Below the pieces are notes generated by a model, which saw only the letters and a list, made by a program, of their open reading frames with translations, was not told where the DNA came from and made no database searches. Made by a program: the position numbers and the translations under genes. From Malonomonas rubra DSM 5091 (GTDB taxonomy: Bacteria > Desulfobacterota > Desulfuromonadia > Desulfuromonadales > Geopsychrobacteraceae), in assembly GCF_900142125.1 (NCBI RefSeq), contig NZ_FQZT01000001.1, positions 1 through 64,000 on the forward strand: 64,000 nt of DNA, given 5' to 3'. This document shows, one piece after another, positions 1-64,000 of the stretch (the stretch's first letter is position 1; each line of letters begins with the position of its first letter).

Positions 1-51
1 TTGAATCGCCCCGGGATTGTCGGAGACTCCAAACTTTGAGAGTATGGGGTC

Positions 52-1265
<1,214 letters not shown>

Positions 1266-1305
1266 CTCAAACGAAAACTGTCTCCGGGAAAACCGGGGCG
1301 ATTCA

Positions 1306-1465
1306 GATTTACTTTACTATCAAGCACCTCTATATTTGCCTTACTTTCCATACAAAGAACCTGAAAACTCTCGACAACCTTTTGCGGTAAATAGTTGTCT
1401 TTGGCAACACAAACGCTAGGCAGAACATATAAGAGGATAGCCGTTATAATTAGCAGCCTTCTCAT
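1306..1465 (-). pseudogene. small secreted-protein gene truncated by the IS element
   Basis: Reading leftwards from an ATG at 1465, 53 native codons start with a signal-peptide-like sequence (MRRLLIITAILLYVLPSVCV, then AKDNYLPQKV) before the frame runs into the right end of the IS at 1305. The rest of the gene is not in the window and should lie left of the IS. The start overlaps the stop of the upstream small membrane-protein gene (TGATG), indicating a translationally coupled pair. Product unknown; a short periplasmic or lipobox-less exported protein is likely. Confidence 0.6.
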
Positions 1466-1644
1466 CACATTACCGCCTTTAACATTACCCAAAAGCCATA
1501 AGTAGGAATAAAGAGAGACAACACAACATCCCACTTATCTCCAAATATAATCGCAAGTGGCAAACTACCAATATATGCGATCATAAAAAAAATCATAAAT
1601 GTACCACTAAACAACTGCCCCAACCCCTCTTTTGCACCTGACAT
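1465..1644 (-). CDS. small hypothetical membrane protein
   Basis: 59 residues starting at the ATG (MSGAKEGLGQL) that has GGAGG six bases upstream; a GTG four codons earlier is less likely because it is where the ribosome-binding site itself lies. Two hydrophobic helices are predicted, about residues 13-33 and 37-57, so it is probably an inner-membrane protein with two passes. The stop overlaps the ATG of the IS-truncated secreted gene. No family is recognised. A terminator-like hairpin sits directly upstream (1677-1713), which may insulate or attenuate it. It lies in AT-rich island DNA. Confidence 0.6.
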   Translation of the reverse strand: MSGAKEGLGQLFSGTFMIFFMIAYIGSLPLAIIFGDKWDVVLSLFIPTYGFWVMLKAVM

Positions 1645-1676
1645 ACATACCTCCACAGTTATCTTTGGCTACAAAC

Positions 1677-1713
1677 AAAAAAAGCCGTTACCACCCTTAC
1701 AGGCAGCAACGGC
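1677..1713 (-). terminator. intrinsic terminator or attenuator upstream of the small membrane gene
   Basis: On the minus strand a hairpin with GCCGTT/AACGGC outer arms and a CTGCC/GGTGG inner stem (1684-1713) is followed by seven Ts. It lies only about 33 bases before the start of the 59-residue gene, so it either ends a transcript from the right or controls readthrough into this gene. No gene is visible between 1714 and the integrase stop that it would obviously terminate. Confidence 0.6.
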
Positions 1714-2108
1714 AAGCGTTATCATTTATGTCTATCGGCTCCCCCCATACTTTAAATATATCTCAAACCAATTGAATATACTAGCTTTTATCTATACTAA
1801 GGATATCAAACATGCCCTGCTTCCCCATTGCCACAATCAACTAAGCATTAATTTTGCTTTCCCCCATACGGCACCTAGCAGAACAAATATTAATAACTAG
1901 ATATCGGACACTTAGGATTACCCCACCCTATTAGTATAAAGAAAGCTACACATTCAGACGTCCATATGTACCCACAAAACAGTCACTTGTGCAATTTGTG
2001 GTATCTGTATCAAAAAAGCACATAAAGGCAACGGACTGCTATAAACAAAAGAACAATATCATTATCAATTCAACAACTTACACTATATCTATATCTTCTT
2101 AAATATCA
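1714..2108. other. AT-rich intergenic stretch of the island
   Basis: Nearly 400 bp of AT-rich sequence with no credible reading frame, no RNA gene recognised and no copy of the ssrA 3' end. Together with 1306-1676 its composition differs visibly from the more GC-rich core genes to the right of the tmRNA gene. Confidence 0.5.
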
Positions 2109-3551
2109 TCATTTCCAAACAGGTATCTTATCAACAGCACCCTTTAGTACCGAAATAGACCTCTCTCCAATATATAGCGAAGTGACCACATTCTCAGGAG
2201 AGTGTCCCAATAGAGCTCCGATAAGCTCTTCCGATACTGATTGCTCAGATAGCTTGCTAGCAAAACTTTTACGTATTGAATGGAAGACTACCTTCTTCTC
2301 CTTGGTTATATGTTTTCTCAAATACCGTCCAAAAACTTTACCGTATGCGGAACCATAGCCATGGCCGTTATTCTGCAATGCAGGAAACATCCGCTCTCCG
2401 TCTTGCTTATCAACATACTGTGTCAGCCCTAAACGAACTAACTCTGAGTGAACTGGAACCTTGCGGATACTGGTATCAGTCTTGACCTTTTTGTTTCCAT
2501 CATCATTAACAGACAGGCAAAGAACCCCATCGACCTCTAACAAATCACTTTTATGAAGTTGGCAGACTTCATCTATCCTAAGGCCAGAGTATAAAGAAAT
2601 TATAGGTATCCACCCACGGTAGTCGAGTGGCTTTCCTTTTGAATACCATGGAGATTCTAGCAGTGCTTTGACATTATCTTCACCAAACTCATCCCACCCT
2701 GTACTGCGTTTCAATTCTCTAGACTTCTTCCAGCGAGGAACCCGTGACTTCTCAAGACAATCAGACTCAACAGCAAAGTTGAAAAGAGTACTCAATGAAA
2801 CACAAGTATTGTGTACCGTCTGCTCTGCACGCCCTGAAGCGATCATCTCTTCACGGAAGCTTAAGAAGTCTTGAAGTGTAAAAGCATTTATCATCCTATC
2901 TCCTAAAATTTCGATGAAATGCTTATGCTTGCTCTTTTCGGAACTGATTGTTTTAGGTGCTCTTTCTTGAGCCATCATACTTTTTATTCTTAGCTCGCAC
3001 AGTTCAGATAGCAGCATGCCGCCACTAGCAGACTCCGCCACAGGGCGCGGCACCCCAGCGCCCATAGCGTGGGCAGGATCGGCCAGAGATCGTCCCTCAG
3101 AGGGCAAATTAGAGCGTCCGTACCGACCGGGCGACCGCCTCGAATAGCCCGCTGCCCTTAGAAGCTCAGAGCTCAAAAGAACAATGTCCATTGGGTCGAT
3201 GTCATTTCGATTTTCCAGAAGCCTCTGAGCATGCATACCAGCAGTGGTAGGCATAAGAGTTCCATCACCTTGCGCCATCTGTCTATGCTGTTCTTCAGTC
3301 AATGAATCATAAAATTGATCAACGAGCTGTTGTATTTCGGCTGGACTTAAAGCCATGTACCGTATCCTCCTAAATAAAGACTTGGCCATGAGTCTACATT
3401 GATCAGCAGCATCCTTACTAACGAATTGTCTTTTGATCTCTGTGATGTGAAAGAAATTTCTTGCGTAGGTGGGAACTGCAATACGTAGAAGGGGCACGGC
3501 ATATCTCCTTTCTGCAAGGTACAGAAAAGAACCGTAACCCCTTGTTTTCAC
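2109..3551 (-). CDS. tyrosine recombinase / island integrase
   Basis: 480 residues. The N-terminus (MKTRGYGSFLYL...) resembles the N-terminal domain common in island integrases; a SAM-like core-binding domain follows at about 190-290 and the catalytic domain at about 290-480. Catalytic residues are all visible: R325 (SGLRIDEVCQL), probably K357, H424 and R427 (HSIRKSF), H450 (GALLGHSPE) and Tyr460 (TSLYIG). The start is a GTG at 3551, only 11 bases beyond the last base of the tmRNA gene, with no recognisable ribosome-binding site. It presumably integrated the island into ssrA. The other attachment repeat is not within the window. Confidence 0.9.
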   Translation of the reverse strand: MKTRGYGSFLYLAERRYAVPLLRIAVPTYARNFFHITEIKRQFVSKDAADQCRLMAKSLFRRIRYMALSPAEIQQLVDQFYDSLTEEQHRQMAQGDGTLMPTTAGMHAQRLLENRNDIDPMDIVLLSSELLRAAGYSRRSPGRYGRSNLPSEGRSLADPAHAMGAGVPRPVAESASGGMLLSELCELRIKSMMAQERAPKTISSEKSKHKHFIEILGDRMINAFTLQDFLSFREEMIASGRAEQTVHNTCVSLSTLFNFAVESDCLEKSRVPRWKKSRELKRSTGWDEFGEDNVKALLESPWYSKGKPLDYRGWIPIISLYSGLRIDEVCQLHKSDLLEVDGVLCLSVNDDGNKKVKTDTSIRKVPVHSELVRLGLTQYVDKQDGERMFPALQNNGHGYGSAYGKVFGRYLRKHITKEKKVVFHSIRKSFASKLSEQSVSEELIGALLGHSPENVVTSLYIGERSISVLKGAVDKIPVWK

Positions 3552-3562
3552 TACGTGTGAAT

Positions 3563-3916
3563 TGGTGGAGGTGGCGGGAATCGAACCCGCGTCCGAAAGC
3601 TTTCCACGTAAGGCTTCTACATGCGTAGTCTGTGTATTGAATTAACCGGGTGAAGCTCCCACAGACAGGATATCCAACCGGCGAGTCTGCTTAAGTTTCG
3701 CCTCAGCGCCACAGACACTCGCTGAAACTATCCCACTTCTTGTACGTTCCATACTCTACATGGGCGATAAAGCATGAAACGTGGTCGCTTAATTAAGCGG
3801 CCAGTGCGTAACTAACGTCAGAGTCTGCGTTTAGTTATAGTTGGGCTTTTTACGAGGCCAGCCCACCTCGGCATGCCACCTTCGTTTCCGTCCCCCGTCG
3901 AAACCTTGACACCCCC
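3563..3916 (-). ncRNA. ssrA: tmRNA (transfer-messenger RNA)
   Basis: The 354-nt mature RNA runs from GGGGGTGTCAAGG (5' end at 3916) to an encoded CCA (3563-3565). The acceptor arms GGGGGTG and CACCTCC pair, and the T-arm GGTTCGATTCC is present. The tag reading frame begins at the GCA resume codon at 3828 and encodes ADSDVSYALAA followed by TAA (3793-3795). The C-terminal ALAA is the protease-recognised degron. The tag is nearly identical to the ADTDVSYALAA that I recall for Desulfuromonas acetoxidans. Its partner smpB is immediately upstream on the same strand. The 3' end is the attachment site of the neighbouring integrase. Confidence 0.97.
3796..3828 (-). other. tmRNA proteolysis-tag reading frame
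   Basis: Eleven codons, A-D-S-D-V-S-Y-A-L-A-A, then a TAA stop. Read directly from the tmRNA sequence; the resume codon is GCA. Confidence 0.93.
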
Positions 3917-3958
3917 TTTTATTTATTTTTCAGTTAGTTAAATTGTCGACCTAGAAGT

Positions 3959-3987
3959 ATTATCTCATTTTTCCAGGCACATTCCAA
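3959..3987 (-). promoter_or_regulatory. putative ssrA promoter
   Basis: On the minus strand TTGGAA (3987-3982) and GATAAT (3964-3959) are separated by 17 bases, a fair sigma-70 match. Initiation would fall about 35-40 bases before the mature tmRNA 5' end, as expected for a precursor that is trimmed. The site overlaps the very end of the smpB intergenic region. Confidence 0.5.
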
Positions 3988-3988
3988 G

Positions 3989-4444
3989 CTATCTATAAGC
4001 TTGCTTCATCGCTTTCGACATTTCCCGATCAGCTTCTTTCTGCTTGATTGTCTGTCGCTTGTCGTGCAATTTCTTCCCGCGCCCGATGCCGATTTCCAGT
4101 TTGATGTAGTTGCGTTTAAAATAGAGCTTGGTCGGCACCAAGGCTAAACCTTTCTGTTCCGTCAGGCGAATCAGCTTGTCGATTTCGGCATGATGCAGAA
4201 GCAGTTTACGCATCCGGGTTGGATCATGATTTTCCCGGTTGCCGAAATCATAAGGGCTGATATTCATATTATTGATAAAGACTTCACCGTCCTTGATTCG
4301 ACAGAATGATTCCTTCAGGTTGACCTTGCCCAGTCGGATCGATTTCACTTCGGTTCCCGTCAGAACGATACCAGCCTCAAAGGTGTCATCTATAAAATAA
4401 TCGTGATAGGCTTTTTTATTTGTTGCAATAATTTTAACGCCCAT
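3989..4444 (-). CDS. smpB: SsrA-binding protein SmpB
   Basis: 151 residues from the ATG at 4444 ([18 protein letters not shown]); a TTG five codons upstream overlaps the preceding stop (TTGA) and is an alternative start. The hallmark SmpB sequence is complete: [18 protein letters not shown] near residue 35, [18 protein letters not shown] near 110-125, and the basic tail [16 protein letters not shown]. It binds tmRNA and delivers it to stalled ribosomes; ssrA follows 72 bases downstream on the same strand, so partner RNA and protein are co-located. Confidence 0.97.
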
Positions 4445-4455
4445 ACAACGTCCGT

Positions 4456-4896
4456 TCAACCGGCCTGTTTTGCAATAATGCGCGGCATGAAGGCTTCACG
4501 CTTCAAGCGCATGGTCGCCAGTCTGATTAAAATGAAGGTGACCACCAGAAAAGCGACCGCTGTCAATGCGGACATCAACGAAGGATCGATTCCCAACGAA
4601 GCTCTTTTGCCAACACTTTCACCGATCAGGGCACCAATCAATAGCCCTATTATCGGAACGATGTAAAGCATAAAAGAAGACTGCAGAAAGTGTTTTGTGC
4701 TGGCAACAACCTTAACCTGATCGCCAACCTGTGCACGAATCATATTAATTGCATCAACCAGCATGGTTTCACTGTTGTCACCCATCGAACAAGCCCCTGA
4801 GGATGGGCAATGTTCGCAGGCACTGTTTCGCTTACACATGACAACAGCGATCCGCTGTTCTTTCAATTCGACAACTGTTCCGACTTCTTCAATCAT
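4456..4896 (-). CDS. RseC / SoxR-reducing-system family membrane protein
   Basis: 146 residues. Four cysteines cluster near the N-terminus ([20 protein letters not shown], residues about 20-39), a pattern of RseC-family proteins, and two transmembrane helices follow at about 74-90 and 101-122. Members of this family act with Rnf-type membrane electron transport or modulate envelope stress sigma factors; which role applies here is not shown. Its stop overlaps a possible TTG start of smpB, so the two are probably co-transcribed. Confidence 0.8.
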
Positions 4897-4909
4897 TCAG
4901 ACACATCTT

Positions 4910-6172
4910 TCAAACCAACATCGTTTGCCCCTGATGGACAACCTGCAGGATATTCTCTGTAACGCCAGGAGCAACAAGATAATCATAAAGTTCATTTTCA
5001 GCAACAGAAGAATCAATGTGAATCACTTGAAAGCTGCTATCTTTTCCTTTTTCCAGCGAACCGAGCCGTTTGTCGACCCCCAGCACTTCCGCGCCATGCC
5101 GTGTCGCCATTCGCAACAAGCTCGGCGCATCAATGGCTCCAGCAAACCAGCTGTGGGCAAAAGCAGCTTCATCCCAAATTGACAAGCTATCATTACTTGC
5201 GAGGCTGTCGGTACCAAGGCAAAGCTTGATGCCAGCACGCATGAGTTGTTGAACCGGAGCCTTTCCAACGGAGAGCTTGGCGTTGGAACGCGGACAGAGC
5301 GCAAGCGCCATTTTTTTCGATTTTAAAAGGTCAATTTCTTTATCAACTAACTGGACACCATGGACTAGCAAGTTTCCTGGAAACAGTCCCCCCTGACTTT
5401 GCAGATAAGCTGCTGGCCTGAGGCTGCTCCCATCAGGCACCAGATATTCCCAACCAACAAAGGGATAGAGTTTCTCTGCCAAATCCCCCCTGCCCTGTTG
5501 GATAAACTCCACCTCAGCAGGCGACTCCGCAAGATGAGTGCTACAAGGCAGTCCTTGGCGCCGACATTTGCTGAAAATGTCCTGCAGGTACTCTGAACTT
5601 ATTGTGTAGGGAGAATGCGGTGACAAACCGAAGCGTAAATTGCCGACCTGCTCTTCTGCCAGGACAGAACGCAGCTCCTGCCGAACTTTACTGATGATGC
5701 CCGGATCGTGACCGAGGCTTTCCAGGTAAACGATGCCTTGAAGAGTCGACTTTTTGTAAGCTTTGCGGCAAGCGTACTGCGATAGAATATCTCCGACAGC
5801 GCCTGTTCCTGCTGCAAGGGAAAGACGGATGCCGTTTTCAATCGATTGGTGGTAATCCTTTTTTCCCAGTGACCGCTTAACCCGGATTAACTTGAGAATC
5901 CAATCGACAAAATCGTTCAGCTTTTCCGTTTCACCAGCTTTTCCAGCCCAGACAGGAAAATCGGTCAACTCCAAGTGAGTATGAGCATTAATCAGCAACG
6001 GCGTAATGACCGCTTCCGCATACTCGACAACATCAGCTGCCGGGAACTCATGCCGTAACTGCTTTAAAGAGCCGACAGCGGCTATTTCACCGTCCAGATC
6101 GAGCAACGCCCCACCGGCAATCGGCGGGGCGTCTATTGGAAGCAGATATTTCGCGCTGTAAATTGTGGCCAA
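4910..6172 (-). CDS. metal-dependent amidohydrolase / deaminase of the TRZ-ATZ type
   Basis: 420 residues. The metal ligands of the amidohydrolase fold are in place: H64 and H66 in NAHTHLEL, a His in SPHSPYTIS and STHLAES, LVHGVQL, and the Asp in GTDSLASND. The family deaminates adenosine-type or triazine substrates; S-adenosylhomocysteine, methylthioadenosine and aminodeoxyfutalosine (menaquinone) deaminases share this pattern. Because dissimilatory anaerobes of this group often use the futalosine route, a menaquinone role is possible, but no mqn gene is nearby. It lies 13 bases upstream of the RseC-like gene and 17 bases downstream of panP. Confidence 0.8.
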   Translation of the reverse strand: MATIYSAKYLLPIDAPPIAGGALLDLDGEIAAVGSLKQLRHEFPAADVVEYAEAVITPLLINAHTHLELTDFPVWAGKAGETEKLNDFVDWILKLIRVKRSLGKKDYHQSIENGIRLSLAAGTGAVGDILSQYACRKAYKKSTLQGIVYLESLGHDPGIISKVRQELRSVLAEEQVGNLRFGLSPHSPYTISSEYLQDIFSKCRRQGLPCSTHLAESPAEVEFIQQGRGDLAEKLYPFVGWEYLVPDGSSLRPAAYLQSQGGLFPGNLLVHGVQLVDKEIDLLKSKKMALALCPRSNAKLSVGKAPVQQLMRAGIKLCLGTDSLASNDSLSIWDEAAFAHSWFAGAIDAPSLLRMATRHGAEVLGVDKRLGSLEKGKDSSFQVIHIDSSVAENELYDYLVAPGVTENILQVVHQGQTMLV

Positions 6173-6189
6173 ATCAACTATCCATCGAA

Positions 6190-7848
6190 CTAACAGGCTT
6201 GACGCTGTTCAAAATCACTGAAAATATTTTTTACATCTTGAAGTAACTGTTGAATTTCTTTGCCTTGTACGATAGCACATTGTTCTTCAAGCACGGCAGA
6301 TAAAATTTCATCCGTTGTCAGCGGGTTGGCCAGTACCACCCGGAACACGGTCAGGGTCTCGTCGCAGTAGGCTTTGGCCCGCAGGCTCGTTCTCGACACA
6401 AACGACTTGCCCGCTTCCCGTTGATGCTTCTGCACCAGTCGCGTGACCTGATCGAGCAGCTGGTTTGCTTTACTGACTTGCTCGGCAGATCCCTGTGACA
6501 TGGCGAGCTGCAGCCAACTCGGGTTGTAGCGATAGGTCAAAATGTTCAGTTCCGGTTCGCTGATCAGTTCGAAATCGGGGTGCTGGTTGACTTTCTCGGC
6601 AAACATCTTCGCCTTTTCTATCCCCATATCGATCAAAAGCTCATAACCTTTACGGCCGATGATTGACAAACCGGCATGTACCAGCATCGACTTGCCCGGG
6701 CGGGAGCCTTCCAGTGTATGGCTACCGAGATCCTTTGATCCATGCCGGAGGATATAAGCGGCATGATGCTCGATTGCCGAGAGTGCTGTCGGATCTTTAA
6801 ACAGCACCATCCCTGCCCCCATCGGCACGTAAAGTTGCTTGTGCGCATCGATCGTTACAGAATCTGCACGTTCTATCCCGCTGAGCAAGTGTCTGTACTT
6901 TTCGGAAAACAGTGTTGGTCCGCCCCAGGCTGCATCAACGTGAAAATGGCAACCAATTTCTGAGGCAAAATCTGCCATCTCGTTAAGCGGATCGACGTTG
7001 CCGGTTTCGGTCGTTCCGGCAATTCCAACCAGCGCGATTGGACGAATGCCCTTCTCTTTGAGCAGAGCATACTGGTAACGAAGCTGCTTCATATCGATGC
7101 GATTGTTTTCATCGGTATCGACAGCGATCAGGTTTTCACGTCCGAGACCAAGAACATCAATCGCTTTGCCAAGAGAGTAGTGCCCACGGCGAGAAACCAG
7201 CACCGCCAGGCCGTTGCACTGCAAGTGCTGCATGGCTCTGAACAAGCCTTCTTGCGCAATACCCTTGAAATCGCCAGAAGGTCCAAGAAGACGGTTGCGA
7301 GCCGCCCAGAGAGCCGTGATATTGGCGATCGTGCCACCCGAGCAGAATGCGCCAAGTGCATACTGGCTTTTGTGGATCCACTCCGGGTAAAAGTTGTCAT
7401 CAAAATTGTAGATCAGTCGATGCAGCATCGCCAGGACCTGCCGTTCCATGGGCGTGAACGCCTTGGAAGTCTCGACTTTAACCACGTTCTGGTTAAGTGC
7501 GATCATGATCCGTGACAGCGGCAGCATGAAATAGGGCAAAGCCGACGTCATGTGACCGACAAAGCTTGGCGCTGCAGTGTGAACAGACTGTGCGACCAGC
7601 TTGTCTTTGACGAATTCAGTGTATTCAGAAACGAAGGTTGGCTCTTCCGGGATACACGGATTGGTGAAATCTTTCTCGATTTCTTCCATCTCGCGCTGCA
7701 GGGCAACAACGTGTTCCTGCAGGAAACCGGTCACGTTGTCGGTAATGGCGTGATCAATCTGCCCGAGAGTGGAATCGGGCGCTTCAGGAACGGTAAAAAT
7801 GCGATAAAGATTCTCCAGGTTGGCCTGGGCCATTTCTTTCTTCGTCAT
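6190..7848 (-). CDS. panP: pyridoxal-dependent aspartate 1-decarboxylase PanP
   Basis: 552 residues from the ATG at 7848 (MTKKEMAQANLENL), chosen because GGAGA lies about 11 bases upstream; a TTG at 7893 overlapping the panC stop would add 15 residues. It is a group II PLP decarboxylase: the cofactor lysine is K337 in DAHKQLYVPMG, with HVDAAWGGP for PLP binding and a large-domain CSGGTIANITALWAAR. Glutamate/aspartate decarboxylases share this fold, but its place directly behind panB and panC points to beta-alanine production for pantothenate, as described for PanP. No pyruvoyl-type panD is seen in the window. Confidence 0.88.
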   Translation of the reverse strand: MTKKEMAQANLENLYRIFTVPEAPDSTLGQIDHAITDNVTGFLQEHVVALQREMEEIEKDFTNPCIPEEPTFVSEYTEFVKDKLVAQSVHTAAPSFVGHMTSALPYFMLPLSRIMIALNQNVVKVETSKAFTPMERQVLAMLHRLIYNFDDNFYPEWIHKSQYALGAFCSGGTIANITALWAARNRLLGPSGDFKGIAQEGLFRAMQHLQCNGLAVLVSRRGHYSLGKAIDVLGLGRENLIAVDTDENNRIDMKQLRYQYALLKEKGIRPIALVGIAGTTETGNVDPLNEMADFASEIGCHFHVDAAWGGPTLFSEKYRHLLSGIERADSVTIDAHKQLYVPMGAGMVLFKDPTALSAIEHHAAYILRHGSKDLGSHTLEGSRPGKSMLVHAGLSIIGRKGYELLIDMGIEKAKMFAEKVNQHPDFELISEPELNILTYRYNPSWLQLAMSQGSAEQVSKANQLLDQVTRLVQKHQREAGKSFVSRTSLRAKAYCDETLTVFRVVLANPLTTDEILSAVLEEQCAIVQGKEIQQLLQDVKNIFSDFEQRQAC

Positions 7849-7889
7849 CTGCCTACCATCTCCAGAACAAATAAATTCAATACCAAGGC

Positions 7890-8741
7890 TCAAGCTGGAA
7901 CGAGAAGAAAACCATTGTCAATCAAACGGGTTTTGCCGATATAAACCGCCAGCAGCAGAACGGAGTCTTGGTCAACAGCACTCTGTTCATGCAGCGTCAG
8001 TTGATGACAGATCTTAATATAGTCGATCCTTGCATCTGGCTGCTTGGCGATATCTTCAGAAATCGTTGAAATGATTTCCGCGCAATCAAGGTCTCCGACA
8101 GCGGCAAGATTGCGCGCAGTTGTCAACGCCTGCGACAGCGCCAACGCCTGTTTGCGCTGTTCAGCTGACAGGTAAACGTTACGCGAACTCATCGCCAGAC
8201 CGTCTTCTTCACGGAAGATCGGCATGCCGACGACCTCAATCGGCATATTCAGATCAAGCACCATCCGGCGGATAACGGCCAACTGCTGAAAATCCTTGTT
8301 GCCGAACAGTGCCACATGCGGCTGAACGATATTGAACAGCTTGCTGACAACTGTTGTCACACCGCGAAAATGGCCAGGTCGGCTGGCACCACATAGACCT
8401 TCGGTGATGTTTTCTACATAAACATAGGTTGCGTAACCTTTGGGGTACATGGCGCTTGCCACCGGGGCGAAGATAATATCAACACCAGCCTCATCAGCTA
8501 ACTCAGCGTCGCGCTGCAAATCACGCGGATAATCTTCGAAATCCTCTCCCTGGCCAAACTGGGTCGGGTTGACAAAAATCGAGAGGACCAGCAGGTCGCC
8601 ACGTTTACGCCCTTCTTCCAGGAGAGAGATATGGCCAGCATGCAGATAGCCCATGGTCGGAACAAAAGAGATCCTGCGCCCTTCGGACCGCTCTGCCAGC
8701 GCTCGCTGCTGCATGGTTTCCGGTGATGTAATGATGTCCAT
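7890..8741 (-). CDS. panC: pantothenate synthetase
   Basis: 283 residues. It joins pantoate and beta-alanine with ATP. The nucleotidyl-transferase signatures are present: PTMGYLHAGH (HxGH at about 34-37) and the KMSKS-like MSSRNVYLS near 190. It lies 8 bases downstream of panB. Its stop overlaps an in-frame TTG of panP, and the genes appear to form one operon panB-panC-panP on the minus strand. Confidence 0.97.
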   Translation of the reverse strand: MDIITSPETMQQRALAERSEGRRISFVPTMGYLHAGHISLLEEGRKRGDLLVLSIFVNPTQFGQGEDFEDYPRDLQRDAELADEAGVDIIFAPVASAMYPKGYATYVYVENITEGLCGASRPGHFRGVTTVVSKLFNIVQPHVALFGNKDFQQLAVIRRMVLDLNMPIEVVGMPIFREEDGLAMSSRNVYLSAEQRKQALALSQALTTARNLAAVGDLDCAEIISTISEDIAKQPDARIDYIKICHQLTLHEQSAVDQDSVLLLAVYIGKTRLIDNGFLLVPA

Positions 8742-8749
8742 GCTGACCT

Positions 8750-9553
8750 CTATTTAAACGAATGGTCAATGGTCGGGAAATCACCCGATTTGACTTCATC
8801 GATATAATCGCTGATCCCCTGACTGACAGTGCCGGAGATGTCGGCAAAGCGTTTGACGAATTTTGGGGAGTACTTGTCACACAAACCGAGAATATCGTGA
8901 ATCACCAGAACCTGGCCGTCACAGTCGGCTCCAGCTCCAATGCCAATGGTCGGGATCGAAAGCGACTCGGTCACTTCTTTAGCCAGGTCGCGCGGGATGC
9001 CTTCCAGCACAACAGCGAATGCCCCAGCGTCTTCTACCGCCTTGGCGTCGGCAAGAATCTGTTTTGCTTGTTCTTCCTGACGACCCTGCACTTTGAACCC
9101 ACCCATGCGGTGGATCGATTGAGGTGTCAGGCCGATATGGGCAACGACCGGAATATCGATGGCAACAATGGCACCTATGGTTTCGGCAACGGGCTGTCCA
9201 CCTTCCAGTTTGACGGCGTGCGCGCCCGCTTCTTTTACCAAACGACCGGCATTCATCCGCGCTTCGGCAACGCTGACCTGATAGCTCATAAAAGGCATAT
9301 CTGCAATGATCAGGGCCTGCTCGCTTGCCCGAGCCACAGCCTTGGTATGATAGATCATCTCCTCCATCGTCACCGGCAGAGTATTGTCGTAACCGGAAAC
9401 CACTGAACCGACCGAGTCGCCAACCAGAATCATGTCAATTCCAGCCTGATCCATCAACTTTGCAAAGGGATAATCATAGGCCGTCAGCACAGAAATTTTT
9501 TCCCTCTGTTGTTTCATAGCCGCTATGTCGAGTATTGTTTTTTGCTTATTCAC
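8750..9553 (-). CDS. panB: 3-methyl-2-oxobutanoate hydroxymethyltransferase
   Basis: 267 residues from the GTG at 9553 ([16 protein letters not shown]), preceded by AGGAAA seven bases upstream; this matches the usual length of PanB and excludes 18 residues of an upstream-extended frame that would run through the leader hairpin. Signatures: [41 protein letters not shown] and [14 protein letters not shown]. First step of pantoate synthesis. First gene of the pan operon, behind a structured leader and a terminator-like hairpin. Confidence 0.96.
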
Positions 9554-9574
9554 GAGTAATTTCCTAGGCTTAAA

Positions 9575-9609
9575 CAAAAAATGCCCTTCGTCATGAACGA
9601 AAGGCATTT
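9575..9609 (-). terminator. terminator/attenuator hairpin before panB
   Basis: On the minus strand AAATGCC-TTTCGT pairs with ACGAA-GGGCATT and is followed by a T-run (9580-9575). It ends only 22 bases before the panB GTG, so it would stop most transcripts arriving from the right unless prevented. Position and shape fit an attenuator controlled by the leader hairpins at 9652-9731. Confidence 0.7.
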
Positions 9610-9651
9610 ATATATCGAAGAGCAAAAGCTCCGAAGTTGGCGTATCACCTT

Positions 9652-9731
9652 CCGTCCCGGTCTAACGATCCAGGCGGTATCAGTTTTTGCCGACAGGTTT
9701 ACGGCTCCGGTACGAGTCCCGGGCCACCTGT
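9652..9731 (-). promoter_or_regulatory. structured 5' leader of panBCP (candidate riboswitch)
   Basis: Two tandem hairpins on the minus strand. Hairpin 1 (9731-9693): ACAGGT/ACCTGT outer stem, GGC/GCC and CGG/CCG inner stems, apical loop GACTCGTA. Hairpin 2 (9677-9652): CCGCCTGG pairs with CCGGG-A-CGG, leaving one bulged A and the loop ATCGTTAGA. They are followed by the intrinsic terminator at 9609-9575 and then the panB start: the arrangement of a cis-regulatory RNA. The pan RNA motif is known upstream of panB in several phyla; I cannot confirm from memory that this matches its consensus. Confidence 0.55.
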
Positions 9732-9744
9732 TTTAGGCGTTTAC

Positions 9745-9774
9745 GGTATATCACAGCGTAGTTTTAATTGTCTA
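9745..9774 (-). promoter_or_regulatory. putative panBCP promoter
   Basis: On the minus strand TAGACA (9774-9769) and TATACC (9750-9745) are 18 bases apart, just upstream of the leader hairpins. Weak by itself, but transcription from here would include the complete leader and no other gene. Confidence 0.35.
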
Positions 9775-9820
9775 CCACCTTTTCATGATAGCTGATGCTT
9801 TCTTTTCATGAAAAACGATC

Positions 9821-10402
9821 CTATTTATCGACAACAAGTCGCTGACCATCAGCATAGGCCGCCGCACGCATATTTCCGAGATCCCAATATTCTCGCACGC
9901 CCCCCAAGTAAACCAGTGGATCGAAGCAGCGCACGTCCATTTTCCCTGCTTCATCAAAGGCGGATTCTGCCGCATGAATCTGCAGAATTTCTCCCATCAA
10001 TAAACGATAGTCCCCCAATTCGACCTCCTGAACCAGTCGGCACTCAACGTTCAACGGAGATTCATTTAACAGTGGAACCTTTACACATTCTGCTGGTTGC
10101 AGTGAAAGGCCTGCCTGCTCGAGCTTATCGTGGTTTTTGCCGCTGCGGATGCCACAAAAATCTGCCTCAACAGCGAGTGACGCTGGCACCATGTTAACGA
10201 CAAATTCTTTCTGTTTGCTTATATTGTCGTAGGTTTGTCTCCCTTTGTTCAGCGAAATTGCCATGGTTGGAGGTGTTTTACTGACAATTCCGACCCAGGA
10301 TGCCGTCATCAGGTTGGCAGTTCCTTCCGAATTAACACTGGTAATAATTGACGTTGGCTGAGGGAAATAGGTGACACAGGGACCGAGTTGACGTTTCAGC
10401 AT
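9821..10402 (-). CDS. flavin reductase family protein (FMN-binding split barrel)
   Basis: 193 residues. The N-terminal half carries the flavin-reductase pattern: GPCVTYFPQPTSIITSV, NLMTASWVGIVSKTPPTMAISL, then FVVNMVP and DFCGIRSG. Such proteins bind FMN and reduce flavin with NAD(P)H, or act as small flavoproteins in anaerobes; partner and substrate are not evident. A good ribosome-binding site (AAGGAG) precedes the ATG. It follows the terminator of the glutamate dehydrogenase gene, so it probably has its own promoter. Confidence 0.87.
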   Translation of the reverse strand: MLKRQLGPCVTYFPQPTSIITSVNSEGTANLMTASWVGIVSKTPPTMAISLNKGRQTYDNISKQKEFVVNMVPASLAVEADFCGIRSGKNHDKLEQAGLSLQPAECVKVPLLNESPLNVECRLVQEVELGDYRLLMGEILQIHAAESAFDEAGKMDVRCFDPLVYLGGVREYWDLGNMRAAAYADGQRLVVDK

Positions 10403-10423
10403 AAAAGCTCCTTCAGTAATGAC

Positions 10424-10456
10424 AAAAAACGGGGCAGACGTTCAATGCCTGCCCCG
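10424..10456 (-). terminator. intrinsic terminator after the glutamate dehydrogenase gene
   Basis: CGGGGCAG and CTGCCCCG form an 8-bp GC-rich stem (10430-10456), followed on the minus strand by six Ts. It lies 25 bases past the glutamate dehydrogenase stop. Confidence 0.88.
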
Positions 10457-10480
10457 CTAGTCTTGATAATAGTTCACGCG

Positions 10481-13400
10481 TTATCCGGCGAGAAAGTTGT
10501 CCAGTGATCGCAGCAAAACGGTAAACGGATGAAAATTGCGTGGCACCTCGCTACTGAGAGACTGACGCAACCCTTCAAATGCTTTGAGCTTTTGCCGCCG
10601 TTGCGCAAAAAACTGCTGCGGGTCTTCCGCTGAGTCCAAGGCAACCTGCTGAACAATTCGAACCATAACAGAGTGCAATGAGCCGAGCAAAGATTCTTTT
10701 GCCCGACGATCCCAAGCGTCCCGTAGCTGCACCTTATTCAGCAGATTGATGATTGCATCCAGTGAGAGGGTTTTATCGACCAGAACCTTCATCCGAGCCA
10801 ACTTCTCCAACTCAACCCCGGAGACCTGGGACATGCAAATCAGCGGCAGGAAATCGGTCAGATAATCGAGAGTGACAAAGCTGAGCGCAACATCTTCGCT
10901 GAAGTTTTCAGCAATCAAGCGTTCCTGTTCCGCCTGACTGATCTGCCAGCTTTCCTCCGGCAAAATTTGTGGCAGCAGGTGTGCGTATTGCTGCAACTTC
11001 TGGTGGATTGCTTCCAGGCTTTGCTCGTTTTCTGGCAAGTCCATGCCGTTACTCAGCGCAAAAGAACAGAAACTGAACAAGGTGTCTTCAAGCCGCATCA
11101 ACAAACGGTACTGCTCATCAGCTGCAATCCGATTATCCATGGCATAAATAGCTTGCCGCAACTTGCTGCCATCAAGCAGATAGTCATAGGTCAAGTAATA
11201 ATTTGCCACTGTTACCTGGCTGCGACCGGTCAGGCGGCTGAGAGTCTGGCAGAAAGCGCTGCCGGCCTGATCGATCACACGGTTGGTCATCATCGTTGCC
11301 GTGATTTCTTTTGCCAGCGGGTGACGGCTGATTGAGTCTATGTAACGGTCAACGGCCTGCTCCGGGAAATAATCGTACAGCAACTGCTTAACGATCCGGT
11401 TGTCGAACGCATCGGAATCGAGCAAAGCGCGGTAGAGGAACATTTTGCTATAGGCAAGCAGAACCGAGAGTTCGGGTCTCAAAAGGCTGTTCTCCGCTCG
11501 GGCTGCGACATCTTTGCGTGATGGCAGATACTCATCGCGACGATCGAGCAGGCCGGACCGTCCGAGGCGATCCGTCAACTCAAGGTAGGGTTCGACATCT
11601 TTCCGGCAGCGGATTTCATCAAGCGAGATCGACTGCGTTTGCATATAGTTGTTGTTCAGGACGTCCTGACAGACAGTTTCCTCCATCTCTTCCAGCAGCT
11701 TGTAACCAGCATCCATGTCCGGCAGCTGTTTCTCCTGCAGCAATACCTGCAGCAGAATCTTCAGATTGACTTCATGGTCGGAGCTGTCAACGCCTGCAGA
11801 GTTGTCAATAGCGTCGGTGTTCAAACGGCCGCCACACTTGGCGTATTCGATCCTAGCCAACTGGGTCATACCAAGGTTTCCGCCTTCACCCACCACTTTG
11901 GCGCGCAATTCAGTGGCATCAACACGTACAGCATCGTTGGCGCGGTCACCGGCGTTTTCGTTGGTTTCAGTTGTCGCTTTTACATAGGTTCCGATACCGC
12001 CATTCCAGAGAAGATCAACCTCTGCTTTCAGCAGCAATTGAATCAACCCCGGCACATCAATCGTTTTTTGTCGCACGCCGAGCCACGTAGCTACCTGCGG
12101 CGACAGCGGGATTTCTTTCAGTGTGCGGGAAAACACCCCGCCGCCTTCGGAAATCAAGCTTTTGTCGTAATCGTCCCATGTAGAACGCGGCAGATTGAAT
12201 AATCGCTCCCGTTCTTTGAATGACGCCTCCGGATCGGGGTTCGGATCAAGGAAAATATGCATATGGTTAAACGCAGCCAGCAGTTTGATTTTCCGTGACA
12301 ACAACATGCCGTTACCGAAAACATCGCCGCTCATATCGCCGATACCGACAACAGTGAATGGCTCTTCCTGGGTGTTGTGGCCCCGCTCTCGGAACAAGCG
12401 TTTAACACTTTCCCAAGCTCCACGAGCAGTAATGCCAAGCTTTTTATGGTCGTAACCGTGAGATCCACCACTTGCGAAAGCGTCTCCCAACCAGAAACCA
12501 TAACTTTTACTGACCGCATTGGCGGTGTCCGGCAGGTGCGCGGTTCCCTTATCTGCGGCAACTACCAAGTAGGGATCTTCATCATCGTAAGCGACGATTC
12601 CGTCTGGACGGACGACGCCAGCCCCAGTTCGATTATCTGTCAGGTCGAGGAGGCCACGCATCAGGCTCTGGTAGGCATTTTTGACAATTTCGCCCATCTC
12701 TTCACGGTCCGGGCTGCTCAGCTTTGTGATAAAGCCCCCCTTGGACCCGACCGGAACGATCACGGCGTTCTTTGTCATCTGTGCTTTGACCAGGCCAAGC
12801 ACCTCAGTGCGGAAATCGTCTGGCCGATCCGACCAGCGGATACCGCCACGTGCGACCTTACCACCGCGAAGATGGATGCCCTCCATGGTCGCCGAATGCA
12901 CGTAAACTTCGTACAGAAGGCGCGGAGCAGGCATGTCGATAACACCGAGAGAACTGATTTTGAAGGAGAAGAAGTAATCGGCCCTGTCCTTGCGAATAAA
13001 GAAATTGGTCCGTACCGTTGAATCGATCAGGTTGAACAAGGTGCGAAGAATGCGGTCCTCATTGGTATCACTGACCTCCTCCAACGCCTCGACAAGTTGC
13101 TGACGAATGGGCGACAGAACTTCAAGCTCGCGAATCATCGGATCGGACCAGTCGACGTTCGGTTTAAAACGTCCTTCAAAGTAGCGATACAGCAGTAGCG
13201 CGACATTGGCATTATTGATCAGGGCAAATGCGACGCGCTTTTTGGTAAACGGACAGCCGAGCTGGAAATAGTAATTGCGGTAGCCGCGGAAAACATCGAT
13301 CTCCTGCCAATCCAAACCGGTAAGCAGCAACAGGCGATGGAGATAATCGTTTTCTACCTCGGCCCTGCTCATCACCAGCAAAGCATTCAGCAATAGCTCT

Positions 13401-15241
13401 TTCAGTTCTTTGAAAGGAATTAACCCGATAGAGTTCGGGCGGATGGCAAAACTCTTAATAAAGACTCGCTGCCCTGACACATCACAAGAAAAGTCGACCT
13501 CTTCGATAACGCTCAGGTCGAGATTTTCCATAAACGGCATCAATTCATTCAGATAGCTTTCACGCAAGCTGTAATACTGGAGACGATAATAATCGTCATC
13601 ATCATGGAACGGGCCCCACAAATCGAAAGCATCCTGCTGCTTATGCAACAGTTTTTCGATATTGCGGACATCACGAACAGCGAAACGCGGATGTGTCCGA
13701 GAGCGATACTCCTGGTCGAAGGCATTGATGAAGCGTTCCCACAAATCAAAGGATTCAGCGCCGAAGCTCTTCTCCATCAAAGCACGAAACTTCAGCTCCC
13801 ACGGCAGCGTCAACCGGGTCAATCCCTGCTCTAACTGCTGCAAGTCGATCGTGACTTCTTTTTGCTTCATGCGCAGATTAACGTGCAAGCTAAGATAATC
13901 TGATGACAAATGAATCAGGTGCGAATCGACCGAACCAGCACGCAGGTAACGCTTAATGTAGGTTTCCAGCCGGGTGATTTTATCTGCTGAATAGAACTCT
14001 TTTGGCATCGTCAGCAGCAGTGTCAAGTCCGACTCTGACAAGCTCGGCGCGACGACCACTTTAACCCCGGCTTGTCTGTGCATCTGGGTGAAAGAGCGCA
14101 GCATTCGCCTCAGCTCATCATCTCCCATCAAGAACAGTTCGACCTTTGGGAACGTATTGATGATCTGAATCGTTTTACGGTAATTGTGGCTGTGGTGCGG
14201 GATATTCAGTTGTCGCTGGGCCTCTTCTATCCGTTTGCGCAGCGCCGGGATCGAGGACGTATTCACATCGATACTTTTCTGGGTATAAAAACCCCAGAAA
14301 GAATGTTCACGGTAATTTCCATCTTCCAGTGGCTGACGGAAACCGAGATAGGAAAGACGCTCAAATCGATACAATGGACAACGCAGCTCCGTTTTCTCCA
14401 GTGCCACGTCGTTGCCGAGTGCATGCATACTGCCGACTGCAGGAGCACGCAAAGGAATCGGCTTCGACAAACCATCGAAAGGTTGCTGATAAAAACGGGT
14501 CAGCCCAAGAGCGTCCTCTTCCACCTCCCTGATCTGCTCTGGGGTGTCTTGGTGGTACAGGAAGCTGCGACTTGCGACCGGGACGAAGTTGTCATCCTGA
14601 AGCCAGTCAAACAGGTCGGCAAATTTTCGCAGGTTGTCGATCTCAGCTAGGGCGGCAATTTTTTCGACATTCTTGTTTCGCGCCCGACTGACTTTCAGTG
14701 CTGCGGCGATAATTTTCTCTACACCTTTTTGCAGCTCGGCAACCATCCTCCGTGGGACCAATTCCAGTTCCAGCCAAATAAAAGATTCCTGCTCTAAGGA
14801 TTGATCCCCCTCACAGATTTTCTGCAGTTTGCCATCGACGCGACTGACCGAGAGAATCGGATGGCAGATGACACGGAAGTTTAATGCTCGGAGATGGAAA
14901 AACTCCTGAACAGAGGAGAAAATATGATTAGCGTCTAGTGCGTTGGCTAAAAGATAATAGTGACCGGCGTTCTGCAAGGGATACATTTCCACCTTGATAT
15001 CAGTGGTCCTGTTACTGACAAACTCAGCGGCCAGAAGAAGGTTTTTCACCAGTTCTTCAAGGGAGAGTCCGGCAAGAAAATTGGCCGGCACCTGCTGCCT
15101 CAGAATTTCACCGAAGGTCGCGAACAAACCTGTGTTGTCCACTTGTCCATGGCGAATCAACGCCTGTTCGATTTCAGTCTGCTGAAGAGTAACATTCTGC
15201 TCTCCGGCGTCTCGCCCGCCACGCATCACAGTCACTTTCAT
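10481..15241 (-). CDS. giant NAD-specific glutamate dehydrogenase
   Basis: 1586 residues, the length of the 180-kDa class of NAD-dependent glutamate dehydrogenases. The catalytic core lies at about 800-1300: RGGKVARGGIRWSDRPDDFR, then VKAQMTKNAVIVPVGSKGGF with substrate-binding lysines, DMSGDVFGNGMLLS and the nucleotide-binding VVGEGGNLGMTQLARIEYA. The roughly 700-residue N-terminal region is of the ACT-like regulatory type found in the class. It deaminates glutamate to 2-oxoglutarate and NADH, feeding amino-acid carbon into the TCA cycle. No frameshift is seen. It is the largest gene in the window and ends at a strong terminator. Confidence 0.95.
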   Translation of the reverse strand: MKVTVMRGGRDAGEQNVTLQQTEIEQALIRHGQVDNTGLFATFGEILRQQVPANFLAGLSLEELVKNLLLAAEFVSNRTTDIKVEMYPLQNAGHYYLLANALDANHIFSSVQEFFHLRALNFRVICHPILSVSRVDGKLQKICEGDQSLEQESFIWLELELVPRRMVAELQKGVEKIIAAALKVSRARNKNVEKIAALAEIDNLRKFADLFDWLQDDNFVPVASRSFLYHQDTPEQIREVEEDALGLTRFYQQPFDGLSKPIPLRAPAVGSMHALGNDVALEKTELRCPLYRFERLSYLGFRQPLEDGNYREHSFWGFYTQKSIDVNTSSIPALRKRIEEAQRQLNIPHHSHNYRKTIQIINTFPKVELFLMGDDELRRMLRSFTQMHRQAGVKVVVAPSLSESDLTLLLTMPKEFYSADKITRLETYIKRYLRAGSVDSHLIHLSSDYLSLHVNLRMKQKEVTIDLQQLEQGLTRLTLPWELKFRALMEKSFGAESFDLWERFINAFDQEYRSRTHPRFAVRDVRNIEKLLHKQQDAFDLWGPFHDDDDYYRLQYYSLRESYLNELMPFMENLDLSVIEEVDFSCDVSGQRVFIKSFAIRPNSIGLIPFKELKELLLNALLVMSRAEVENDYLHRLLLLTGLDWQEIDVFRGYRNYYFQLGCPFTKKRVAFALINNANVALLLYRYFEGRFKPNVDWSDPMIRELEVLSPIRQQLVEALEEVSDTNEDRILRTLFNLIDSTVRTNFFIRKDRADYFFSFKISSLGVIDMPAPRLLYEVYVHSATMEGIHLRGGKVARGGIRWSDRPDDFRTEVLGLVKAQMTKNAVIVPVGSKGGFITKLSSPDREEMGEIVKNAYQSLMRGLLDLTDNRTGAGVVRPDGIVAYDDEDPYLVVAADKGTAHLPDTANAVSKSYGFWLGDAFASGGSHGYDHKKLGITARGAWESVKRLFRERGHNTQEEPFTVVGIGDMSGDVFGNGMLLSRKIKLLAAFNHMHIFLDPNPDPEASFKERERLFNLPRSTWDDYDKSLISEGGGVFSRTLKEIPLSPQVATWLGVRQKTIDVPGLIQLLLKAEVDLLWNGGIGTYVKATTETNENAGDRANDAVRVDATELRAKVVGEGGNLGMTQLARIEYAKCGGRLNTDAIDNSAGVDSSDHEVNLKILLQVLLQEKQLPDMDAGYKLLEEMEETVCQDVLNNNYMQTQSISLDEIRCRKDVEPYLELTDRLGRSGLLDRRDEYLPSRKDVAARAENSLLRPELSVLLAYSKMFLYRALLDSDAFDNRIVKQLLYDYFPEQAVDRYIDSISRHPLAKEITATMMTNRVIDQAGSAFCQTLSRLTGRSQVTVANYYLTYDYLLDGSKLRQAIYAMDNRIAADEQYRLLMRLEDTLFSFCSFALSNGMDLPENEQSLEAIHQKLQQYAHLLPQILPEESWQISQAEQERLIAENFSEDVALSFVTLDYLTDFLPLICMSQVSGVELEKLARMKVLVDKTLSLDAIINLLNKVQLRDAWDRRAKESLLGSLHSVMVRIVQQVALDSAEDPQQFFAQRRQKLKAFEGLRQSLSSEVPRNFHPFTVLLRSLDNFLAG

Positions 15242-15365
15242 TCAACGCTCCCTTGCGTCTCTGGATTTTCAGATAAAACCAGTCATTGCAGGCAATTTGC
15301 CGTCAACGATCAGTGAGAAGCATAGCCCATGCTATAAGGCTTCGCAAGGCGAGATTAGTGAATTT

Positions 15366-16169
15366 TTAAGACTTTCCAGCGCAGAAAACACGGGTCAGGT
15401 CGGAGAATTCCTGTAACTGTAGAGTTTCACCACGGCGGGTTGGATCGATCTGGGTTGAGGCAAGCATTTCAGCCACCAGTTCCGGTTCGAAGCCAGCAGC
15501 CTGAAGGCTGTTACGCAACGTCTTTCTGCGCTGGGTAAAGGCTGCTTTGACGACCTGCTGAAACATCGCTTCGTTAATCGGATCGACACGCGGATGTGCC
15601 AGTGGAACAAACTTGAGAACAATGGAATCAACCTTGGGAGGAGGATTGAACGCGCCCGGTTTAACGAGAGAGACGACGCTGATATCGTACCAGAGCTGGC
15701 AGAGGACAGAAAGGATGCCGTAATCTTTCCCGCCGGGGCTTGCAACGAGACGTTCACCAACCTCCCGTTGAAACATCAATACCATGCGCGTAAACAACGG
15801 CCTGTGTTCGAGTAGTTTAAAGACAATCTGGCTGGAAATATTATACGGCAGGTTTGCCACGAGAACGTAAGGGGGTTGCGGCAGAGAAGCAGTCCAATCG
15901 GTCTTCAATACATCACCAGCGTGCACGCTTAATCGGGAATCCTGCCGTGCCTGCAAAAGTTCGATCAGGTCACGATCGATTTCCATCACATGCACATGGG
16001 CTGTTTCAGGCAATAGACGATCAGTTAAAACACCTAAACCTGGGCCGATTTCCACAACCTCCTGGTCGGCAGAAAGTTCTGCCGCTGCAAGAATTTTATC
16101 TATAACTGATTGGTCGTGCAGAAAATGCTGACCAAACCGTTTTTTGGTTTTGTATCCACCCTGTTTCAC
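15366..16169 (-). CDS. rsmA: 16S rRNA (A1518/A1519-N6)-dimethyltransferase
   Basis: 267 residues from the GTG at 16169, which overlaps the stop of the DUF2062 gene (GTGA) and gives the usual family length; an upstream extension would reach deep into that gene. Signatures: KKRFGQHFLHDQSVIDKIL, VVEIGPGLGVLTDRLL (SAM site), and the catalytic VANLPYNIS. It modifies two adenines of the 3' terminal helix of 16S rRNA. Translational coupling to DUF2062 and closeness to tsaD suggest one translation-related transcript. Confidence 0.95.
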   Translation of the reverse strand: MKQGGYKTKKRFGQHFLHDQSVIDKILAAAELSADQEVVEIGPGLGVLTDRLLPETAHVHVMEIDRDLIELLQARQDSRLSVHAGDVLKTDWTASLPQPPYVLVANLPYNISSQIVFKLLEHRPLFTRMVLMFQREVGERLVASPGGKDYGILSVLCQLWYDISVVSLVKPGAFNPPPKVDSIVLKFVPLAHPRVDPINEAMFQQVVKAAFTQRRKTLRNSLQAAGFEPELVAEMLASTQIDPTRRGETLQLQEFSDLTRVFCAGKS

Positions 16170-16663
16170 TCTGTAATGTTCTCTTTCCGTCGGGGACGTG
16201 GCCAGCGAGGAACCCGCCACTGGCGCATGACAGGGATAAAATGCAGGGTCAAGGCATAACCGATAGCTGCCACAGGGATACCGAGCACCAAGCTGCCCAG
16301 GCTAAGTGGAGACGCCAGCATCCAGCCTAACTCTTTCATCGCCTCGTAAGTGAATTCGATTTGTGTTGTTGGCCGCGGTAACCCCAGCAGCAAACGACCA
16401 ACCTCGTATTCCATTCCATAGATGATCGGAGCTGTCAGCGGGTTGGTGTTCCAGACCCCGATCAACGCTGCAATTTTATTCTGTCGCAGCAACATCGCGC
16501 AGAACAAAGCGATGAACATCTGGACACCGAAAGTCGGTGTCATTCCGATGAACAGTCCCAATGCCATACCACGGGCGATTTCATCAGGCTCAACGCGCAA
16601 ACGAATCAACCTGATAAGGTTGAGTTTGAACTGTCTGAAAAAACCGAACCGCTTCCACGTCAT
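16166..16663 (-). CDS. DUF2062 domain membrane protein
   Basis: 165 residues. The DUF2062 signature is evident: EPDEIARGMALGLFIGMTPTFGVQ followed by IAALIGVWNTNPLTAPIIYG, with three hydrophobic segments at about 33-58, 62-83 and 114-137 and a basic C-terminal tail (RVPRWPRPRRKE). Function of the family is not known to me. It starts 8 bases after the tsaD stop and its stop overlaps the rsmA start, so it belongs to the same operon. Confidence 0.85.
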   Translation of the reverse strand: MTWKRFGFFRQFKLNLIRLIRLRVEPDEIARGMALGLFIGMTPTFGVQMFIALFCAMLLRQNKIAALIGVWNTNPLTAPIIYGMEYEVGRLLLGLPRPTTQIEFTYEAMKELGWMLASPLSLGSLVLGIPVAAIGYALTLHFIPVMRQWRVPRWPRPRRKENITE

Positions 16664-16671
16664 AAAAAATA

Positions 16672-17694
16672 TTACCCGCTGAAAATGCCTGCCTGCTCAA
16701 GCGGCCAACTGGAAACAGCATTGAGATCAAGATTGGAACGATGTCCCTGCTGCAGGTAATGATGACCGGCGACCGCAAGCATGGCCGCGTTATCTGCACA
16801 AAGGATCGGTGACGGGAAGAACACATCGAGCCTTTCCGTTTCGGCCAATTCTGCAAAACGCTTTCGCAGTCCGCTGTTACAGGCAACTCCACCGGCAACA
16901 ACAATCCGGGTCAGGCCTTCTGCTTCAGCGGCGCGCAGTGCCTTTTTCGTCAGGACATCGACTGTCGCCGTCTGAAATGCCGATGAGATCTGGCCCAGCT
17001 GCTCCTTGTCTGGCTCAGCGTCCAGTTTGTTCAGGTAATTCAGTACGGCTGTTTTCATGCCAGAAAAACTGAAATCGTAATTGTCTTTTTTCAGCAAAGG
17101 CCGTGGGAAGACAATATCTCCATCATCACTTTCCTGGGCAAGTTTGTCGATGATCGGTCCTCCGGGATAGCCAAGCCCAAGCATTTTCGCAACCTTATCA
17201 AAAGCCTCCCCGGCGGCATCGTCAACGGTGCGACCGAGTAAACGATACTGACCTATGCCGTCAACACGAAACAAATGAGTGTGCCCACCGGAAACAGCCA
17301 ATGCCAGGAAAGGATACTCAACCTGTTTTTCCAATTGGATTGCCAGAATGTGCCCTTCGATATGGTGCACGCCAATGACCGGGATCTGCTGGGCATAGGC
17401 GAAGGCTTTGGCAAAGGAAAGGCCAACCAGCAGGGCACCAATCAATCCGGGACCACGAGTGACAACAACGCCGTCGAGCTGATTTTTTTCCACACCTGCA
17501 CGTTGCAAAGCATCGTCGACCAGTGGGTTGATCACTTCCAGGTGACGACGTGACGCGAGTTCCGGAACAACCCCGCCGTAGGCAGCATGAACGTCGATCT
17601 GAGAAGAGATCAGATTGGAAAGGATCTCTTTTCCGTCACGAACCACCGCCGCTGCGGTTTCGTCACAAGAACTTTCTAAAGCAAGTAATAACAT
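16672..17694 (-). CDS. tsaD: tRNA threonylcarbamoyladenosine transferase TsaD
   Basis: 340 residues. It transfers the threonylcarbamoyl group to A37 of ANN-decoding tRNAs together with TsaB and TsaE. Signatures: ALESSCDETAAAVV at the N-terminus, the metal-binding HHIEGH (about 110-115) and GGHTHLF, the ATP-binding DDAAGEAFDKVAKMLGLGYPGG, and GGVACNSGLRKR. Length is normal. It lies in a minus-strand run with the PhoH-like gene upstream (27-bp gap). Confidence 0.97.
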   Translation of the reverse strand: MLLLALESSCDETAAAVVRDGKEILSNLISSQIDVHAAYGGVVPELASRRHLEVINPLVDDALQRAGVEKNQLDGVVVTRGPGLIGALLVGLSFAKAFAYAQQIPVIGVHHIEGHILAIQLEKQVEYPFLALAVSGGHTHLFRVDGIGQYRLLGRTVDDAAGEAFDKVAKMLGLGYPGGPIIDKLAQESDDGDIVFPRPLLKKDNYDFSFSGMKTAVLNYLNKLDAEPDKEQLGQISSAFQTATVDVLTKKALRAAEAEGLTRIVVAGGVACNSGLRKRFAELAETERLDVFFPSPILCADNAAMLAVAGHHYLQQGHRSNLDLNAVSSWPLEQAGIFSG

Positions 17695-17721
17695 CTTTTT
17701 TGCCGACGAATGATAATTTGT

Positions 17722-19038
17722 TTACAGCAGGTTCGCAGCCAGTTCTGCCAGCGAAGACCGCTCACCTTTGGTCAATGTCATATGCCCTGCAATCTCTTGC
17801 CCTTTAAAGCGTTCGACCGCATAAGTTAAACCATTACTTGCAGAATCGACATAAGGATTATCGATCTGGTACGGGTCGCCAGTCAGGACAATCTTAGTCC
17901 CCTCACCTGCACGGGTTATAATAGTTTTGATCTCGTGTGGCGTCAGGTTTTGCGCTTCATCGACAATCATATACTGACGAGGAATCGAACGACCGCGAAT
18001 ATATGTCAACGGCTCAATCTCCATCAACCCCAAATCGATCAACTCGCGGTAGCCTCGTTTGCGTTTACCACCTTCATCGACGCTGGACAGCAGCAATTCA
18101 ACATTATCGAAAATCGGCTGCATCCAGGGGGCCAGCTTCTCTTCAACATCACCGGGCAAAAAACCGAGGTCTCGGCCCATCGGGAAGACCGGGCGCGACA
18201 CCAGTAAGCGACTGTAAACGCTTTCGTCTGCAGTTTTCAACAGGCCGGCGGCAATCGCCAGCAGGGTTTTACCTGTACCGGCTTTACCGACCAGGGAAAC
18301 CAGCTGAATATCGTCGTTCAGCAGCAGGTCAAAAGCGAACTGCTGTTCGCGGTTGCGTGCATGAATGCCCCAAACCCCCTCTTTGGGCACACGAAGCAGC
18401 GGCTTAACCTGTTGTGCTATCGCATCGTAGCGACCGATCGCCGAGTGAGACGGATTAGTCTCATCGATCAGCGTTATTCCCTGATTGGCATTAAACTCGC
18501 CTTCAATGTCGATGCTGCCCAGTTCGTAAAACTGATCGACCTGATCTTTACTGACCATCAGCTCAGTGGTTCCAGTATAAAGATCGTCGACAGAGATCTT
18601 GTCGTTCTGATAGTCCTCTGCGATCATGCCAATCGTGTCGGCCTTGATCCGCAAGTTGATATCTTTGGTGACGAAAATCACCGTGCCCTCAGCCGAATTC
18701 TCCTGCAAATCCTTAGCGACAGCAATGATACGGTTGTCACCTTGGTCAACCTGAAGCTCCGGAGGAAGTTTCTGCAAAAACTCCTCGTGATAAATCGCAA
18801 CCCTGAAATTGCCACCGTTATCGAGCGGGACACCCTCAAAAAGCTTTGCCTTTTTACGAAAGCCGTCAATCATGCGTGAGATCTGGCGGGCATTGCGACC
18901 TGTTTCGCTCTGCTCTTTTTTGAAACGGTCGATCTCCTCAATCACCGTCAACGGGAGAATGACCTGATTGTCTTCAAATTTGAACAGGGCCTGGGGATCA
19001 TGCAGCAGGACATTGGTATCCAAAACATATGTTTTCAT
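17722..19038 (-). CDS. PhoH-like ATPase with N-terminal PIN domain
   Basis: 438 residues. Residues about 1-140 form a PIN nuclease-like domain (YVLDTNVLLHDP, VIEEIDRFKKE, then GDNRIIAVA). Residues about 215-438 are a PhoH P-loop ATPase: LVGKAGTGKTLLAIAAG (Walker A), MIVDEAQNLTPHEIKT (Walker B) and VLTGDPYQID. PIN-PhoH proteins are RNA helicase/nucleases; the target is unknown. Gene length and motif order are standard. Confidence 0.93.
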   Translation of the reverse strand: MKTYVLDTNVLLHDPQALFKFEDNQVILPLTVIEEIDRFKKEQSETGRNARQISRMIDGFRKKAKLFEGVPLDNGGNFRVAIYHEEFLQKLPPELQVDQGDNRIIAVAKDLQENSAEGTVIFVTKDINLRIKADTIGMIAEDYQNDKISVDDLYTGTTELMVSKDQVDQFYELGSIDIEGEFNANQGITLIDETNPSHSAIGRYDAIAQQVKPLLRVPKEGVWGIHARNREQQFAFDLLLNDDIQLVSLVGKAGTGKTLLAIAAGLLKTADESVYSRLLVSRPVFPMGRDLGFLPGDVEEKLAPWMQPIFDNVELLLSSVDEGGKRKRGYRELIDLGLMEIEPLTYIRGRSIPRQYMIVDEAQNLTPHEIKTIITRAGEGTKIVLTGDPYQIDNPYVDSASNGLTYAVERFKGQEIAGHMTLTKGERSSLAELAANLL

Positions 19039-19148
19039 ATCAACCGTACTTTCAGTGAATGTGGTTTGGATTAGCGTTTGAAAAAAGAAACATCATCGAA
19101 CAACCTGCATTAGAACTTTATCACATCAAAGACCAGACAGCAGCAGTT

Positions 19149-20306
19149 TTAAGCGTCGCGCTGTGCAATATTGCGGATTGCAGCGAGGAATGTGTCCAAT
19201 TCGGCTTGCGTGGTAAAAAAACCGGGACTGACTCGAACTGTCCCATGCGGGTATGTATTGATAGTGCGATGCGCGTCCGGAGCGCACTGCAAGCCGACCC
19301 GGACAGCGATCTGCGCTTCATGGTCAAGGTAGAAACCGACTTCTGCCGGGTCACGACCTGTAATATTAAAAGAAACCGCTGCACCACGTTTTTCAATATC
19401 TTCGGGACCGTAAAGAACAACACCATCAATCGAACGTAGACCATCAAGTAGATAACTCAGGGTCTGCAGCTCATGCTCACGGATGTTCACAGTTCCGGTC
19501 TGCAACAAAAATTGTACAGCAGCCTGCAAACCAGCCAAACCAGGCAGGTTGAGGGTGCCACACTCCAATCGTTCCGGAAGATCTTCAGGAGGCAAGTCGG
19601 AATGGGAATTCGCTCCGGTTCCGCCGTAAACCAAGGGTCTCAGGGCAATCTCTTTGTCGACATAAAGAAACCCCGTTCCCTGCGGGCCGAGCAAGCTTTT
19701 ATGCCCGGGAGCAGCAAACAGATCGACCTGAAGCTGCTGAAAATCGATCGGCAGACTGCCCGCTGATTGGGAGCCATCGATCATGAAATAAATGCCTCTT
19801 TCCCGACACCAGTCTCCCAAACCTTCGACTGGTTGCATCCCACCAAAGACGTTCGAGCAATGGTTCACCAGAAGAAGCTTGGTCGTTTTCTCCAGGCAAG
19901 CATCTTTTAGAGCATTCTCCTCAACCAGCCCACTTCGAGAATCAGCAGCAACTTTGACAACATCAACACCATTATCCTGCAAAGCCCGTAAAGGACGGGT
20001 CACAGCATTGTGCTCAATACTGGTCGTTACGACCCGGTCGCCCGGTTGCAACAGACCAAACAAGGCCTGGTTAATAGCATTCGTCGCATTGGCGGTGAAA
20101 ATGATCCGCTCAGAATCAGGAGCATTGAAAAGCTCGGCGATAGACTCGCGGGTATCGAAAACCAGACGTTCGGCGGACAATGCTTGCTGGTAGCTGCCCC
20201 GCCCGGGACTGGCTCCCTGACGTAAAGCACGTTCAACAGCGAGATAAACAGCTTCGGGTTTTGGGTGGCTGGTCGCAGCGTTGTCGAGATAGATCAGATC
20301 ATTCAT
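19149..20306 (-). CDS. class V aminotransferase / cysteine desulfurase-family protein
   Basis: 385 residues. The PLP fold is clear: YLDNAATSHPKPEAVY, TSIEHNAVTRPL, NHCSNVFGG, and the Schiff-base lysine in APGHKSLLGPQGTG. A cysteine near the C-terminus (RVGLQCAPDAHRT) is where the desulfurase subgroup carries its active cysteine. It resembles the stand-alone cysteine desulfurase-like group rather than IscS, which is encoded at 34707-35936. Possible roles include sulfur or selenium mobilisation. Confidence 0.88.
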   Translation of the reverse strand: MNDLIYLDNAATSHPKPEAVYLAVERALRQGASPGRGSYQQALSAERLVFDTRESIAELFNAPDSERIIFTANATNAINQALFGLLQPGDRVVTTSIEHNAVTRPLRALQDNGVDVVKVAADSRSGLVEENALKDACLEKTTKLLLVNHCSNVFGGMQPVEGLGDWCRERGIYFMIDGSQSAGSLPIDFQQLQVDLFAAPGHKSLLGPQGTGFLYVDKEIALRPLVYGGTGANSHSDLPPEDLPERLECGTLNLPGLAGLQAAVQFLLQTGTVNIREHELQTLSYLLDGLRSIDGVVLYGPEDIEKRGAAVSFNITGRDPAEVGFYLDHEAQIAVRVGLQCAPDAHRTINTYPHGTVRVSPGFFTTQAELDTFLAAIRNIAQRDA

Positions 20307-20540
20307 CCTGCGGAAACTTTCAAACCATTATTCGGCGCATAACAAGACAGAGCAAGGTCACAAGTAACACTGATGAACACTGCTTTGCAACCAATATTAA
20401 GGTGCCTGGAGGCATATCCGAATACCGGTTTTTCAGGTGGATTAAAAAAACAGCAGTCAGCTTTACGAATGGCTTAAAAATATTTTTCGACGACACCTTA
20501 ATAAAGAACATCATATCTTCGATTTTAATCATTTCGCCTC
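20307..20540. other. intergenic stretch between the aminotransferase and nrdJ
   Basis: About 230 bases between divergent genes with no convincing reading frame or RNA structure. The nrdJ promoter begins at 20541; the aminotransferase promoter must lie in the left part but is not obvious. Confidence 0.4.
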
Positions 20541-20570
20541 TTGACAGACACCATATGTAGTGCTTTATAT
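20541..20570 (+). promoter_or_regulatory. nrdJ promoter
   Basis: A perfect -35 TTGACA (20541-20546) and a TTATAT -10 (20565-20570) with an 18-bp spacer. An NrdR-like box lies between the two hexamers, ideally placed for repression. Confidence 0.65.
20548..20563 (+). promoter_or_regulatory. NrdR box 1
   Basis: ACACCATATGTAGTGC matches the 16-bp NrdR consensus (acaCwATATatwGTGt) at about 13 of 16 positions, and is nearly palindromic. It sits in the spacer of the nrdJ promoter. A second box begins exactly 31 bp further on. Confidence 0.72.
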
Positions 20571-20578
20571 TCTCTCGA

Positions 20579-20594
20579 TACATAAATATTGTAT
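20579..20594 (+). promoter_or_regulatory. NrdR box 2 (degenerate)
   Basis: TACATAAATATTGTAT; positions 5-16 match the consensus at 10 of 12 positions while the left quarter is poor. Its start is 31 bp from that of box 1, the spacing typical of tandem NrdR sites. The regulator gene itself is not in the window. Confidence 0.55.
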
Positions 20595-20659
20595 TTAATG
20601 ACTACCGCCATTGTCATCTTTATAAAACATCAAAATGGTTAAAAACGAAAGGGTTTTCC

Positions 20660-22897
20660 ATGAGTCAAGCACAGGAGAGCGATCTGCTCAAGCTGTCGAA
20701 GAACGCCATGACCGTTCTCGCTAAACGTTACCTCAAGCGCGATATCGACGGCAATCCACTAGAAACACCGGTCGATATGTTCAAACGCGTCGCTAAAACC
20801 ATTGACGCGGCAGAGCCGAAGGGCAAAGGCAAAAAAGCCTCCTTCGAAAAGAGCTACTACCAGATGATGACCGAGCTGGATTTCCTGCCGAATTCCCCGA
20901 CGCTGATGAATGCAGGGCGTGAGTTGGGCCAACTGTCGGCTTGCTTTGTTCTGCCTGTCGGCGACTCGATGGAAAGCATCTTCGAGGCAATCAAAAACAC
21001 CGCACTGATACATAAAAGTGGTGGTGGCACCGGTTTTTCATTCTCCCGTGTTCGCCCTGCGAATGATGTTGTCGCGTCGACCAGTGGTGTTTCCTCGGGT
21101 CCCCTCTCCTTCATGTCGGTTTTCGACGCTGCAACAGAAACCATCAAGCAGGGAGGTACTCGCCGTGGCGCTAACATGGGCATCCTGCGGGTCGACCATC
21201 CTGATATCATGGATTTCATCATGGCCAAACGGGATCAGACCGTTTTGACCAACTTCAACATCTCCGTCGGCATGACAGAAGCCTTCATGGAGGCCGTTGA
21301 GAAAGGTGCCGATTATGACATTATCAATCCACGAGATGGAAAAGTTATTAAACAGCTCAACGCCGCAAAAGTATTCAATCAGATTGTCGACATGGCGTGG
21401 AGCAACGGCGAACCGGGGATCATCTTCCTCGACCGTCTCAACCGAGACAACCCGACTCCACATATCGGTGAAATTGAAAGCACCAACCCCTGTGGCGAGC
21501 AGCCTCTGCTCCCTTACGAGTCGTGCAACCTCGGTTCGTTGAATCTGGCCAATATGGTCAAAGGCAACGACGTTCACTGGAACAAACTGGAAGAAACCGT
21601 CAAACTCGCGACCCGCTTCCTCGACAATGTTATCGAGGCTAACAATTATCCGCTGCCCGAAATTGACGAAATGACCCGCGCCAACCGCAAGATCGGCCTC
21701 GGGGTCATGGGCTGGGCCGACATGCTGATTCTGCTCGGTATCCCATACAACAGCCGTGATGCCATTAATCTGGGCGAAAAAGTGATGAAGTTCATCAACG
21801 ACAAGTCACACGAAGAGTCGATCCGACTGGCAGCCGAACGTGGTTCGTTTCCCAACTTCGAGGGAAGCATCTACGACAAAAAAGGCAGTGAGCCGATCCG
21901 CAACGCAACCTGCACCACGATCGCCCCGACCGGTACTATTTCGATTATCGCCAACTGCTCCAGTGGTGTCGAGCCGCTGTTCGCGGTGTCTTACGTGCGC
22001 CAGGTACTGGACAACAACAAGTTGATTGAAGTCCACCCGATCTTTGAAAAAATTGCCAAAGAACGCGGTTTTTACAGTGCAGACCTGATGCAGGAGATCG
22101 CTGAAAAAGGCACCGTTCAGGGGATCGATGCAGTACCGGAGGATATTCGCCGCATCTTTGTCACCTCGCACGACATCACCCCGGAAGACCACGTGCTGAT
22201 GCAGGCGGCTTTCCAGCGACACTGTGACAACGCTGTCTCCAAAACCGTTAACTTCTGCAATGACGCTACCCGCGACGATGTCTCCACCGTTTACCGACTC
22301 GCTTACAAGCAGGGCTGTAAAGGTGTAACCATCTATCGCGATGGGTCACGCGATATGCAGGTCCTTTCGGTGGCCAAAAAGGAAGAGAAGTCTTCCGAGG
22401 AAACCGTTGACGCAATGCCGATGGAGAGCAAAAAACCATCGCGCAAACGTGAGCGGCCACGTGCTTTGCGCGGATCCACCTACCAGATGGAGACTGGCTG
22501 TGGCCCACTGTATATCACCATAAATCAGGACGAAAAAGGCCTGTTTGAGCTGTTTACCACCATGGGCAAAGCAGGTGGTTGCGCAGCTTCTCAATGTGAG
22601 GCGATCGGGCGCCTGGTTTCGCTGGCATGGCGGAGTGGAGTCCAGGCTCGGCAGGCGGTCAAACAAATGATCGGGATCACCTGCCACAAGCCTGCTGGAT
22701 TCGGCGAAAACCGCATCACCTCTTGTGCCGACGCCGTCGCCAAAGCTATTGAACTGCACATGCTGAACGAAGGCGACGACGAAGTCATGATGCAGCACGT
22801 CACCAACGGCGGGGCCTGCCCCGAATGTGGCGGCCCGGTCGAGCATGAAGGCGGCTGTTGTGTTTGTCACGCTTGTGGCTATTCGGAATGCGCGTAA
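20660..22897 (+). CDS. nrdJ: adenosylcobalamin-dependent ribonucleotide reductase (class II)
   Basis: 745 residues. It reduces ribonucleotides using a B12-derived radical. Signatures: MTELDFLPNSPTLMNAG and LSACFVLPVGDS (redox cysteine), GGGTGFSFSRVRP, STNPCGEQPLLPYESCNLGSLNL (radical cysteine with its Asn/Glu), and ATCTTIAPTGTISIIA. The C-terminus holds a small domain and two CxxC pairs (CPECGGP, CVCHACGYSEC) that shuttle electrons or bind zinc. AAAGGG precedes the ATG. A tandem NrdR-box promoter lies upstream. Class II enzymes work with or without oxygen. Confidence 0.96.
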   Translation: MSQAQESDLLKLSKNAMTVLAKRYLKRDIDGNPLETPVDMFKRVAKTIDAAEPKGKGKKASFEKSYYQMMTELDFLPNSPTLMNAGRELGQLSACFVLPVGDSMESIFEAIKNTALIHKSGGGTGFSFSRVRPANDVVASTSGVSSGPLSFMSVFDAATETIKQGGTRRGANMGILRVDHPDIMDFIMAKRDQTVLTNFNISVGMTEAFMEAVEKGADYDIINPRDGKVIKQLNAAKVFNQIVDMAWSNGEPGIIFLDRLNRDNPTPHIGEIESTNPCGEQPLLPYESCNLGSLNLANMVKGNDVHWNKLEETVKLATRFLDNVIEANNYPLPEIDEMTRANRKIGLGVMGWADMLILLGIPYNSRDAINLGEKVMKFINDKSHEESIRLAAERGSFPNFEGSIYDKKGSEPIRNATCTTIAPTGTISIIANCSSGVEPLFAVSYVRQVLDNNKLIEVHPIFEKIAKERGFYSADLMQEIAEKGTVQGIDAVPEDIRRIFVTSHDITPEDHVLMQAAFQRHCDNAVSKTVNFCNDATRDDVSTVYRLAYKQGCKGVTIYRDGSRDMQVLSVAKKEEKSSEETVDAMPMESKKPSRKRERPRALRGSTYQMETGCGPLYITINQDEKGLFELFTTMGKAGGCAASQCEAIGRLVSLAWRSGVQARQAVKQMIGITCHKPAGFGENRITSCADAVAKAIELHMLNEGDDEVMMQHVTNGGACPECGGPVEHEGGCCVCHACGYSECA

Positions 22898-22939
22898 CCT
22901 TTAGAATGCATTAGCGTATATCTTGACAGTGATTCGACC

Positions 22940-22977
22940 AAGGGGACAGGCAAGGCGACTTGCCGTCCCCTTTTCTT
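22940..22977 (+). terminator. intrinsic terminator after nrdJ
   Basis: AAGGGGAC/GTCCCCTT and GGCAAG/CTTGCC form a long stem with loop GCGA, followed by TTTTCTT. It lies 43 bases past the nrdJ stop and just before the next gene, whose start must therefore be the TTG at 22999. Confidence 0.88.
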
Positions 22978-22998
22978 CTGCAACGGAAAGGATTTGAC

Positions 22999-23454
22999 TT
23001 GTTACATATTTTCATCGATGCCGATGCCTGCCCGGTTAAGCAAGAAGTGTATCGTGTCGCTGAGCGTTACAAGCTTGGCGTGACCCTGGTTGCCAATTCC
23101 TGGATGCGTGTCCCAGCGGATGTACGAATTGTGCTACAGGTTGTTGACTCCGGCCCTGACGCGGCGGACGATTGGATCGTCGAGCAAGTGCAACCTGACG
23201 ATATTGTGATCACTGCCGACATCCCGCTGGCAAGCCGGTGCCTGAAAAAGAAGGCCCATGTTATTGGCACAACAGGGAAACCTTTTACTGAAGACAACAT
23301 TGGTCACTCTGTTGCGACGCGCGACCTGCTGGCAGACCTTCGTGATACAGGAGAAATAACAGGTGGCCCTCCACCGTTGAAAAACAGTGATCGCTCCCGC
23401 TTTCTTCAGAAGCTTGACGAGGTTGTTCAGACGATACGACGCAAGCACCAGTAG
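22999..23454 (+). CDS. YaiI/YqxD family protein (DUF188)
   Basis: 151 residues from a TTG start at 22999 (LLHIFIDADACPVKQE), with AAAGGA six bases upstream; a longer frame would overlap the nrdJ terminator. The DUF188 signature is clear: IDADACPVKQEVYRVAER, VVDSGPDAADDWIVE, DIVITADIPLASRCL, and TGGPPPL near the end. The fold is PIN-like with several conserved aspartates, which suggests a nuclease, but the function is not established. Confidence 0.9.
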   Translation: MLHIFIDADACPVKQEVYRVAERYKLGVTLVANSWMRVPADVRIVLQVVDSGPDAADDWIVEQVQPDDIVITADIPLASRCLKKKAHVIGTTGKPFTEDNIGHSVATRDLLADLRDTGEITGGPPPLKNSDRSRFLQKLDEVVQTIRRKHQ

Positions 23455-23578
23455 CCGAAGAGAACATGGCGACATTCACGTTTCGAGCTCCAAATGGGGA
23501 AAGCAAGGTGTCGAAATCCGTTTTCCGGTTATAATATCAATTGATAATTTTTATCCGATCATTCTCCGGGGGAAGCTC

Positions 23579-23785
23579 ATGAGTGCAAAAAACCTTAAAA
23601 TCAACATCATCTTCACCATTGTCAATGTCACAATTTTCTTTGTCCTTGCCAAACTTCTTCTGTTCTTTGCCGGACTCGGCCTGACAGTTGACCAGCAGAC
23701 CAACGCTGTAACAACCACCATGTTTCTGATTGGCGGCATCATCTGCTCTATCTACGTTATTTACAAGAACTCGCCCAAACAGTAG
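23579..23785 (+). CDS. small hypothetical membrane protein
   Basis: 68 residues from the ATG at 23579, preceded by GGGGGAAG. Two transmembrane helices are evident at about 9-32 and 46-62, separated by a short polar loop (TVDQQTNAV). No family is recognised. It lies alone between the YaiI-type gene and the zinc-ribbon gene on the same strand. Confidence 0.72.
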   Translation: MSAKNLKINIIFTIVNVTIFFVLAKLLLFFAGLGLTVDQQTNAVTTTMFLIGGIICSIYVIYKNSPKQ

Positions 23786-23863
23786 TTTCAACTAAAAAGA
23801 TTTCTCCAAAGATGCTATAACCTCCTCTCACTGTTGCCCGACACCAAAAGAGACGAGGTTAAA

Positions 23864-24205
23864 ATGAGTGAGTTACCAAACTGCCCGGAATGCGATTCAG
23901 TCTACACCTATGAGGACAGGGGCCTCCTGGTTTGTCCAGAATGTGCCCATGAGTGGACTGCTGATGCCGCTCAAGAGAAGAATGAAGGCGGCCCCGTGTA
24001 CCGAGACGCCAATGGCAACATTCTTGAAGATGGTGACACCGTAACCGTCATCAAAGATCTGAAAATTAAAGGGTCTTCTTCTGTTGTAAAGGTCGGCACC
24101 AAGGTTCGCAATATTCGACTGGTTGAAGGCGATCACGACATCGATTGCAAGATTGATGGTATCGGCCCGATGAAGTTAAAGTCGGAATTCGTCAAAAAAG
24201 CCTAA
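23864..24205 (+). CDS. PhnA/YjdM-type zinc-ribbon protein
   Basis: 113 residues from the ATG at 23864 ([18 protein letters not shown]), the usual length of the family. An N-terminal zinc ribbon (CPEC...CPECAHEW) is followed by a PhnA-like beta domain with [25 protein letters not shown] and [13 protein letters not shown]. The name alkylphosphonate uptake is historical; the actual role is unclear. A GAGG site precedes the start; the next gene follows 4 bases after the stop. Confidence 0.9.
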
Positions 24206-24209
24206 AAAA

Positions 24210-24467
24210 ATGGATGACAATCAGCATTGGGAACAGATTTGCCAACGCTGCGGCGAATGCTGTTTCGAAAAAAAGATCGACAAAAAGGGAACCGTTCTCA
24301 CGACATCTGTCCCCTGTCGCTTCCTCGATATCCACACCCGCAATTGCCGTATCTATCATCAACGACTTCAAGCCGAAGAAGATTGCATCAAACTGACCCC
24401 AGACAATCTCGCAGGTCTTGACTGGCTCCCTCTAAACTGCGCTTACAGGAAACACTTAAACCTGTAG
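24210..24467 (+). CDS. short YcgN/UPF0260-like cysteine-cluster protein
   Basis: 85 residues. The family's pattern is recognisable: CQRCGECCFEKK near the N-terminus, then VPCRFLDIHTRNCRIYHQRL, DCIKLTPDNLAGLDWLP and a final CAYR. Full UPF0260 proteins are about 150 residues; this one corresponds to the central conserved part and ends shortly after CAYR, so it is a short form. The cysteine spacing suggests Fe-S or zinc binding. It is translationally close to the PhnA-type gene. Confidence 0.72.
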   Translation: MDDNQHWEQICQRCGECCFEKKIDKKGTVLTTSVPCRFLDIHTRNCRIYHQRLQAEEDCIKLTPDNLAGLDWLPLNCAYRKHLNL

Positions 24468-24484
24468 GCTACAATTTTCGCCAT

Positions 24485-24506
24485 GTGTGGCTATTTTTAG
24501 CCACAC
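24485..24506 (+). terminator. perfect 9-bp hairpin after the UPF0260-like gene
   Basis: GTGTGGCTA and TAGCCACAC enclose a TTTT loop, 18 bases past the stop. It lacks a U-tract, so it may be a weak terminator, an RNA 3'-end stabiliser or a protein-binding palindrome. Confidence 0.45.
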
Positions 24507-24597
24507 CTAGTCACAACTTCAATTCGCCTTGGCGCGGAATGAAGCTATCCTTTGAGCAATTTCAATATATTGTGATTCCAGAATTAAGTGGATAGAC

Positions 24598-24614
24598 TTG
24601 GCATAGTCCCTGCT
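24598..24614 (+). promoter_or_regulatory. sigma-54-like promoter of a short transcript
   Basis: TTGGCATAGTCCCTGCT has the GG and GC elements exactly 10 bases apart (GG 24600-24601, GC 24612-24613), as sigma-54 requires; the -12 part is CTGC instead of TTGC. A sigma-70 reading (TTGGCA, 17 bp, ATAAAT at 24621) is also possible. Either would start RNA about 30-55 bases before the terminator at 24640-24680; no open reading frame follows. Confidence 0.5.
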
Positions 24615-24624
24615 GTATAAATAA

Positions 24625-24680
24625 ATCTATTGCTAATTCGCCTCGGATCTCCCCCCCCTCCTGGTCCGAGGCATTTTTTT
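24625..24680 (+). ncRNA. putative short regulatory RNA with anti-Shine-Dalgarno loop
   Basis: A promoter-like element at 24598-24614 and a strong terminator hairpin bound a transcript of about 56-60 nt that encodes no protein. The hairpin's 8-bp stem (GCCTCGGA 24640-24647, TCCGAGGC 24665-24672) carries a 17-nt loop with eight consecutive Cs followed by TCCTGG; it includes CCTCCT, identical to the 16S anti-Shine-Dalgarno sequence. C-rich terminator loops of this type let some bacterial sRNAs bind ribosome-binding sites. Existence and targets are inferred. Confidence 0.45.
24640..24680 (+). terminator. intrinsic terminator with C-rich loop
   Basis: An 8-bp GC-rich perfect stem followed by A and seven Ts (24674-24680). 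It acts on the plus strand, yet the last plus-strand gene stopped 170 bases earlier, which supports a separate short transcript. Confidence 0.8.
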
Positions 24681-24708
24681 GCCTTTTTCCGGTCAGTTTC
24701 CACATCTC

Positions 24709-24742
24709 AAAAAAAACGGGCCCGATCATATGACCGAGCCCG
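24709..24742 (-). terminator. terminator of the cytochrome operon
   Basis: On the minus strand ACGGGCTCGG pairs with CCGGGCCCGT around TCATATGAT and is followed by eight Ts (24716-24709). It lies about 30 bases past the stop of the 12-heme cytochrome gene. Confidence 0.85.
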
Positions 24743-24773
24743 TCACCAAGCAAGTTTGCCAATTCGCTAGTTT

Positions 24774-25607
24774 TTACAGGTTCAAACTGTGCGGGTCACC
24801 ATGACAATCAACACATCCTTTGAAATTTTTCAGCAATTCGGGATTATGCGGTCCATATCCATGGCAATGTTGGCAATCATGGATATTGCCATGCTCATCT
24901 GCATGACAAACGACACAGGCAAGCGTCCGGTGTTTAAGGTCAGAGGATTCCTGAAATTTGCGCTGGTCCGGATGACAGCCTGCACAGATGGAACTCTGAA
25001 CTTTATTGTCATACTTGATCACCAGTGGTGCATGAGGTGGATGGCAACTGGCGCAACCGGCATTATCAACGTATTCAGTATGCGGCTTTTCGTGACAAAG
25101 CGTACATGCCGGTCGGGCGCCATGTTTTTCTCCCTGGTGACATTCAGCACAAGCCATTTCCGTGTGAGCGCTGACATTTTGTTGCAGCTGCTCCGTCTCT
25201 CCCTGATGACACTGACCGCACATCTCCGCCAAAGCATCAGCGACGACAAGGCTTTCAATGGGTGCATGGGCATTCTGGTGACAGTCAAGGCACTTAATCA
25301 GCTCTTCTCCATGAGGATGCTCATGGCAGCTCGCGCACGAAGGCACCCGATCCTCCCAGGCAACTCCCGGAGTAAAGGTATGAAACTTGTCGTGGCAATC
25401 TCGGCATTCCTGCTGGTGCAGACCGCCTGCATCGCGTAACGCCTCGAACACCTGGACATGACACTTTGCGCACTCAAGAGTTGTCATTTCCGGTACCTGT
25501 TGCTGATAGACATCAGCAGCAAAAAGACTTCCGGCACAGGCCAGCAGTACTGTGACAGCCAGCACCAGGCTACGACATTTAACCATCCCATTATATTTCA
25601 TCATCAT
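24774..25607 (-). CDS. 12-heme c-type cytochrome
   Basis: 277 residues with an N-terminal signal sequence (SLVLAVTVLLACAGSLFA) and 12 CxxCH motifs, one per about 20 residues, arranged as three 4-heme modules. Nearly every motif is followed by another His two to four residues on, which suggests bis-His ligation and a low-potential electron-transfer role in the periplasm or outside the cell. The last module ends CVDCHGDPHSL, like the ends of the other three cytochromes here. The ATG overlaps the stop of the 57-heme gene (ATGA), so both are co-translated. Three in-frame ATGs stand in a row; the first is given. Confidence 0.93.
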   Translation of the reverse strand: MMMKYNGMVKCRSLVLAVTVLLACAGSLFAADVYQQQVPEMTTLECAKCHVQVFEALRDAGGLHQQECRDCHDKFHTFTPGVAWEDRVPSCASCHEHPHGEELIKCLDCHQNAHAPIESLVVADALAEMCGQCHQGETEQLQQNVSAHTEMACAECHQGEKHGARPACTLCHEKPHTEYVDNAGCASCHPPHAPLVIKYDNKVQSSICAGCHPDQRKFQESSDLKHRTLACVVCHADEHGNIHDCQHCHGYGPHNPELLKNFKGCVDCHGDPHSLNL

Positions 25608-28600
25608 TGACCCTCACTGCTGGCAGCTGCTTCAGCCGCCTGACTATCGGTATTGTTTTCAGGTTGCGCTTCCGGCACAGGTGCCGGCTCCTCAGGTTTA
25701 CCGCGCCAATCGGCGAGATCATGTGGATCGTTGTGGCACTTTAGACAATCCGGGAACTTCTGATGCAGGGCTTCATCATGTGGCCTCTCATGACAATCAG
25801 CACAGCTCAGTGTACTGCCATGATCACCACTGTGACATTCAACACAGTTGACCTGGTTGTGAGCAGCTTTACTCGAAGCCAGGGCGTCAACCTGATCAGA
25901 GTGGCAGGATTGACAATGACCGGACGGAATTGAAGCGGAAAAAGCAACAACATTCGGCGCATGCGGCGAGCTGTGGCAACTCAAGCAAGCAGCATAGTCC
26001 ATGTCCGGGCTGTGAGGCTCGTGGCATTCTGAGCACTTCTGCGCAACGCCATGTTTCGGGTGACAGCTATTACAATCCTGTTCCGCATGCATGTTCGGCG
26101 TTGCGGCAAAGGTTTCACGAACAACGGTGTGACACGACGTGCAGGCAGGATTTGCATTTTGGGCCTTTGATAGATCGAGTCCGAGCGGATGGTGCGCCTG
26201 GTGACACTGCTCACAATTACCAACCGTGAAGTGTGCCCCCTCGTTCGGCTCGTGGCAACTCACACAGCTCGGAATAACATCCTCACCAAACGGTGGGTGA
26301 GTCCGGTGGCAGCTGATGCAGGGTTGCTTGCTGTGTTTGCCGCCATTCTCTTTCAGGTTGCCGGTCGCATCTTTGTGACAGGAAGCACAAACCGGACCGG
26401 ACTGGGTCGGCCGCGCCTTGATCATATGCGGCAGATGCGGCGGGTGACACTTGAGACAATCCCCATGTGTCATGTCCGGGATATGCGGCTTGTGACAATC
26501 AAGACACTGCTTCGATGACCCATGATCACCGACATGGCACTTGCTGCAATCGAAAGAGGTGTGCTTGTTCGGATACTGCTGATGCAGACGCTCCTGGTTA
26601 TTGTGGCAGGAAAGGCAAACAGGCTTCACCTCACCCAACTTGCCCAGGTCCATCTCCAGTGGCTGATGAGGGTCGTGACAACTGGAGCAATTGTCGAGCA
26701 CAAAATGGCGACGACGTGCTTTCGGGTGACAACTGTTACAGCTTTCAGTCACCGTCTTGCCATTCGGTTTATGTTCCGGGTGGCAGGCCACACAGCTGCC
26801 TAAATCTTTCTTGTGAGCAGCCCCTTTGGCATCCAGAGCAGTTGCCTGTTCCTGGTGACATGAGGCACAGAACTGGGCTGGAATTTCAGCATCTTTATGC
26901 AGACTGATATTCTGCGGTTGGTGCGGCAGGTGACAAAGTGAACAGTCTTCACGTTTCATCGATTTGTCGTGACCATCATGACAATCAAGACAAATACGGG
27001 TCGTAGTGTGGTTGCTGTGACAGCTCGTACAGTCTTGCTCGCTGTGCGCACTCGGCATCTCTGCGAAATCGGTCTCAACCTGCTTGTGACAGCTGGTGCA
27101 AACAGGCGCATGCGGCTTGTAGTCTTTCAGATTCAACACGAGTGGTTGATGCGGCGAGTGACAGGACAAACAATCACCCACAGTGTAGTGTTCGTGATCA
27201 CTCGGGTTATGGCAGAGGAAGCAGGATTCCGGGATACCAATCCCTTGCTGCGGGTGCTCGGCATGACAGCTGGTACAGGAAGATTCCGGATGTTGCTGAT
27301 GACAGGATGAACACTCAACCGCGTCACGGTGCGCTCCACCCTTCTCATCCACTTCAGCTGAAACATCTTCGTGGCAGGCAGAACACTGCTGCGAGGGGGG
27401 CTCCGCAGAGAGATCAATTTGCAGCGGAGCGTGAGCATTGTGACAAAGGGCGCAGTCCTTGTTGGTCATTTGTTCGTCATGACCATCATGGCAACCAAGG
27501 CAGGATGGTGCCCCGATGTGGGTCCGGTGGCAGGCGACGCAGTCACGATCATGAGCGCTCGGATGTCCACTGGTCAGCTCCGCCTCGACTTCCTCATGGC
27601 AGCCGGCACAAATCTGACGTGAACCATGGAATCCTGAGATGTCGTCTTTCAAAGGCTGGTGCGGGTCGTGACAACCAACGCAGTTCGGGCTGCTGAAGTG
27701 TGCGTTGTCATCAGGGTCGTGACAGCTTGAACATTCGGGGATTGCATTTTCAGCAGGCGGGTGAGCCTGATGGCATTCGACGCAACCAAGTTTCTTGTGT
27801 GCGCGGCCGCCTTTATCCAAAGCACTAAAGGCTTCTTCGTGACAACTGACGCAGTATTCTGAAAAAGTTCCTTCGGCAAAAGTCACTGGCGCAGGAGCGT
27901 GATGATTGTGGCACTTGGTGCAATCATCAGCCTTCATCTCTTCCGTATGGCCTTCGTGACAGTCGAGACAGCTCGGAGATTGGCCGTGAACACTGTGGCA
28001 CTGGTTGCAATCGACAGCTTCACTGTGTGCCGTTGGTTGCTTTTCCATAACAGCGATCACATCCTCGTGACAGCTGGCACAGAACGGACGGGCGGTTTCC
28101 AGATTACTTAAATCGAGGTTCTCAGTTTTCGGGCTGTGCGGATTATGACACTGGGAACAACTCTCTAACGCAAAATGAGCATTATCGTCTTTATCGTGGC
28201 AGCTGCTGCAGTCAGCAATCTCCACGTCAGCTGGCGGGTGGGTTTTATGGCAATCAGCGCAGGAGAGATTCTCTTTGTGCGCAGCACCGGCCACATCGAA
28301 TTCAACGCCAATGCCCTCATGACAATCGCTGCAATAGTTTGCATTGACGCTGGACTTGATCACCGGTGGCATTGGCTCGTGGGAACCGTGGCAACCGGCA
28401 CAATCAGCCTTCTGCATCTTCGGGTTGTGGCCTTCGTGGCAGTTGAGACAATCAGGCTGATCTTTATGCTGCAGGTGGCATTCGTCACAGCTCATCTGGG
28501 CGTGGGCAGCATCACTCTTGGCCATCGCCTTGCTGGTTTTGGCATGACAGGCAGTGCAGAGTTTCGCTGTCAGGCCTTCTGCTTTCAGTGGCGGCAAAGG

Positions 28601-29143
28601 ATTGTGCGCTGCATGACAGCTCAGGCAGGGTTCTTCTACTGAGCCATCAGTGTGGCCTTCGTGACAATCTGTGCAGCTTGGTACCGAGTTGTGATTGCTG
28701 TGGCACTCTGTACATCTCAAACCATCGGAATGAGCTGTTGAGCCTTTTCCGTAAGGATTGTCATGACAGCTCAAACAAATTTGTTTGAGAGGCTTTTCAA
28801 ACTGGTCAAGATCGATTTCCAGCGGCCAGTGAGCATGATGGCACTCTTTACAGTTGCCAATGGCGAAATGTTTGCTGTCGTCGGGATCGTGGCAAGTGGT
28901 GCAAGCAGCAACCTCAAATTCCGAACCACGTTGTTTCGGGTGAGTCTGGTGACAATCCTGGCAAACGACCGCAACGGCGTGCTGACCGCCCGACTTTTCC
29001 AGTTTTGACAGAACCTTTTTGTGACAGCGGGTGCAGTCACGCTCAATCAACCGGCTCATGTCAGCAGCCAGCAGATTCGAACTCCCCCAGATCAATAGAC
29101 AGACAGACAGGACAAATGCACGCAACAGAAAAGAAATCTTCAT
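25604..29143 (-). CDS. giant 57-heme c-type cytochrome
   Basis: 1179 residues from the ATG at 29143 (MKISFLLRAFVLSV), with AGAGGG six bases upstream; a longer frame starting at 29182 is less likely. A signal peptide ends near SSNLLAA. I count 57 CxxCH motifs, one per about 20 residues. They form 14 modules of four (one with five) of two alternating types: A, with CLDCHEGH...DC..CH.xHAP, and B, with CSSCHDPDDNAHF...NC..CH.PHQPL. The end carries the shared cap KFPDCLKCHNDPHDL and then a Pro/Glu/Ala-rich tail of about 35 residues. Probably a long extracytoplasmic electron conduit. No cytochrome-free domain, membrane anchor or lipobox was recognised. Confidence 0.95.
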   Translation of the reverse strand: MKISFLLRAFVLSVCLLIWGSSNLLAADMSRLIERDCTRCHKKVLSKLEKSGGQHAVAVVCQDCHQTHPKQRGSEFEVAACTTCHDPDDSKHFAIGNCKECHHAHWPLEIDLDQFEKPLKQICLSCHDNPYGKGSTAHSDGLRCTECHSNHNSVPSCTDCHEGHTDGSVEEPCLSCHAAHNPLPPLKAEGLTAKLCTACHAKTSKAMAKSDAAHAQMSCDECHLQHKDQPDCLNCHEGHNPKMQKADCAGCHGSHEPMPPVIKSSVNANYCSDCHEGIGVEFDVAGAAHKENLSCADCHKTHPPADVEIADCSSCHDKDDNAHFALESCSQCHNPHSPKTENLDLSNLETARPFCASCHEDVIAVMEKQPTAHSEAVDCNQCHSVHGQSPSCLDCHEGHTEEMKADDCTKCHNHHAPAPVTFAEGTFSEYCVSCHEEAFSALDKGGRAHKKLGCVECHQAHPPAENAIPECSSCHDPDDNAHFSSPNCVGCHDPHQPLKDDISGFHGSRQICAGCHEEVEAELTSGHPSAHDRDCVACHRTHIGAPSCLGCHDGHDEQMTNKDCALCHNAHAPLQIDLSAEPPSQQCSACHEDVSAEVDEKGGAHRDAVECSSCHQQHPESSCTSCHAEHPQQGIGIPESCFLCHNPSDHEHYTVGDCLSCHSPHQPLVLNLKDYKPHAPVCTSCHKQVETDFAEMPSAHSEQDCTSCHSNHTTTRICLDCHDGHDKSMKREDCSLCHLPHQPQNISLHKDAEIPAQFCASCHQEQATALDAKGAAHKKDLGSCVACHPEHKPNGKTVTESCNSCHPKARRRHFVLDNCSSCHDPHQPLEMDLGKLGEVKPVCLSCHNNQERLHQQYPNKHTSFDCSKCHVGDHGSSKQCLDCHKPHIPDMTHGDCLKCHPPHLPHMIKARPTQSGPVCASCHKDATGNLKENGGKHSKQPCISCHRTHPPFGEDVIPSCVSCHEPNEGAHFTVGNCEQCHQAHHPLGLDLSKAQNANPACTSCHTVVRETFAATPNMHAEQDCNSCHPKHGVAQKCSECHEPHSPDMDYAACLSCHSSPHAPNVVAFSASIPSGHCQSCHSDQVDALASSKAAHNQVNCVECHSGDHGSTLSCADCHERPHDEALHQKFPDCLKCHNDPHDLADWRGKPEEPAPVPEAQPENNTDSQAAEAAASSEGQ

Positions 29144-29324
29144 TCCAGCCCTCTCTCCACGCAGCAAACACTTACAAAGCACGCTGCAAATTCAGATAAA
29201 GTCCGAAACCAGGCGATCTCGGCAAAAATATAGTTACAGGGTGTTGATCAGACTATTACATATCACGATGGTTGAAGATCATAACAGAACATAGCCATTT
29301 TTTCATGACTGAATTTAATGCATT

Positions 29325-29336
29325 GAGAATATTCTC
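29325..29336. promoter_or_regulatory. palindrome GAGAATATTCTC between the cytochrome and MFS genes
   Basis: A perfect 12-bp palindrome, extended imperfectly by TT...AA, in the 300-bp divergent region. It has the look of a dimeric repressor site. A second symmetrical sequence, ATCTGATATTCAGAT, occurs about 50 bases to its right. No regulator is assigned. Confidence 0.4.
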
Positions 29337-29443
29337 TCAAAAAAACCCGTACAAAACATGATTCTCAGAGCGCTCTGATTATCTGATATTCAGATCGGGT
29401 AAAATTGGCTATGCTGTCAGCGACTTTTTCTACAGGGCCCAAA

Positions 29444-30736
29444 ATGAAGAGAGAAAACAGAAAGGTTGAATTCGGCTGGTGCATGTACGACTGGGCCAAT
29501 TCAGCCTTTGCTACCGTCGTTCTCGCGGCGGTTTTACCTGTCTATTTTGTCTCGCTGGTCCCTCAGGACGGAGCCTCTCTTCCCTTTCTCACCAGCCACA
29601 AGTTTTCAGCCAGCAGCCTCTGGGGCTACAGTATTTCCCTGTCCATGCTGATCATCGCAGTCCTCGCTCCAGCATTGGGAACACTCGCAGACCGCAAAGG
29701 ATGGCACAAATCGATGTTGTGGTGGTTCTGCCTGCTTGGCTGTTCAGCAACCGTACTGCTTGGATTCACAGGTAGCGGTGATTACTTTTTTGCAGCAACC
29801 TTGTTTGTCCTCGGCAATATTGGTTTTGCTGGAAGCAACGTTCTTTACAACTCATACCTGCCATTGCTGGTATCAGGTGAGCAGACCGATCGTCTTTCTG
29901 CACGGGGATTTGCTTACGGCTATATCGGTGGAGGGCTGCTGCTGGCACTGGTTTTTCTGCTGATCAGCAAGCACCAGAGTTTTGGCTTTTCAGATGCCGC
30001 GCAAGCGACCCGTTTCGGGTTTATGCTGACAGGGGTTTGGTGGCTGATGTTTTCACTGCCAACATTTTACTTTTTACCGAAAACGGATAAAGCTACGATC
30101 AACGGGGATTCATTCAGTTTAAAAGAGTATTTCTCTCTTTTCAAAGAACTGGCTGGATATCGCGACCTCTGTATCTTTCTGCTTGCGTTCCTTTGTTATA
30201 ACGACGGCATTCAAACCGTCATCAGTGTTTCTGCCATATTTGCGCGCGAGGAATTACAGCTTGGCCAGGCAACCATTATCGGTTGTTTTTTGATGATTCA
30301 GTTTCTCGCCATGCCGGGAGCACTCCTGTTCGGGCGACTGGCAGGGAAGATGGGCACAGCCAATGCGATCCTTCTCAGTCTGGTCATTTTCACCTTGGTC
30401 TGCGTCTTTGCTTACCGCATGACCGGGGCACTTGAATTCTGGCTGCTCGGCGGTGTGATCGCCATTATCCTCGGCGGCAGCCAAGCACTCAGTCGTTCGC
30501 TTTACGCCAGTATGGTGCCGAAACACAAAAGCGCCGAGTTTTTCGGGTTTTTCACTATCAGCTCCCGCTTTGCCTCGATTTTTGGCCCATTGCTGTTCGC
30601 TTTGATCGCCGACCTTACCGGCAGTTCACGCAATTCAATCCTGGCTTTGGGCAGTTTTTTCATCCTCGGCGGAATGCTCCTCCTTCTGGTCAACGTAAAA
30701 CGTGCCCGCACACTGGCAGAAGCGGCAAACAACTGA
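29444..30736 (+). CDS. MFS transporter, UMF1/Atg22-like family
   Basis: 430 residues from the ATG at 29444 (MKRENRKVEFGWCMYDWA), preceded by AGGG; an upstream ATG would add 13 residues. The signature CMYDWANSAFATVVLAAVLPVYF is typical of UMF1 transporters, with LAPALGTLADRKGWHK in the first cytoplasmic loop and about 12 transmembrane helices. Substrate unknown; related proteins export or recycle small metabolites. Convergent with the MBL gene, 6 bases between stops. Confidence 0.9.
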   Translation: MKRENRKVEFGWCMYDWANSAFATVVLAAVLPVYFVSLVPQDGASLPFLTSHKFSASSLWGYSISLSMLIIAVLAPALGTLADRKGWHKSMLWWFCLLGCSATVLLGFTGSGDYFFAATLFVLGNIGFAGSNVLYNSYLPLLVSGEQTDRLSARGFAYGYIGGGLLLALVFLLISKHQSFGFSDAAQATRFGFMLTGVWWLMFSLPTFYFLPKTDKATINGDSFSLKEYFSLFKELAGYRDLCIFLLAFLCYNDGIQTVISVSAIFAREELQLGQATIIGCFLMIQFLAMPGALLFGRLAGKMGTANAILLSLVIFTLVCVFAYRMTGALEFWLLGGVIAIILGGSQALSRSLYASMVPKHKSAEFFGFFTISSRFASIFGPLLFALIADLTGSSRNSILALGSFFILGGMLLLLVNVKRARTLAEAANN

Positions 30737-30742
30737 GCTAAA

Positions 30743-31846
30743 TCACTCATCTTCGGAATATTCCTGCCATTTAATTTCGTTTGCCAAAAGAGGCCGTGGA
30801 GTTAGCTGTAACGGCAGCTTCAGCAAACAGGTTCTTTCTGGCGGCTTCAACTCGCGGTACAATTCTTCACTACGGCGACTGTAGCTGCGGGAGAGATGCA
30901 TCGGCAGAAAATAAGCTGGCTGCAAAGCAGCCAACAACTCGTTGACATCATCAGTACAAAGATGCCAGGACGTTCGCGCGCGATCTTTCGCTTCGCGTAA
31001 AAAAGTGCACTCACAAATCAACAGATCGACATCCTGCATCAAACGCAGGATTTTTTCTTTATTCTCCGGAGTAAAGCCTGTATCGCTGATATAGCCGATA
31101 GAATGTGAGGTTTGTGGCTTGCTCAGTTTTCTCACCAGACCGGGCACATCGGAGACAACTATTTCTCGTTCGTCTTCCCCGTCTATCTGGGTCAGCTTCA
31201 ACTCTGCCGGGAAATCACGCTGGTGCAGAAAACAACTCTTCAGTTTACCAAGCCATGCCCCCGGTTTCAACTTCAGTTCGTCCAGTTTGGTATCATCGAT
31301 CAGATAAACCGGCCGTTCGTTGATGCGATAGATCACACTCTCGACACGGTGATCACAGCTATCAGCACAAACTTCGAGATATTTATTACCATAGACGACC
31401 TCCCCTTCGCGCGTTGACGGATCTAGCGGGATGCGGTCAAAACTGTCCGGCCCGGAAAAGAGAGTGCGGTCAAGACGTTGGGGATAAATTTCATGGACGC
31501 GAAAACTGCTCCAGTAATCTTCTGCAAGGTTCCAGTCATAGCCGCGCAGGCGATGTTCAAATTTATCGGCAATGCCGGGAGGCCCATAAATATCGACAGT
31601 TTTGTCTGCGGCGATCAGCTGACGAACGACGGAATCGATTCCCATCCAGTGGTCCATATGGGCGTGGCTGATGAATATGGCGTCGAGATGGGTAAAGGTG
31701 CGCTTGGCCAAATGGTGAACCTGGCCACAATCGAACATTAAATGATGCCCGGTAGGGCGAATACGCAGAAGCAGGATGGGGTCGTCAAGCAGGCCGGAGA
31801 AAAAGGTCGGCACCAGATTGCGGAATGGAAATGAAGGTTTCACCAC
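30743..31846 (-). CDS. MBL-fold metallo-hydrolase (RNase Z-like)
   Basis: 367 residues. The metal-binding signature HAHMDHWMG (about 61-69), further His/Asp residues in DSCDHRV and SDTGFTPENKE, and LPMHLSRSYSRR near the end resemble tRNA 3' processing nuclease relatives, but the protein lacks a clear RNase Z exosite, so another esterase or phosphodiesterase activity is possible. It follows mtaB by 14 bases on the minus strand and probably belongs to that transcript. Confidence 0.85.
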   Translation of the reverse strand: MVKPSFPFRNLVPTFFSGLLDDPILLLRIRPTGHHLMFDCGQVHHLAKRTFTHLDAIFISHAHMDHWMGIDSVVRQLIAADKTVDIYGPPGIADKFEHRLRGYDWNLAEDYWSSFRVHEIYPQRLDRTLFSGPDSFDRIPLDPSTREGEVVYGNKYLEVCADSCDHRVESVIYRINERPVYLIDDTKLDELKLKPGAWLGKLKSCFLHQRDFPAELKLTQIDGEDEREIVVSDVPGLVRKLSKPQTSHSIGYISDTGFTPENKEKILRLMQDVDLLICECTFLREAKDRARTSWHLCTDDVNELLAALQPAYFLPMHLSRSYSRRSEELYRELKPPERTCLLKLPLQLTPRPLLANEIKWQEYSEDE

Positions 31847-31860
31847 GACCTGCTTTCAAT

Positions 31861-33159
31861 TTAGAGGGTTGAGGCGTAAAGAACTCCCTGCTCGGCTCTC
31901 TCTATTTTAACTCGACAGCACTGACCCTGCTGTAAGTTCTCGGAAATAACACGAACCTGCAGATAGTTTTGCGACAAACCTTTTTTAAAACCCTTATCCT
32001 TGCCACCCTCGATAACCACCTGCAGTTCTTTATCGACAAACTGCTCAGCGTATTCCTTCAATTTGTCTTCACCGATCTGACGCAATTCTGCTGCCCGCTC
32101 TTTGATAATATTGCCAGGCAGCTGATCTTTCATTTTTGCTGCCGGAGTGCCAGGACGACGGCTGTAGGGGAAAACATGCAAGTGGGAAAACGGCAAGTCC
32201 GTCAGATACTCACAGGTGCTTAAAAACTGCTGTCTAGTCTCGCCGGGAAAACCGGTGATGATATCAAGACCAATAGCAGCATAGGGTTGTCGCTGTCTTA
32301 TCGATTCCAGCAACTGCCGAAAAAAAGCTGTTGTATAGTGGCGGTTCATCTGCTTGAGAATCACGTCGTTCCCTGCTTGCAGAGGGATGTGATAGTGCGG
32401 ACAAAGCCAATCTGAAGCAGCAATATAATCCAGCAATTGACTCGGCAGTTCCGTCGGTTCGATTGACCCGAGACGCAAACGCCCACCAAAGCCGGCCTTT
32501 TCGATCTGTTGCAGCAGATAAAGTAAATCGATTTTCGGATGTAGATCCTGTCCGTAGTTACCGATGTGAATACCTGTCAGCACAATTTCTGGATATCCGG
32601 AATCGGAAAGGGCCTCAACCTGCTTTATGACATCTGCAACCGATACCGAGCGGCTACGACCCCGCGCATAAGGAATGATGCAATAGGAGCAGAAAGCGTC
32701 ACAGCCGTTCTGAATCTGCACGAAGGCGCGGCTGCGTTGCTCGAAACTGCTAAGCGGCAGAATTTCTGCCGAGTCGACCTTGCGGATATCAGAGACAGAA
32801 ACCTGTATGTGATCAGTATCAAGATCAGCCAAGCGTTCGAGAAAATCACGTTTTTCCTCATTGCCAATCACCAGGGCAACTCCCGGCAGTTCTGCCAGAG
32901 TCTCAGGGTCGACTTGTGCATAGCAGCCAGTAACAACGATCCGGCAAATCGGGTTAATCCGCCGCGCCCGGCGAATCAGGTTACGCGACTGCGAATCGGT
33001 TGCCGCTGTCACCGTGCAAGTATTGACGATGACCAGATCAGCTCCGTCATCGAAATCGATCTGGCGATAACCGCATTTGAGCAATTGTTCACTCATCGCC
33101 GCAGATTCAAACTGGTTGGTTTTACAGCCGAGGGTGACAATGGAAACAGTCTGGCTCAT
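31861..33159 (-). CDS. mtaB: tRNA t6A37 methylthiotransferase MtaB
   Basis: 432 residues. Three-domain order is clear: an N-terminal UPF0004 domain (TLGCKTNQFESAAM, NTCTVTAATDSQSRN, VTGCYAQ) with three cluster cysteines, a radical-SAM domain (QNGCDAFCSYCIIPYARGRSRS, CxxxCxxC) and a C-terminal TRAM domain. It makes ms2t6A at position 37 and needs iron-sulfur clusters. ATG overlaps the mnmA stop (ATGA), so it is translationally coupled and belongs with the sulfur-supply genes. Confidence 0.96.
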   Translation of the reverse strand: MSQTVSIVTLGCKTNQFESAAMSEQLLKCGYRQIDFDDGADLVIVNTCTVTAATDSQSRNLIRRARRINPICRIVVTGCYAQVDPETLAELPGVALVIGNEEKRDFLERLADLDTDHIQVSVSDIRKVDSAEILPLSSFEQRSRAFVQIQNGCDAFCSYCIIPYARGRSRSVSVADVIKQVEALSDSGYPEIVLTGIHIGNYGQDLHPKIDLLYLLQQIEKAGFGGRLRLGSIEPTELPSQLLDYIAASDWLCPHYHIPLQAGNDVILKQMNRHYTTAFFRQLLESIRQRQPYAAIGLDIITGFPGETRQQFLSTCEYLTDLPFSHLHVFPYSRRPGTPAAKMKDQLPGNIIKERAAELRQIGEDKLKEYAEQFVDKELQVVIEGGKDKGFKKGLSQNYLQVRVISENLQQGQCCRVKIERAEQGVLYASTL

Positions 33160-34208
33160 TTGATCCAGCCTCCGCCAAGAACTAGGTCATCAGCATAAAA
33201 AACAGCAGCCTGGCCTGGCGTGATCCCTTTTTGCGCGTCCTCGAAAACAATACGTGCCTGACGGTTCGTTAGTGGTTGTACGGTCGCCGGAACTTCATGA
33301 TGCCGATAGCGAATGCGGCAATATGTTTTGAAGGTTTCCTGAGGTTCTTCTATGCTCCAATTACAGCCGTCAATTTCCAGTTCTTTGCGACTGAGATGCT
33401 CACGCTCGCCAACGATTACCTGCTTGTTTTCCGCATTGATTCCGACAACAAACAAAGGGGCCGTCCAACCGATACCGAGTCCTTTGCGTTGGCCGACGGT
33501 GTAGCGATAAATCCCTTTATGCTTACCAAGCACCTTGCCCGAGACATGAACGATATCACCATCGAGTTGGCCATGGCCGCGCTGTTCTTCAAGGAAATTG
33601 ACGTAATCGCCGTCTGGGATAAAGCAGATGTCCTGGCTCTCGGCCTTTTGTGCGACCTGTAAATCAAAACGCTCTGCATGACTGCGAACGTCGTCTTTGC
33701 TCATGGAACCGAGGGGGAAAAGGCTACAAGACAGCTGTTCCTGGGTTAAAGCGAAGAGAAAATAGCTTTGATCTTTATGGCGATCAACCCCCTTCTGCAG
33801 TAGATAGCGACCATCTTTTTCGACAATATTGGCGTAGTGCCCAGTCGCCATTTTTTCAGCCCCAAGCTCGCGGGCCTTGCGCAGAAGCAGATCAAACTTG
33901 AGAATCTGGTTACAGACAACACAGGGGTTCGGTGTGCGGCCGATGAAATACTCATCGCAGAAGGTCTTTATCACCTGCGATTGGAATTCATCCTCGAAAT
34001 GAACCACATGAAACGGAATATCAAGCTGTTCTGCTACGCGGCGCGCATCACGCACATTGTCCGCGGAACAGCAACTGACTCCCGAAGATTGATCCCAGAG
34101 CTGCATGGTAACACCGATGACTTCGTGTCCTTGCTCTTGGAGCAGTGCTGCTGTGACCGATGAATCGACGCCGCCGCTCATAGCGACGACTACAGGCTTT
34201 CTGTTCAC
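33156..34208 (-). CDS. mnmA: tRNA 2-thiouridylase MnmA
   Basis: 350 residues from the GTG at 34208 (VNRKPVVVAMSGGVDSSV), preceded by AGGAGA; a TTG seven codons upstream is unlikely. Signatures: the PP-loop SGGVDSSVTA, the catalytic cysteines in NPCVVCN and the Cys in CCSADNVRDA, plus FALTQEQL and the GQRKGLG barrel. It thiolates U34 of Lys, Glu and Gln tRNAs with sulfur from IscS, which is encoded just upstream together with IscU. Confidence 0.96.
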   Translation of the reverse strand: MNRKPVVVAMSGGVDSSVTAALLQEQGHEVIGVTMQLWDQSSGVSCCSADNVRDARRVAEQLDIPFHVVHFEDEFQSQVIKTFCDEYFIGRTPNPCVVCNQILKFDLLLRKARELGAEKMATGHYANIVEKDGRYLLQKGVDRHKDQSYFLFALTQEQLSCSLFPLGSMSKDDVRSHAERFDLQVAQKAESQDICFIPDGDYVNFLEEQRGHGQLDGDIVHVSGKVLGKHKGIYRYTVGQRKGLGIGWTAPLFVVGINAENKQVIVGEREHLSRKELEIDGCNWSIEEPQETFKTYCRIRYRHHEVPATVQPLTNRQARIVFEDAQKGITPGQAAVFYADDLVLGGGWIK

Positions 34209-34230
34209 CCTGTCTCCTGAAACAGACAAA

Positions 34231-34260
34231 GGAGGGTCACCGAACTAGTCGATGCCCTCC
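34231..34260 (-). terminator. weak terminator/attenuator between iscU and mnmA
   Basis: GGAGGG and CCCTCC form the base of a 30-nt hairpin with a partly paired interior. On the minus strand it is followed by TTTGTCTGTTT, a poor U-tract, and then the mnmA ribosome-binding site. It would lower, not abolish, expression of mnmA-mtaB relative to isc genes. Confidence 0.5.
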
Positions 34261-34293
34261 TGATTTTTAAAGTAAATCCTTAACTGTTGCTAG

Positions 34294-34662
34294 TTAAGAG
34301 TGCTGTTCCTTGTAGTCCTTGATCGCTTCGTGCAGTGCATCAGCGGCCAGGTTGGAACAATGCATCTTTGCCGGCGGCAGGCCATCAAGAGCTTCAGCGA
34401 CTGCCTCATTGGTCAGAATCAGCGCCTCGTCAATCGTCTTGCCGATAGCCATTTCTGTCACCATTGAGGAAGTTGCGATAGCAGCGCCACAGCCAAAGGT
34501 CTTGAACTTGACGTCCTTGATGATGTTGTCCTCAACCTTGAGGAAAATCTTCATGATGTCACCACAGGACGCGTTGCCAACCTCGCCGACTCCGTCGGCG
34601 TTATCGATCTCCCCAACATTGCGGGGATTGGAGAAGTGGTCCATAACTTTATCGGTATACAT
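34294..34662 (-). CDS. iscU: Fe-S cluster scaffold protein IscU/NifU-type
   Basis: 122 residues. Three scaffold cysteines are visible: NASCGDIMKIFLKV (C33 or so), FKTFGCGAAIATSSM, and MHCSNLAADAL. It assembles [2Fe-2S]/[4Fe-4S] clusters on the sulfur from IscS. Short, like IscU, without the C-terminal NifU extension. It lies 44 bases downstream of the desulfurase gene. Confidence 0.96.
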   Translation of the reverse strand: MYTDKVMDHFSNPRNVGEIDNADGVGEVGNASCGDIMKIFLKVEDNIIKDVKFKTFGCGAAIATSSMVTEMAIGKTIDEALILTNEAVAEALDGLPPAKMHCSNLAADALHEAIKDYKEQHS

Positions 34663-34706
34663 AGCTCTGACTCCTTTTTATTGTTTCAAATATCTACTTT
34701 TGCTTT

Positions 34707-35936
34707 TTAGACCCGTCTGATAACCCGGCATTCATCGCATGTCAGCGGGGTTTCATCATCACGGTTGTACAATGGACTCATTTCCCGCAACCGCTGCACA
34801 ATCGGTGGCAGCTCCTGCAGGACATAATCGATATCTTCTTCTGTGTTGTCAGCGCCAAGGCTGAATCTTGTGCTGGAATGCGCCAGTACAACGTCAACGC
34901 ACATGGCCCCCATAACGTGAGACGGCTCCAGTGAACCGGAGGTGCAAGCCGAACCCGACGATGCCGCGATCCCTTTCATATCGAAATAAAGAAGCAAGGA
35001 TTCGCCCTCGATATAATTGAAACTGACGTTCAATGTATTCGGCAAACGCAGATCCGGGTTTGGATGGCCATTCAGTTTGACATCGGGCACTGTCTCCAGA
35101 ATGCCTTTTTCCAGTTTGTCGCGCAGCTTACGGACATATTCGTATTCGCTTTCAAGGTTCTTTTTAGCCAGCTCACAAGCGACGCCCAAACCGACGATTC
35201 CAGCAACGTTGTGTGTTCCAGCACGACGGTTGCGCTCCTGGTGCCCACCATGCATAAAGCGGGTCAAGCGGGTGCCGCGGCGAATATACATAGCACCAAC
35301 ACCTTTAGGAGCACCGATCTTGTGACCAGAAATAACTGCCATGTCGACATTACACGCCTGCACATCGACAGGTATTTTGCCAACGGCCTGGACGGCGTCA
35401 GTATGGAAACGCACTTTGTATTTCTTGGCGATCTTGCCGATCTCTTCAATCGGAAACAGGTTGCCGGTCTCGTTGTTGGCCCACATCACCGAGAGCAAAA
35501 TTGTCTTGTCAGTTATGGCATCTTCCAGTGCCTGCAAATCGAGCATACCGTCACGATCGACTTTCAGGTAAGTAACATCGTAACCGTTCTTTTCCAGATG
35601 CTCACAGGTTTCCAGCACGGCCGGATGTTCGACAGCGGTGGTAATAATGTGGTTGCCCTTCTCTTTCAGCGCGTCAGCGGTTCCCTTGATAGCGTAATTA
35701 TCTCCCTCGCTTCCACAGGAAAGAAAGACAACCTCTGCCGGAGAGCAGTTGATCAAATCAGCGACCTGCTGGCGGGCTTTCTCAACCGCACCGCTGACCA
35801 TACGACCAGCCCAATGAACGCTGGACGGGTTACCAAACTGCTCCTTGAAAAAAGGCAACATCGCGTCGAGCACCTCTGGTTTGACCCGTGTGGTCGCATT
35901 ATTATCCATGTAAATCTGTTTCACTTTTTCCTCCAA
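34707..35936 (-). CDS. iscS: cysteine desulfurase IscS/NifS
   Basis: 409 residues. Signatures: IYMDNNATTRVKP, the PLP lysine in SGHKIGAPKGVGAMY, HGGHQERNRRAGTHNV and the active cysteine loop SSGSACTSGSLEPSHV. It takes sulfur from cysteine for IscU and for MnmA. The C-terminal end is extended with DETPLTCDECRVIRRV (a CxxC), which occurs in NifS-type members. In the cysE-iscR-iscS-iscU unit. Confidence 0.96.
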   Translation of the reverse strand: MEEKVKQIYMDNNATTRVKPEVLDAMLPFFKEQFGNPSSVHWAGRMVSGAVEKARQQVADLINCSPAEVVFLSCGSEGDNYAIKGTADALKEKGNHIITTAVEHPAVLETCEHLEKNGYDVTYLKVDRDGMLDLQALEDAITDKTILLSVMWANNETGNLFPIEEIGKIAKKYKVRFHTDAVQAVGKIPVDVQACNVDMAVISGHKIGAPKGVGAMYIRRGTRLTRFMHGGHQERNRRAGTHNVAGIVGLGVACELAKKNLESEYEYVRKLRDKLEKGILETVPDVKLNGHPNPDLRLPNTLNVSFNYIEGESLLLYFDMKGIAASSGSACTSGSLEPSHVMGAMCVDVVLAHSSTRFSLGADNTEEDIDYVLQELPPIVQRLREMSPLYNRDDETPLTCDECRVIRRV

Positions 35937-35957
35937 CTACCTTTTCAAATGATTAAA

Positions 35958-36398
35958 TCAACACTGATTTGATTCAGAACGCTCAAGACGCTGACGACCT
36001 TCGTTGGTCAAGTCCTCCAATGTCATTGAAGCGAGAAAACTGCGTATCTGGTTGCCAAGGCCTTGCCAAACCGATTGGGTGGCACACTCCGAATTACACT
36101 TGCAGCTACCGTCAGCGTCCATGCAGGAGACCGGCACCAGGGTTTCCTCAACCGTATCGATAATTTCATCTACACGAATATCTGCCGCCGAACGAGCCAG
36201 AACATAACCGCCGCCGGGCCCTCTGACGCTACGAACAATTTCACCACGGCGTAACTTGACGAATAATTGTTCAAGGTAATTGAGTGATATATGCTCACGT
36301 GCAGATATATCTTTTATCGACACAGGGTCACCACAACTGGTCAGGTTTAAACTGACAAGCGCGCGGACCGCATACTGTGCTTTGGTCGACATGCGCAT
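35958..36398 (-). CDS. iscR: Rrf2-family regulator IscR
   Basis: 146 residues. The winged helix covers about 1-80 (MSTKAQYAVRALVSL, ISLNYLEQLFVKLRRGEIVRSVRGPGGGYVLAR). Three cluster-ligand cysteines lie in VSCMDADGSCKCNSECATQ (91, 97-103 or so). It senses Fe-S status and represses its own operon; two abutting IscR-type boxes are found at 37208-37257, upstream of cysE. Its ATG overlaps the cysE stop. Confidence 0.93.
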   Translation of the reverse strand: MRMSTKAQYAVRALVSLNLTSCGDPVSIKDISAREHISLNYLEQLFVKLRRGEIVRSVRGPGGGYVLARSAADIRVDEIIDTVEETLVPVSCMDADGSCKCNSECATQSVWQGLGNQIRSFLASMTLEDLTNEGRQRLERSESNQC

Positions 36399-37096
36399 CA
36401 GCCAACCGCCTTTTCAACAGCGCTATCACGCTGTGCAAGCTCTGCTTTCAATTCTTCCTGTTCCTCTTTCAGACTCGAAACCTGATCTTCCAGCCGACCG
36501 ATCTGCTCGACCAGACAGGTAAAGGCCTTAGCGACCGGGTCAGGCAGGTCACCATGTTCAAGGTCGACGCCGGTTTTCTTTTCACCGGAAAGAACCACAC
36601 GGCCGGGAATGCCAACAACAGTTGCGCTTTCAGGGACTTCTTTGACAACAACCGAATTTGAACCGACTTTACTGTTACTACCGACTGTAAATGGGCCAAG
36701 AATCTTAGCCCCTGAACCGATGACTACGTTATCCCCCAGGGTTGGGTGCCTCTTCTCTTTCGCCCAAGAGGTACCACCCAAAGTCACCCCGTGGTAGAGG
36801 GTGCAGTTGTCACCGATCTCAGCAGTCTCGCCGATAACGACTCCCATACCATGATCAATAAAGAAGCCACGTCCGATCTTGGCACCAGGATGGATTTCGA
36901 TGCCGGTCATAAAGCGGCCGACATGGGAAACGAAACGGCCCATGAAAGTCCGCTTATGATTCCACAGCCAGTGGGACAGGCGGTAAAACAGCATGGCGTG
37001 AAAGCCGGGGTAGCAGAAAAAAATCTCGAACACGCTACGCACCGCCGGATCACGATCGAAAACCGCTTTCAGATCACCTTTCAGATTGGAAAACAT
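36398..37096 (-). CDS. cysE: serine O-acetyltransferase
   Basis: 232 residues from the ATG at 37096 ([13 protein letters not shown]), with GGGAGG eight bases upstream; the longer frame has no ribosome-binding site. The left-handed beta-helix hexapeptide repeats ([25 protein letters not shown]) and the catalytic [10 protein letters not shown] are clear. A coiled-coil tail (about 205-230, [20 protein letters not shown]) follows the usual C-terminus. It makes the cysteine precursor. First gene of the isc operon, which links cysteine supply to desulfuration. Confidence 0.95.
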
Positions 37097-37163
37097 GCTA
37101 TTGAACCTCCCTGATGCTGACCAGTTCGCCAGTGGAAACAAGCAGCCCTAAATAGTTCAAATA

Positions 37164-37186
37164 TCGGGAATCCTTTTTGTTTCCCG
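37164..37186 (-). promoter_or_regulatory. hairpin in the cysE 5' untranslated region
   Basis: TCGGGAA pairs with TTCCCGA around an A-rich loop in the predicted leader. No U-tract follows, so it is not a terminator. Its role is unknown. Confidence 0.3.
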
Positions 37187-37199
37187 ACAAGTGCGGTTA

Positions 37200-37228
37200 G
37201 GATTATCATACCTGATCTTTTCTGTCAA
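37200..37228 (-). promoter_or_regulatory. cysE-isc operon promoter
   Basis: On the minus strand TTGACA (37228-37223) and TAATCC (37205-37200) are 17 bases apart. The -35 lies inside IscR-type box 1. Confidence 0.6.
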
Positions 37229-37232
37229 TTAT
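37208..37232 (-). promoter_or_regulatory. type 1 IscR-like box 1
   Basis: A 25-bp site that matches the type 1 IscR consensus (ATAsyyGACT...AGTCrrsTAT) at 19 of 25 positions as I count; key parts are ATAATTGAC and TCAGGTAT. It covers the -35 hexamer and the spacer of the cysE promoter. Confidence 0.65.
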
Positions 37233-37257
37233 TTAAGCTATCATTTTAGTCAGGTAT
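37233..37257 (-). promoter_or_regulatory. type 1 IscR-like box 2
   Basis: Abuts box 1 without a gap. Its distal half, ATACCTGACTAAAAT, matches the consensus half-site at all 15 positions; the promoter-proximal half is weak. Two neighbouring sites upstream of iscR are also known in Escherichia coli. Confidence 0.6.
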
Positions 37258-37317
37258 TTTCAGGATACGATAAAAGCAAAAAGAAAAGATAGTGGAGGGA
37301 TAGTGAAAGTATAATGG

Positions 37318-38925
37318 TCAGGTCGGCAGACAAAAGGTGAAGCAGCTCCCCTGCCCCAAAAAGCTTTCCGCCCAGATTCGGCCATGGTGGGCACTGATAA
37401 TCTTTTCACAGATCGCCAGCCCGAGACCACTGCCGGCTTTGGGATCAGACGATGAAACCGTGGTGTACTCATCGAACAGGCTCGCTATCTTTTCAGGTTC
37501 AATACCCGGACCGTTATCCCGGACAAAAATCCTGACTTCGCCATCAAGCTCACGTAAGCCAAGACAAATTTCGCCCCCCTCAGGAGTGTACTTGATGGCA
37601 TTATTGAGAATGTTATAAAAAACACGCTTTATCGCGTGTTCATCGCAGACAACCATCTTTTCCTGGTTCAAACAATCATTCAGCAAATGAATGTTGCCCT
37701 GCGACATGATAGGCGCGAGTTCCTGAACAACGGCCCCGAGCAGTTGACAGATATCATGCTCTGCGAAATCCAAACGATAGCTACCGGAATTCAGTTGTGA
37801 GAAATCGAGCAGATCACTTGCCATATCGACCAACTTTCGATTCCCTGCCATCAGGCCACTGATGATTTCGTTCTGACCGGGTGCAACCCGATCGGCAGTT
37901 TCGTTGAAAAGCATGCAATAGCCATCCACGACAGAAACCAGAACCCGCAAATCCTTAGCCGCAATATCGAGTTGAGACACATGACCGTCGTTCGATACTG
38001 TTGTCGACACGGGAACACGGCTACGCACTTTCCCATCAAGAGCGCTCACATCAGCCATGCGCAAGGCACTTGTTGCCATATTCGCAACCAGCTGACAGAA
38101 ATTGACCTCGTCTTCAGAGAATCCGGATATCGGCCGCGCAGAACGCAACACCATCACACCCACGATGTGCTCCCTGTCAATCATAGGCAACACCAGAATC
38201 GAATTGGTCACCCCATGCTGTAGATGCTGTCTCACAGCCTCCATCAGCGGATGTTCGAACACATTGTCGATCAGAAGCGGTCGCCTGGATTTTATGGCCT
38301 CCCTGATTTCCGGGTAACGATCAAGCACAACATGCAAGCCATTAACACCAAGGTCATCACTCGAGGCCATCACCATAGCGTCATCACTGTTTTGTCCAAG
38401 CAAAAGTATTGAGCAGCGATTGACCTCTATTTGCCCAGCTACAGCGCTGACAACCTGCTGCATGATTTCACTGTGGCTGAGTTCAGACAATGCGAGGTTG
38501 GAGAGATCACACAGAAAAGAAAAATCGATATGCGGCAAAGGCCGAACATCTACCCTCTCGTTCGCTGCCAAACACAGCATCAAGCGCGCCTGTAGCTCGC
38601 TGATCTGGCAGGGTTGACACAGATAATCATCGGCATCTGCACCACACAAATAACGACTGACGTCTTCTGCTCCCTGCGGTATCAGGAGTATAAGTGGCAA
38701 ACGCTTCTCAGGACTGCAGGTCCGCAGTCTGCGACACAAGGTCGGATCAGAAAGAGCCATTTCTCCATCAAGCAGAATAACATCAGGTCGAGAAATTCGA
38801 ATCATCTTGCATGCGGCCTCTGCATCGTTTGCCAAGGTCGCCGTAAAGCCGATTTCATCAAGAGTCGACGCGAACGATGCGCTGGTCACTGGATTCGAAT
38901 GTAAAACGAGTACGACATCCGACAT
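37318..38925 (-). CDS. REC-GAF-histidine-kinase-like protein with replaced phospho-histidine
   Basis: 535 residues from the ATG at 38925 (MSDVVLVLHSNPVTS); a TTG six codons earlier is possible. Receiver domain at about 1-118 with D53 (VILLDGEMAL), GAF domain at about 150-290, then a dimerisation helix pair and an ATPase domain (about 420-535) with N-box NILNNAIKYTPEGG, DNGPGIEPEKI and GSGLGLAICEKI. Where kinases have sHELRTPL this protein has AAKDLRVLVS: the phospho-accepting His is replaced by Lys (K324). It may signal without autophosphorylation. Confidence 0.85.
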   Translation of the reverse strand: MSDVVLVLHSNPVTSASFASTLDEIGFTATLANDAEAACKMIRISRPDVILLDGEMALSDPTLCRRLRTCSPEKRLPLILLIPQGAEDVSRYLCGADADDYLCQPCQISELQARLMLCLAANERVDVRPLPHIDFSFLCDLSNLALSELSHSEIMQQVVSAVAGQIEVNRCSILLLGQNSDDAMVMASSDDLGVNGLHVVLDRYPEIREAIKSRRPLLIDNVFEHPLMEAVRQHLQHGVTNSILVLPMIDREHIVGVMVLRSARPISGFSEDEVNFCQLVANMATSALRMADVSALDGKVRSRVPVSTTVSNDGHVSQLDIAAKDLRVLVSVVDGYCMLFNETADRVAPGQNEIISGLMAGNRKLVDMASDLLDFSQLNSGSYRLDFAEHDICQLLGAVVQELAPIMSQGNIHLLNDCLNQEKMVVCDEHAIKRVFYNILNNAIKYTPEGGEICLGLRELDGEVRIFVRDNGPGIEPEKIASLFDEYTTVSSSDPKAGSGLGLAICEKIISAHHGRIWAESFLGQGSCFTFCLPT

Positions 38926-38943
38926 GGGGAAGCCTGCCTGCAA

Positions 38944-39177
38944 AAGAGTTTGATTTATGCACAGATCAACAGTTGAAAAGCAGAAAATATACCAATCATC
39001 CTAACATGTTGCCACCACCCATAACAACGCAACCACAAACAAAAACTGGAAGATCAGAAGAGCAATAACAGCCGTGAGAAAACCGTACGGACCTGTTTTT
39101 CCACGGCAGCGATCTGCTCGCCCAGCAATAGCGACACGACAATCAGCGGCCCCTCATCAAAATTAAAGTGATAGCAG
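38944..39177. other. intergenic stretch before the fumarase promoter
   Basis: About 230 bases without a credible gene or strong structure between the divergent kinase-like and fumarase genes. Confidence 0.4.
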
Positions 39178-39206
39178 TCGACAACTGTATACAATTCACT
39201 TATAAT
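39178..39206 (+). promoter_or_regulatory. fumarase promoter with TGTATACA operator
   Basis: TCGACA (39178-39183) and TATAAT (39201-39206) with a 17-bp spacer. The palindrome TGTATACA (39186-39193) sits in the spacer, the position of a repressor site; the same CTGTATACAA core recurs at 53567 upstream of the second cytochrome pair. Confidence 0.6.
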
Positions 39207-39269
39207 ACGTGCGTTTTATTTATTGGCCATTTGGTCACTATTCCGTCCCTATGCACAAGGAGTGATAAC

Positions 39270-40889
39270 ATGCCCGACTTCAAGTATCAGGATCCCATGC
39301 CGCTGAGCGCGGACACCACCAAGTACTACAAGATTGAAGGCTCGGAAAAATTCGTCAAGGTTGTCGAATTCGACGGCAACGAAGTCCTTAAAGTTGAGCC
39401 GGAAGCGTTGACCGTGCTCGCAAACAACGCAATGCGTGACGTTTCTTTCATGTTGCGCCCGGAGCATAACGAGCAGGTCGCAAAAATCCTCAGTGACCCG
39501 GATGCTTCCCAGAATGACCGAGGCGTCGCCATGGCTTTCCTGCGTAATGCTGAAATCGCCGCCAACTTTGAACTGCCGGTCTGCCAGGACACTGGTACAG
39601 CGACTGTTGTTGCCAAAAAAGGGCAGCAAGTATGGACCGGCTGCAACGATCCAGAGCGCATTTCCGAAGGTGTCTTCAAAACCTACACCGAGGAAAACCT
39701 GCGCTACAGCCAGACTGTCGCTCTCGACATGTATACCGAGAAAAACACCGGCACCAACCTGCCGGCGCAGATCGACATTATGGCGACCGAAGGCATGGCT
39801 TACAAGTTCATGTTCATGGCCAAAGGCGGCGGTTCCGCCAACAAGACCATGCTTTACCAGGAAACCAAGGCGCTGCTCAACCCCGACAGCCTGTACAACT
39901 TCCTGGTCGCCAAAATGAAGACCCTCGGTACCGCGGCCTGCCCGCCATACCACATGGCATTCGTTATCGGCGGCACTTCAGCGGATGCCTGCATGAAGAC
40001 CGTCAAGCTGGCAACCGCGAAGGAACTCGATGGCCTGCCGACTGAAGGCAATGAACACGGCCAGGCTTTCCGTGACGTTGAGATGGAAGCAAAACTCCTC
40101 AAGGCTGCCCAGGAGCTCGGCATCGGCGCGCAGTTCGGCGGCAAGTACTTCGCCCACGACGTTCGCGTTGTCCGCCTGCCCCGCCACGGCGCCTCCTGTC
40201 CGGTCGGCATGGCAGTCTCCTGCTCGGCAGACCGCAACATCAAGGCCAAGATCACAAAAGACGGACTTTTCGTTGAAGAGATGGACCGCAATCCGGGTCG
40301 CCTGATCCCAGAACAGTACCGTGGCAAGCAGAGTCCGGGCACACCGATCGACCTCGACCGCCCGATGAGCGAAATCCTTGCCGACCTGAGCAAACTGGAA
40401 GTCGGTTCCCCGCTGCTGCTCAAAGGTACCATCGTCGTCGGCCGTGACATTGCCCACGCCAAGTTCAAAGAGATCCTCGACAGCGGCAAGCCGCTGCCCG
40501 ACTATTTGAAAAACCACCCGATCTACTACGCAGGTCCGGCCAAGACCCCGGCAGGCAAGGCCTCTGGTTCCTTCGGTCCGACCACTGCCGGCCGTATGGA
40601 TTCCTATGTTGGCCTGCTGCAGAGTAACGGCGGGTCGATGGTGATGATCGCCAAGGGCAACCGCAGCCAGCAGGTTACTGATGCCTGCAAGGAATTCGGC
40701 GGCTTCTACCTCGGCTCTATCGGTGGTCCTGCCGCGGTTCTTGCAGAGGAAAACATTAAAAAGGTTGAGTGTATCGACTTCCCTGAACTGGGAATGGAAG
40801 CTGTCTGGAAGATCGAAGTTGAAGACTTCCCTGCATTCATCCTGGTGGACGACAAGGGCAACGACTTCTTCAAGAAGTTGGGCCTCTAG
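39270..40889 (+). CDS. fumA: fumarate hydratase class I (Fe-S)
   Basis: 539 residues from the ATG at 39270 ([15 protein letters not shown]), preceded by AAGGAG; an upstream frame without ribosome-binding site is disregarded. It is the single-chain oxygen-sensitive [4Fe-4S] fumarase: [15 protein letters not shown] with the first cluster cysteine, [11 protein letters not shown], and [16 protein letters not shown] in the N-terminal part, followed by the C-terminal beta domain with [22 protein letters not shown]. It interconverts fumarate and malate in the TCA cycle or in fumarate respiration. Confidence 0.95.
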
Positions 40890-40911
40890 TAAAAAGGTCA
40901 TTCCGTCCGAC

Positions 40912-40941
40912 AAAAGCCCCGCCCACCTGGCGGGGCTTTTT
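40912..40941 (+). terminator. terminator after the fumarase gene
   Basis: AAAAGCCCCGCC and GGCGGGGCTTTT form a 12-bp stem followed by Ts, 23 bases past the stop. Confidence 0.9.
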
Positions 40942-41044
40942 CATTTCTCAATCAATCTACTTAACAAAACAAAAGTCCTGTTTCATTCACTTTTCGACCC
41001 CGCTATAATGCGTATTCCTCAAATCCTCTGCGGGAAGGTTTTGC

Positions 41045-43549
41045 ATGCGCCAATCAATTTTCAAGCTTTATGAACGAATCGTTCTAAAGCGCCCAATTCT
41101 GACCATCGCCATCATGCTTATTCTGGTAGCGCTGGTCGGCTCATATAGTCAGCACTTCCGTCTGGATGCCTCGGCAGATGCGCTGCTGCTGGAAAACGAT
41201 CAGGACCTTAAATATTACCGAGCAATCAGCGCAAAATACGGCTCAGATGATTTTCTGGTGATCACCTATTCTCCGAAAACCGATCTTTATGCGCCGGAGA
41301 CACTTGATGACCTGCGCTCTTTGCGTGACAAGTTGCTGAAGATAGATCGCGTCGCCAGCATTTTCAGCATTCTCGACGTCCCACTGATCGACAGCCCACG
41401 CATGACCCTTGGTGAACTGAGCAATGGGGTGCGAACGCTGGAAACTCCCGGCACTGACGTCGAACTTGTGCGCAAGGAATTCAAAACCAGCCCCTATTAC
41501 AGCAACCTGCTGGTCAGCCCCGACGGCAGCACAACAGCCCTGCAAGTTATTTTCAAACGGGATGAGACCTATCATCGCCTGCTGCAGGAGCGAAATAGCC
41601 TGCGTGAAAAAATGTTGCTTGCGCCTTTATCTGCTGAAGAGACAGTCAAGCTCGACTTGGCGGTCAAGGCCTTCGATGAGTACAGGGGTGAACAGGCTGA
41701 ACAGGAAGCGATCGATATTGCAAAAGTCCGCAGTATCATGAATCAGCATCGTGACAATGCACAGCTGTTTCTCGGTGGCGTTCCGATGATCGTCGCCGAC
41801 ATGATCGATTTTATCCGCCACGACCTGGCATCTTTCGGTATCGGTGTGCTGATTTTCCTCGTCTCCATGTTGATTCTGATTTTTCGCAAACCTCGCTGGG
41901 TCATTTTGCCAATGTTCTGCTGCGCCGCTTCGGTGCTGTTCATGTTTGGATTTCTGGGTTGGATCGGCTGGAAGGTCACTGTCGTTTCCTCCAACTTCAC
42001 CTCGTTGCTGCTGATCATTACCCTGTCGCTCTGCGTCCATCTGATCGTGCGCTACAATGAGCTATTTGATGAAATCCCGGGAGCAGACCAGCTCACCATG
42101 GTTCGAGAGATGGTCCGCACCAAGGCGGTTCCAAGCATCTATACCGCTTTGACGACCATTGTTGCGTTCACCTCTCTGCTGACAAGTGACATTCGGCCGG
42201 TTATCGATTTCGGTTGGATGATGGCAATCGGCATCAGCTTTGCCCTGCTACTCTCTTTCGCCCTTTTCCCCGCTGGGCTTATGCTTTTCAAACGGCCGGT
42301 CCAGTTCACTGCACACTTTGACATCACCGGAATCATCACCCGCAGCTGTGCACGCTGGGTTGAGCATAACGCCAAACTGACCTCGGCAGTTTTTGTTGGC
42401 ATTACAGTTTTAAGCATCATTGGCATCAGCAAGCTGACAGTTGAGAACCGTTTCATCGACTATTTCAAGCCGACAACTGAAATCTATCAGGGTATGGAGC
42501 TGATCGATCAGCAACTGGGCGGGACAACCCCGCTCGATTTGATCCTCGATGCCGATCCGGAGTTCTTCACGTCCAAAGAAGAGGATCAGGGGCTTGCAGA
42601 AGATGATCCTTTCGCCGATGATTTTTTCGCCGACGAAGATGCGGATGCAGGGCTTTCAGGCAGCAGTTACTGGTACAACAGCTACCAGATACCGGAAATG
42701 AAAAAGATTCACAGCTACCTGGACCAATTGCCGGAAAGCGGAAAAGTGTTGTCTATGGCGACCACCATGGACATGATGCAGATGGTCAATGAAGATCAGC
42801 CCCTCGACAACATTTCTCTCGCGGTTATTCACAAAAAACTGCCGGATGAGATTGCCACAGCCCTTTTTCATCCCTACATGTCGGAGGATGGCAACCAACT
42901 CCGCTTCAGCCTGCGGGTCATCGACTCCGACCCGCATCTTCAGCGCAACAAACTTCTGCAGAAAATTCGTCTCGACCTGACAGAAAAGTTTGGCCTGAAG
43001 GATGAGCAGATTCACCTGACCGGAATGTTCGTGCTTTACAACAACGTGCTGCAGAGCTTGTTCAGCTCACAGATTATGACCATCGGTGTGGTCTTCCTGG
43101 TCATCATGGGAATGTTTGTCATCCAGTTCCGCTCTCTGCGATTGGCCGTTATCGCCATCATCCCGAACCTGATCTCGGCCGGGACTGTACTCGGATTGAT
43201 GGGTCTGCTCGGCATTCCTCTCGACATCATGACGATCACCATCGCAGCGATCACCATCGGTATTGCCGTTGATGATACCATTCATTACGTCCACCGGTTT
43301 ACCGAAGAAATTGAGGTCGATGGCGATTATCTTGCGGCGATGAAGCGTTGCCATGACTCTGTCGGCCGCGCAATGTATTACACATCAATCACCATCATTA
43401 TCGGCTTTTCGATTTTGTCTTTATCAAACTTCAATCCGACCATCTATTTCGGTCTCTTTACCGGGCTGGCCATGCTGGTGGCGATGTTTGCCAACCTCAC
43501 CCTGCTGGCGTTGCTGCTGTTAAAATTCAAACCCGCCAAAACAAATTAG
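41045..43549 (+). CDS. RND-superfamily exporter (MMPL/HpnN-like)
   Basis: 834 residues. Two repeated halves, each with one transmembrane helix (about 16-36 and about 455-475 with TVENRFIDYF), a large extracytoplasmic loop and a block of five helices (about 260-420 and 675-830). The second loop has an acidic insert (EEDQGLAEDDPFADDFFADE). The pattern IGIAVDDTIHYVHRF is typical of these proton-driven exporters of lipids or hydrophobic compounds. No membrane-fusion or outer-membrane partner gene is next to it, so it may act with another component or alone, as HpnN-like proteins do. Confidence 0.9.
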   Translation: MRQSIFKLYERIVLKRPILTIAIMLILVALVGSYSQHFRLDASADALLLENDQDLKYYRAISAKYGSDDFLVITYSPKTDLYAPETLDDLRSLRDKLLKIDRVASIFSILDVPLIDSPRMTLGELSNGVRTLETPGTDVELVRKEFKTSPYYSNLLVSPDGSTTALQVIFKRDETYHRLLQERNSLREKMLLAPLSAEETVKLDLAVKAFDEYRGEQAEQEAIDIAKVRSIMNQHRDNAQLFLGGVPMIVADMIDFIRHDLASFGIGVLIFLVSMLILIFRKPRWVILPMFCCAASVLFMFGFLGWIGWKVTVVSSNFTSLLLIITLSLCVHLIVRYNELFDEIPGADQLTMVREMVRTKAVPSIYTALTTIVAFTSLLTSDIRPVIDFGWMMAIGISFALLLSFALFPAGLMLFKRPVQFTAHFDITGIITRSCARWVEHNAKLTSAVFVGITVLSIIGISKLTVENRFIDYFKPTTEIYQGMELIDQQLGGTTPLDLILDADPEFFTSKEEDQGLAEDDPFADDFFADEDADAGLSGSSYWYNSYQIPEMKKIHSYLDQLPESGKVLSMATTMDMMQMVNEDQPLDNISLAVIHKKLPDEIATALFHPYMSEDGNQLRFSLRVIDSDPHLQRNKLLQKIRLDLTEKFGLKDEQIHLTGMFVLYNNVLQSLFSSQIMTIGVVFLVIMGMFVIQFRSLRLAVIAIIPNLISAGTVLGLMGLLGIPLDIMTITIAAITIGIAVDDTIHYVHRFTEEIEVDGDYLAAMKRCHDSVGRAMYYTSITIIIGFSILSLSNFNPTIYFGLFTGLAMLVAMFANLTLLALLLLKFKPAKTN

Positions 43550-43560
43550 AAAAAACGACC

Positions 43561-43609
43561 AAACGCAAAGAGGCAGGCCCACATAGTACGGACCTGCCTC
43601 TTTGCGTTT
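43561..43609. terminator. bidirectional terminator between exporter and MCP genes
   Basis: A perfect 17-bp inverted repeat (AAACGCAAAGAGGCAGG and its complement) between convergent genes, with A/T runs on either side, serving both strands. Confidence 0.85.
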
Positions 43610-43622
43610 ATCGTCGTAAAAC

Positions 43623-45653
43623 TTATTCGGTTTCCTTGAACTGCCTCAGCTGGTTGATGACCATCCGGCTCTGCTCGCTACGTGCATCCATCTCATCAAA
43701 AATCCGCTCAGCCATGTCGGCGACCGACTCGACAGCAGTTTCGATATCGCGGCTATCCTGCCTTTGCTGAATCGCAACATTCGCCATCTCGTCTGCCATG
43801 TCGCGAATATCTTCAATCGACCTGACAATGCCGTGTGTCCCTTGAGCCTGTTCACGTGAGGCCGTTGAGACCTGCTCTGTCATCTCACCAAGCTCTTCGA
43901 TTGAATGGGTGACAAACTCAGCCGACCGGGACACTTCGCGAGTCGCATGACGAATATTCTGTGACATGTCTTTTGCCGAAGTCGCACTGGCAAGAATCTG
44001 GCTGAGTGATTTCTCAGTTTTGCCCCCCAGAACTCCCCCTTGGGTAACCAGAGCTTCGACATTGGTAATTTGTGAAACGACTTCCGTTGTCTTGGCATGC
44101 ATATCACGAATAAGTTGAGCTATCGCACCTGAGGAATTGGCTGTTTTTTGCGATAAACTGCGAATTTCTTCGGCGACTACCGCAAAGGAACGACCCTGCT
44201 CCCCCGCTTGGGCAGCGATAATTGCGGCATTCAAAGCCAGCAGGTTTGTCTTTTGCGCGATTTCCGTTATAACCGAAGTGATTGTGCTGATCTCCTCACC
44301 ATGGATTGAAAGATGATATATCGTCTCAGCTGCCGTTGCTACCCCCTTGGCAATACCATCCAGCCCAGCCAACGTTTCCTGAACCGAATCGACACCACCT
44401 TCGGCATGCTCCAGAACCTGTTCCGACATCTTGTGTGAGCTGACACTGTTATCGTCAACTTCCTTGATCGTGGCAGCGATCTCTGTCATGGCCGAAATCG
44501 ACTTGTCCATGAATTCGGACAACTGATTGATATTGGTACCGACCTCATCAATCGAAACGGAAATCTGCGTTGACGCAGACTGTGTCGAGTTGACTGCATC
44601 TCGAACCACGTCTGCCGAGTTGGCAATATCAGCGACCAACCTAATCGTCGATGCAGAAGCACGCTTCAGAGTTTTCAGCAACAACTGGTAGTCTTGGCGA
44701 TACTTCATAAACTGAGTAAAAGTCCGCTCCAGTTCTTGCGTAAGGCTGTCAACAGCACTGAACAAACGTAATCGGATGATGCTGGCTGAAAGTTGCGCCG
44801 CAAAAAGTTTCAGAGTATCGGCATCATCTTCAACAACTTTGCGGCCGGATGATTTGTTGTCGACTGCAAGTACCAACTCAACCAGACCATTAACAATGAC
44901 CGGGCAAACCAGGAAGCTGTTGGAACGCAACGCATTGAGCCCGTCACAAGGTGGGCGTAGGCGAAAATCATTGGGCATCAGGTCGATATCATCGACCAGA
45001 TAATCACGCTGTTCGGTCACCGCTTTATAGAGCACTCCAGCGCGATCATCCAAAGGCAAGATTGCAGAGACATTTGATGCAGCATTGTCTCCAAGGCTGA
45101 CAACAAGCTCCATCTCATCCGTATCATGCTTAACCTGTAAAATGTTAACCCGGTCGAAGTCGATAACTTCATGCAACCCGTCCCCGGTCAGACTCAGCAG
45201 TTCCTTGATGTCCATAGTCTTCTGGATACGGGCACTGATGGAGTGAAAATCGGTTATTCGGTTATTCAATTCCCGATATTTGCGTTCAAACTCTTCTTTT
45301 TGGCTTTCGACAGCCAGATTCATCTCATTCAGGCGAGCGGCGCGCGAGTGAATCTGTTCGGCTGCACGGCCGATAAAATAGCCGAACGTCCCCAACACCA
45401 CCGCGGTCCCGCCCCCCATGTAAACAAAGAGAGCAAGCTGCTGCCTGTTAATCAGGATGTTGCCGATGGTCTGTGACCAAATCGATAGATGTTCGTTATA
45501 AAACAGAATGGTCCGTACCAGCATCCAGCCTATCGGCGCTGATATACCCAACAACAACCCCCCGACCGCATAAATGACACTCCGATCAAAGTTGCCAGGT
45601 TTTCCGGATACCCCGGCTCCGCTTTTTTCTATAATCAGGGAAAAGATGTTCAT
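43623..45653 (-). CDS. methyl-accepting chemotaxis protein with GAF domain
   Basis: 676 residues from the ATG at 45653 (MNIFSLIIEKSG). Two transmembrane helices (about 28-52 and 74-94) are separated by only a short outer loop, so the sensor is not periplasmic: a cytoplasmic GAF domain at about 150-300 takes that role. The signalling part has the conserved hairpin EIAQKTNLLALNAAIIAAQAG and SFAVVAEEIRSL. No C-terminal CheR-binding pentapeptide. It may report an internal or redox signal to a chemotaxis pathway. Confidence 0.92.
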   Translation of the reverse strand: MNIFSLIIEKSGAGVSGKPGNFDRSVIYAVGGLLLGISAPIGWMLVRTILFYNEHLSIWSQTIGNILINRQQLALFVYMGGGTAVVLGTFGYFIGRAAEQIHSRAARLNEMNLAVESQKEEFERKYRELNNRITDFHSISARIQKTMDIKELLSLTGDGLHEVIDFDRVNILQVKHDTDEMELVVSLGDNAASNVSAILPLDDRAGVLYKAVTEQRDYLVDDIDLMPNDFRLRPPCDGLNALRSNSFLVCPVIVNGLVELVLAVDNKSSGRKVVEDDADTLKLFAAQLSASIIRLRLFSAVDSLTQELERTFTQFMKYRQDYQLLLKTLKRASASTIRLVADIANSADVVRDAVNSTQSASTQISVSIDEVGTNINQLSEFMDKSISAMTEIAATIKEVDDNSVSSHKMSEQVLEHAEGGVDSVQETLAGLDGIAKGVATAAETIYHLSIHGEEISTITSVITEIAQKTNLLALNAAIIAAQAGEQGRSFAVVAEEIRSLSQKTANSSGAIAQLIRDMHAKTTEVVSQITNVEALVTQGGVLGGKTEKSLSQILASATSAKDMSQNIRHATREVSRSAEFVTHSIEELGEMTEQVSTASREQAQGTHGIVRSIEDIRDMADEMANVAIQQRQDSRDIETAVESVADMAERIFDEMDARSEQSRMVINQLRQFKETE

Positions 45654-45683
45654 ACTATGTCCTGTCACCCGCCCTTTGTGGTT

Positions 45684-46772
45684 TTAGCGTCCAACCATGA
45701 TTCCTAGCGATTCTGCCGTTTGTACCAATTCACCCGCCGGATCAACCAGATTTTGACTGGAAATGGCTTTTTCCAGCTCGACATCGACCACATTCTGACC
45801 TCGTAAAGAAACCATACGGCCGTACTTCTGCTGCTCGATCAATTCGACGGCCTTGACGCCAAAGCGTGACGCCAGAATACGATCATAAGCATCAGGAGAT
45901 CCCCCCCGTTGCAAGTGTCCCAAGGTGACGACCCGGGTTTCCATATCGAGACAGCCACCAATCTGCCGCGCTACATCATGCCCGATTCCACCGAGTCTCT
46001 CAACTCCGAGATTCTCTTCAGCGCTCTTTTGCAGCACCTTTTCCCCATCTACGACCGTCGCTCCTTCGGCGACGACAACAATGGAAAAACGGCTGCCGCG
46101 CTGCCGACGTTTATCTATCGCCTGGCAGAGACGTTCTACACTGTAGGGAATTTCCGGAATCAGGATGGCATCAGCCGAACCGGCGATTCCAGATTCAAGC
46201 GCTATCCACCCCGCGTCACGTCCCATAACTTCGACAACCATAACCCGATGGTGACTTTCCGCGGTTGAATGTAGACGATCCAAGGCTTCTGTGACGATAG
46301 CAACCGCTGTACGATAACCAAAAGTGACATCGGTAGCACGCAGATCGTTGTCAATTGTTTTGGGCACACCCACGACCGGCAAGCCTTTTTCATACAATCC
46401 ATGAGCGATCTTCAAAGTTCCGTCGCCACCAACAGCAATAAGAACTTCGGCTCCAGTCTGCCGAAATGCCTCAATGACGGAATCTGAGACATCCTGCAAT
46501 TCAAGCTTTCCATTAACTTCAACAGGGTAACTAAAGGGGTTACCGCGGTTGCTGGTACCGATAATAGTGCCACCACGTGGCAAAATACCACGCACAGAAT
46601 CGAGCGTGAGCTCTCGATAACGCATCTCACCGACCAAGCCCTCGAAACCATCCTCGATGCCCAGAACACGCCAACCGTTTTTGTTGACAGCGCTACGCAC
46701 CACTCCACGAATCACGGCATTGAGGCCGGGGCAATCTCCGCCACCTGTTAAAATCGCAATAGTTTTACTCAT
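45684..46772 (-). CDS. pfkA: 6-phosphofructokinase
   Basis: 362 residues. Signatures: AILTGGGDCPGLNAVIRG, the phosphate-donor loop GGDGTLK, the catalytic PKTIDNDL, VEVMGRDAGWIA and GHLQRGGSPDAYDR. GGDGT favours ATP as donor over pyrophosphate (which normally shows GGDD). Committed step of glycolysis. The ATG overlaps the exbD stop by 8 bases, and the MCP gene follows, so all are probably one transcript. Confidence 0.93.
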   Translation of the reverse strand: MSKTIAILTGGGDCPGLNAVIRGVVRSAVNKNGWRVLGIEDGFEGLVGEMRYRELTLDSVRGILPRGGTIIGTSNRGNPFSYPVEVNGKLELQDVSDSVIEAFRQTGAEVLIAVGGDGTLKIAHGLYEKGLPVVGVPKTIDNDLRATDVTFGYRTAVAIVTEALDRLHSTAESHHRVMVVEVMGRDAGWIALESGIAGSADAILIPEIPYSVERLCQAIDKRRQRGSRFSIVVVAEGATVVDGEKVLQKSAEENLGVERLGGIGHDVARQIGGCLDMETRVVTLGHLQRGGSPDAYDRILASRFGVKAVELIEQQKYGRMVSLRGQNVVDVELEKAISSQNLVDPAGELVQTAESLGIMVGR

Positions 46773-47184
46773 CTACTTTGTCTTTTTCTTTGTCCGTTGC
46801 TATAGCCAATTTACCGAAACCAGCTGTTTTTGCTAAATCCATCAAGGCAATCACTTTTCCATGCAGAGCATCTTTATCCGCCATAAGCATAAAGGTCATC
46901 TGTTTTCCGGCCACACCATAAGTTGACAAATGATCTGCAAGTTGGGCCAGAGTCACAGGCTCTCGCTGCAGAAAAATCTGGCCATCCGCTGTCAGGTAAA
47001 CCTGAACCTCTTTATCTTCACTGTTTAAATGCTGCATGGAAGCTTCAGGCAGATCGATTTTCATGCCCGGCTTTTCGATAAATGTCGTGGAAATCATAAA
47101 AAAGATCAGCAGCAGAAAAACGACATCGATCATCGGGGTCAGGTCAACCCGGGGAGAATCAAAGCTGCGGCGTTTGAAGCCCAT
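46765..47184 (-). CDS. exbD: ExbD/TolR-family protein
   Basis: 139 residues. One N-terminal transmembrane helix follows a short basic segment (KRRSFDSPRVDLTPMIDVVFLLLIFFMIS), with the conserved Asp (MIDVVF) of proton-conducting ExbD/TolR subunits. The rest is the periplasmic domain. Partner of ExbB, 3 bases upstream. TonB or Tol genes are not near. Confidence 0.92.
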   Translation of the reverse strand: MGFKRRSFDSPRVDLTPMIDVVFLLLIFFMISTTFIEKPGMKIDLPEASMQHLNSEDKEVQVYLTADGQIFLQREPVTLAQLADHLSTYGVAGKQMTFMLMADKDALHGKVIALMDLAKTAGFGKLAIATDKEKDKVDE

Positions 47185-47187
47185 GAC

Positions 47188-47796
47188 TTACTCCCCCAGC
47201 AGGTCGACAATCTTCATCGATGACTCTTCCAGTTCAAGCAGAATATTCTCTGCCCGGCTAGCCAGATAACGATGCAAAAGAATCATCGGCACAGCAACGG
47301 AAAGCCCGGCTGCTGTCGTGATCAAAGCCTCTGAAATACCACCACCCAAAGTCATCGGGGTACCGACCCCCTCCATCGCGATAACGTTGAACGCTTCAAT
47401 CATGCCCAAAACGGTTCCCAACAGGCCGAGCAATGGAGCGATGTTGGCGATAGTGGCCAGCAAATTCAGATAACATTGCAATGAAGCCGCTTCACGGCTA
47501 CCGACCTCTTCCGCCATTGTTTTTAGCTGCAATCGGTTTGCACCACGGTTCATCAAAACAACTGTCAATATTTTAGCCAGTGAATTCTTTTGTGTCTGAC
47601 AAAGAAATGTCGCCTCTTCAAACTTTTGTGTGTCTATCAAGCTGCTGACTTCATTGAACAAAGGCGCGATTGTGCGGCGAATGGTATAGAAATGCTTGAC
47701 CCGCTCCAGGAATATTGCCCAACCGATGACCGAACAGATCAGGATCGGGTACATGAGCGGTCCACCTTTTAGAAAAATTTCAATCATTTCGACCAA
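47188..47796 (-). CDS. exbB: MotA/TolQ/ExbB proton-channel protein
   Basis: 202 residues with three transmembrane helices (about 12-32, 108-130 and 150-172). The family pattern is visible: VLMNRGANRLQLKTMAEEVGSREAASLQCYLNLLATIANIAP...LLGTVLGMIEAF and TTAAGLSVAVPMILLHRY. With ExbD it powers outer-membrane transport or a related task. Confidence 0.93.
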   Translation of the reverse strand: MVEMIEIFLKGGPLMYPILICSVIGWAIFLERVKHFYTIRRTIAPLFNEVSSLIDTQKFEEATFLCQTQKNSLAKILTVVLMNRGANRLQLKTMAEEVGSREAASLQCYLNLLATIANIAPLLGLLGTVLGMIEAFNVIAMEGVGTPMTLGGGISEALITTAAGLSVAVPMILLHRYLASRAENILLELEESSMKIVDLLGE

Positions 47797-47865
47797 TTCC
47801 CAGGAACATCAGAAGATTTTAAAAAAGATAACACAAAGAGGTTGAGCGACCAAGAGTAGAATGTG

Positions 47866-48381
47866 CTAATCGATTGGGATAATACGCCCAGTGATCGGTT
47901 GTCCTTTTTCTATTTTCAGTAATCCCACTGTATGTTCTGGCGCGCTGCGTCGGTCGGTTGCACTTCCAGGATTGAAGAGTAAAAGGTCACCGACCCTTTT
48001 ACAGAGTGGTGCGTGACTATGGCCGAAAACAAGGGCATCAAGCTGTTTGTCTGCAAAGTGAGCCTGCACCCGCTGCTCAAAATTGACCCCACTCCCCCAT
48101 CCGTGAATCATTCCAATTTGTTTCTCTTGCAGAGTTACGATGCGGCTGATCGGCAGGTCTGATAACGAGTGATCCATGTTCCCTCGCACTCCGTACCAGG
48201 GCAAAGGATAAAAGTAATCTTCTAAAGCCGGCAACACGACATCGCCTGCGTGCAAAATCGCTTCAACTTCGGCAAAAGCTCCCCGCAGCAAAACGGCTGC
48301 CAGGCGTTCTGCTTCATCCACTCGATGCAGATGCGTATCTGATAAAACTCCTACTAGCAATTTCAAGCTCCCAAATTCCAT
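47866..48381 (-). CDS. YfcE/MJ0936-type metallophosphoesterase
   Basis: 171 residues. Metal-binding motifs in order: SDTHLH, HAGDVV, VRGNMD, HGWG and FGHSHAPL, then NPGSATDRR. Small phosphodiesterases of this type hydrolyse model substrates in vitro; the true substrate is not known. ATG at 48381 has a poor ribosome-binding site and a TTG at 48366 is possible. Upstream of exbB by 69 bases on the same strand. Confidence 0.9.
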   Translation of the reverse strand: MEFGSLKLLVGVLSDTHLHRVDEAERLAAVLLRGAFAEVEAILHAGDVVLPALEDYFYPLPWYGVRGNMDHSLSDLPISRIVTLQEKQIGMIHGWGSGVNFEQRVQAHFADKQLDALVFGHSHAPLCKRVGDLLLFNPGSATDRRSAPEHTVGLLKIEKGQPITGRIIPID

Positions 48382-48537
48382 ATTGTGCTTGCCTGAACAA
48401 ACAGTGTTGGCAGATTGTTGGCGATTTTTCGCCGCATATTGTCCATTTTCAACGTCAATTTCATCTCAATTAATACCACATATCTCTACAGTGAATTATA
48501 AACTACTGCTTTTTTTAGATTATTTAAGTTTTAAGAA
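48382..48537. other. intergenic stretch before the malic enzyme promoter
   Basis: About 150 AT-rich bases between divergent genes with nothing recognisable; an 81-codon frame running through here has no coding features. Confidence 0.4.
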
Positions 48538-48539
48538 AG

Positions 48540-48557
48540 TTGGCATTGGCATTGCGT
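48540..48557 (+). promoter_or_regulatory. sigma-54 promoter of the malic enzyme gene
   Basis: TTGGCATTGGCATTGCG: GG (48542-48543) and GC (48554-48555) are exactly 10 bases apart, and TTGC is perfect at -12; the -24 is TTGGCAT. A start near 48567 would leave a leader of about 200 nt. It implies control by an enhancer-binding protein, whose site was not identified. Confidence 0.65.
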
Positions 48558-48769
48558 CTACAAAAAAAAGGGATATAGTTACTGAATTAGGTGCGATTCC
48601 AATTGACTTTTATTTATCTCAACTATAGTTTTTTTATCCAAACTTTAAATTTTAACGCTGAATAAAATATCAGTGTTTGGCCGAGGAGAGAGACCTCACG
48701 TAATTATCTAGCACTCCTTCAATCTTTTTAGCAGCAAATCCAAATATCCTAGTAGGAGGACAGAGATCC

Positions 48770-51031
48770 ATGTCGAAACGTCAAGAAGCCCTTGATTATC
48801 ACAGTACAGGGCGAAAAGGTAAAATCGAAGTTATCACCACGAAGCCTTGCAATACCAGCCGCGACCTTTCCCTGGCTTACAGCCCAGGTGTCGCTGAGCC
48901 TTGTCTTGAAATCGAAAAAAACCCGGACATGGCTTATGAATATACCGCAAAAGGCAACCTAGTTGCAGTTGTCTCCAACGGAACCGCAGTCCTTGGCCTT
49001 GGTGACATCGGCGCCATGGCTGGCAAGCCGGTTATGGAAGGCAAAGGTGTTCTCTTTAAAAGTTTTGCCGATGTTGATGTTTTTGACATCGAACTGAACA
49101 CAAAAGACTCAGATGAACTGATTCGCACGGTAAAACTACTCGAACCGACTTTCGGCGGGATCAATCTTGAGGATATCAAAGGTCCGGAGTGCTTCTATAT
49201 TGAAGAAGAGCTGAAGAAGATCTGCGACATTCCAATTTTCCATGACGACCAGCACGGTACAGCAATCATCTCTGCTGCCGGCATGGTCAATGCGCTGGAG
49301 ATAATCGGTAAAGACATTAAAGACGTCAAGATCGTTGTCAATGGTGCCGGTGCTGCTGGTATCGCCTGCGCCAATCTGGCGATCACCATGGGTATAAATA
49401 AAGACAATGTCATTCTTTGTGACACTAAGGGCGTTATCTACAAAGGCCGCACCAACGGCATGAACGAATACAAAGAGCGCCTTGCCGCAGAAACCGACGC
49501 CCGCACCCTAGAAGATGCCATGGTAGATGCCGACATCTTCTTCGGTGTCTCCGCAAAAGGTGCACTGACCCCGAACATGCTCAAATCGATGGCAAAGGAT
49601 CCGATCGTCTTCGCCATGGCAAACCCGGACCCGGAAATCACCCCGGATGAGGCCAAGGCAGTTCGTGGCGACGTTATCATCGGGACCGGCCGCTCCGACT
49701 ACAACAACCAAGTCAACAACGTTCTCTGTTTCCCGTTCCTGTTCCGGGGCGCACTCGATACCCATGCCAGTGCAATCAACGACGAGATGAAGCTTGCCTG
49801 TGTTCATGCTCTGGCCAAACTGGCCAAAGAAGATGTTCCTGATTCTGTACGTCGCGCTTACGGTGGTGAAGAAATCAAGTTCGGACGCGAATACCTGATC
49901 CCGAAACCTTTCGACCCGCGCGTACTGCTCTACCTTGCTCCGGCTGTTGCCAAGGCGGCAATGGACAGTGGCGTTGCCCGTCGCCCGATCGAAGATATGG
50001 ACAAATACCTCGAACGCCTCGAAGCCATGCAGGGACGTTCGAAAGAGATTATGCGCGGCATGATCAACAAAGCGAAAAACGATCCTAAGCGCCTGGTCTT
50101 CCCGGAAGGTGACGAAGAGAAAATCCTGCGCGCAGCGCAGATTCTGGTTGACGAAAACATCGCCAAGCCGATCTTGCTTGGCAATGAAGCTGAAATCCGC
50201 AACAAGATTTCTGAGCTCAATCTTGACCTCAATGGTGTTGAGATTGTTGATCCGGAAACGTTTGAGAAACGCAGCGAATACATTGATGCCATGTTTGCAA
50301 AACGCCAGCGCAGGGGTGTTACCCGTGCCGAAGCTAAAGGCAAGATGAAAAACAACCGTCATTATTTCGGAGCCATGATGGTTGACCAGGGCGACGCCGA
50401 CGTTGTTCTCTCTGGTATCAATCACCACTATCCCGAGACGATCCGCCCTGCCCTTGAAATTATCGGTCGACAGGATGGCCTGTCCAAAGTCCACGGTGTC
50501 TACATGATGGTCACCAAAAAACAAGCTGTTTTCTTTGCTGACACCACGGTCAACATTGAACCTACCGCAGAGGAACTGGCTGAGACAGCCATTCTGACGG
50601 CAGAAAAAGCCAAGCAGTTTGACGTTGAGCCAAAAGTTGCCATGCTCTCCTTTTCTAACTATGGCAGCTCCGATCATCCGCAATGTCTGAAAGTGAAAAA
50701 GGCAACCGCTCTTGTTAAGGAACAAGCCCCCGACCTGATCGTCGACGGTGAAGTCCAGGCTAACGTTGCACTCGATCCGGAACTGACTGAGGCCCAGTAC
50801 CCCTTCTCGGGCCTTAAAGGCGACGCTAACGTCTTTATCTTCCCCGACCTGAATTCGGGCAACATCAGCTACAAATTGCTGAACAAGCTCGGCGAAGCTG
50901 AAGCTGTCGGTCCGATTCTGATGGGCATGAAGAAGCCGGTTCATGTTCTGCAACGTGGTGACGACGTCTCTGACATCGTCAACATGGCAGCTGTTGCTGT
51001 GGTTGATGCACAGGATGCCGCCAACCGTTAA
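48770..51031 (+). CDS. maeB: NADP-type malic enzyme fused to a phosphotransacetylase-like domain
   Basis: 753 residues. Residues about 1-420 form the malic enzyme ([70 protein letters not shown]). Residues about 430-753 resemble phosphate acetyltransferase ([29 protein letters not shown]). The MaeB fusion decarboxylates malate to pyruvate with NADP; the C-terminal part is regulatory (acetyl-CoA binding) in studied members and is not expected to have PTA activity. AGGAGGA precedes the ATG. Behind a sigma-54 promoter. Confidence 0.96.
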
Positions 51032-51050
51032 CCTTCATTTCCAATGAACA

Positions 51051-51095
51051 CGAAAAAGAGGGAGTGATCTGTCGCGATCGTTCCCTCTTTTTTCG
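51051..51095 (+). terminator. terminator after maeB
   Basis: AAAAAGAGGGA and TCCCTCTTTTT outer stem with an inner GATC/GATC pairing, followed by TTTTTTCG, 20 bases after the stop. Confidence 0.88.
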
Positions 51096-51169
51096 TTTTT
51101 TGCCGGACTTCCAATCGACTGCAGTTCCTGCTAAGATGCCGCTCCGAATCCAGAATAAAAGGAGTATCC

Positions 51170-52558
51170 ATGAAATATTGCAGCACCCGCGGCAAGGTTA
51201 AAGGATTGAGTTTCAGCGATGCGGTTATGATGGGCCTTGCCGACGACGGCGGCCTGCTTTTGCCCGAAGAAATCCCCACTTATTCAGCAAACGAATTGGC
51301 TGAACTGGGTGAGCTCTCCTATCCTGACCTCGCATTTCGAGTCATCTCCCGGTTCGTCGACGATATCCCAGCCGCTGATCTGAAAAAATTGATCGATACG
51401 GCCTACAGCAGCTTTGAGCACCCGGACACAACACCAATCGTCAAGCAGGACGGTATCTATATTCTTGAACTGTTCCACGGCCCGACTCTGGCATTTAAAG
51501 ATGTCGCTCTGCAGTTTCTCGGCAACCTGTTCGAATACCTGCTCGACAAATCGGGGTGCCGAATGAACATTATCGGTGCCACCAGCGGTGATACCGGCAG
51601 CGCTGCCATTTATGGAGTCCGTGGGCGTAAAAACATCAACATTTTCATATTGCACCCAAAGGGCCGGGTTTCACCGATCCAGGAATTGCAGATGACGACC
51701 GTCACTGACGAGAATGTTTTCAACCTGGCTGTCGAAGGAACATTCGATGATGCCCAATCGATCGTCAAAGAAATCTTCGGTGATCTCGATTTCAAAGAAA
51801 AGCATGCACTTGGTGCTGTCAATTCTATCAACTGGGCCCGCGTCCTCGCCCAAGTTGTTTACTATTTCTATGCCTGGTTTCAGGTCAACAAGGAAACTGG
51901 CTGTAAAGAAATTGAGGTTTCGGTTCCGACCGGCAACTTCGGCGACATCTTCGCCGGCTACGTTGCCAAAGAGATGGGAGTTCCGATCAAACGGTTGATC
52001 CTGGCAACCAACGCCAACAGCATCTTGAGCCGTTTTGTCAATGACGGCGATTACTCGGCTGCAGAGGTTCACCAGTCACTCTCTCCCTCGATGGACATTC
52101 AGGTTGCCAGCAATTTTGAGCGTTACCTCTTTTATTTGTACGGGAAAGACAGCGAGGCAGTTTGCAAAGCCATGGATGATTTCAAAAAGAGTGGCATTCT
52201 CAATTTTACCGACGAGCAACTGCAACAGGTTCAAAGCACATTTACGGCCTCTGCGGTCAATGACGAAGAAACCATTGAGGCAATCGCCAAATTCCATAAA
52301 GAAACTGGATATACCTTAGACCCACACACTGCCGTCGGTGTTGAGGCAGGTTGCAGAACCCGCGATAAGAATCTGCCACTGGTCTGTCTATCGACAGCAC
52401 ATCCTGCAAAATTCGGCAGTGCTGTTAAATCTGCCATCGGCCAAGACCCGGAGTTGCCGACTGTTTTCCAGGGCATCGAGAAAAAACCCAAAAAACTTGA
52501 AGTGATCGCTGCTAAAACAGAGGAAATCAAAGCCTTTGTTGAAAAACACGCACGATAG
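51170..52558 (+). CDS. thrC: threonine synthase
   Basis: 462 residues, the long (type I) form. Signatures: KYCSTRGKVKGLSFSDAVMMGLADDGGLLLPE, the PLP lysine in TLAFKDVALQFLG, ATSGDTGSAAIYG, and SVPTGNFGDIFAGYVAKEMG. It converts O-phosphohomoserine to threonine. AAAGGAG precedes the ATG. Flanked by terminators on both sides, so it is probably monocistronic. Confidence 0.96.
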   Translation: MKYCSTRGKVKGLSFSDAVMMGLADDGGLLLPEEIPTYSANELAELGELSYPDLAFRVISRFVDDIPAADLKKLIDTAYSSFEHPDTTPIVKQDGIYILELFHGPTLAFKDVALQFLGNLFEYLLDKSGCRMNIIGATSGDTGSAAIYGVRGRKNINIFILHPKGRVSPIQELQMTTVTDENVFNLAVEGTFDDAQSIVKEIFGDLDFKEKHALGAVNSINWARVLAQVVYYFYAWFQVNKETGCKEIEVSVPTGNFGDIFAGYVAKEMGVPIKRLILATNANSILSRFVNDGDYSAAEVHQSLSPSMDIQVASNFERYLFYLYGKDSEAVCKAMDDFKKSGILNFTDEQLQQVQSTFTASAVNDEETIEAIAKFHKETGYTLDPHTAVGVEAGCRTRDKNLPLVCLSTAHPAKFGSAVKSAIGQDPELPTVFQGIEKKPKKLEVIAAKTEEIKAFVEKHAR

Positions 52559-52618
52559 TTTTTTTATAAAAAAACAGATCTGTAAAACTGAAAATCAGGT
52601 TATTCCTGCTATCATTAG

Positions 52619-52652
52619 AGCTTCCGTCATCAGCATTGGCGGAGGCTTTTTT
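52619..52652 (+). terminator. terminator after thrC
   Basis: AGCTTCCG and CGGAGGCT (one G-T pair) enclose a 13-base loop, followed by TTTTTT. Confidence 0.85.
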
Positions 52653-52685
52653 ATTCCATAAACTTTTATCCGCAATGGAGGCCGT

Positions 52686-53510
52686 ATGGATCTTCAGAAC
52701 CTAACCCCGGAACAACTCACCTCTCTCTTTCAAACCTATGCCCTTCCTCTGGTTTGGGCGTTGGTCATTTTTATCATTGGTCGGATCGTCGCGAAAATAC
52801 TGACGAAAATCGTTGGCAAGATGATGGTGAAAAGTCGCGTCGACGAAACACTGGTGAAATTCGTCCAGAGCTTGGCCTACATCGCCCTAATGGCTTTTGT
52901 CATTCTCGCCGCGCTTGACAAGCTGGGCGTGGAAACAACATCTTTCGCTGCCATCATCGCGGCAGCCGGTTTGGCCATCGGCCTTTCACTGCAGGGCACT
53001 CTCGGCAACCTGGCATCAGGTGTCATGCTGATTATCTTTCGCCCCTTCAGTGTCGGTGACTTTGTCGAAGCCGGTGGCCAGTCTGGAGTCATCGAAGAAA
53101 TTCAGATATTCAGTACCAAAATGAAGTCGGGTGACAACAAGGAAATAATCATCCCCAATGGTCAAATCACAGGCAGCACGATTATTAACTATTCGGCAAA
53201 AGATACCCGCCGGATCGACCTGGTTATTGGTGTCGGATACGGTGACGATCTGAAAAAAGTGCGCGCTGTTCTCGAAGATGTGCTCGCCAAGGAAGAACGG
53301 GTTTTAAAAGATCCGGAGCCAACCATCGGACTGCTGGAACTGGCTGACAGCAGCGTGAACTTTGCGGTGCGTCCCTGGGTCAAAACCGGTGATTACTGGC
53401 CAACCCTGTTTACACTGCAAGAGGAAATAAAGACAAGATTTGACCAGGAAGGCATCTCCATCCCCTTCCCGCAACAGGACATTCACGTTGTCAGCAATAC
53501 TGCAGCCTGA
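52686..53510 (+). CDS. mscS: MscS-type mechanosensitive channel
   Basis: 274 residues. Three N-terminal helices (about 15-36, 60-83 and 88-110); the third is the pore helix with the Gly/Ala pattern AAAGLAIGLSLQGTLGNLASG, followed by the MscS beta domain (FRPFSVGDFVEAGGQSGVIEEI, IIPNGQITGSTIINYS). It releases osmolytes on hypo-osmotic shock. Length is like the short MscS of Escherichia coli. Confidence 0.95.
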   Translation: MDLQNLTPEQLTSLFQTYALPLVWALVIFIIGRIVAKILTKIVGKMMVKSRVDETLVKFVQSLAYIALMAFVILAALDKLGVETTSFAAIIAAAGLAIGLSLQGTLGNLASGVMLIIFRPFSVGDFVEAGGQSGVIEEIQIFSTKMKSGDNKEIIIPNGQITGSTIINYSAKDTRRIDLVIGVGYGDDLKKVRAVLEDVLAKEERVLKDPEPTIGLLELADSSVNFAVRPWVKTGDYWPTLFTLQEEIKTRFDQEGISIPFPQQDIHVVSNTAA

Positions 53511-53515
53511 TTCTC

Positions 53516-53552
53516 AAGCGGCGGCGCCTAAAAGCGCCGCCGCTTTTATTTT
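53516..53552 (+). terminator. terminator after mscS
   Basis: A perfect 12-bp GC-rich stem (AAGCGGCGGCGC with its complement), loop CTAAAA, then TTTTATTTT. Confidence 0.9.
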
Positions 53553-53565
53553 CCCCTCAATGCAT

Positions 53566-53577
53566 ACTGTATACAAA
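53566..53577. promoter_or_regulatory. CTGTATACAA palindrome upstream of the second cytochrome pair
   Basis: The core TGTATACA (53568-53575) with the same flanks (CTG..., ...CAA) as in the fumarase promoter. It lies about 90 bases upstream of the putative cytochrome promoter. Could be a site for a common regulator. Confidence 0.4.
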
Positions 53578-53666
53578 AAAATCAACAATTTCGACCCCTT
53601 TTAAACCGCCTCTCGATATATAAAAAATCCTATATAAACAAGATGTTACCCACACCTTGAAAAAGC

Positions 53667-53695
53667 TTGAATTCACCACACAGCCTTGCTATAAA
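53667..53695 (+). promoter_or_regulatory. promoter of the 12-heme cytochrome pair
   Basis: TTGAAT (53667-53672) and TATAAA (53690-53695) with a 17-bp spacer. Initiation would give a leader of about 115 nt. No known riboswitch (including cyclic-dinucleotide types) was recognised in that leader. Confidence 0.5.
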
Positions 53696-53818
53696 TTTCG
53701 TTTGTATATGTAATTTATTGCCATCATCTACTTAAAAGCAGCTGTATATTAAATCTTGTAATTTTTAACATCCGCGTCATGAATTTACATGACTCAATCC
53801 ATTGCATCAGGAGGCACA

Positions 53819-54610
53819 ATGCGTACTAAACCTTTATCCCTGACCTCGTTGCTGGCATTTGTTGTCTGCGGACTTCTGCTGGCTGCAGCCCCTGCTTTTG
53901 CTCAACCTGAGCTGAGCATTGACGACTGTGCAAAATGTCACGAACAACAGCCGGCCGAAGTTGAGGAAGCCGGTGCGAAGCACAAAACCGATACCGACTG
54001 TCTCGGCTGCCATACTGGCCACCGCCCGAGCAGCCCGAACAACATTCCCGAGTGCAGCATGTGCCACGAAGGCACACCTCACTACGAGCTTGCGAATTGC
54101 ATGAGCTGCCACAATCCGCACCAGCCGTTGCGCGTTGTTCTCCAAGGCGATCTGAAAGCAGAGTGTCTGACCTGCCACACCGAGCAGAACGAAGAACTTG
54201 TCGCTAACCCGAGCAAGCACACCGACGTCGCTTGTAACCTCTGTCACTCGGACACCCACGGCAACATTCCACAATGCTCCGAATGTCATGAATCTCATGC
54301 CCCGACCCAGACCCAGCAGGACTGCTTCATCTGTCACGATGTCCACATGCCACTGGTGCTTGAATATCCGGACACCACTCCGAACATTCACTGTGCTGCC
54401 TGCCACCAGACTGCCTACGATCAGTTGATGGCCAGCAAGACCAAGCACCATGACGTTGCCTGTGTTGCCTGCCACGCGACCAAGCACAAGACCGTTCCGG
54501 CCTGTAGTGATTGTCACGATCTGCCGCACGCAGAAGGCATCCACGCCAAGTTCCCGGAATGTGGCAGCTGTCACAACACTGGTCACGACCTGAATAACTT
54601 TGCAAAATAA
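53819..54610 (+). CDS. 12-heme c-type cytochrome
   Basis: 263 residues from the ATG at 53819 (MRTKPLSLTSLLAFVV), with a strong AGGAGG upstream. Signal peptide ends near APAFAQ. Twelve CxxCH motifs in three 4-heme modules; the sequence reads like modules of the 57-heme protein (CMSCHNPHQPLRVVL, CSECHESHAPT) and ends with FPECGSCHNTGHDL, the cap shared with the other cytochromes here. Electron transfer across the periplasm or outside the cell is likely. The second 12-heme gene follows 19 bases after the stop. Confidence 0.94.
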   Translation: MRTKPLSLTSLLAFVVCGLLLAAAPAFAQPELSIDDCAKCHEQQPAEVEEAGAKHKTDTDCLGCHTGHRPSSPNNIPECSMCHEGTPHYELANCMSCHNPHQPLRVVLQGDLKAECLTCHTEQNEELVANPSKHTDVACNLCHSDTHGNIPQCSECHESHAPTQTQQDCFICHDVHMPLVLEYPDTTPNIHCAACHQTAYDQLMASKTKHHDVACVACHATKHKTVPACSDCHDLPHAEGIHAKFPECGSCHNTGHDLNNFAK

Positions 54611-54629
54611 ATATAAATAAGGACATCCG

Positions 54630-55493
54630 ATGAGTAGCAATATTCAAAATCAAATCAGAATTATCGCACTTGTCGCAGTCTTTCTACTCTTCGCCGGGGC
54701 GGTTTCGACCGCCCTGGCCCAGACCAGAAAAGATCTGCCGCCGCAGGACGCCAGCCTTTATGCTGAAGACCCGCAGCCGTTAACTATGGCACAGTGTGGG
54801 CAGTGCCATACTAAGCATTTCGGTGACCTCAAAAACGCCGGTGGAAAACACCAGTTCGATTGCCGCGAATGTCATGAAGTTTTCCATGCCTACAACCCAC
54901 TGAAAAAAAATTACGCGGAAATCATGCCACAGTGCTACACCTGCCATGGTCAACCTCACGGCACCAAGCATGTTGAATGCCTGAACTGTCACGAGAACCC
55001 GCACGCACCGACCAGCGTCAAGATGAGCCATATGTTGGCTGGTATCTGTGCTGACTGCCACACTCCGGAAGCACAGGAGTTGCAGCAGTTCCCAAGCAAA
55101 CACACTGAGCAGGCATGTAACAGCTGTCACCACAACCGCCACGGCTACATTCCGCAGTGCGCCGAGTGCCATCAACCGCACTTTGCCACTCAGGCCGAAG
55201 CAACCTGTATGACCTGCCACCCGGTTCACCAGCCACGCACGATTGTCTTTGAAAACGAGATTGAGCTGGAAACCTGCAACGCCTGTCACGGTGACATTTA
55301 CGCGAAGTGGCAGGGAGGCAAGAGCAAGCACGCCCAGGTGGGCTGCGCTGAGTGCCATACTGCACACGCCAAGATCCCTGAGTGCAGCATGTGCCACGTT
55401 GCTCCGAAGGGGCATGCCCCGCAGATGCTGGAGCAGTTCCCGAACTGCCTCATGTGCCACTTAGACGTACACGATCTGCCAGTTAAGAAGTAA
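54630..55493 (+). CDS. 12-heme c-type cytochrome
   Basis: 287 residues. Signal sequence at about 9-31 (IIALVAVFLLFAGAVSTALAQ) and twelve CxxCH motifs in three modules. In its N-terminal module (TMAQCGQCHTKHFGDLKNAGG, CRECHEVFHAYNP, CYTCHGQPHGTKHVECLNCHENPHAP in parts) it is clearly the counterpart of the cytochrome at 24774-25607 (TTLECAKCHVQVFEALRDAGG). Ends FPNCLMCHLDVHDL. Co-transcribed with the gene at 53819. Confidence 0.94.
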   Translation: MSSNIQNQIRIIALVAVFLLFAGAVSTALAQTRKDLPPQDASLYAEDPQPLTMAQCGQCHTKHFGDLKNAGGKHQFDCRECHEVFHAYNPLKKNYAEIMPQCYTCHGQPHGTKHVECLNCHENPHAPTSVKMSHMLAGICADCHTPEAQELQQFPSKHTEQACNSCHHNRHGYIPQCAECHQPHFATQAEATCMTCHPVHQPRTIVFENEIELETCNACHGDIYAKWQGGKSKHAQVGCAECHTAHAKIPECSMCHVAPKGHAPQMLEQFPNCLMCHLDVHDLPVKK

Positions 55494-55520
55494 GAAGAAC
55501 CTGAAATAGCGTACAAAAAG

Positions 55521-55559
55521 AAAAGGCTCCACCAAGTACGGTGAAGCCTTTTCTTTTTT
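55521..55559. terminator. bidirectional terminator between cytochrome and kinase genes
   Basis: AAAAGGCTCCACC and GGTGAAGCCTTTT form a 13-bp stem with one mismatch, with TTCTTTTTTG on the plus strand and a T-rich run on the minus strand (CTTTTTG). Confidence 0.85.
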
Positions 55560-55572
55560 GCTTATTCCAACG

Positions 55573-58125
55573 TTAATTTTCAAGTATCTGCTTTACCGCC
55601 TTACCCAATTGAAAAATTGAATATGGTTTACCGATAAAAGCGCCAGCACCAAGCCTCATGGCATCTTTAACTTCAGCACTTTCAGAGTAACCACTGGCAA
55701 TGACAGCTTTTTGTGCAGGGTATAGCTTGATAATCTCTTCATAAGTTTCCCGTCCATTCATACCAGGTGCCATCAACATATCAATAACGATCAGGTCCAC
55801 TTTATGCGTTTTAAGGAACTCAAGAGCCTTCTCGCCTGAAGAGACAGATTCCGCTTTATATCCAAGTTCACTCAACATTTGACAAGCGATATCGCGCATA
55901 TGTGATTCGTCATCAACAACCAGAATGCGCTCACCGTTGCCAACCAGATATTCAACATTTTCATCAGTCTTCTCAGCGATAATCTGATCCGTACTTAAAG
56001 GCAAATAAATCTTAAAACAACTGCCCGACTCACTACTTTCTACCTGCACCTTCCCTCTGTGGTCCTGCACCATGTTCCAGACCACCGTCAATCCAAGCCC
56101 GCTCCCACTGCGCCCCATCTCTTTTTTCGTGTAGAAGGGTTCAAAAATGCGTTCCAAGTCAGCCTGAGCGATTCCCGTCCCGTTATCTATGACTGATAAA
56201 ACCAAGTACTCACCTGGAGCGAGCCCCTGTTCAGAATCCTCAATCGTCTCATTTGCAGTGACAATTGAAACCTGTCCATCCTCACCTGCTGCCTCAGCAG
56301 CATTTAAGGTCAAATTCATCAGGGCTTTCTTTAGCTGCATCGGTGCACAATCGACAACTGAGTTTTTTGCGTCAAGTGCCTGAACGCAACGGATTTCAGG
56401 GTGAGAGCCCTTGATTTTGTCACACTCTGGGGAATCAAAATATTCTCGTATCAGACCATGAACATCATGAGCTTCCCTGACACTGGCAACTCCCCTGGCA
56501 ACAGTCAGTAGATCTGCAACCACTGCAGCGGCACGCTGTCCGGAATCGCGAATGGCTTCCAGAGATTGACGCAAACCACTCTCTTCCGGCACTTTTCTCA
56601 AGAGCAACTCTGGATAATTGATGATACCAGCCAGGATATTATTCAAGTCATGAGCAACACCACTTGCCATGGTGCCAACAGCTTCCATTTTCTGGGCCCG
56701 ATTAAGTTTTTGCTCCAATTCTTTTCGTTCGCTCTGATCAACGATAAAACCAACCACACAATCTCGACCATTAATTGTCACCGGTTCAGAAAAGACATCT
56801 GCAAGAACGACTTCTTCATCTTTTCTTTTGAACGGGATATCGGTCGTCAGCCATTTTTCGCCCCTCGCTTGAGCTGTAAAAGACTCTATTGCAAAGTCGA
56901 TTTTGTCATCAGGATGAAGTGCTTCGACCCCCACGGATTCCAGTTCCTGCCGTGAGTAACCAAGCATTTTACAGATTGCCGGGTTGGCGAACTGAAAAGA
57001 CCGGGACTCGTTATCCGCAATCAGTATTCCCAATGGTGCATGGTCAAGAATCTGATTCAGGCGTTGTTCGCTCTCTACCAACTTCGTGGTCCGCTCGGAA
57101 ACACGCCTTTCAAGTTCCCGGTTATTTTCTTCAAGAGACTCGTTTAGCATGACAATTTTCTGAACCAGGGCACCATAACTTGTGTACAGAAGAATAAAGG
57201 ATAGAAGCAATAAGCCGGCTGAAACCGACAGGATAAAAATAATATGCGACTGAAGCTTTTCCAGTGCAGCAGAAATATCGAGAGCAACAAAAACTTTGGC
57301 TTCCGGCTGTTGCTCAAAATTGAGCAGATCAACCGCATTGGCAATAATGTATGTTTTCCCGCCAGAAACGAATTCCTGTTGATCAAGACGCCAATCGATA
57401 TGCGAAAAACTTTCCCTGAACAGCTCTAGTTGCGCAGACCTAATCGTGTGGTTTGGCCCGACAAGGTAATCATCAGAAGCCTCGTCGACAAACGCAAACT
57501 TTTTGTTGGGGATAACGATACCAACAGGGATATTCAGTTTTTCATAAATGGCATCCAACAGTAAATTATTGTCTAGACCGAACTGGACAACCCCAATATG
57601 TTCACCTTGATAGCTGACCGGTTGAACAACGCGGTATTGCAGTCCAATTCTGGCGACGCGATAACCGTATACCTGTTTGCGCGTTTTGTTGGCGGCCGCA
57701 ATATCCGGTCGCATTTTAACAATATTGTCACCAAACTCATGGGGCCGATGGACACGTAACAAAACCTGGTTGTCGGGTGTCGCCCAACCGAGTGTCGAAA
57801 AATAAGGGTTCTCTTTTTTCAGAATCTGATAGAAAGGGCGTGAGGTCTTCAGCAAGATCTCACGGTCCTGCCGGCTGAAAGCCGCTATGATAGGTTCTCT
57901 TTGGGGAAATTTTTTATAGTCAATAAAGCTTTTTACCCGGCTGCGATAATTGCGACTGCTGTTCTGTTCAATCGTTTGTACGACGGCACGAATGCTGGCA
58001 ATTTCACGCGCAACAAATTGCTCGAGATTTTCACGACTATCCTTGATAAGAAGATAGATAAAAAAGGTACAAATACTGACAATGATCAGCATGACCAGCA
58101 AAATGACTTTCCACTTTGCATTCAT
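55573..58125 (-). CDS. hybrid sensor histidine kinase with Cache-like sensor, PAS and receiver domains
   Basis: 850 residues. Two transmembrane helices (about 7-27 and 293-317) flank a periplasmic Cache-like domain. A short coiled coil, a PAS domain (about 352-470), the phospho-accepting helix with H492 (ASGVAHDLNNILAG), an ATPase domain (NLTLNAAEAAGED, DNGTGIAQADLERIFEPFYTKK, GSGLGLTVVWNMV) and a C-terminal receiver (ILVVDDESHMRD, phospho-Asp in LIVIDMLMAPGMNG) follow. It probably senses an external ligand. No response-regulator gene is adjacent. It lies behind the second cytochrome pair, convergent to it. Confidence 0.92.
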   Translation of the reverse strand: MNAKWKVILLVMLIIVSICTFFIYLLIKDSRENLEQFVAREIASIRAVVQTIEQNSSRNYRSRVKSFIDYKKFPQREPIIAAFSRQDREILLKTSRPFYQILKKENPYFSTLGWATPDNQVLLRVHRPHEFGDNIVKMRPDIAAANKTRKQVYGYRVARIGLQYRVVQPVSYQGEHIGVVQFGLDNNLLLDAIYEKLNIPVGIVIPNKKFAFVDEASDDYLVGPNHTIRSAQLELFRESFSHIDWRLDQQEFVSGGKTYIIANAVDLLNFEQQPEAKVFVALDISAALEKLQSHIIFILSVSAGLLLLSFILLYTSYGALVQKIVMLNESLEENNRELERRVSERTTKLVESEQRLNQILDHAPLGILIADNESRSFQFANPAICKMLGYSRQELESVGVEALHPDDKIDFAIESFTAQARGEKWLTTDIPFKRKDEEVVLADVFSEPVTINGRDCVVGFIVDQSERKELEQKLNRAQKMEAVGTMASGVAHDLNNILAGIINYPELLLRKVPEESGLRQSLEAIRDSGQRAAAVVADLLTVARGVASVREAHDVHGLIREYFDSPECDKIKGSHPEIRCVQALDAKNSVVDCAPMQLKKALMNLTLNAAEAAGEDGQVSIVTANETIEDSEQGLAPGEYLVLSVIDNGTGIAQADLERIFEPFYTKKEMGRSGSGLGLTVVWNMVQDHRGKVQVESSESGSCFKIYLPLSTDQIIAEKTDENVEYLVGNGERILVVDDESHMRDIACQMLSELGYKAESVSSGEKALEFLKTHKVDLIVIDMLMAPGMNGRETYEEIIKLYPAQKAVIASGYSESAEVKDAMRLGAGAFIGKPYSIFQLGKAVKQILEN

Positions 58126-58257
58126 GGAGACTGCTTCCTAATCCTTAAGCTAAGTCAGGGACTTGACAACCCCGACAAGAAGACCCCCTCCAATATTTCC
58201 AAACAAGCATATTAAATGTATCTTATTTTCTAGAACTGTCAATTTGCTCCATACACA

Positions 58258-58288
58258 AAGAGCCCCCGACAAAATGTCGGGGGCTCTT
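58258..58288 (-). terminator. terminator after glnA
   Basis: A perfect 14-bp stem (AAGAGCCCCCGACA with its complement) around a short loop, followed on the minus strand by a TTTG tail, 25 bases beyond the glnA stop. Confidence 0.85.
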
Positions 58289-58313
58289 GATGCAACAATA
58301 TGCTGCAGAAGAA

Positions 58314-59723
58314 CTAGCAGTCAAAGTAGAGAGCGAATTCTTCCGGGCAAGGACGCATGCGAACCGGATCGACTTCAGCTTCGCGCTTGTAGCTGATCCA
58401 CATGTCGATAACGTCTTCGGTGAAGACGTCGCCCTTGAGCAACCAGTCATGATCTGCCTCAAGACAGTTCAGAGCTTCTTCCAAGGTACCTGCTACGCTC
58501 GGGATATCTTTCAGTTCCTCAGGAGAGAGACCGTAGATGTCCTTGTCCAGAGGCTGGCCCGGATCAATCTTGTTCTCGATACCGTCAAGACCGGCCATCA
58601 ACTGAGCTGCGAAAGCAAGGTAACCGTTGGCGGATGCGTCCGGAGTACGGTACTCAACACGCTTGGCTTTCTCGTTATTGGTAACCGGGATACGCAGGGA
58701 CGCGGAACGGTTACGGTTGGAGTAAGCCAGGTTAACCGGAGCTTCAAAGCCCGGAACCAGGCGCTTGTAGCTGTTGGTGGTCGGGTTGGTGAAAGCACAG
58801 AGAGCCTTGGCGTGCTTCATGATACCACCGATGTAGTACATCGCCATCTTGGAAAGACCACCGTAGCCGTCACCGGCGAAAAGGTTCTTGCCATCTTTCC
58901 ACAAAGACTGGTGGCAGTGCATACCGGAACCGTTATCGTTGTAGATCGGTTTCGGCATGAAGGTGACGGTCTTACCGTTGCGGACAGCAACGTTCTTGAT
59001 GATGTACTTGAACCACTGCAGGTCGTCGCCCATTTGCAGCAGGCTATTGAAACGCATGTCGATTTCGCACTGACCACCGGTGGCAACTTCGTGGTGACCA
59101 CACTCGATGTGCAGACCGTTCTCCTGCAGAACCATCATCATCTCGTTGCGCAGGTCGATCATGCTATCGGTCGGGGCGCAAGGAAAGTAACCTTCTTTGT
59201 GACGAGGCTTGTAACCGAGGTTAGGGAACTCCTCACGACCGGTATTCCAGATACCTTCGACCGAGTCAACGCTGTAGAAAGACTCGTTCGGGCCGGAAGC
59301 ATAACGGACATCGTCAAAGATAAAGCACTCCGGCTCAGGACCGAAGTAAGCGGTGTCGGCGATACCGGAAGACTTCAGGTAAGCTTCAGCTTTCTGAGCG
59401 ATAAAACGAGGGTCACGGCTGTAACCTTCGCGGGTGATCGGATCGATGATGTTACAAATCAGGCTCAGGGTGGTCATTTCAACGAAAGGATCGATCTTCG
59501 CAGTTGTCGGATCAGGCATGATCAGCATGTCCGAGTTGTGGATCGGCTGCCAACCGCGGATCGAGGAACCGTCGAAACCGATGCCTTCTTCAAAAGTCTC
59601 TTCACCGAATTCGCTGATCGGAGTGGTAAAGTGCTGCCAGATACCAACGAAATCGAGGAATTTGAAATCAACAAACAGGCACTCGTTGTCTTGTGCAAAC
59701 TTGACTACTTCTGCTGGGGTCAT
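58314..59723 (-). CDS. glnA: glutamine synthetase type I
   Basis: 469 residues. Signatures: [63 protein letters not shown], and [10 protein letters not shown]. The regulatory loop [11 protein letters not shown] near the C-terminus contains the Tyr that is adenylylated in type I-beta enzymes. It makes glutamine from glutamate and ammonium. Downstream of glnB by 69 bases, with the sigma-54 promoter in front of glnB. Confidence 0.97.
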
Positions 59724-59792
59724 TGTAATTTTCTCCTTTGAAAGACCACGTTCACGCGAAATTAAATCCGCTACAGTAACGAAAAAAAACTA

Positions 59793-60200
<408 letters not shown>

Positions 60201-60210
60201 TTAAGCACTT

Positions 60211-60227
60211 GTGCGAAGAGCGTGCCA
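60211..60227 (-). promoter_or_regulatory. sigma-54 promoter of glnB-glnA
   Basis: On the minus strand TGGCACG (60227-60221) is a perfect -24 element, and TCGCA contains the -12 GC exactly 10 bases further on. Start expected near 60200, about 70 bases before glnB. Fits nitrogen control of the operon by NtrC-type activators. Confidence 0.75.
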
Positions 60228-60379
60228 TTCACAATCATTGATTTCGAGAAATAATTTTTACTTAAATTACAGTATATTACAAAGAGTCGAGTAATCACTC
60301 TGAGTAAAAAACAATCAGCCACAAAGTGAGCTGTTGATTTTTTAAACAACTGGCGTTTTTTGTGCCCACATTTTAGGCA

Positions 60380-60910
60380 TCAGCCACGATCAAAGAACGG
60401 GCTTTTGCCCGTCACGGAGAGCGGAATACCATAAGCAATATGGACGTCTTCCCCAAGCAGGCCCAGATCAATAACAGCCTTTCCAGCAGAAAACATAATT
60501 CTGTTGTCGATACGCATATCCGCGGCAATACTCACAGCTGAACCGACAGCGATTCCGAGATCACCGACATTAAAACTGCAGCAGGCACCTGCCTGAAACA
60601 TTGCGGCACAATCTTCATAACCACAAAACCCACAGTTTGGGATTCCAAGTGGCTCTTTGCGACTTCCAAGAAGAACCATCACCTCAACAGCGTCAACATT
60701 CGCCGCGTCGCGAAGAAAAAAAGGAATCTCTTTTTCTTCACCGATTTTCTTCATCTGTTGACTGACGCGATCCTTCTCCTCCCCGGTGATAATCGCGGTT
60801 ACGAGCAGGTCTTTTCCTTTACCTTTCGGTGCTGTTCTAGCTGCCATGCAAATCTGTCGTGCAGCGGTCAGCAGCCCTTCATTTTCAATTTGCTGATCAA
60901 TAATAAGCAT
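60380..60910 (-). CDS. DUF2148 (ferredoxin-like) protein
   Basis: 176 residues from the ATG at 60910 (MLIIDQQIENEGLLTAARQI); an upstream-extended frame has a hydrophobic run without a ribosome-binding site. The DUF2148 pattern is visible: AARTAPKGKGKD and the cysteine cluster NCGFCGYEDCAAMFQAGACC (five Cys), which suggests an Fe-S centre. Family function not known to me; common in anaerobes. Confidence 0.85.
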   Translation of the reverse strand: MLIIDQQIENEGLLTAARQICMAARTAPKGKGKDLLVTAIITGEEKDRVSQQMKKIGEEKEIPFFLRDAANVDAVEVMVLLGSRKEPLGIPNCGFCGYEDCAAMFQAGACCSFNVGDLGIAVGSAVSIAADMRIDNRIMFSAGKAVIDLGLLGEDVHIAYGIPLSVTGKSPFFDRG

Positions 60911-61007
60911 GAAAAAACAACCCAACCCGGAAAGAACAAAATAATCGAAAAAATAAATATATAATCGCCTCAGATGATCTGCAAGCGAAACCAAGAAAGT
61001 TTTCTGT

Positions 61008-62321
61008 TTACTGAGGTTCTGCCGTTAAAACCGATAAACTTTCCACATGGTGTGTTTGTGGAAACATATCGAAGGCCTGGCTGGAAACCAGCCGATAATT
61101 TCTGCTCAACAACACTTTGAGGTCACGTGCCAGTGTTTGCGGATCGCAGGAGATATAGATTATCTTCGGCACCGGTTTCTCTGCGAGCTGTTTAGCGACA
61201 TCATATGCCCCGATGCGAGGGGGATCGAGTACAAGCAAATCAAACTGCCCAGCAAAACGACTCAAGGCATCCTCTGCAGGCATTGCATAAAAGTCGACAT
61301 TTTGAATTCTGTTATCAGCGGCGTTACGCTTTGCCATTTCAATCGATGGAGCATAATCTTCAACACCGGTCACCGATCGAGCCCGTCGCGCCAAAGGCAG
61401 AGAAAAATTCCCCATTCCGCAATAGAGATCGAGGACATTCTCATTTCCTCGTAACTCAGCTGCAGCAACTGCAGTTTCCACCAGTGCCCTGTTCTGCGCC
61501 AGATTGATTTGCGCAAAACCGCCAGCAGCATAGGTTAAAGATATTTCGGGATCATCGACCGCGATCTGCAGATCGCCATTGCCAACAACTGCCTGCAAAT
61601 TACTTTTTCGTCCGCTTTGCACAGCCAGATCAAAACCAATCTTCTGAGCAACAGGAAGCAACAGTTCGCTGAGAGGCGCCGCATCCCGGCCTAAAAAGTG
61701 AACCACAGCCCGACGTTTCCCATCCGAACCAATCGACAAGTCGAGCTGCGGGATCTCCTTGCCGAAACGGCTGCCTGCTATCACCTGCCGCAACGCGACC
61801 AGCAAATCATTCAATGCATCCGGCATCAACGGGCAACGCTCAACGCCAATGACGTATTTACTCTTCGAGCGGAAAAAACCTGTGATAAACCCTTCAGGCG
61901 CGAAAAAACACTTCACCTGTACCCGGCTGCGATAACCAAATTCATTCGGCGAAGGAACAATCAGCTTAATGACAGAAGAATCGGCGCCAACTTGACGGGT
62001 GAGTGTATCGACAAACAGCTGCTGTTTCCATTTCAACTGTTCAGCATAAGGGAGCTGTTGCCACTGGCAGCCACCACATTCATCGGCAACCGGGCAGGGA
62101 GGAGTACGGCGTAGAGGAGAAGGTTGCAGCAGCTCTGCAACCTCACCTTCTGCGTAGTTTTTCTTTATTTTTGTCAGTCGACAGCGAACGCGATCTCCAG
62201 GGAAGGCTCCGGCAACAAAAACGACCCGACCATCCGTACGAGCAATTCCTTTACCGCCGTTGGCCAGCGCCTCAATTTTCAGAGGCCCGATCAATTTTTC
62301 TTTCGGCTGCTGCTTTGACAA
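61008..62321 (-). CDS. rlmD: 23S rRNA (U1939-C5)-methyltransferase RlmD-type
   Basis: 437 residues. N-terminal TRAM-like domain (about 8-68), a four-cysteine cluster (CPVADECGGCQWQQL) for [4Fe-4S], and a SAM methyltransferase domain (NVLDLYCGMGNFSLPLA, VLDPPRIGAYD, and the catalytic cysteine in IYISCDPQTLARD). It methylates a uridine in 23S rRNA; RlmC/TrmA relatives act on other sites, and the exact position is inferred. Eleven bases after lysA. Confidence 0.9.
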   Translation of the reverse strand: MSKQQPKEKLIGPLKIEALANGGKGIARTDGRVVFVAGAFPGDRVRCRLTKIKKNYAEGEVAELLQPSPLRRTPPCPVADECGGCQWQQLPYAEQLKWKQQLFVDTLTRQVGADSSVIKLIVPSPNEFGYRSRVQVKCFFAPEGFITGFFRSKSKYVIGVERCPLMPDALNDLLVALRQVIAGSRFGKEIPQLDLSIGSDGKRRAVVHFLGRDAAPLSELLLPVAQKIGFDLAVQSGRKSNLQAVVGNGDLQIAVDDPEISLTYAAGGFAQINLAQNRALVETAVAAAELRGNENVLDLYCGMGNFSLPLARRARSVTGVEDYAPSIEMAKRNAADNRIQNVDFYAMPAEDALSRFAGQFDLLVLDPPRIGAYDVAKQLAEKPVPKIIYISCDPQTLARDLKVLLSRNYRLVSSQAFDMFPQTHHVESLSVLTAEPQ

Positions 62322-62332
62322 AAACCTGTCCT

Positions 62333-63595
62333 TTACTTTGGAGCCATTTCGTCAGCGTCAAACTTCAACGTTGCAAAATAGTCGTCCACAGTTTCAGCAC
62401 GGCGGATCAGTTCAACACTGCCATCTGCCTTCAACAGCAGCTCCTTTGGACGCAGACGACCGTTATACTGGAACCCCATGGCATGCCCATGAGCACCACT
62501 ATCATGAATAACGACCAGATCCCCTTCATCGATCTGCGGCAGCTCACGCTGAACCGCGAATTTGTCGTTGTTCTCGCAGAGCGAACCGACGACATCGTAG
62601 ATTTCTGTCTTTTCCTGTCCTTCTTTACCAACGACATCGATGTGATGGTACGCTTCGTACAAGGCTGGCCGCATCAACGACGACATACAGGCATCAAGGC
62701 CAACATACTTGCGGTAGGTCTCTTTCTGGTTGATGGCCGTAGTCACCAGGCAACCGTGCGGCCCGGTCATGAAACGGCCACTCTCCATGTACATCCGAGG
62801 CGCATAGCCATGCTTTGACTTGAACGCATCGAACTGCGCAGCGATTTCTGTCGCCATGGTTTCAATATCGAGGGCATTCTGCTCCGGCTTATACGGAATT
62901 CCAAAGCCGCCTCCAATGTTGACAAACTCGAAACGGATACCCAGTTCAGCTTCGACCAGCTCGGCAATTTCCAGGACCATCCGCGCGGTCTCGACCATAT
63001 AGGTATAGTCAAGCTCGTTGGAAGCAACCATGGTATGCAGTCCGAAACGTTTGGCGCCTTTTTCTTGTGCTTTCCGATAAGCCTCAATGACTTGGTCGTG
63101 TGTGACACCATACTTGGCTTCTACCGGGTTGCCGATTATGACATTACCAGTGCGACGTGGGCCAGGGTTATAACGGAAACAGATCAGCTCCGGGAACTCA
63201 GGAACTTTGTCGATCAGGGAGATATCGTCAAGATTCAACACACAACCACCTTCGGCGGCAGCGGCAGCGAACTCAACCGGGTCGGTATTGTTCGAAGTGA
63301 ACATGATATCTTCACCCTTAGCACCCAGCTGACGGCTGAGGATCAGTTCCGGGATCGAACTGCAGTCGGCACCGAAACCCATATCGAACATCAGCGCAAG
63401 AATTTTCGGGTTCGGCAGAGCTTTAACCGCATAATATTCACGGAAGCCGTCGATACCGGAAAACACCTGCTTCAGCTTCTCTCCAGTTTCGCGGATACCA
63501 ACTTCGTCATAAATATGAAACGGGGTACCGTAGTGCTCAGCGATCTGGTCGACGACGGGAAAAAGGCGGTCTTTGAAAGATTGTGACATGGGCAT
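62333..63595 (-). CDS. lysA: diaminopimelate decarboxylase-like enzyme
   Basis: 420 residues. Alanine-racemase-fold PLP decarboxylase: the cofactor lysine in YYAVKALPNP, NIGGGFGIPY (phosphate binding), GRFMTGPHG, and CENNDKFA with the active cysteine of the second subunit. The C-terminal DSGAHGHAMGFQYNGRLRP is like that of diaminopimelate decarboxylases. AGGAG precedes the ATG. Behind an Lrp-type regulator gene (20 bases). Other basic amino-acid decarboxylases of this fold cannot be excluded. Confidence 0.88.
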   Translation of the reverse strand: MPMSQSFKDRLFPVVDQIAEHYGTPFHIYDEVGIRETGEKLKQVFSGIDGFREYYAVKALPNPKILALMFDMGFGADCSSIPELILSRQLGAKGEDIMFTSNNTDPVEFAAAAAEGGCVLNLDDISLIDKVPEFPELICFRYNPGPRRTGNVIIGNPVEAKYGVTHDQVIEAYRKAQEKGAKRFGLHTMVASNELDYTYMVETARMVLEIAELVEAELGIRFEFVNIGGGFGIPYKPEQNALDIETMATEIAAQFDAFKSKHGYAPRMYMESGRFMTGPHGCLVTTAINQKETYRKYVGLDACMSSLMRPALYEAYHHIDVVGKEGQEKTEIYDVVGSLCENNDKFAVQRELPQIDEGDLVVIHDSGAHGHAMGFQYNGRLRPKELLLKADGSVELIRRAETVDDYFATLKFDADEMAPK

Positions 63596-63615
63596 GGCAT
63601 AACTCCTGTAAATAA

Positions 63616-64000
63616 TTAACGATTCAGATCTATTTTTCTGGTTTCTTTGATTGTGTTGAGCACAATGCTGGTGCGGGTCGATTCAACACCGTCCAGCATC
63701 ATCAGTTCATCTCGCAAAATGGTTCCCAGTTCAACATTGTCAGCGACCCGTAATTTAAGCAGGTAGCCATCCTCTCCAGCAACCTGATGCACTTCTTGCA
63801 CTCCGGTCACCTCGGTCAACTTGGCAGCCAAGGCCCCGTTCGCATGCGGCAACACACGAATGTGAACAAAAGCGGCCAGCCCCTGGTCGAACTCAACAGG
63901 ATTCAAGCGGACCTCGTATCCTTCGATAAATCCGCGATCTTCTAACTTGCGGATACGTTCGAGGACGGCAGACGGTGCCATACCGACCTGACGAGCCACC
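63616..64000 (-). CDS. Lrp/AsnC-family regulator, 5' end outside the window
   Basis: About 128 C-terminal residues are in the window. They include the end of the helix-turn-helix (ARQVGMAPSAVLERIRKLEDRGFIEGYEV) and the ligand-binding RAM domain (VHIRVLPHANG, VAGEDGYLLKLRV). The N-terminal helix normally present (about 20-25 residues) must lie past the right edge. It precedes lysA on the same strand and may control lysine synthesis in response to an amino acid. Confidence 0.9.
   Translation of the reverse strand, partial: VARQVGMAPSAVLERIRKLEDRGFIEGYEVRLNPVEFDQGLAAFVHIRVLPHANGALAAKLTEVTGVQEVHQVAGEDGYLLKLRVADNVELGTILRDELMMLDGVESTRTSIVLNTIKETRKIDLNR

Follow-up and report, generated by a model that had tools for sequence, protein, structure and literature searches.

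A 57-heme cytochrome of Malonomonas rubra assembled from four-heme modules on a constant C-terminal core and encoded beside a 12-heme partner

Cytochromes that carry several dozen hemes on one polypeptide raise a question that is easily put; a review that lists 86 hemes in a protein of Agromonas and 58 in one of Thermincola describes as unclear why a single protein should hold so many hemes, and whether such proteins can be produced with the full set (PMC7096707). A gene for such a protein lies in the stretch of 64,000 nucleotides of Malonomonas rubra DSM 5091 that was analysed here (contig NZ_FQZT01000001.1, positions 1 to 64,000; the window), and we ask how the protein is built, what accompanies it in this and other genomes, and what it may do.

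The gene, which we call X, occupies positions 25604 to 29143 of the minus strand (ATG at 29143, stop codon at 25604-25606) and specifies 1,179 amino acids followed by the stop. A program recount of this minus-strand frame gave 57 CxxCH motifs in 1,179 residues, the figures claimed in a first-pass annotation from which both the strand and the overlapping gene of a 12-heme partner were absent. Allowing CxxxCH or CxxxxCH added no motif, and 114 of the 115 cysteines lie inside CxxCH motifs, the lone exception being residue 15, in the signal peptide; a chance origin of the motifs was ruled out by 1,000 residue-shuffled versions of X, which contained 1.2 on average and at most 5, against 57. The mature protein has a calculated mass of about 125 kDa without hemes and about 160 kDa with 57 of them, at 2.2 kDa of peptide per heme. 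Residues 1-26 (MKISFLLRAFVLSVCLLIWGSSNLLA; 29066-29143, minus strand) were read by eye from the translation as a signal peptide, apparently of type I and without a clear lipobox. The suspicion that a frameshift hides two separate proteins, or that two genes have been fused, was rejected because two full-length orthologs, G036 and G029, have frames that are open from end to end (59% and 58% identity); X is a single gene. Elsewhere in the window, an open frame on the plus strand (369-1265) resembles, by eye, an IS3-type transposase with a DDE domain.

When cut from the C-terminus, X resolves into 14 modules in exactly the order proposed at first pass, B A A B A B A B' A B A B A cap, where A is a short type with motif spacing near 23-13-16, B is a long type with spacing near 24-17/18-17, and B' is a module whose spacing of 24-12-18-17 bears out the fifth heme ascribed to it. 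We refer below to the resulting heme number of 4n + 1 as the module rule. Motif spacing is periodic at lags of 4 and 8, as had been anticipated, and none of 2,000 spacing shuffles was as regular at either lag; with the cap excluded, modules of the same type share a mean identity of 36.9% (36 pairs), against 29.4% for modules of different types (42 pairs). On the minus strand, the N-terminal modules B A A (residues 37-270; 28334-29035) bear 12 hemes, the first two modules being matched in place in all four orthologs of family f1, and are followed by B A B A (residues 271-586; 27386-28333) with 16 hemes, a stretch that is partly repeated in one ortholog (G037) and shorter in another (G016). The five-heme module B' (residues 587-681; 27101-27385) then opens a 29-heme C-terminal core, B' A B A B A cap (residues 587-1147; 25703-27385), and the chain ends in a Pro/Glu/Ala-rich tail (residues 1148-1179; 25607-25702). 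All five f1 sequences in an alignment of 11 giants (A1) carry this tail, and the six from other families end no more than about 20 residues past the last motif; the suggestion that the tail anchors the protein thus finds no support as a general feature, and a needed anchor was rejected on the same ground.

Proteins of comparable length and periodicity were sought in 44 genomes of the family and 136 of the order. The family genomes yielded at least four giant orthologs and the order genomes added at least seven, so that, our own included, giants occur in at least 12 of the 136 genomes, spread over families f1, f8, f15 and f18; a search of the Desulfuromonadales for similar arrays, as the first-pass annotation had advised, returned at least 11 orthologs, and the ten intact ones range from 49 to 77 motifs. 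Motif counts are 57 (the window's own), 57, 57, 49 and 72 in f1, 53 in f15 (G105, 43% identical to X of the window), 65 in f8, and 73, 77, 77 and 77 in f18; G029 belongs to the same genus as the window's genome. The twelfth giant, G123 of f18, is split over two frames with 54 and 16 motifs, and was counted among the giants and left out of the motif tally given below and of alignment A1. The position of B' in this gene (L096:3244-7454) implies 69 hemes in total, the figure published for DSOUD_0664. Exactly one five-heme B' is present in each of the 12 giants found, and the 12-residue gap of B' is followed by exactly 27 hemes in all 11 giants with intact frames, our own included. The 29-heme C-terminal core is hence constant in heme number, and the number of hemes N-terminal of it ranges from 20 to 48 across the intact giants (43 in G037).

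Smaller relatives of X reach further. Forms with 20 hemes are found in f1, f7 and other lineages and forms with 12 hemes in many more, and in several lineages of the phylum these small relatives belong to the same kind of gene pair. At an E value of 0.001, a profile of the core found relatives in at least 194 genomes of an even sample of 395 across the phylum, a figure that likely includes other multiheme cytochromes; among the matches listed from this search, only the window's own spans the 29-heme core from end to end. A first contig scan with the X protein alone as the query, and one viral scan, returned no relative.

The manner in which such an array lengthens can be read from the orthologs. 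The two other 57-heme orthologs match X module by module. In G037, whose gene (L050:4453-8883) has 72 motifs with one missing, we placed a pseudo-position at the missing motif for the module map and left the sequence unchanged; the last eight modules correspond one to one to X modules 7 to 14, the first two match X modules 1 and 2 (the second narrowly, 44 versus 42%), and the modules between show repeated best matches to X modules 4, 5 and 6. Two adjacent 8-heme units of G037 share 76.6% identity at the protein level and 75.3% at the DNA level, which suggests that this tandem duplication is comparatively recent, and the counts in f1 differ in steps of 8 (G037 has 72 motifs where 73 would follow from the module rule). 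The first proposal, that the array grew as an A + B unit of eight hemes was duplicated, is supported by these units and steps, and sequence comparison places the growth in G037 N-terminal of the core. Single four-heme modules were also gained or lost, since in f18 the counts 73 and 77 lie four hemes apart and A modules in places stand side by side; in more distant families, individual modules find their best matches out of order. The ancestral kind would have been 12-heme cytochromes of the form B A cap encoded beside a 12-heme partner, as in several lineages of the Desulfobacterota, and in the Desulfuromonadales the first gene likely then gained modules, mostly as 8-heme B + A units. The resulting array would comprise the constant 29-heme C-terminal core, a two-module N-terminus that is matched at least among close relatives, and a variable stretch between them.

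The partner, Y, is encoded on the minus strand at 24774-25607, a frame of 277 amino acids with 12 CxxCH motifs whose ATG overlaps the stop codon of X by four bases and whose product has, by eye, its own N-terminal signal sequence. A 12-heme Y lies directly downstream of X in all 12 giant loci found. Just downstream of Y in the window, a consensus scan marked a terminator-like element, a 13-pair stem with a run of six T behind it (24715-24744, minus strand), a position that suggests a two-gene transcript of X and Y; the same scan gave 9 such sites in the region against 5.7 expected, and the stem is no proof of a terminator.

A second pair probably lies in the same window. P0003 (53789-54610, plus strand) was recognised by sequence match as a minimal, 12-heme relative of X that aligns best with the C-terminal B A cap at residues 910-1146, and P0004, immediately downstream (54630-55493, plus strand), is a 12-heme protein that appears Y-like by eye from its motif spacing; together (53789-55493, plus strand) they may be taken, by eye, as a further X-Y pair. 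With this 12-heme pair at hand, X looks like the expanded member of an X-Y pair. A phmmer match of P0003 to 9yuq_N was dropped, as by eye it rests on the signal peptide and loose motifs.

In two metagenome-assembled genomes, the partners are joined. In Co_bin7 (L118:4994-6880), a frame of 629 amino acids with 28 motifs holds X modules first and then Y, the Y part starting, by eye, from Y's fourth heme, and Meg22_46_Bin_1 (L119) has the same X-Y join in a chain truncated where the contig stops. From such natural chimeras it seems that modules of X and of Y can be combined into a single continuous chain, and we infer that X and Y may also make contact, end to end, where they are separate proteins. 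The chimera of Co_bin7 is part of an array (L118:785-6880) that comprises a 12-heme X, a 20-heme X, a shortened 8-heme Y and the chimera itself, and the genes of this array have, by eye, near-identical stretches in common, as if after recent unequal recombination.

Beyond Y, the neighbourhood varies. A conserved third gene, Z, of the Sel1/TPR type and present in several families, lies downstream of Y in five giant loci (G105, G088, G126, G123 and G124) and in 10 of the 11 20-heme f7 loci examined, the contig of the eleventh (L098) ending inside Y; it also stands beside the pairs in L062 and L118. Z was not found in the window or in the loci of G037, G016, G125 and G127, and the contigs of G029 and G036 end too soon to tell. 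Its product was seen in L091:6118-7191 (minus strand) and L100:9261-10349 (plus strand), with Sel1/TPR repeats and, by eye, an N-terminal membrane segment and a nearby CxxC. In 5 of the 11 f7 loci (L099, L100, L102, L106 and L109), there follow a 10-heme cytochrome and a larger one; the larger one has 13 motifs in both L099 and L102, and in the other three, where the end of the locus cuts it, the number is lower. In L100, a protein of 451 amino acids without a Pfam or NCBIfam match precedes both. These f7 neighbours hint at a link to an outer-membrane conduit. They stand beside a triad of 12, 20 and 12 hemes (L100:10935-14999), and the 10-heme cytochrome has the unusual motif spacing 18-39-9-42-9-41-29-10-35. 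Inspection by eye of the open frames of the window recognised no porin, outer-membrane conduit, export or filament genes. The window's genome also has, in two copies, a gene pair for large cytochromes, one of 26 motifs and one of 16 (L063:2353-5546, minus strand; L011 and L012), which are of a different spacing type; a solitary 12-heme X lies some 6 kb from the first copy.

Giants of this kind are already in print. DESUT3_5430 of 'D. versatilis' is reported with 53 heme sites, the same number as the motifs of the f15 protein from G105, and its homologs, with 55 to 77 sites, come from Geoalkalibacter subterraneus, D. acetexigens and M. rubra (PMC8465243); X of the window is possibly the very M. 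rubra homolog included in that count, and the accessible text of that paper gives counts and identities without module order, fixed core, Y or length series. DSOUD_0664 of Desulfuromonas soudanensis, with 69 heme-binding motifs, is placed among predicted extracellular cytochromes (PMC4914508); as far as its published description allows comparison, it comes from the same order as X and is of similar size, and its heme number, 69 = 40 + 29, is allowed by the module rule. D. acetexigens, likewise of this order, expresses a cytochrome with 86 motifs when it carries out extracellular electron transfer (PMC12133095), but 86 falls outside the 4n + 1 rule of X; the same paper credits the many-heme cytochromes of D. 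acetexigens with electron transfer and storage capabilities. For Geoalkalibacter ferrihydriticus, up to 38 are given (PMC12016550). The first-pass remark that few characterised cytochromes have so many hemes thus needs correcting, proteins with 53 to 86 motifs having been published. What was known of the Desulfuromonadales giants of 53 to 77 hemes was their counts; the module rule, the 29-heme core and the X-Y pair were not found described in the accessible text of papers from an open-access literature search.

Comparison with characterised proteins places the modules in familiar company. X scored 147.7 bits with Pfam PF14537 (Cytochrom_c3_2; gathering cut-off, 25 bits) and 126.7 bits with PF14522 (Cytochrome_C7; gathering cut-off, 24.8 bits). 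Membership was rejected for TIGR03508, the DmsE/MtrA family (131.0 bits, below the cut-off of 192.2), for CctA NF047727 (64.9 bits, below the equivalog cut-off of 180) and for HmcA NF045713 (30.1 bits, below the equivalog cut-off of 400). Each of these proteins resembles X in part. Six separate stretches of X pass the threshold for the decaheme MtrA/DmsE family, and a profile of 66 units matched best, among solved structures, chain A of the Mtr complex, 6r2q_A (5e-14), which we take to be MtrA; yet MtrA/DmsE has 10 hemes and forms a linear wire through the MtrB barrel, whereas X has 57, and inspection by eye of the open frames of the window recognised nothing MtrB-like beside X. CctA/STC and Cytochrom_c3_2 resemble X in module size (match to 1m1p_A, 1.3e-4), but STC is a single four-heme carrier, unlike the multimodular X. 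HmcA, 3ov0 and other poly-module cytochromes have several class III-like units per chain, and the profile matched 1z1n, 1gws and 3ov0; the hexadecaheme HmcA and these poly-module proteins have far fewer hemes than X.

A full-length AlphaFold2 model of X, built from 8 sequences, was unusable (mean pLDDT, 31.8; pTM, 0.20), and a model of a 12-heme unit from 66 rows was confident (pLDDT, 88.4; pTM, 0.72). With the latter, Foldseek returned one match only (E value, 8.1) and VIA-align a single row of 14 chains, that of NrfH, 2j7a_O (Z, 3.1; rmsd, 5.7; 88 residues). These unconvincing fold matches of a predicted structure are uninformative and constitute no evidence of a new fold.

The aligned sequences also speak to the state of the hemes. 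In the core, as aligned across 11 giants (A1), all 29 motif histidines and 29 other histidines are invariant; the latter occupy 28 of the 29 intervals, one of which holds two, and the one interval left, which follows the third B' heme, has a histidine in 10 of 11 sequences, the exception being G124. Across the 11 whole giants there are 714 motifs, and in 713 cases one or more further histidines occur ahead of the next motif; lone cysteines lie only within the first 40 residues. By the module rule there should be 715 motifs, and the site that is lacking belongs to G037. For nearly every heme of X there is thus a conserved histidine that could serve as the second ligand, a pattern that fits electron transfer and not catalysis. 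At the codon level, X is evidently under purifying selection: two 77-heme orthologs that are 95.8% identical gave a dN of 0.021 and a dS of 0.297 (dN/dS, 0.07), and in three more distant ortholog pairs dS was 1.3 or not computable.

On balance, we lean towards reading X as a secreted, single-chain heme wire in the cell envelope; the long linear wire imagined at first pass is plausible. Electrons would enter X at one end from a presumed donor, hop from module to module along a putatively continuous stack of hemes, and pass between the conserved end of X and Y, and the X-Y pair would act in the envelope while extracellular or sulfur acceptors are respired. The pattern is broken in two places, by the missing motif of G037 and by the B' heme of G124 that has no further histidine before the next motif; both weigh against a strictly continuous bis-histidine chain and would need explaining. 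Known wires advance by about 7 to 8 Å per heme, and the usual periplasm is narrower than 43 nm; X, fully stretched, would measure about 43 nm, more than the usual periplasm, so a straight bridge from membrane to membrane does not follow, and the chain would be either bent or tilted or partly at work outside. It is possible, and we offer it tentatively, that X is a nanowire whose length is set genetically, as one chain and not a polymer, with its reach tuned by 4- and 8-heme modules N-terminal of the core and with Y as the end contact.

Among the alternatives, a soluble periplasmic store for electrons survives best, unlikely as we judge it to be. Such a reservoir would take up as many as 57 electrons when acceptor is scarce, and its length would set its capacity. 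The very low ratio of 2.2 kDa of peptide per heme would suit it, as would a secreted protein in which, by eye, no anchor was recognised and beside which, in the window, no conduit genes were recognised by eye, and the accessible text on D. acetexigens does name storage as a capability of its many-heme cytochromes (PMC12133095). A store, on the other hand, would tolerate the loss of single hemes and would need neither a 29-heme core in fixed order nor a constant 12-heme partner. The argument from the core is not decisive, in that one lost heme may also misfold the chain. Taken together, the constant core and partner, the preserved hemes and the changes of length by whole modules fit a wire better than a store.

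It is improbable that X, with Y, is exported past the outer membrane as an extracellular nanowire in the manner of OmcS, OmcE or OmcZ, only as a single chain. The prediction of the 69-heme DSOUD_0664 as extracellular (PMC4914508) would favour such an export if that protein should be an ortholog of X. Against it, the lists of solved-structure matches (6 and 53 rows) contained no match named OmcS, OmcE or OmcZ, and the open frames of the window offered, by eye, no recognisable export or filament genes. That X should be an enzyme or a metal-binding protein, for instance a multiheme reductase, instead of a carrier we regard as very improbable, since, for all that some relatives of the profile are reductases (the eight-heme nitrite reductase) and that one B' heme of G124 has no further histidine before the next motif, the conserved further histidines, invariant in 28 core intervals of 11 giants, speak against catalysis and, with candidates at 713 of 714 sites, no site in X looks open.

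If X is a wire, as we favour, then it would be a redox protein that evolves its length by whole conducting modules; and should that length be genetically set, the wires of different species would run from 49 to 77 hemes, possibly matched to their envelopes or partner complexes. Nature has supplied a length series of 12, 20, 49, 53, 57, 65, 73 and 77 hemes, the giants among which have a constant core and a constant partner, and models of a wire, a capacitor and a filament become testable by comparison of lengths. The family offers, in addition, a tractable 12-heme piece for structural work.
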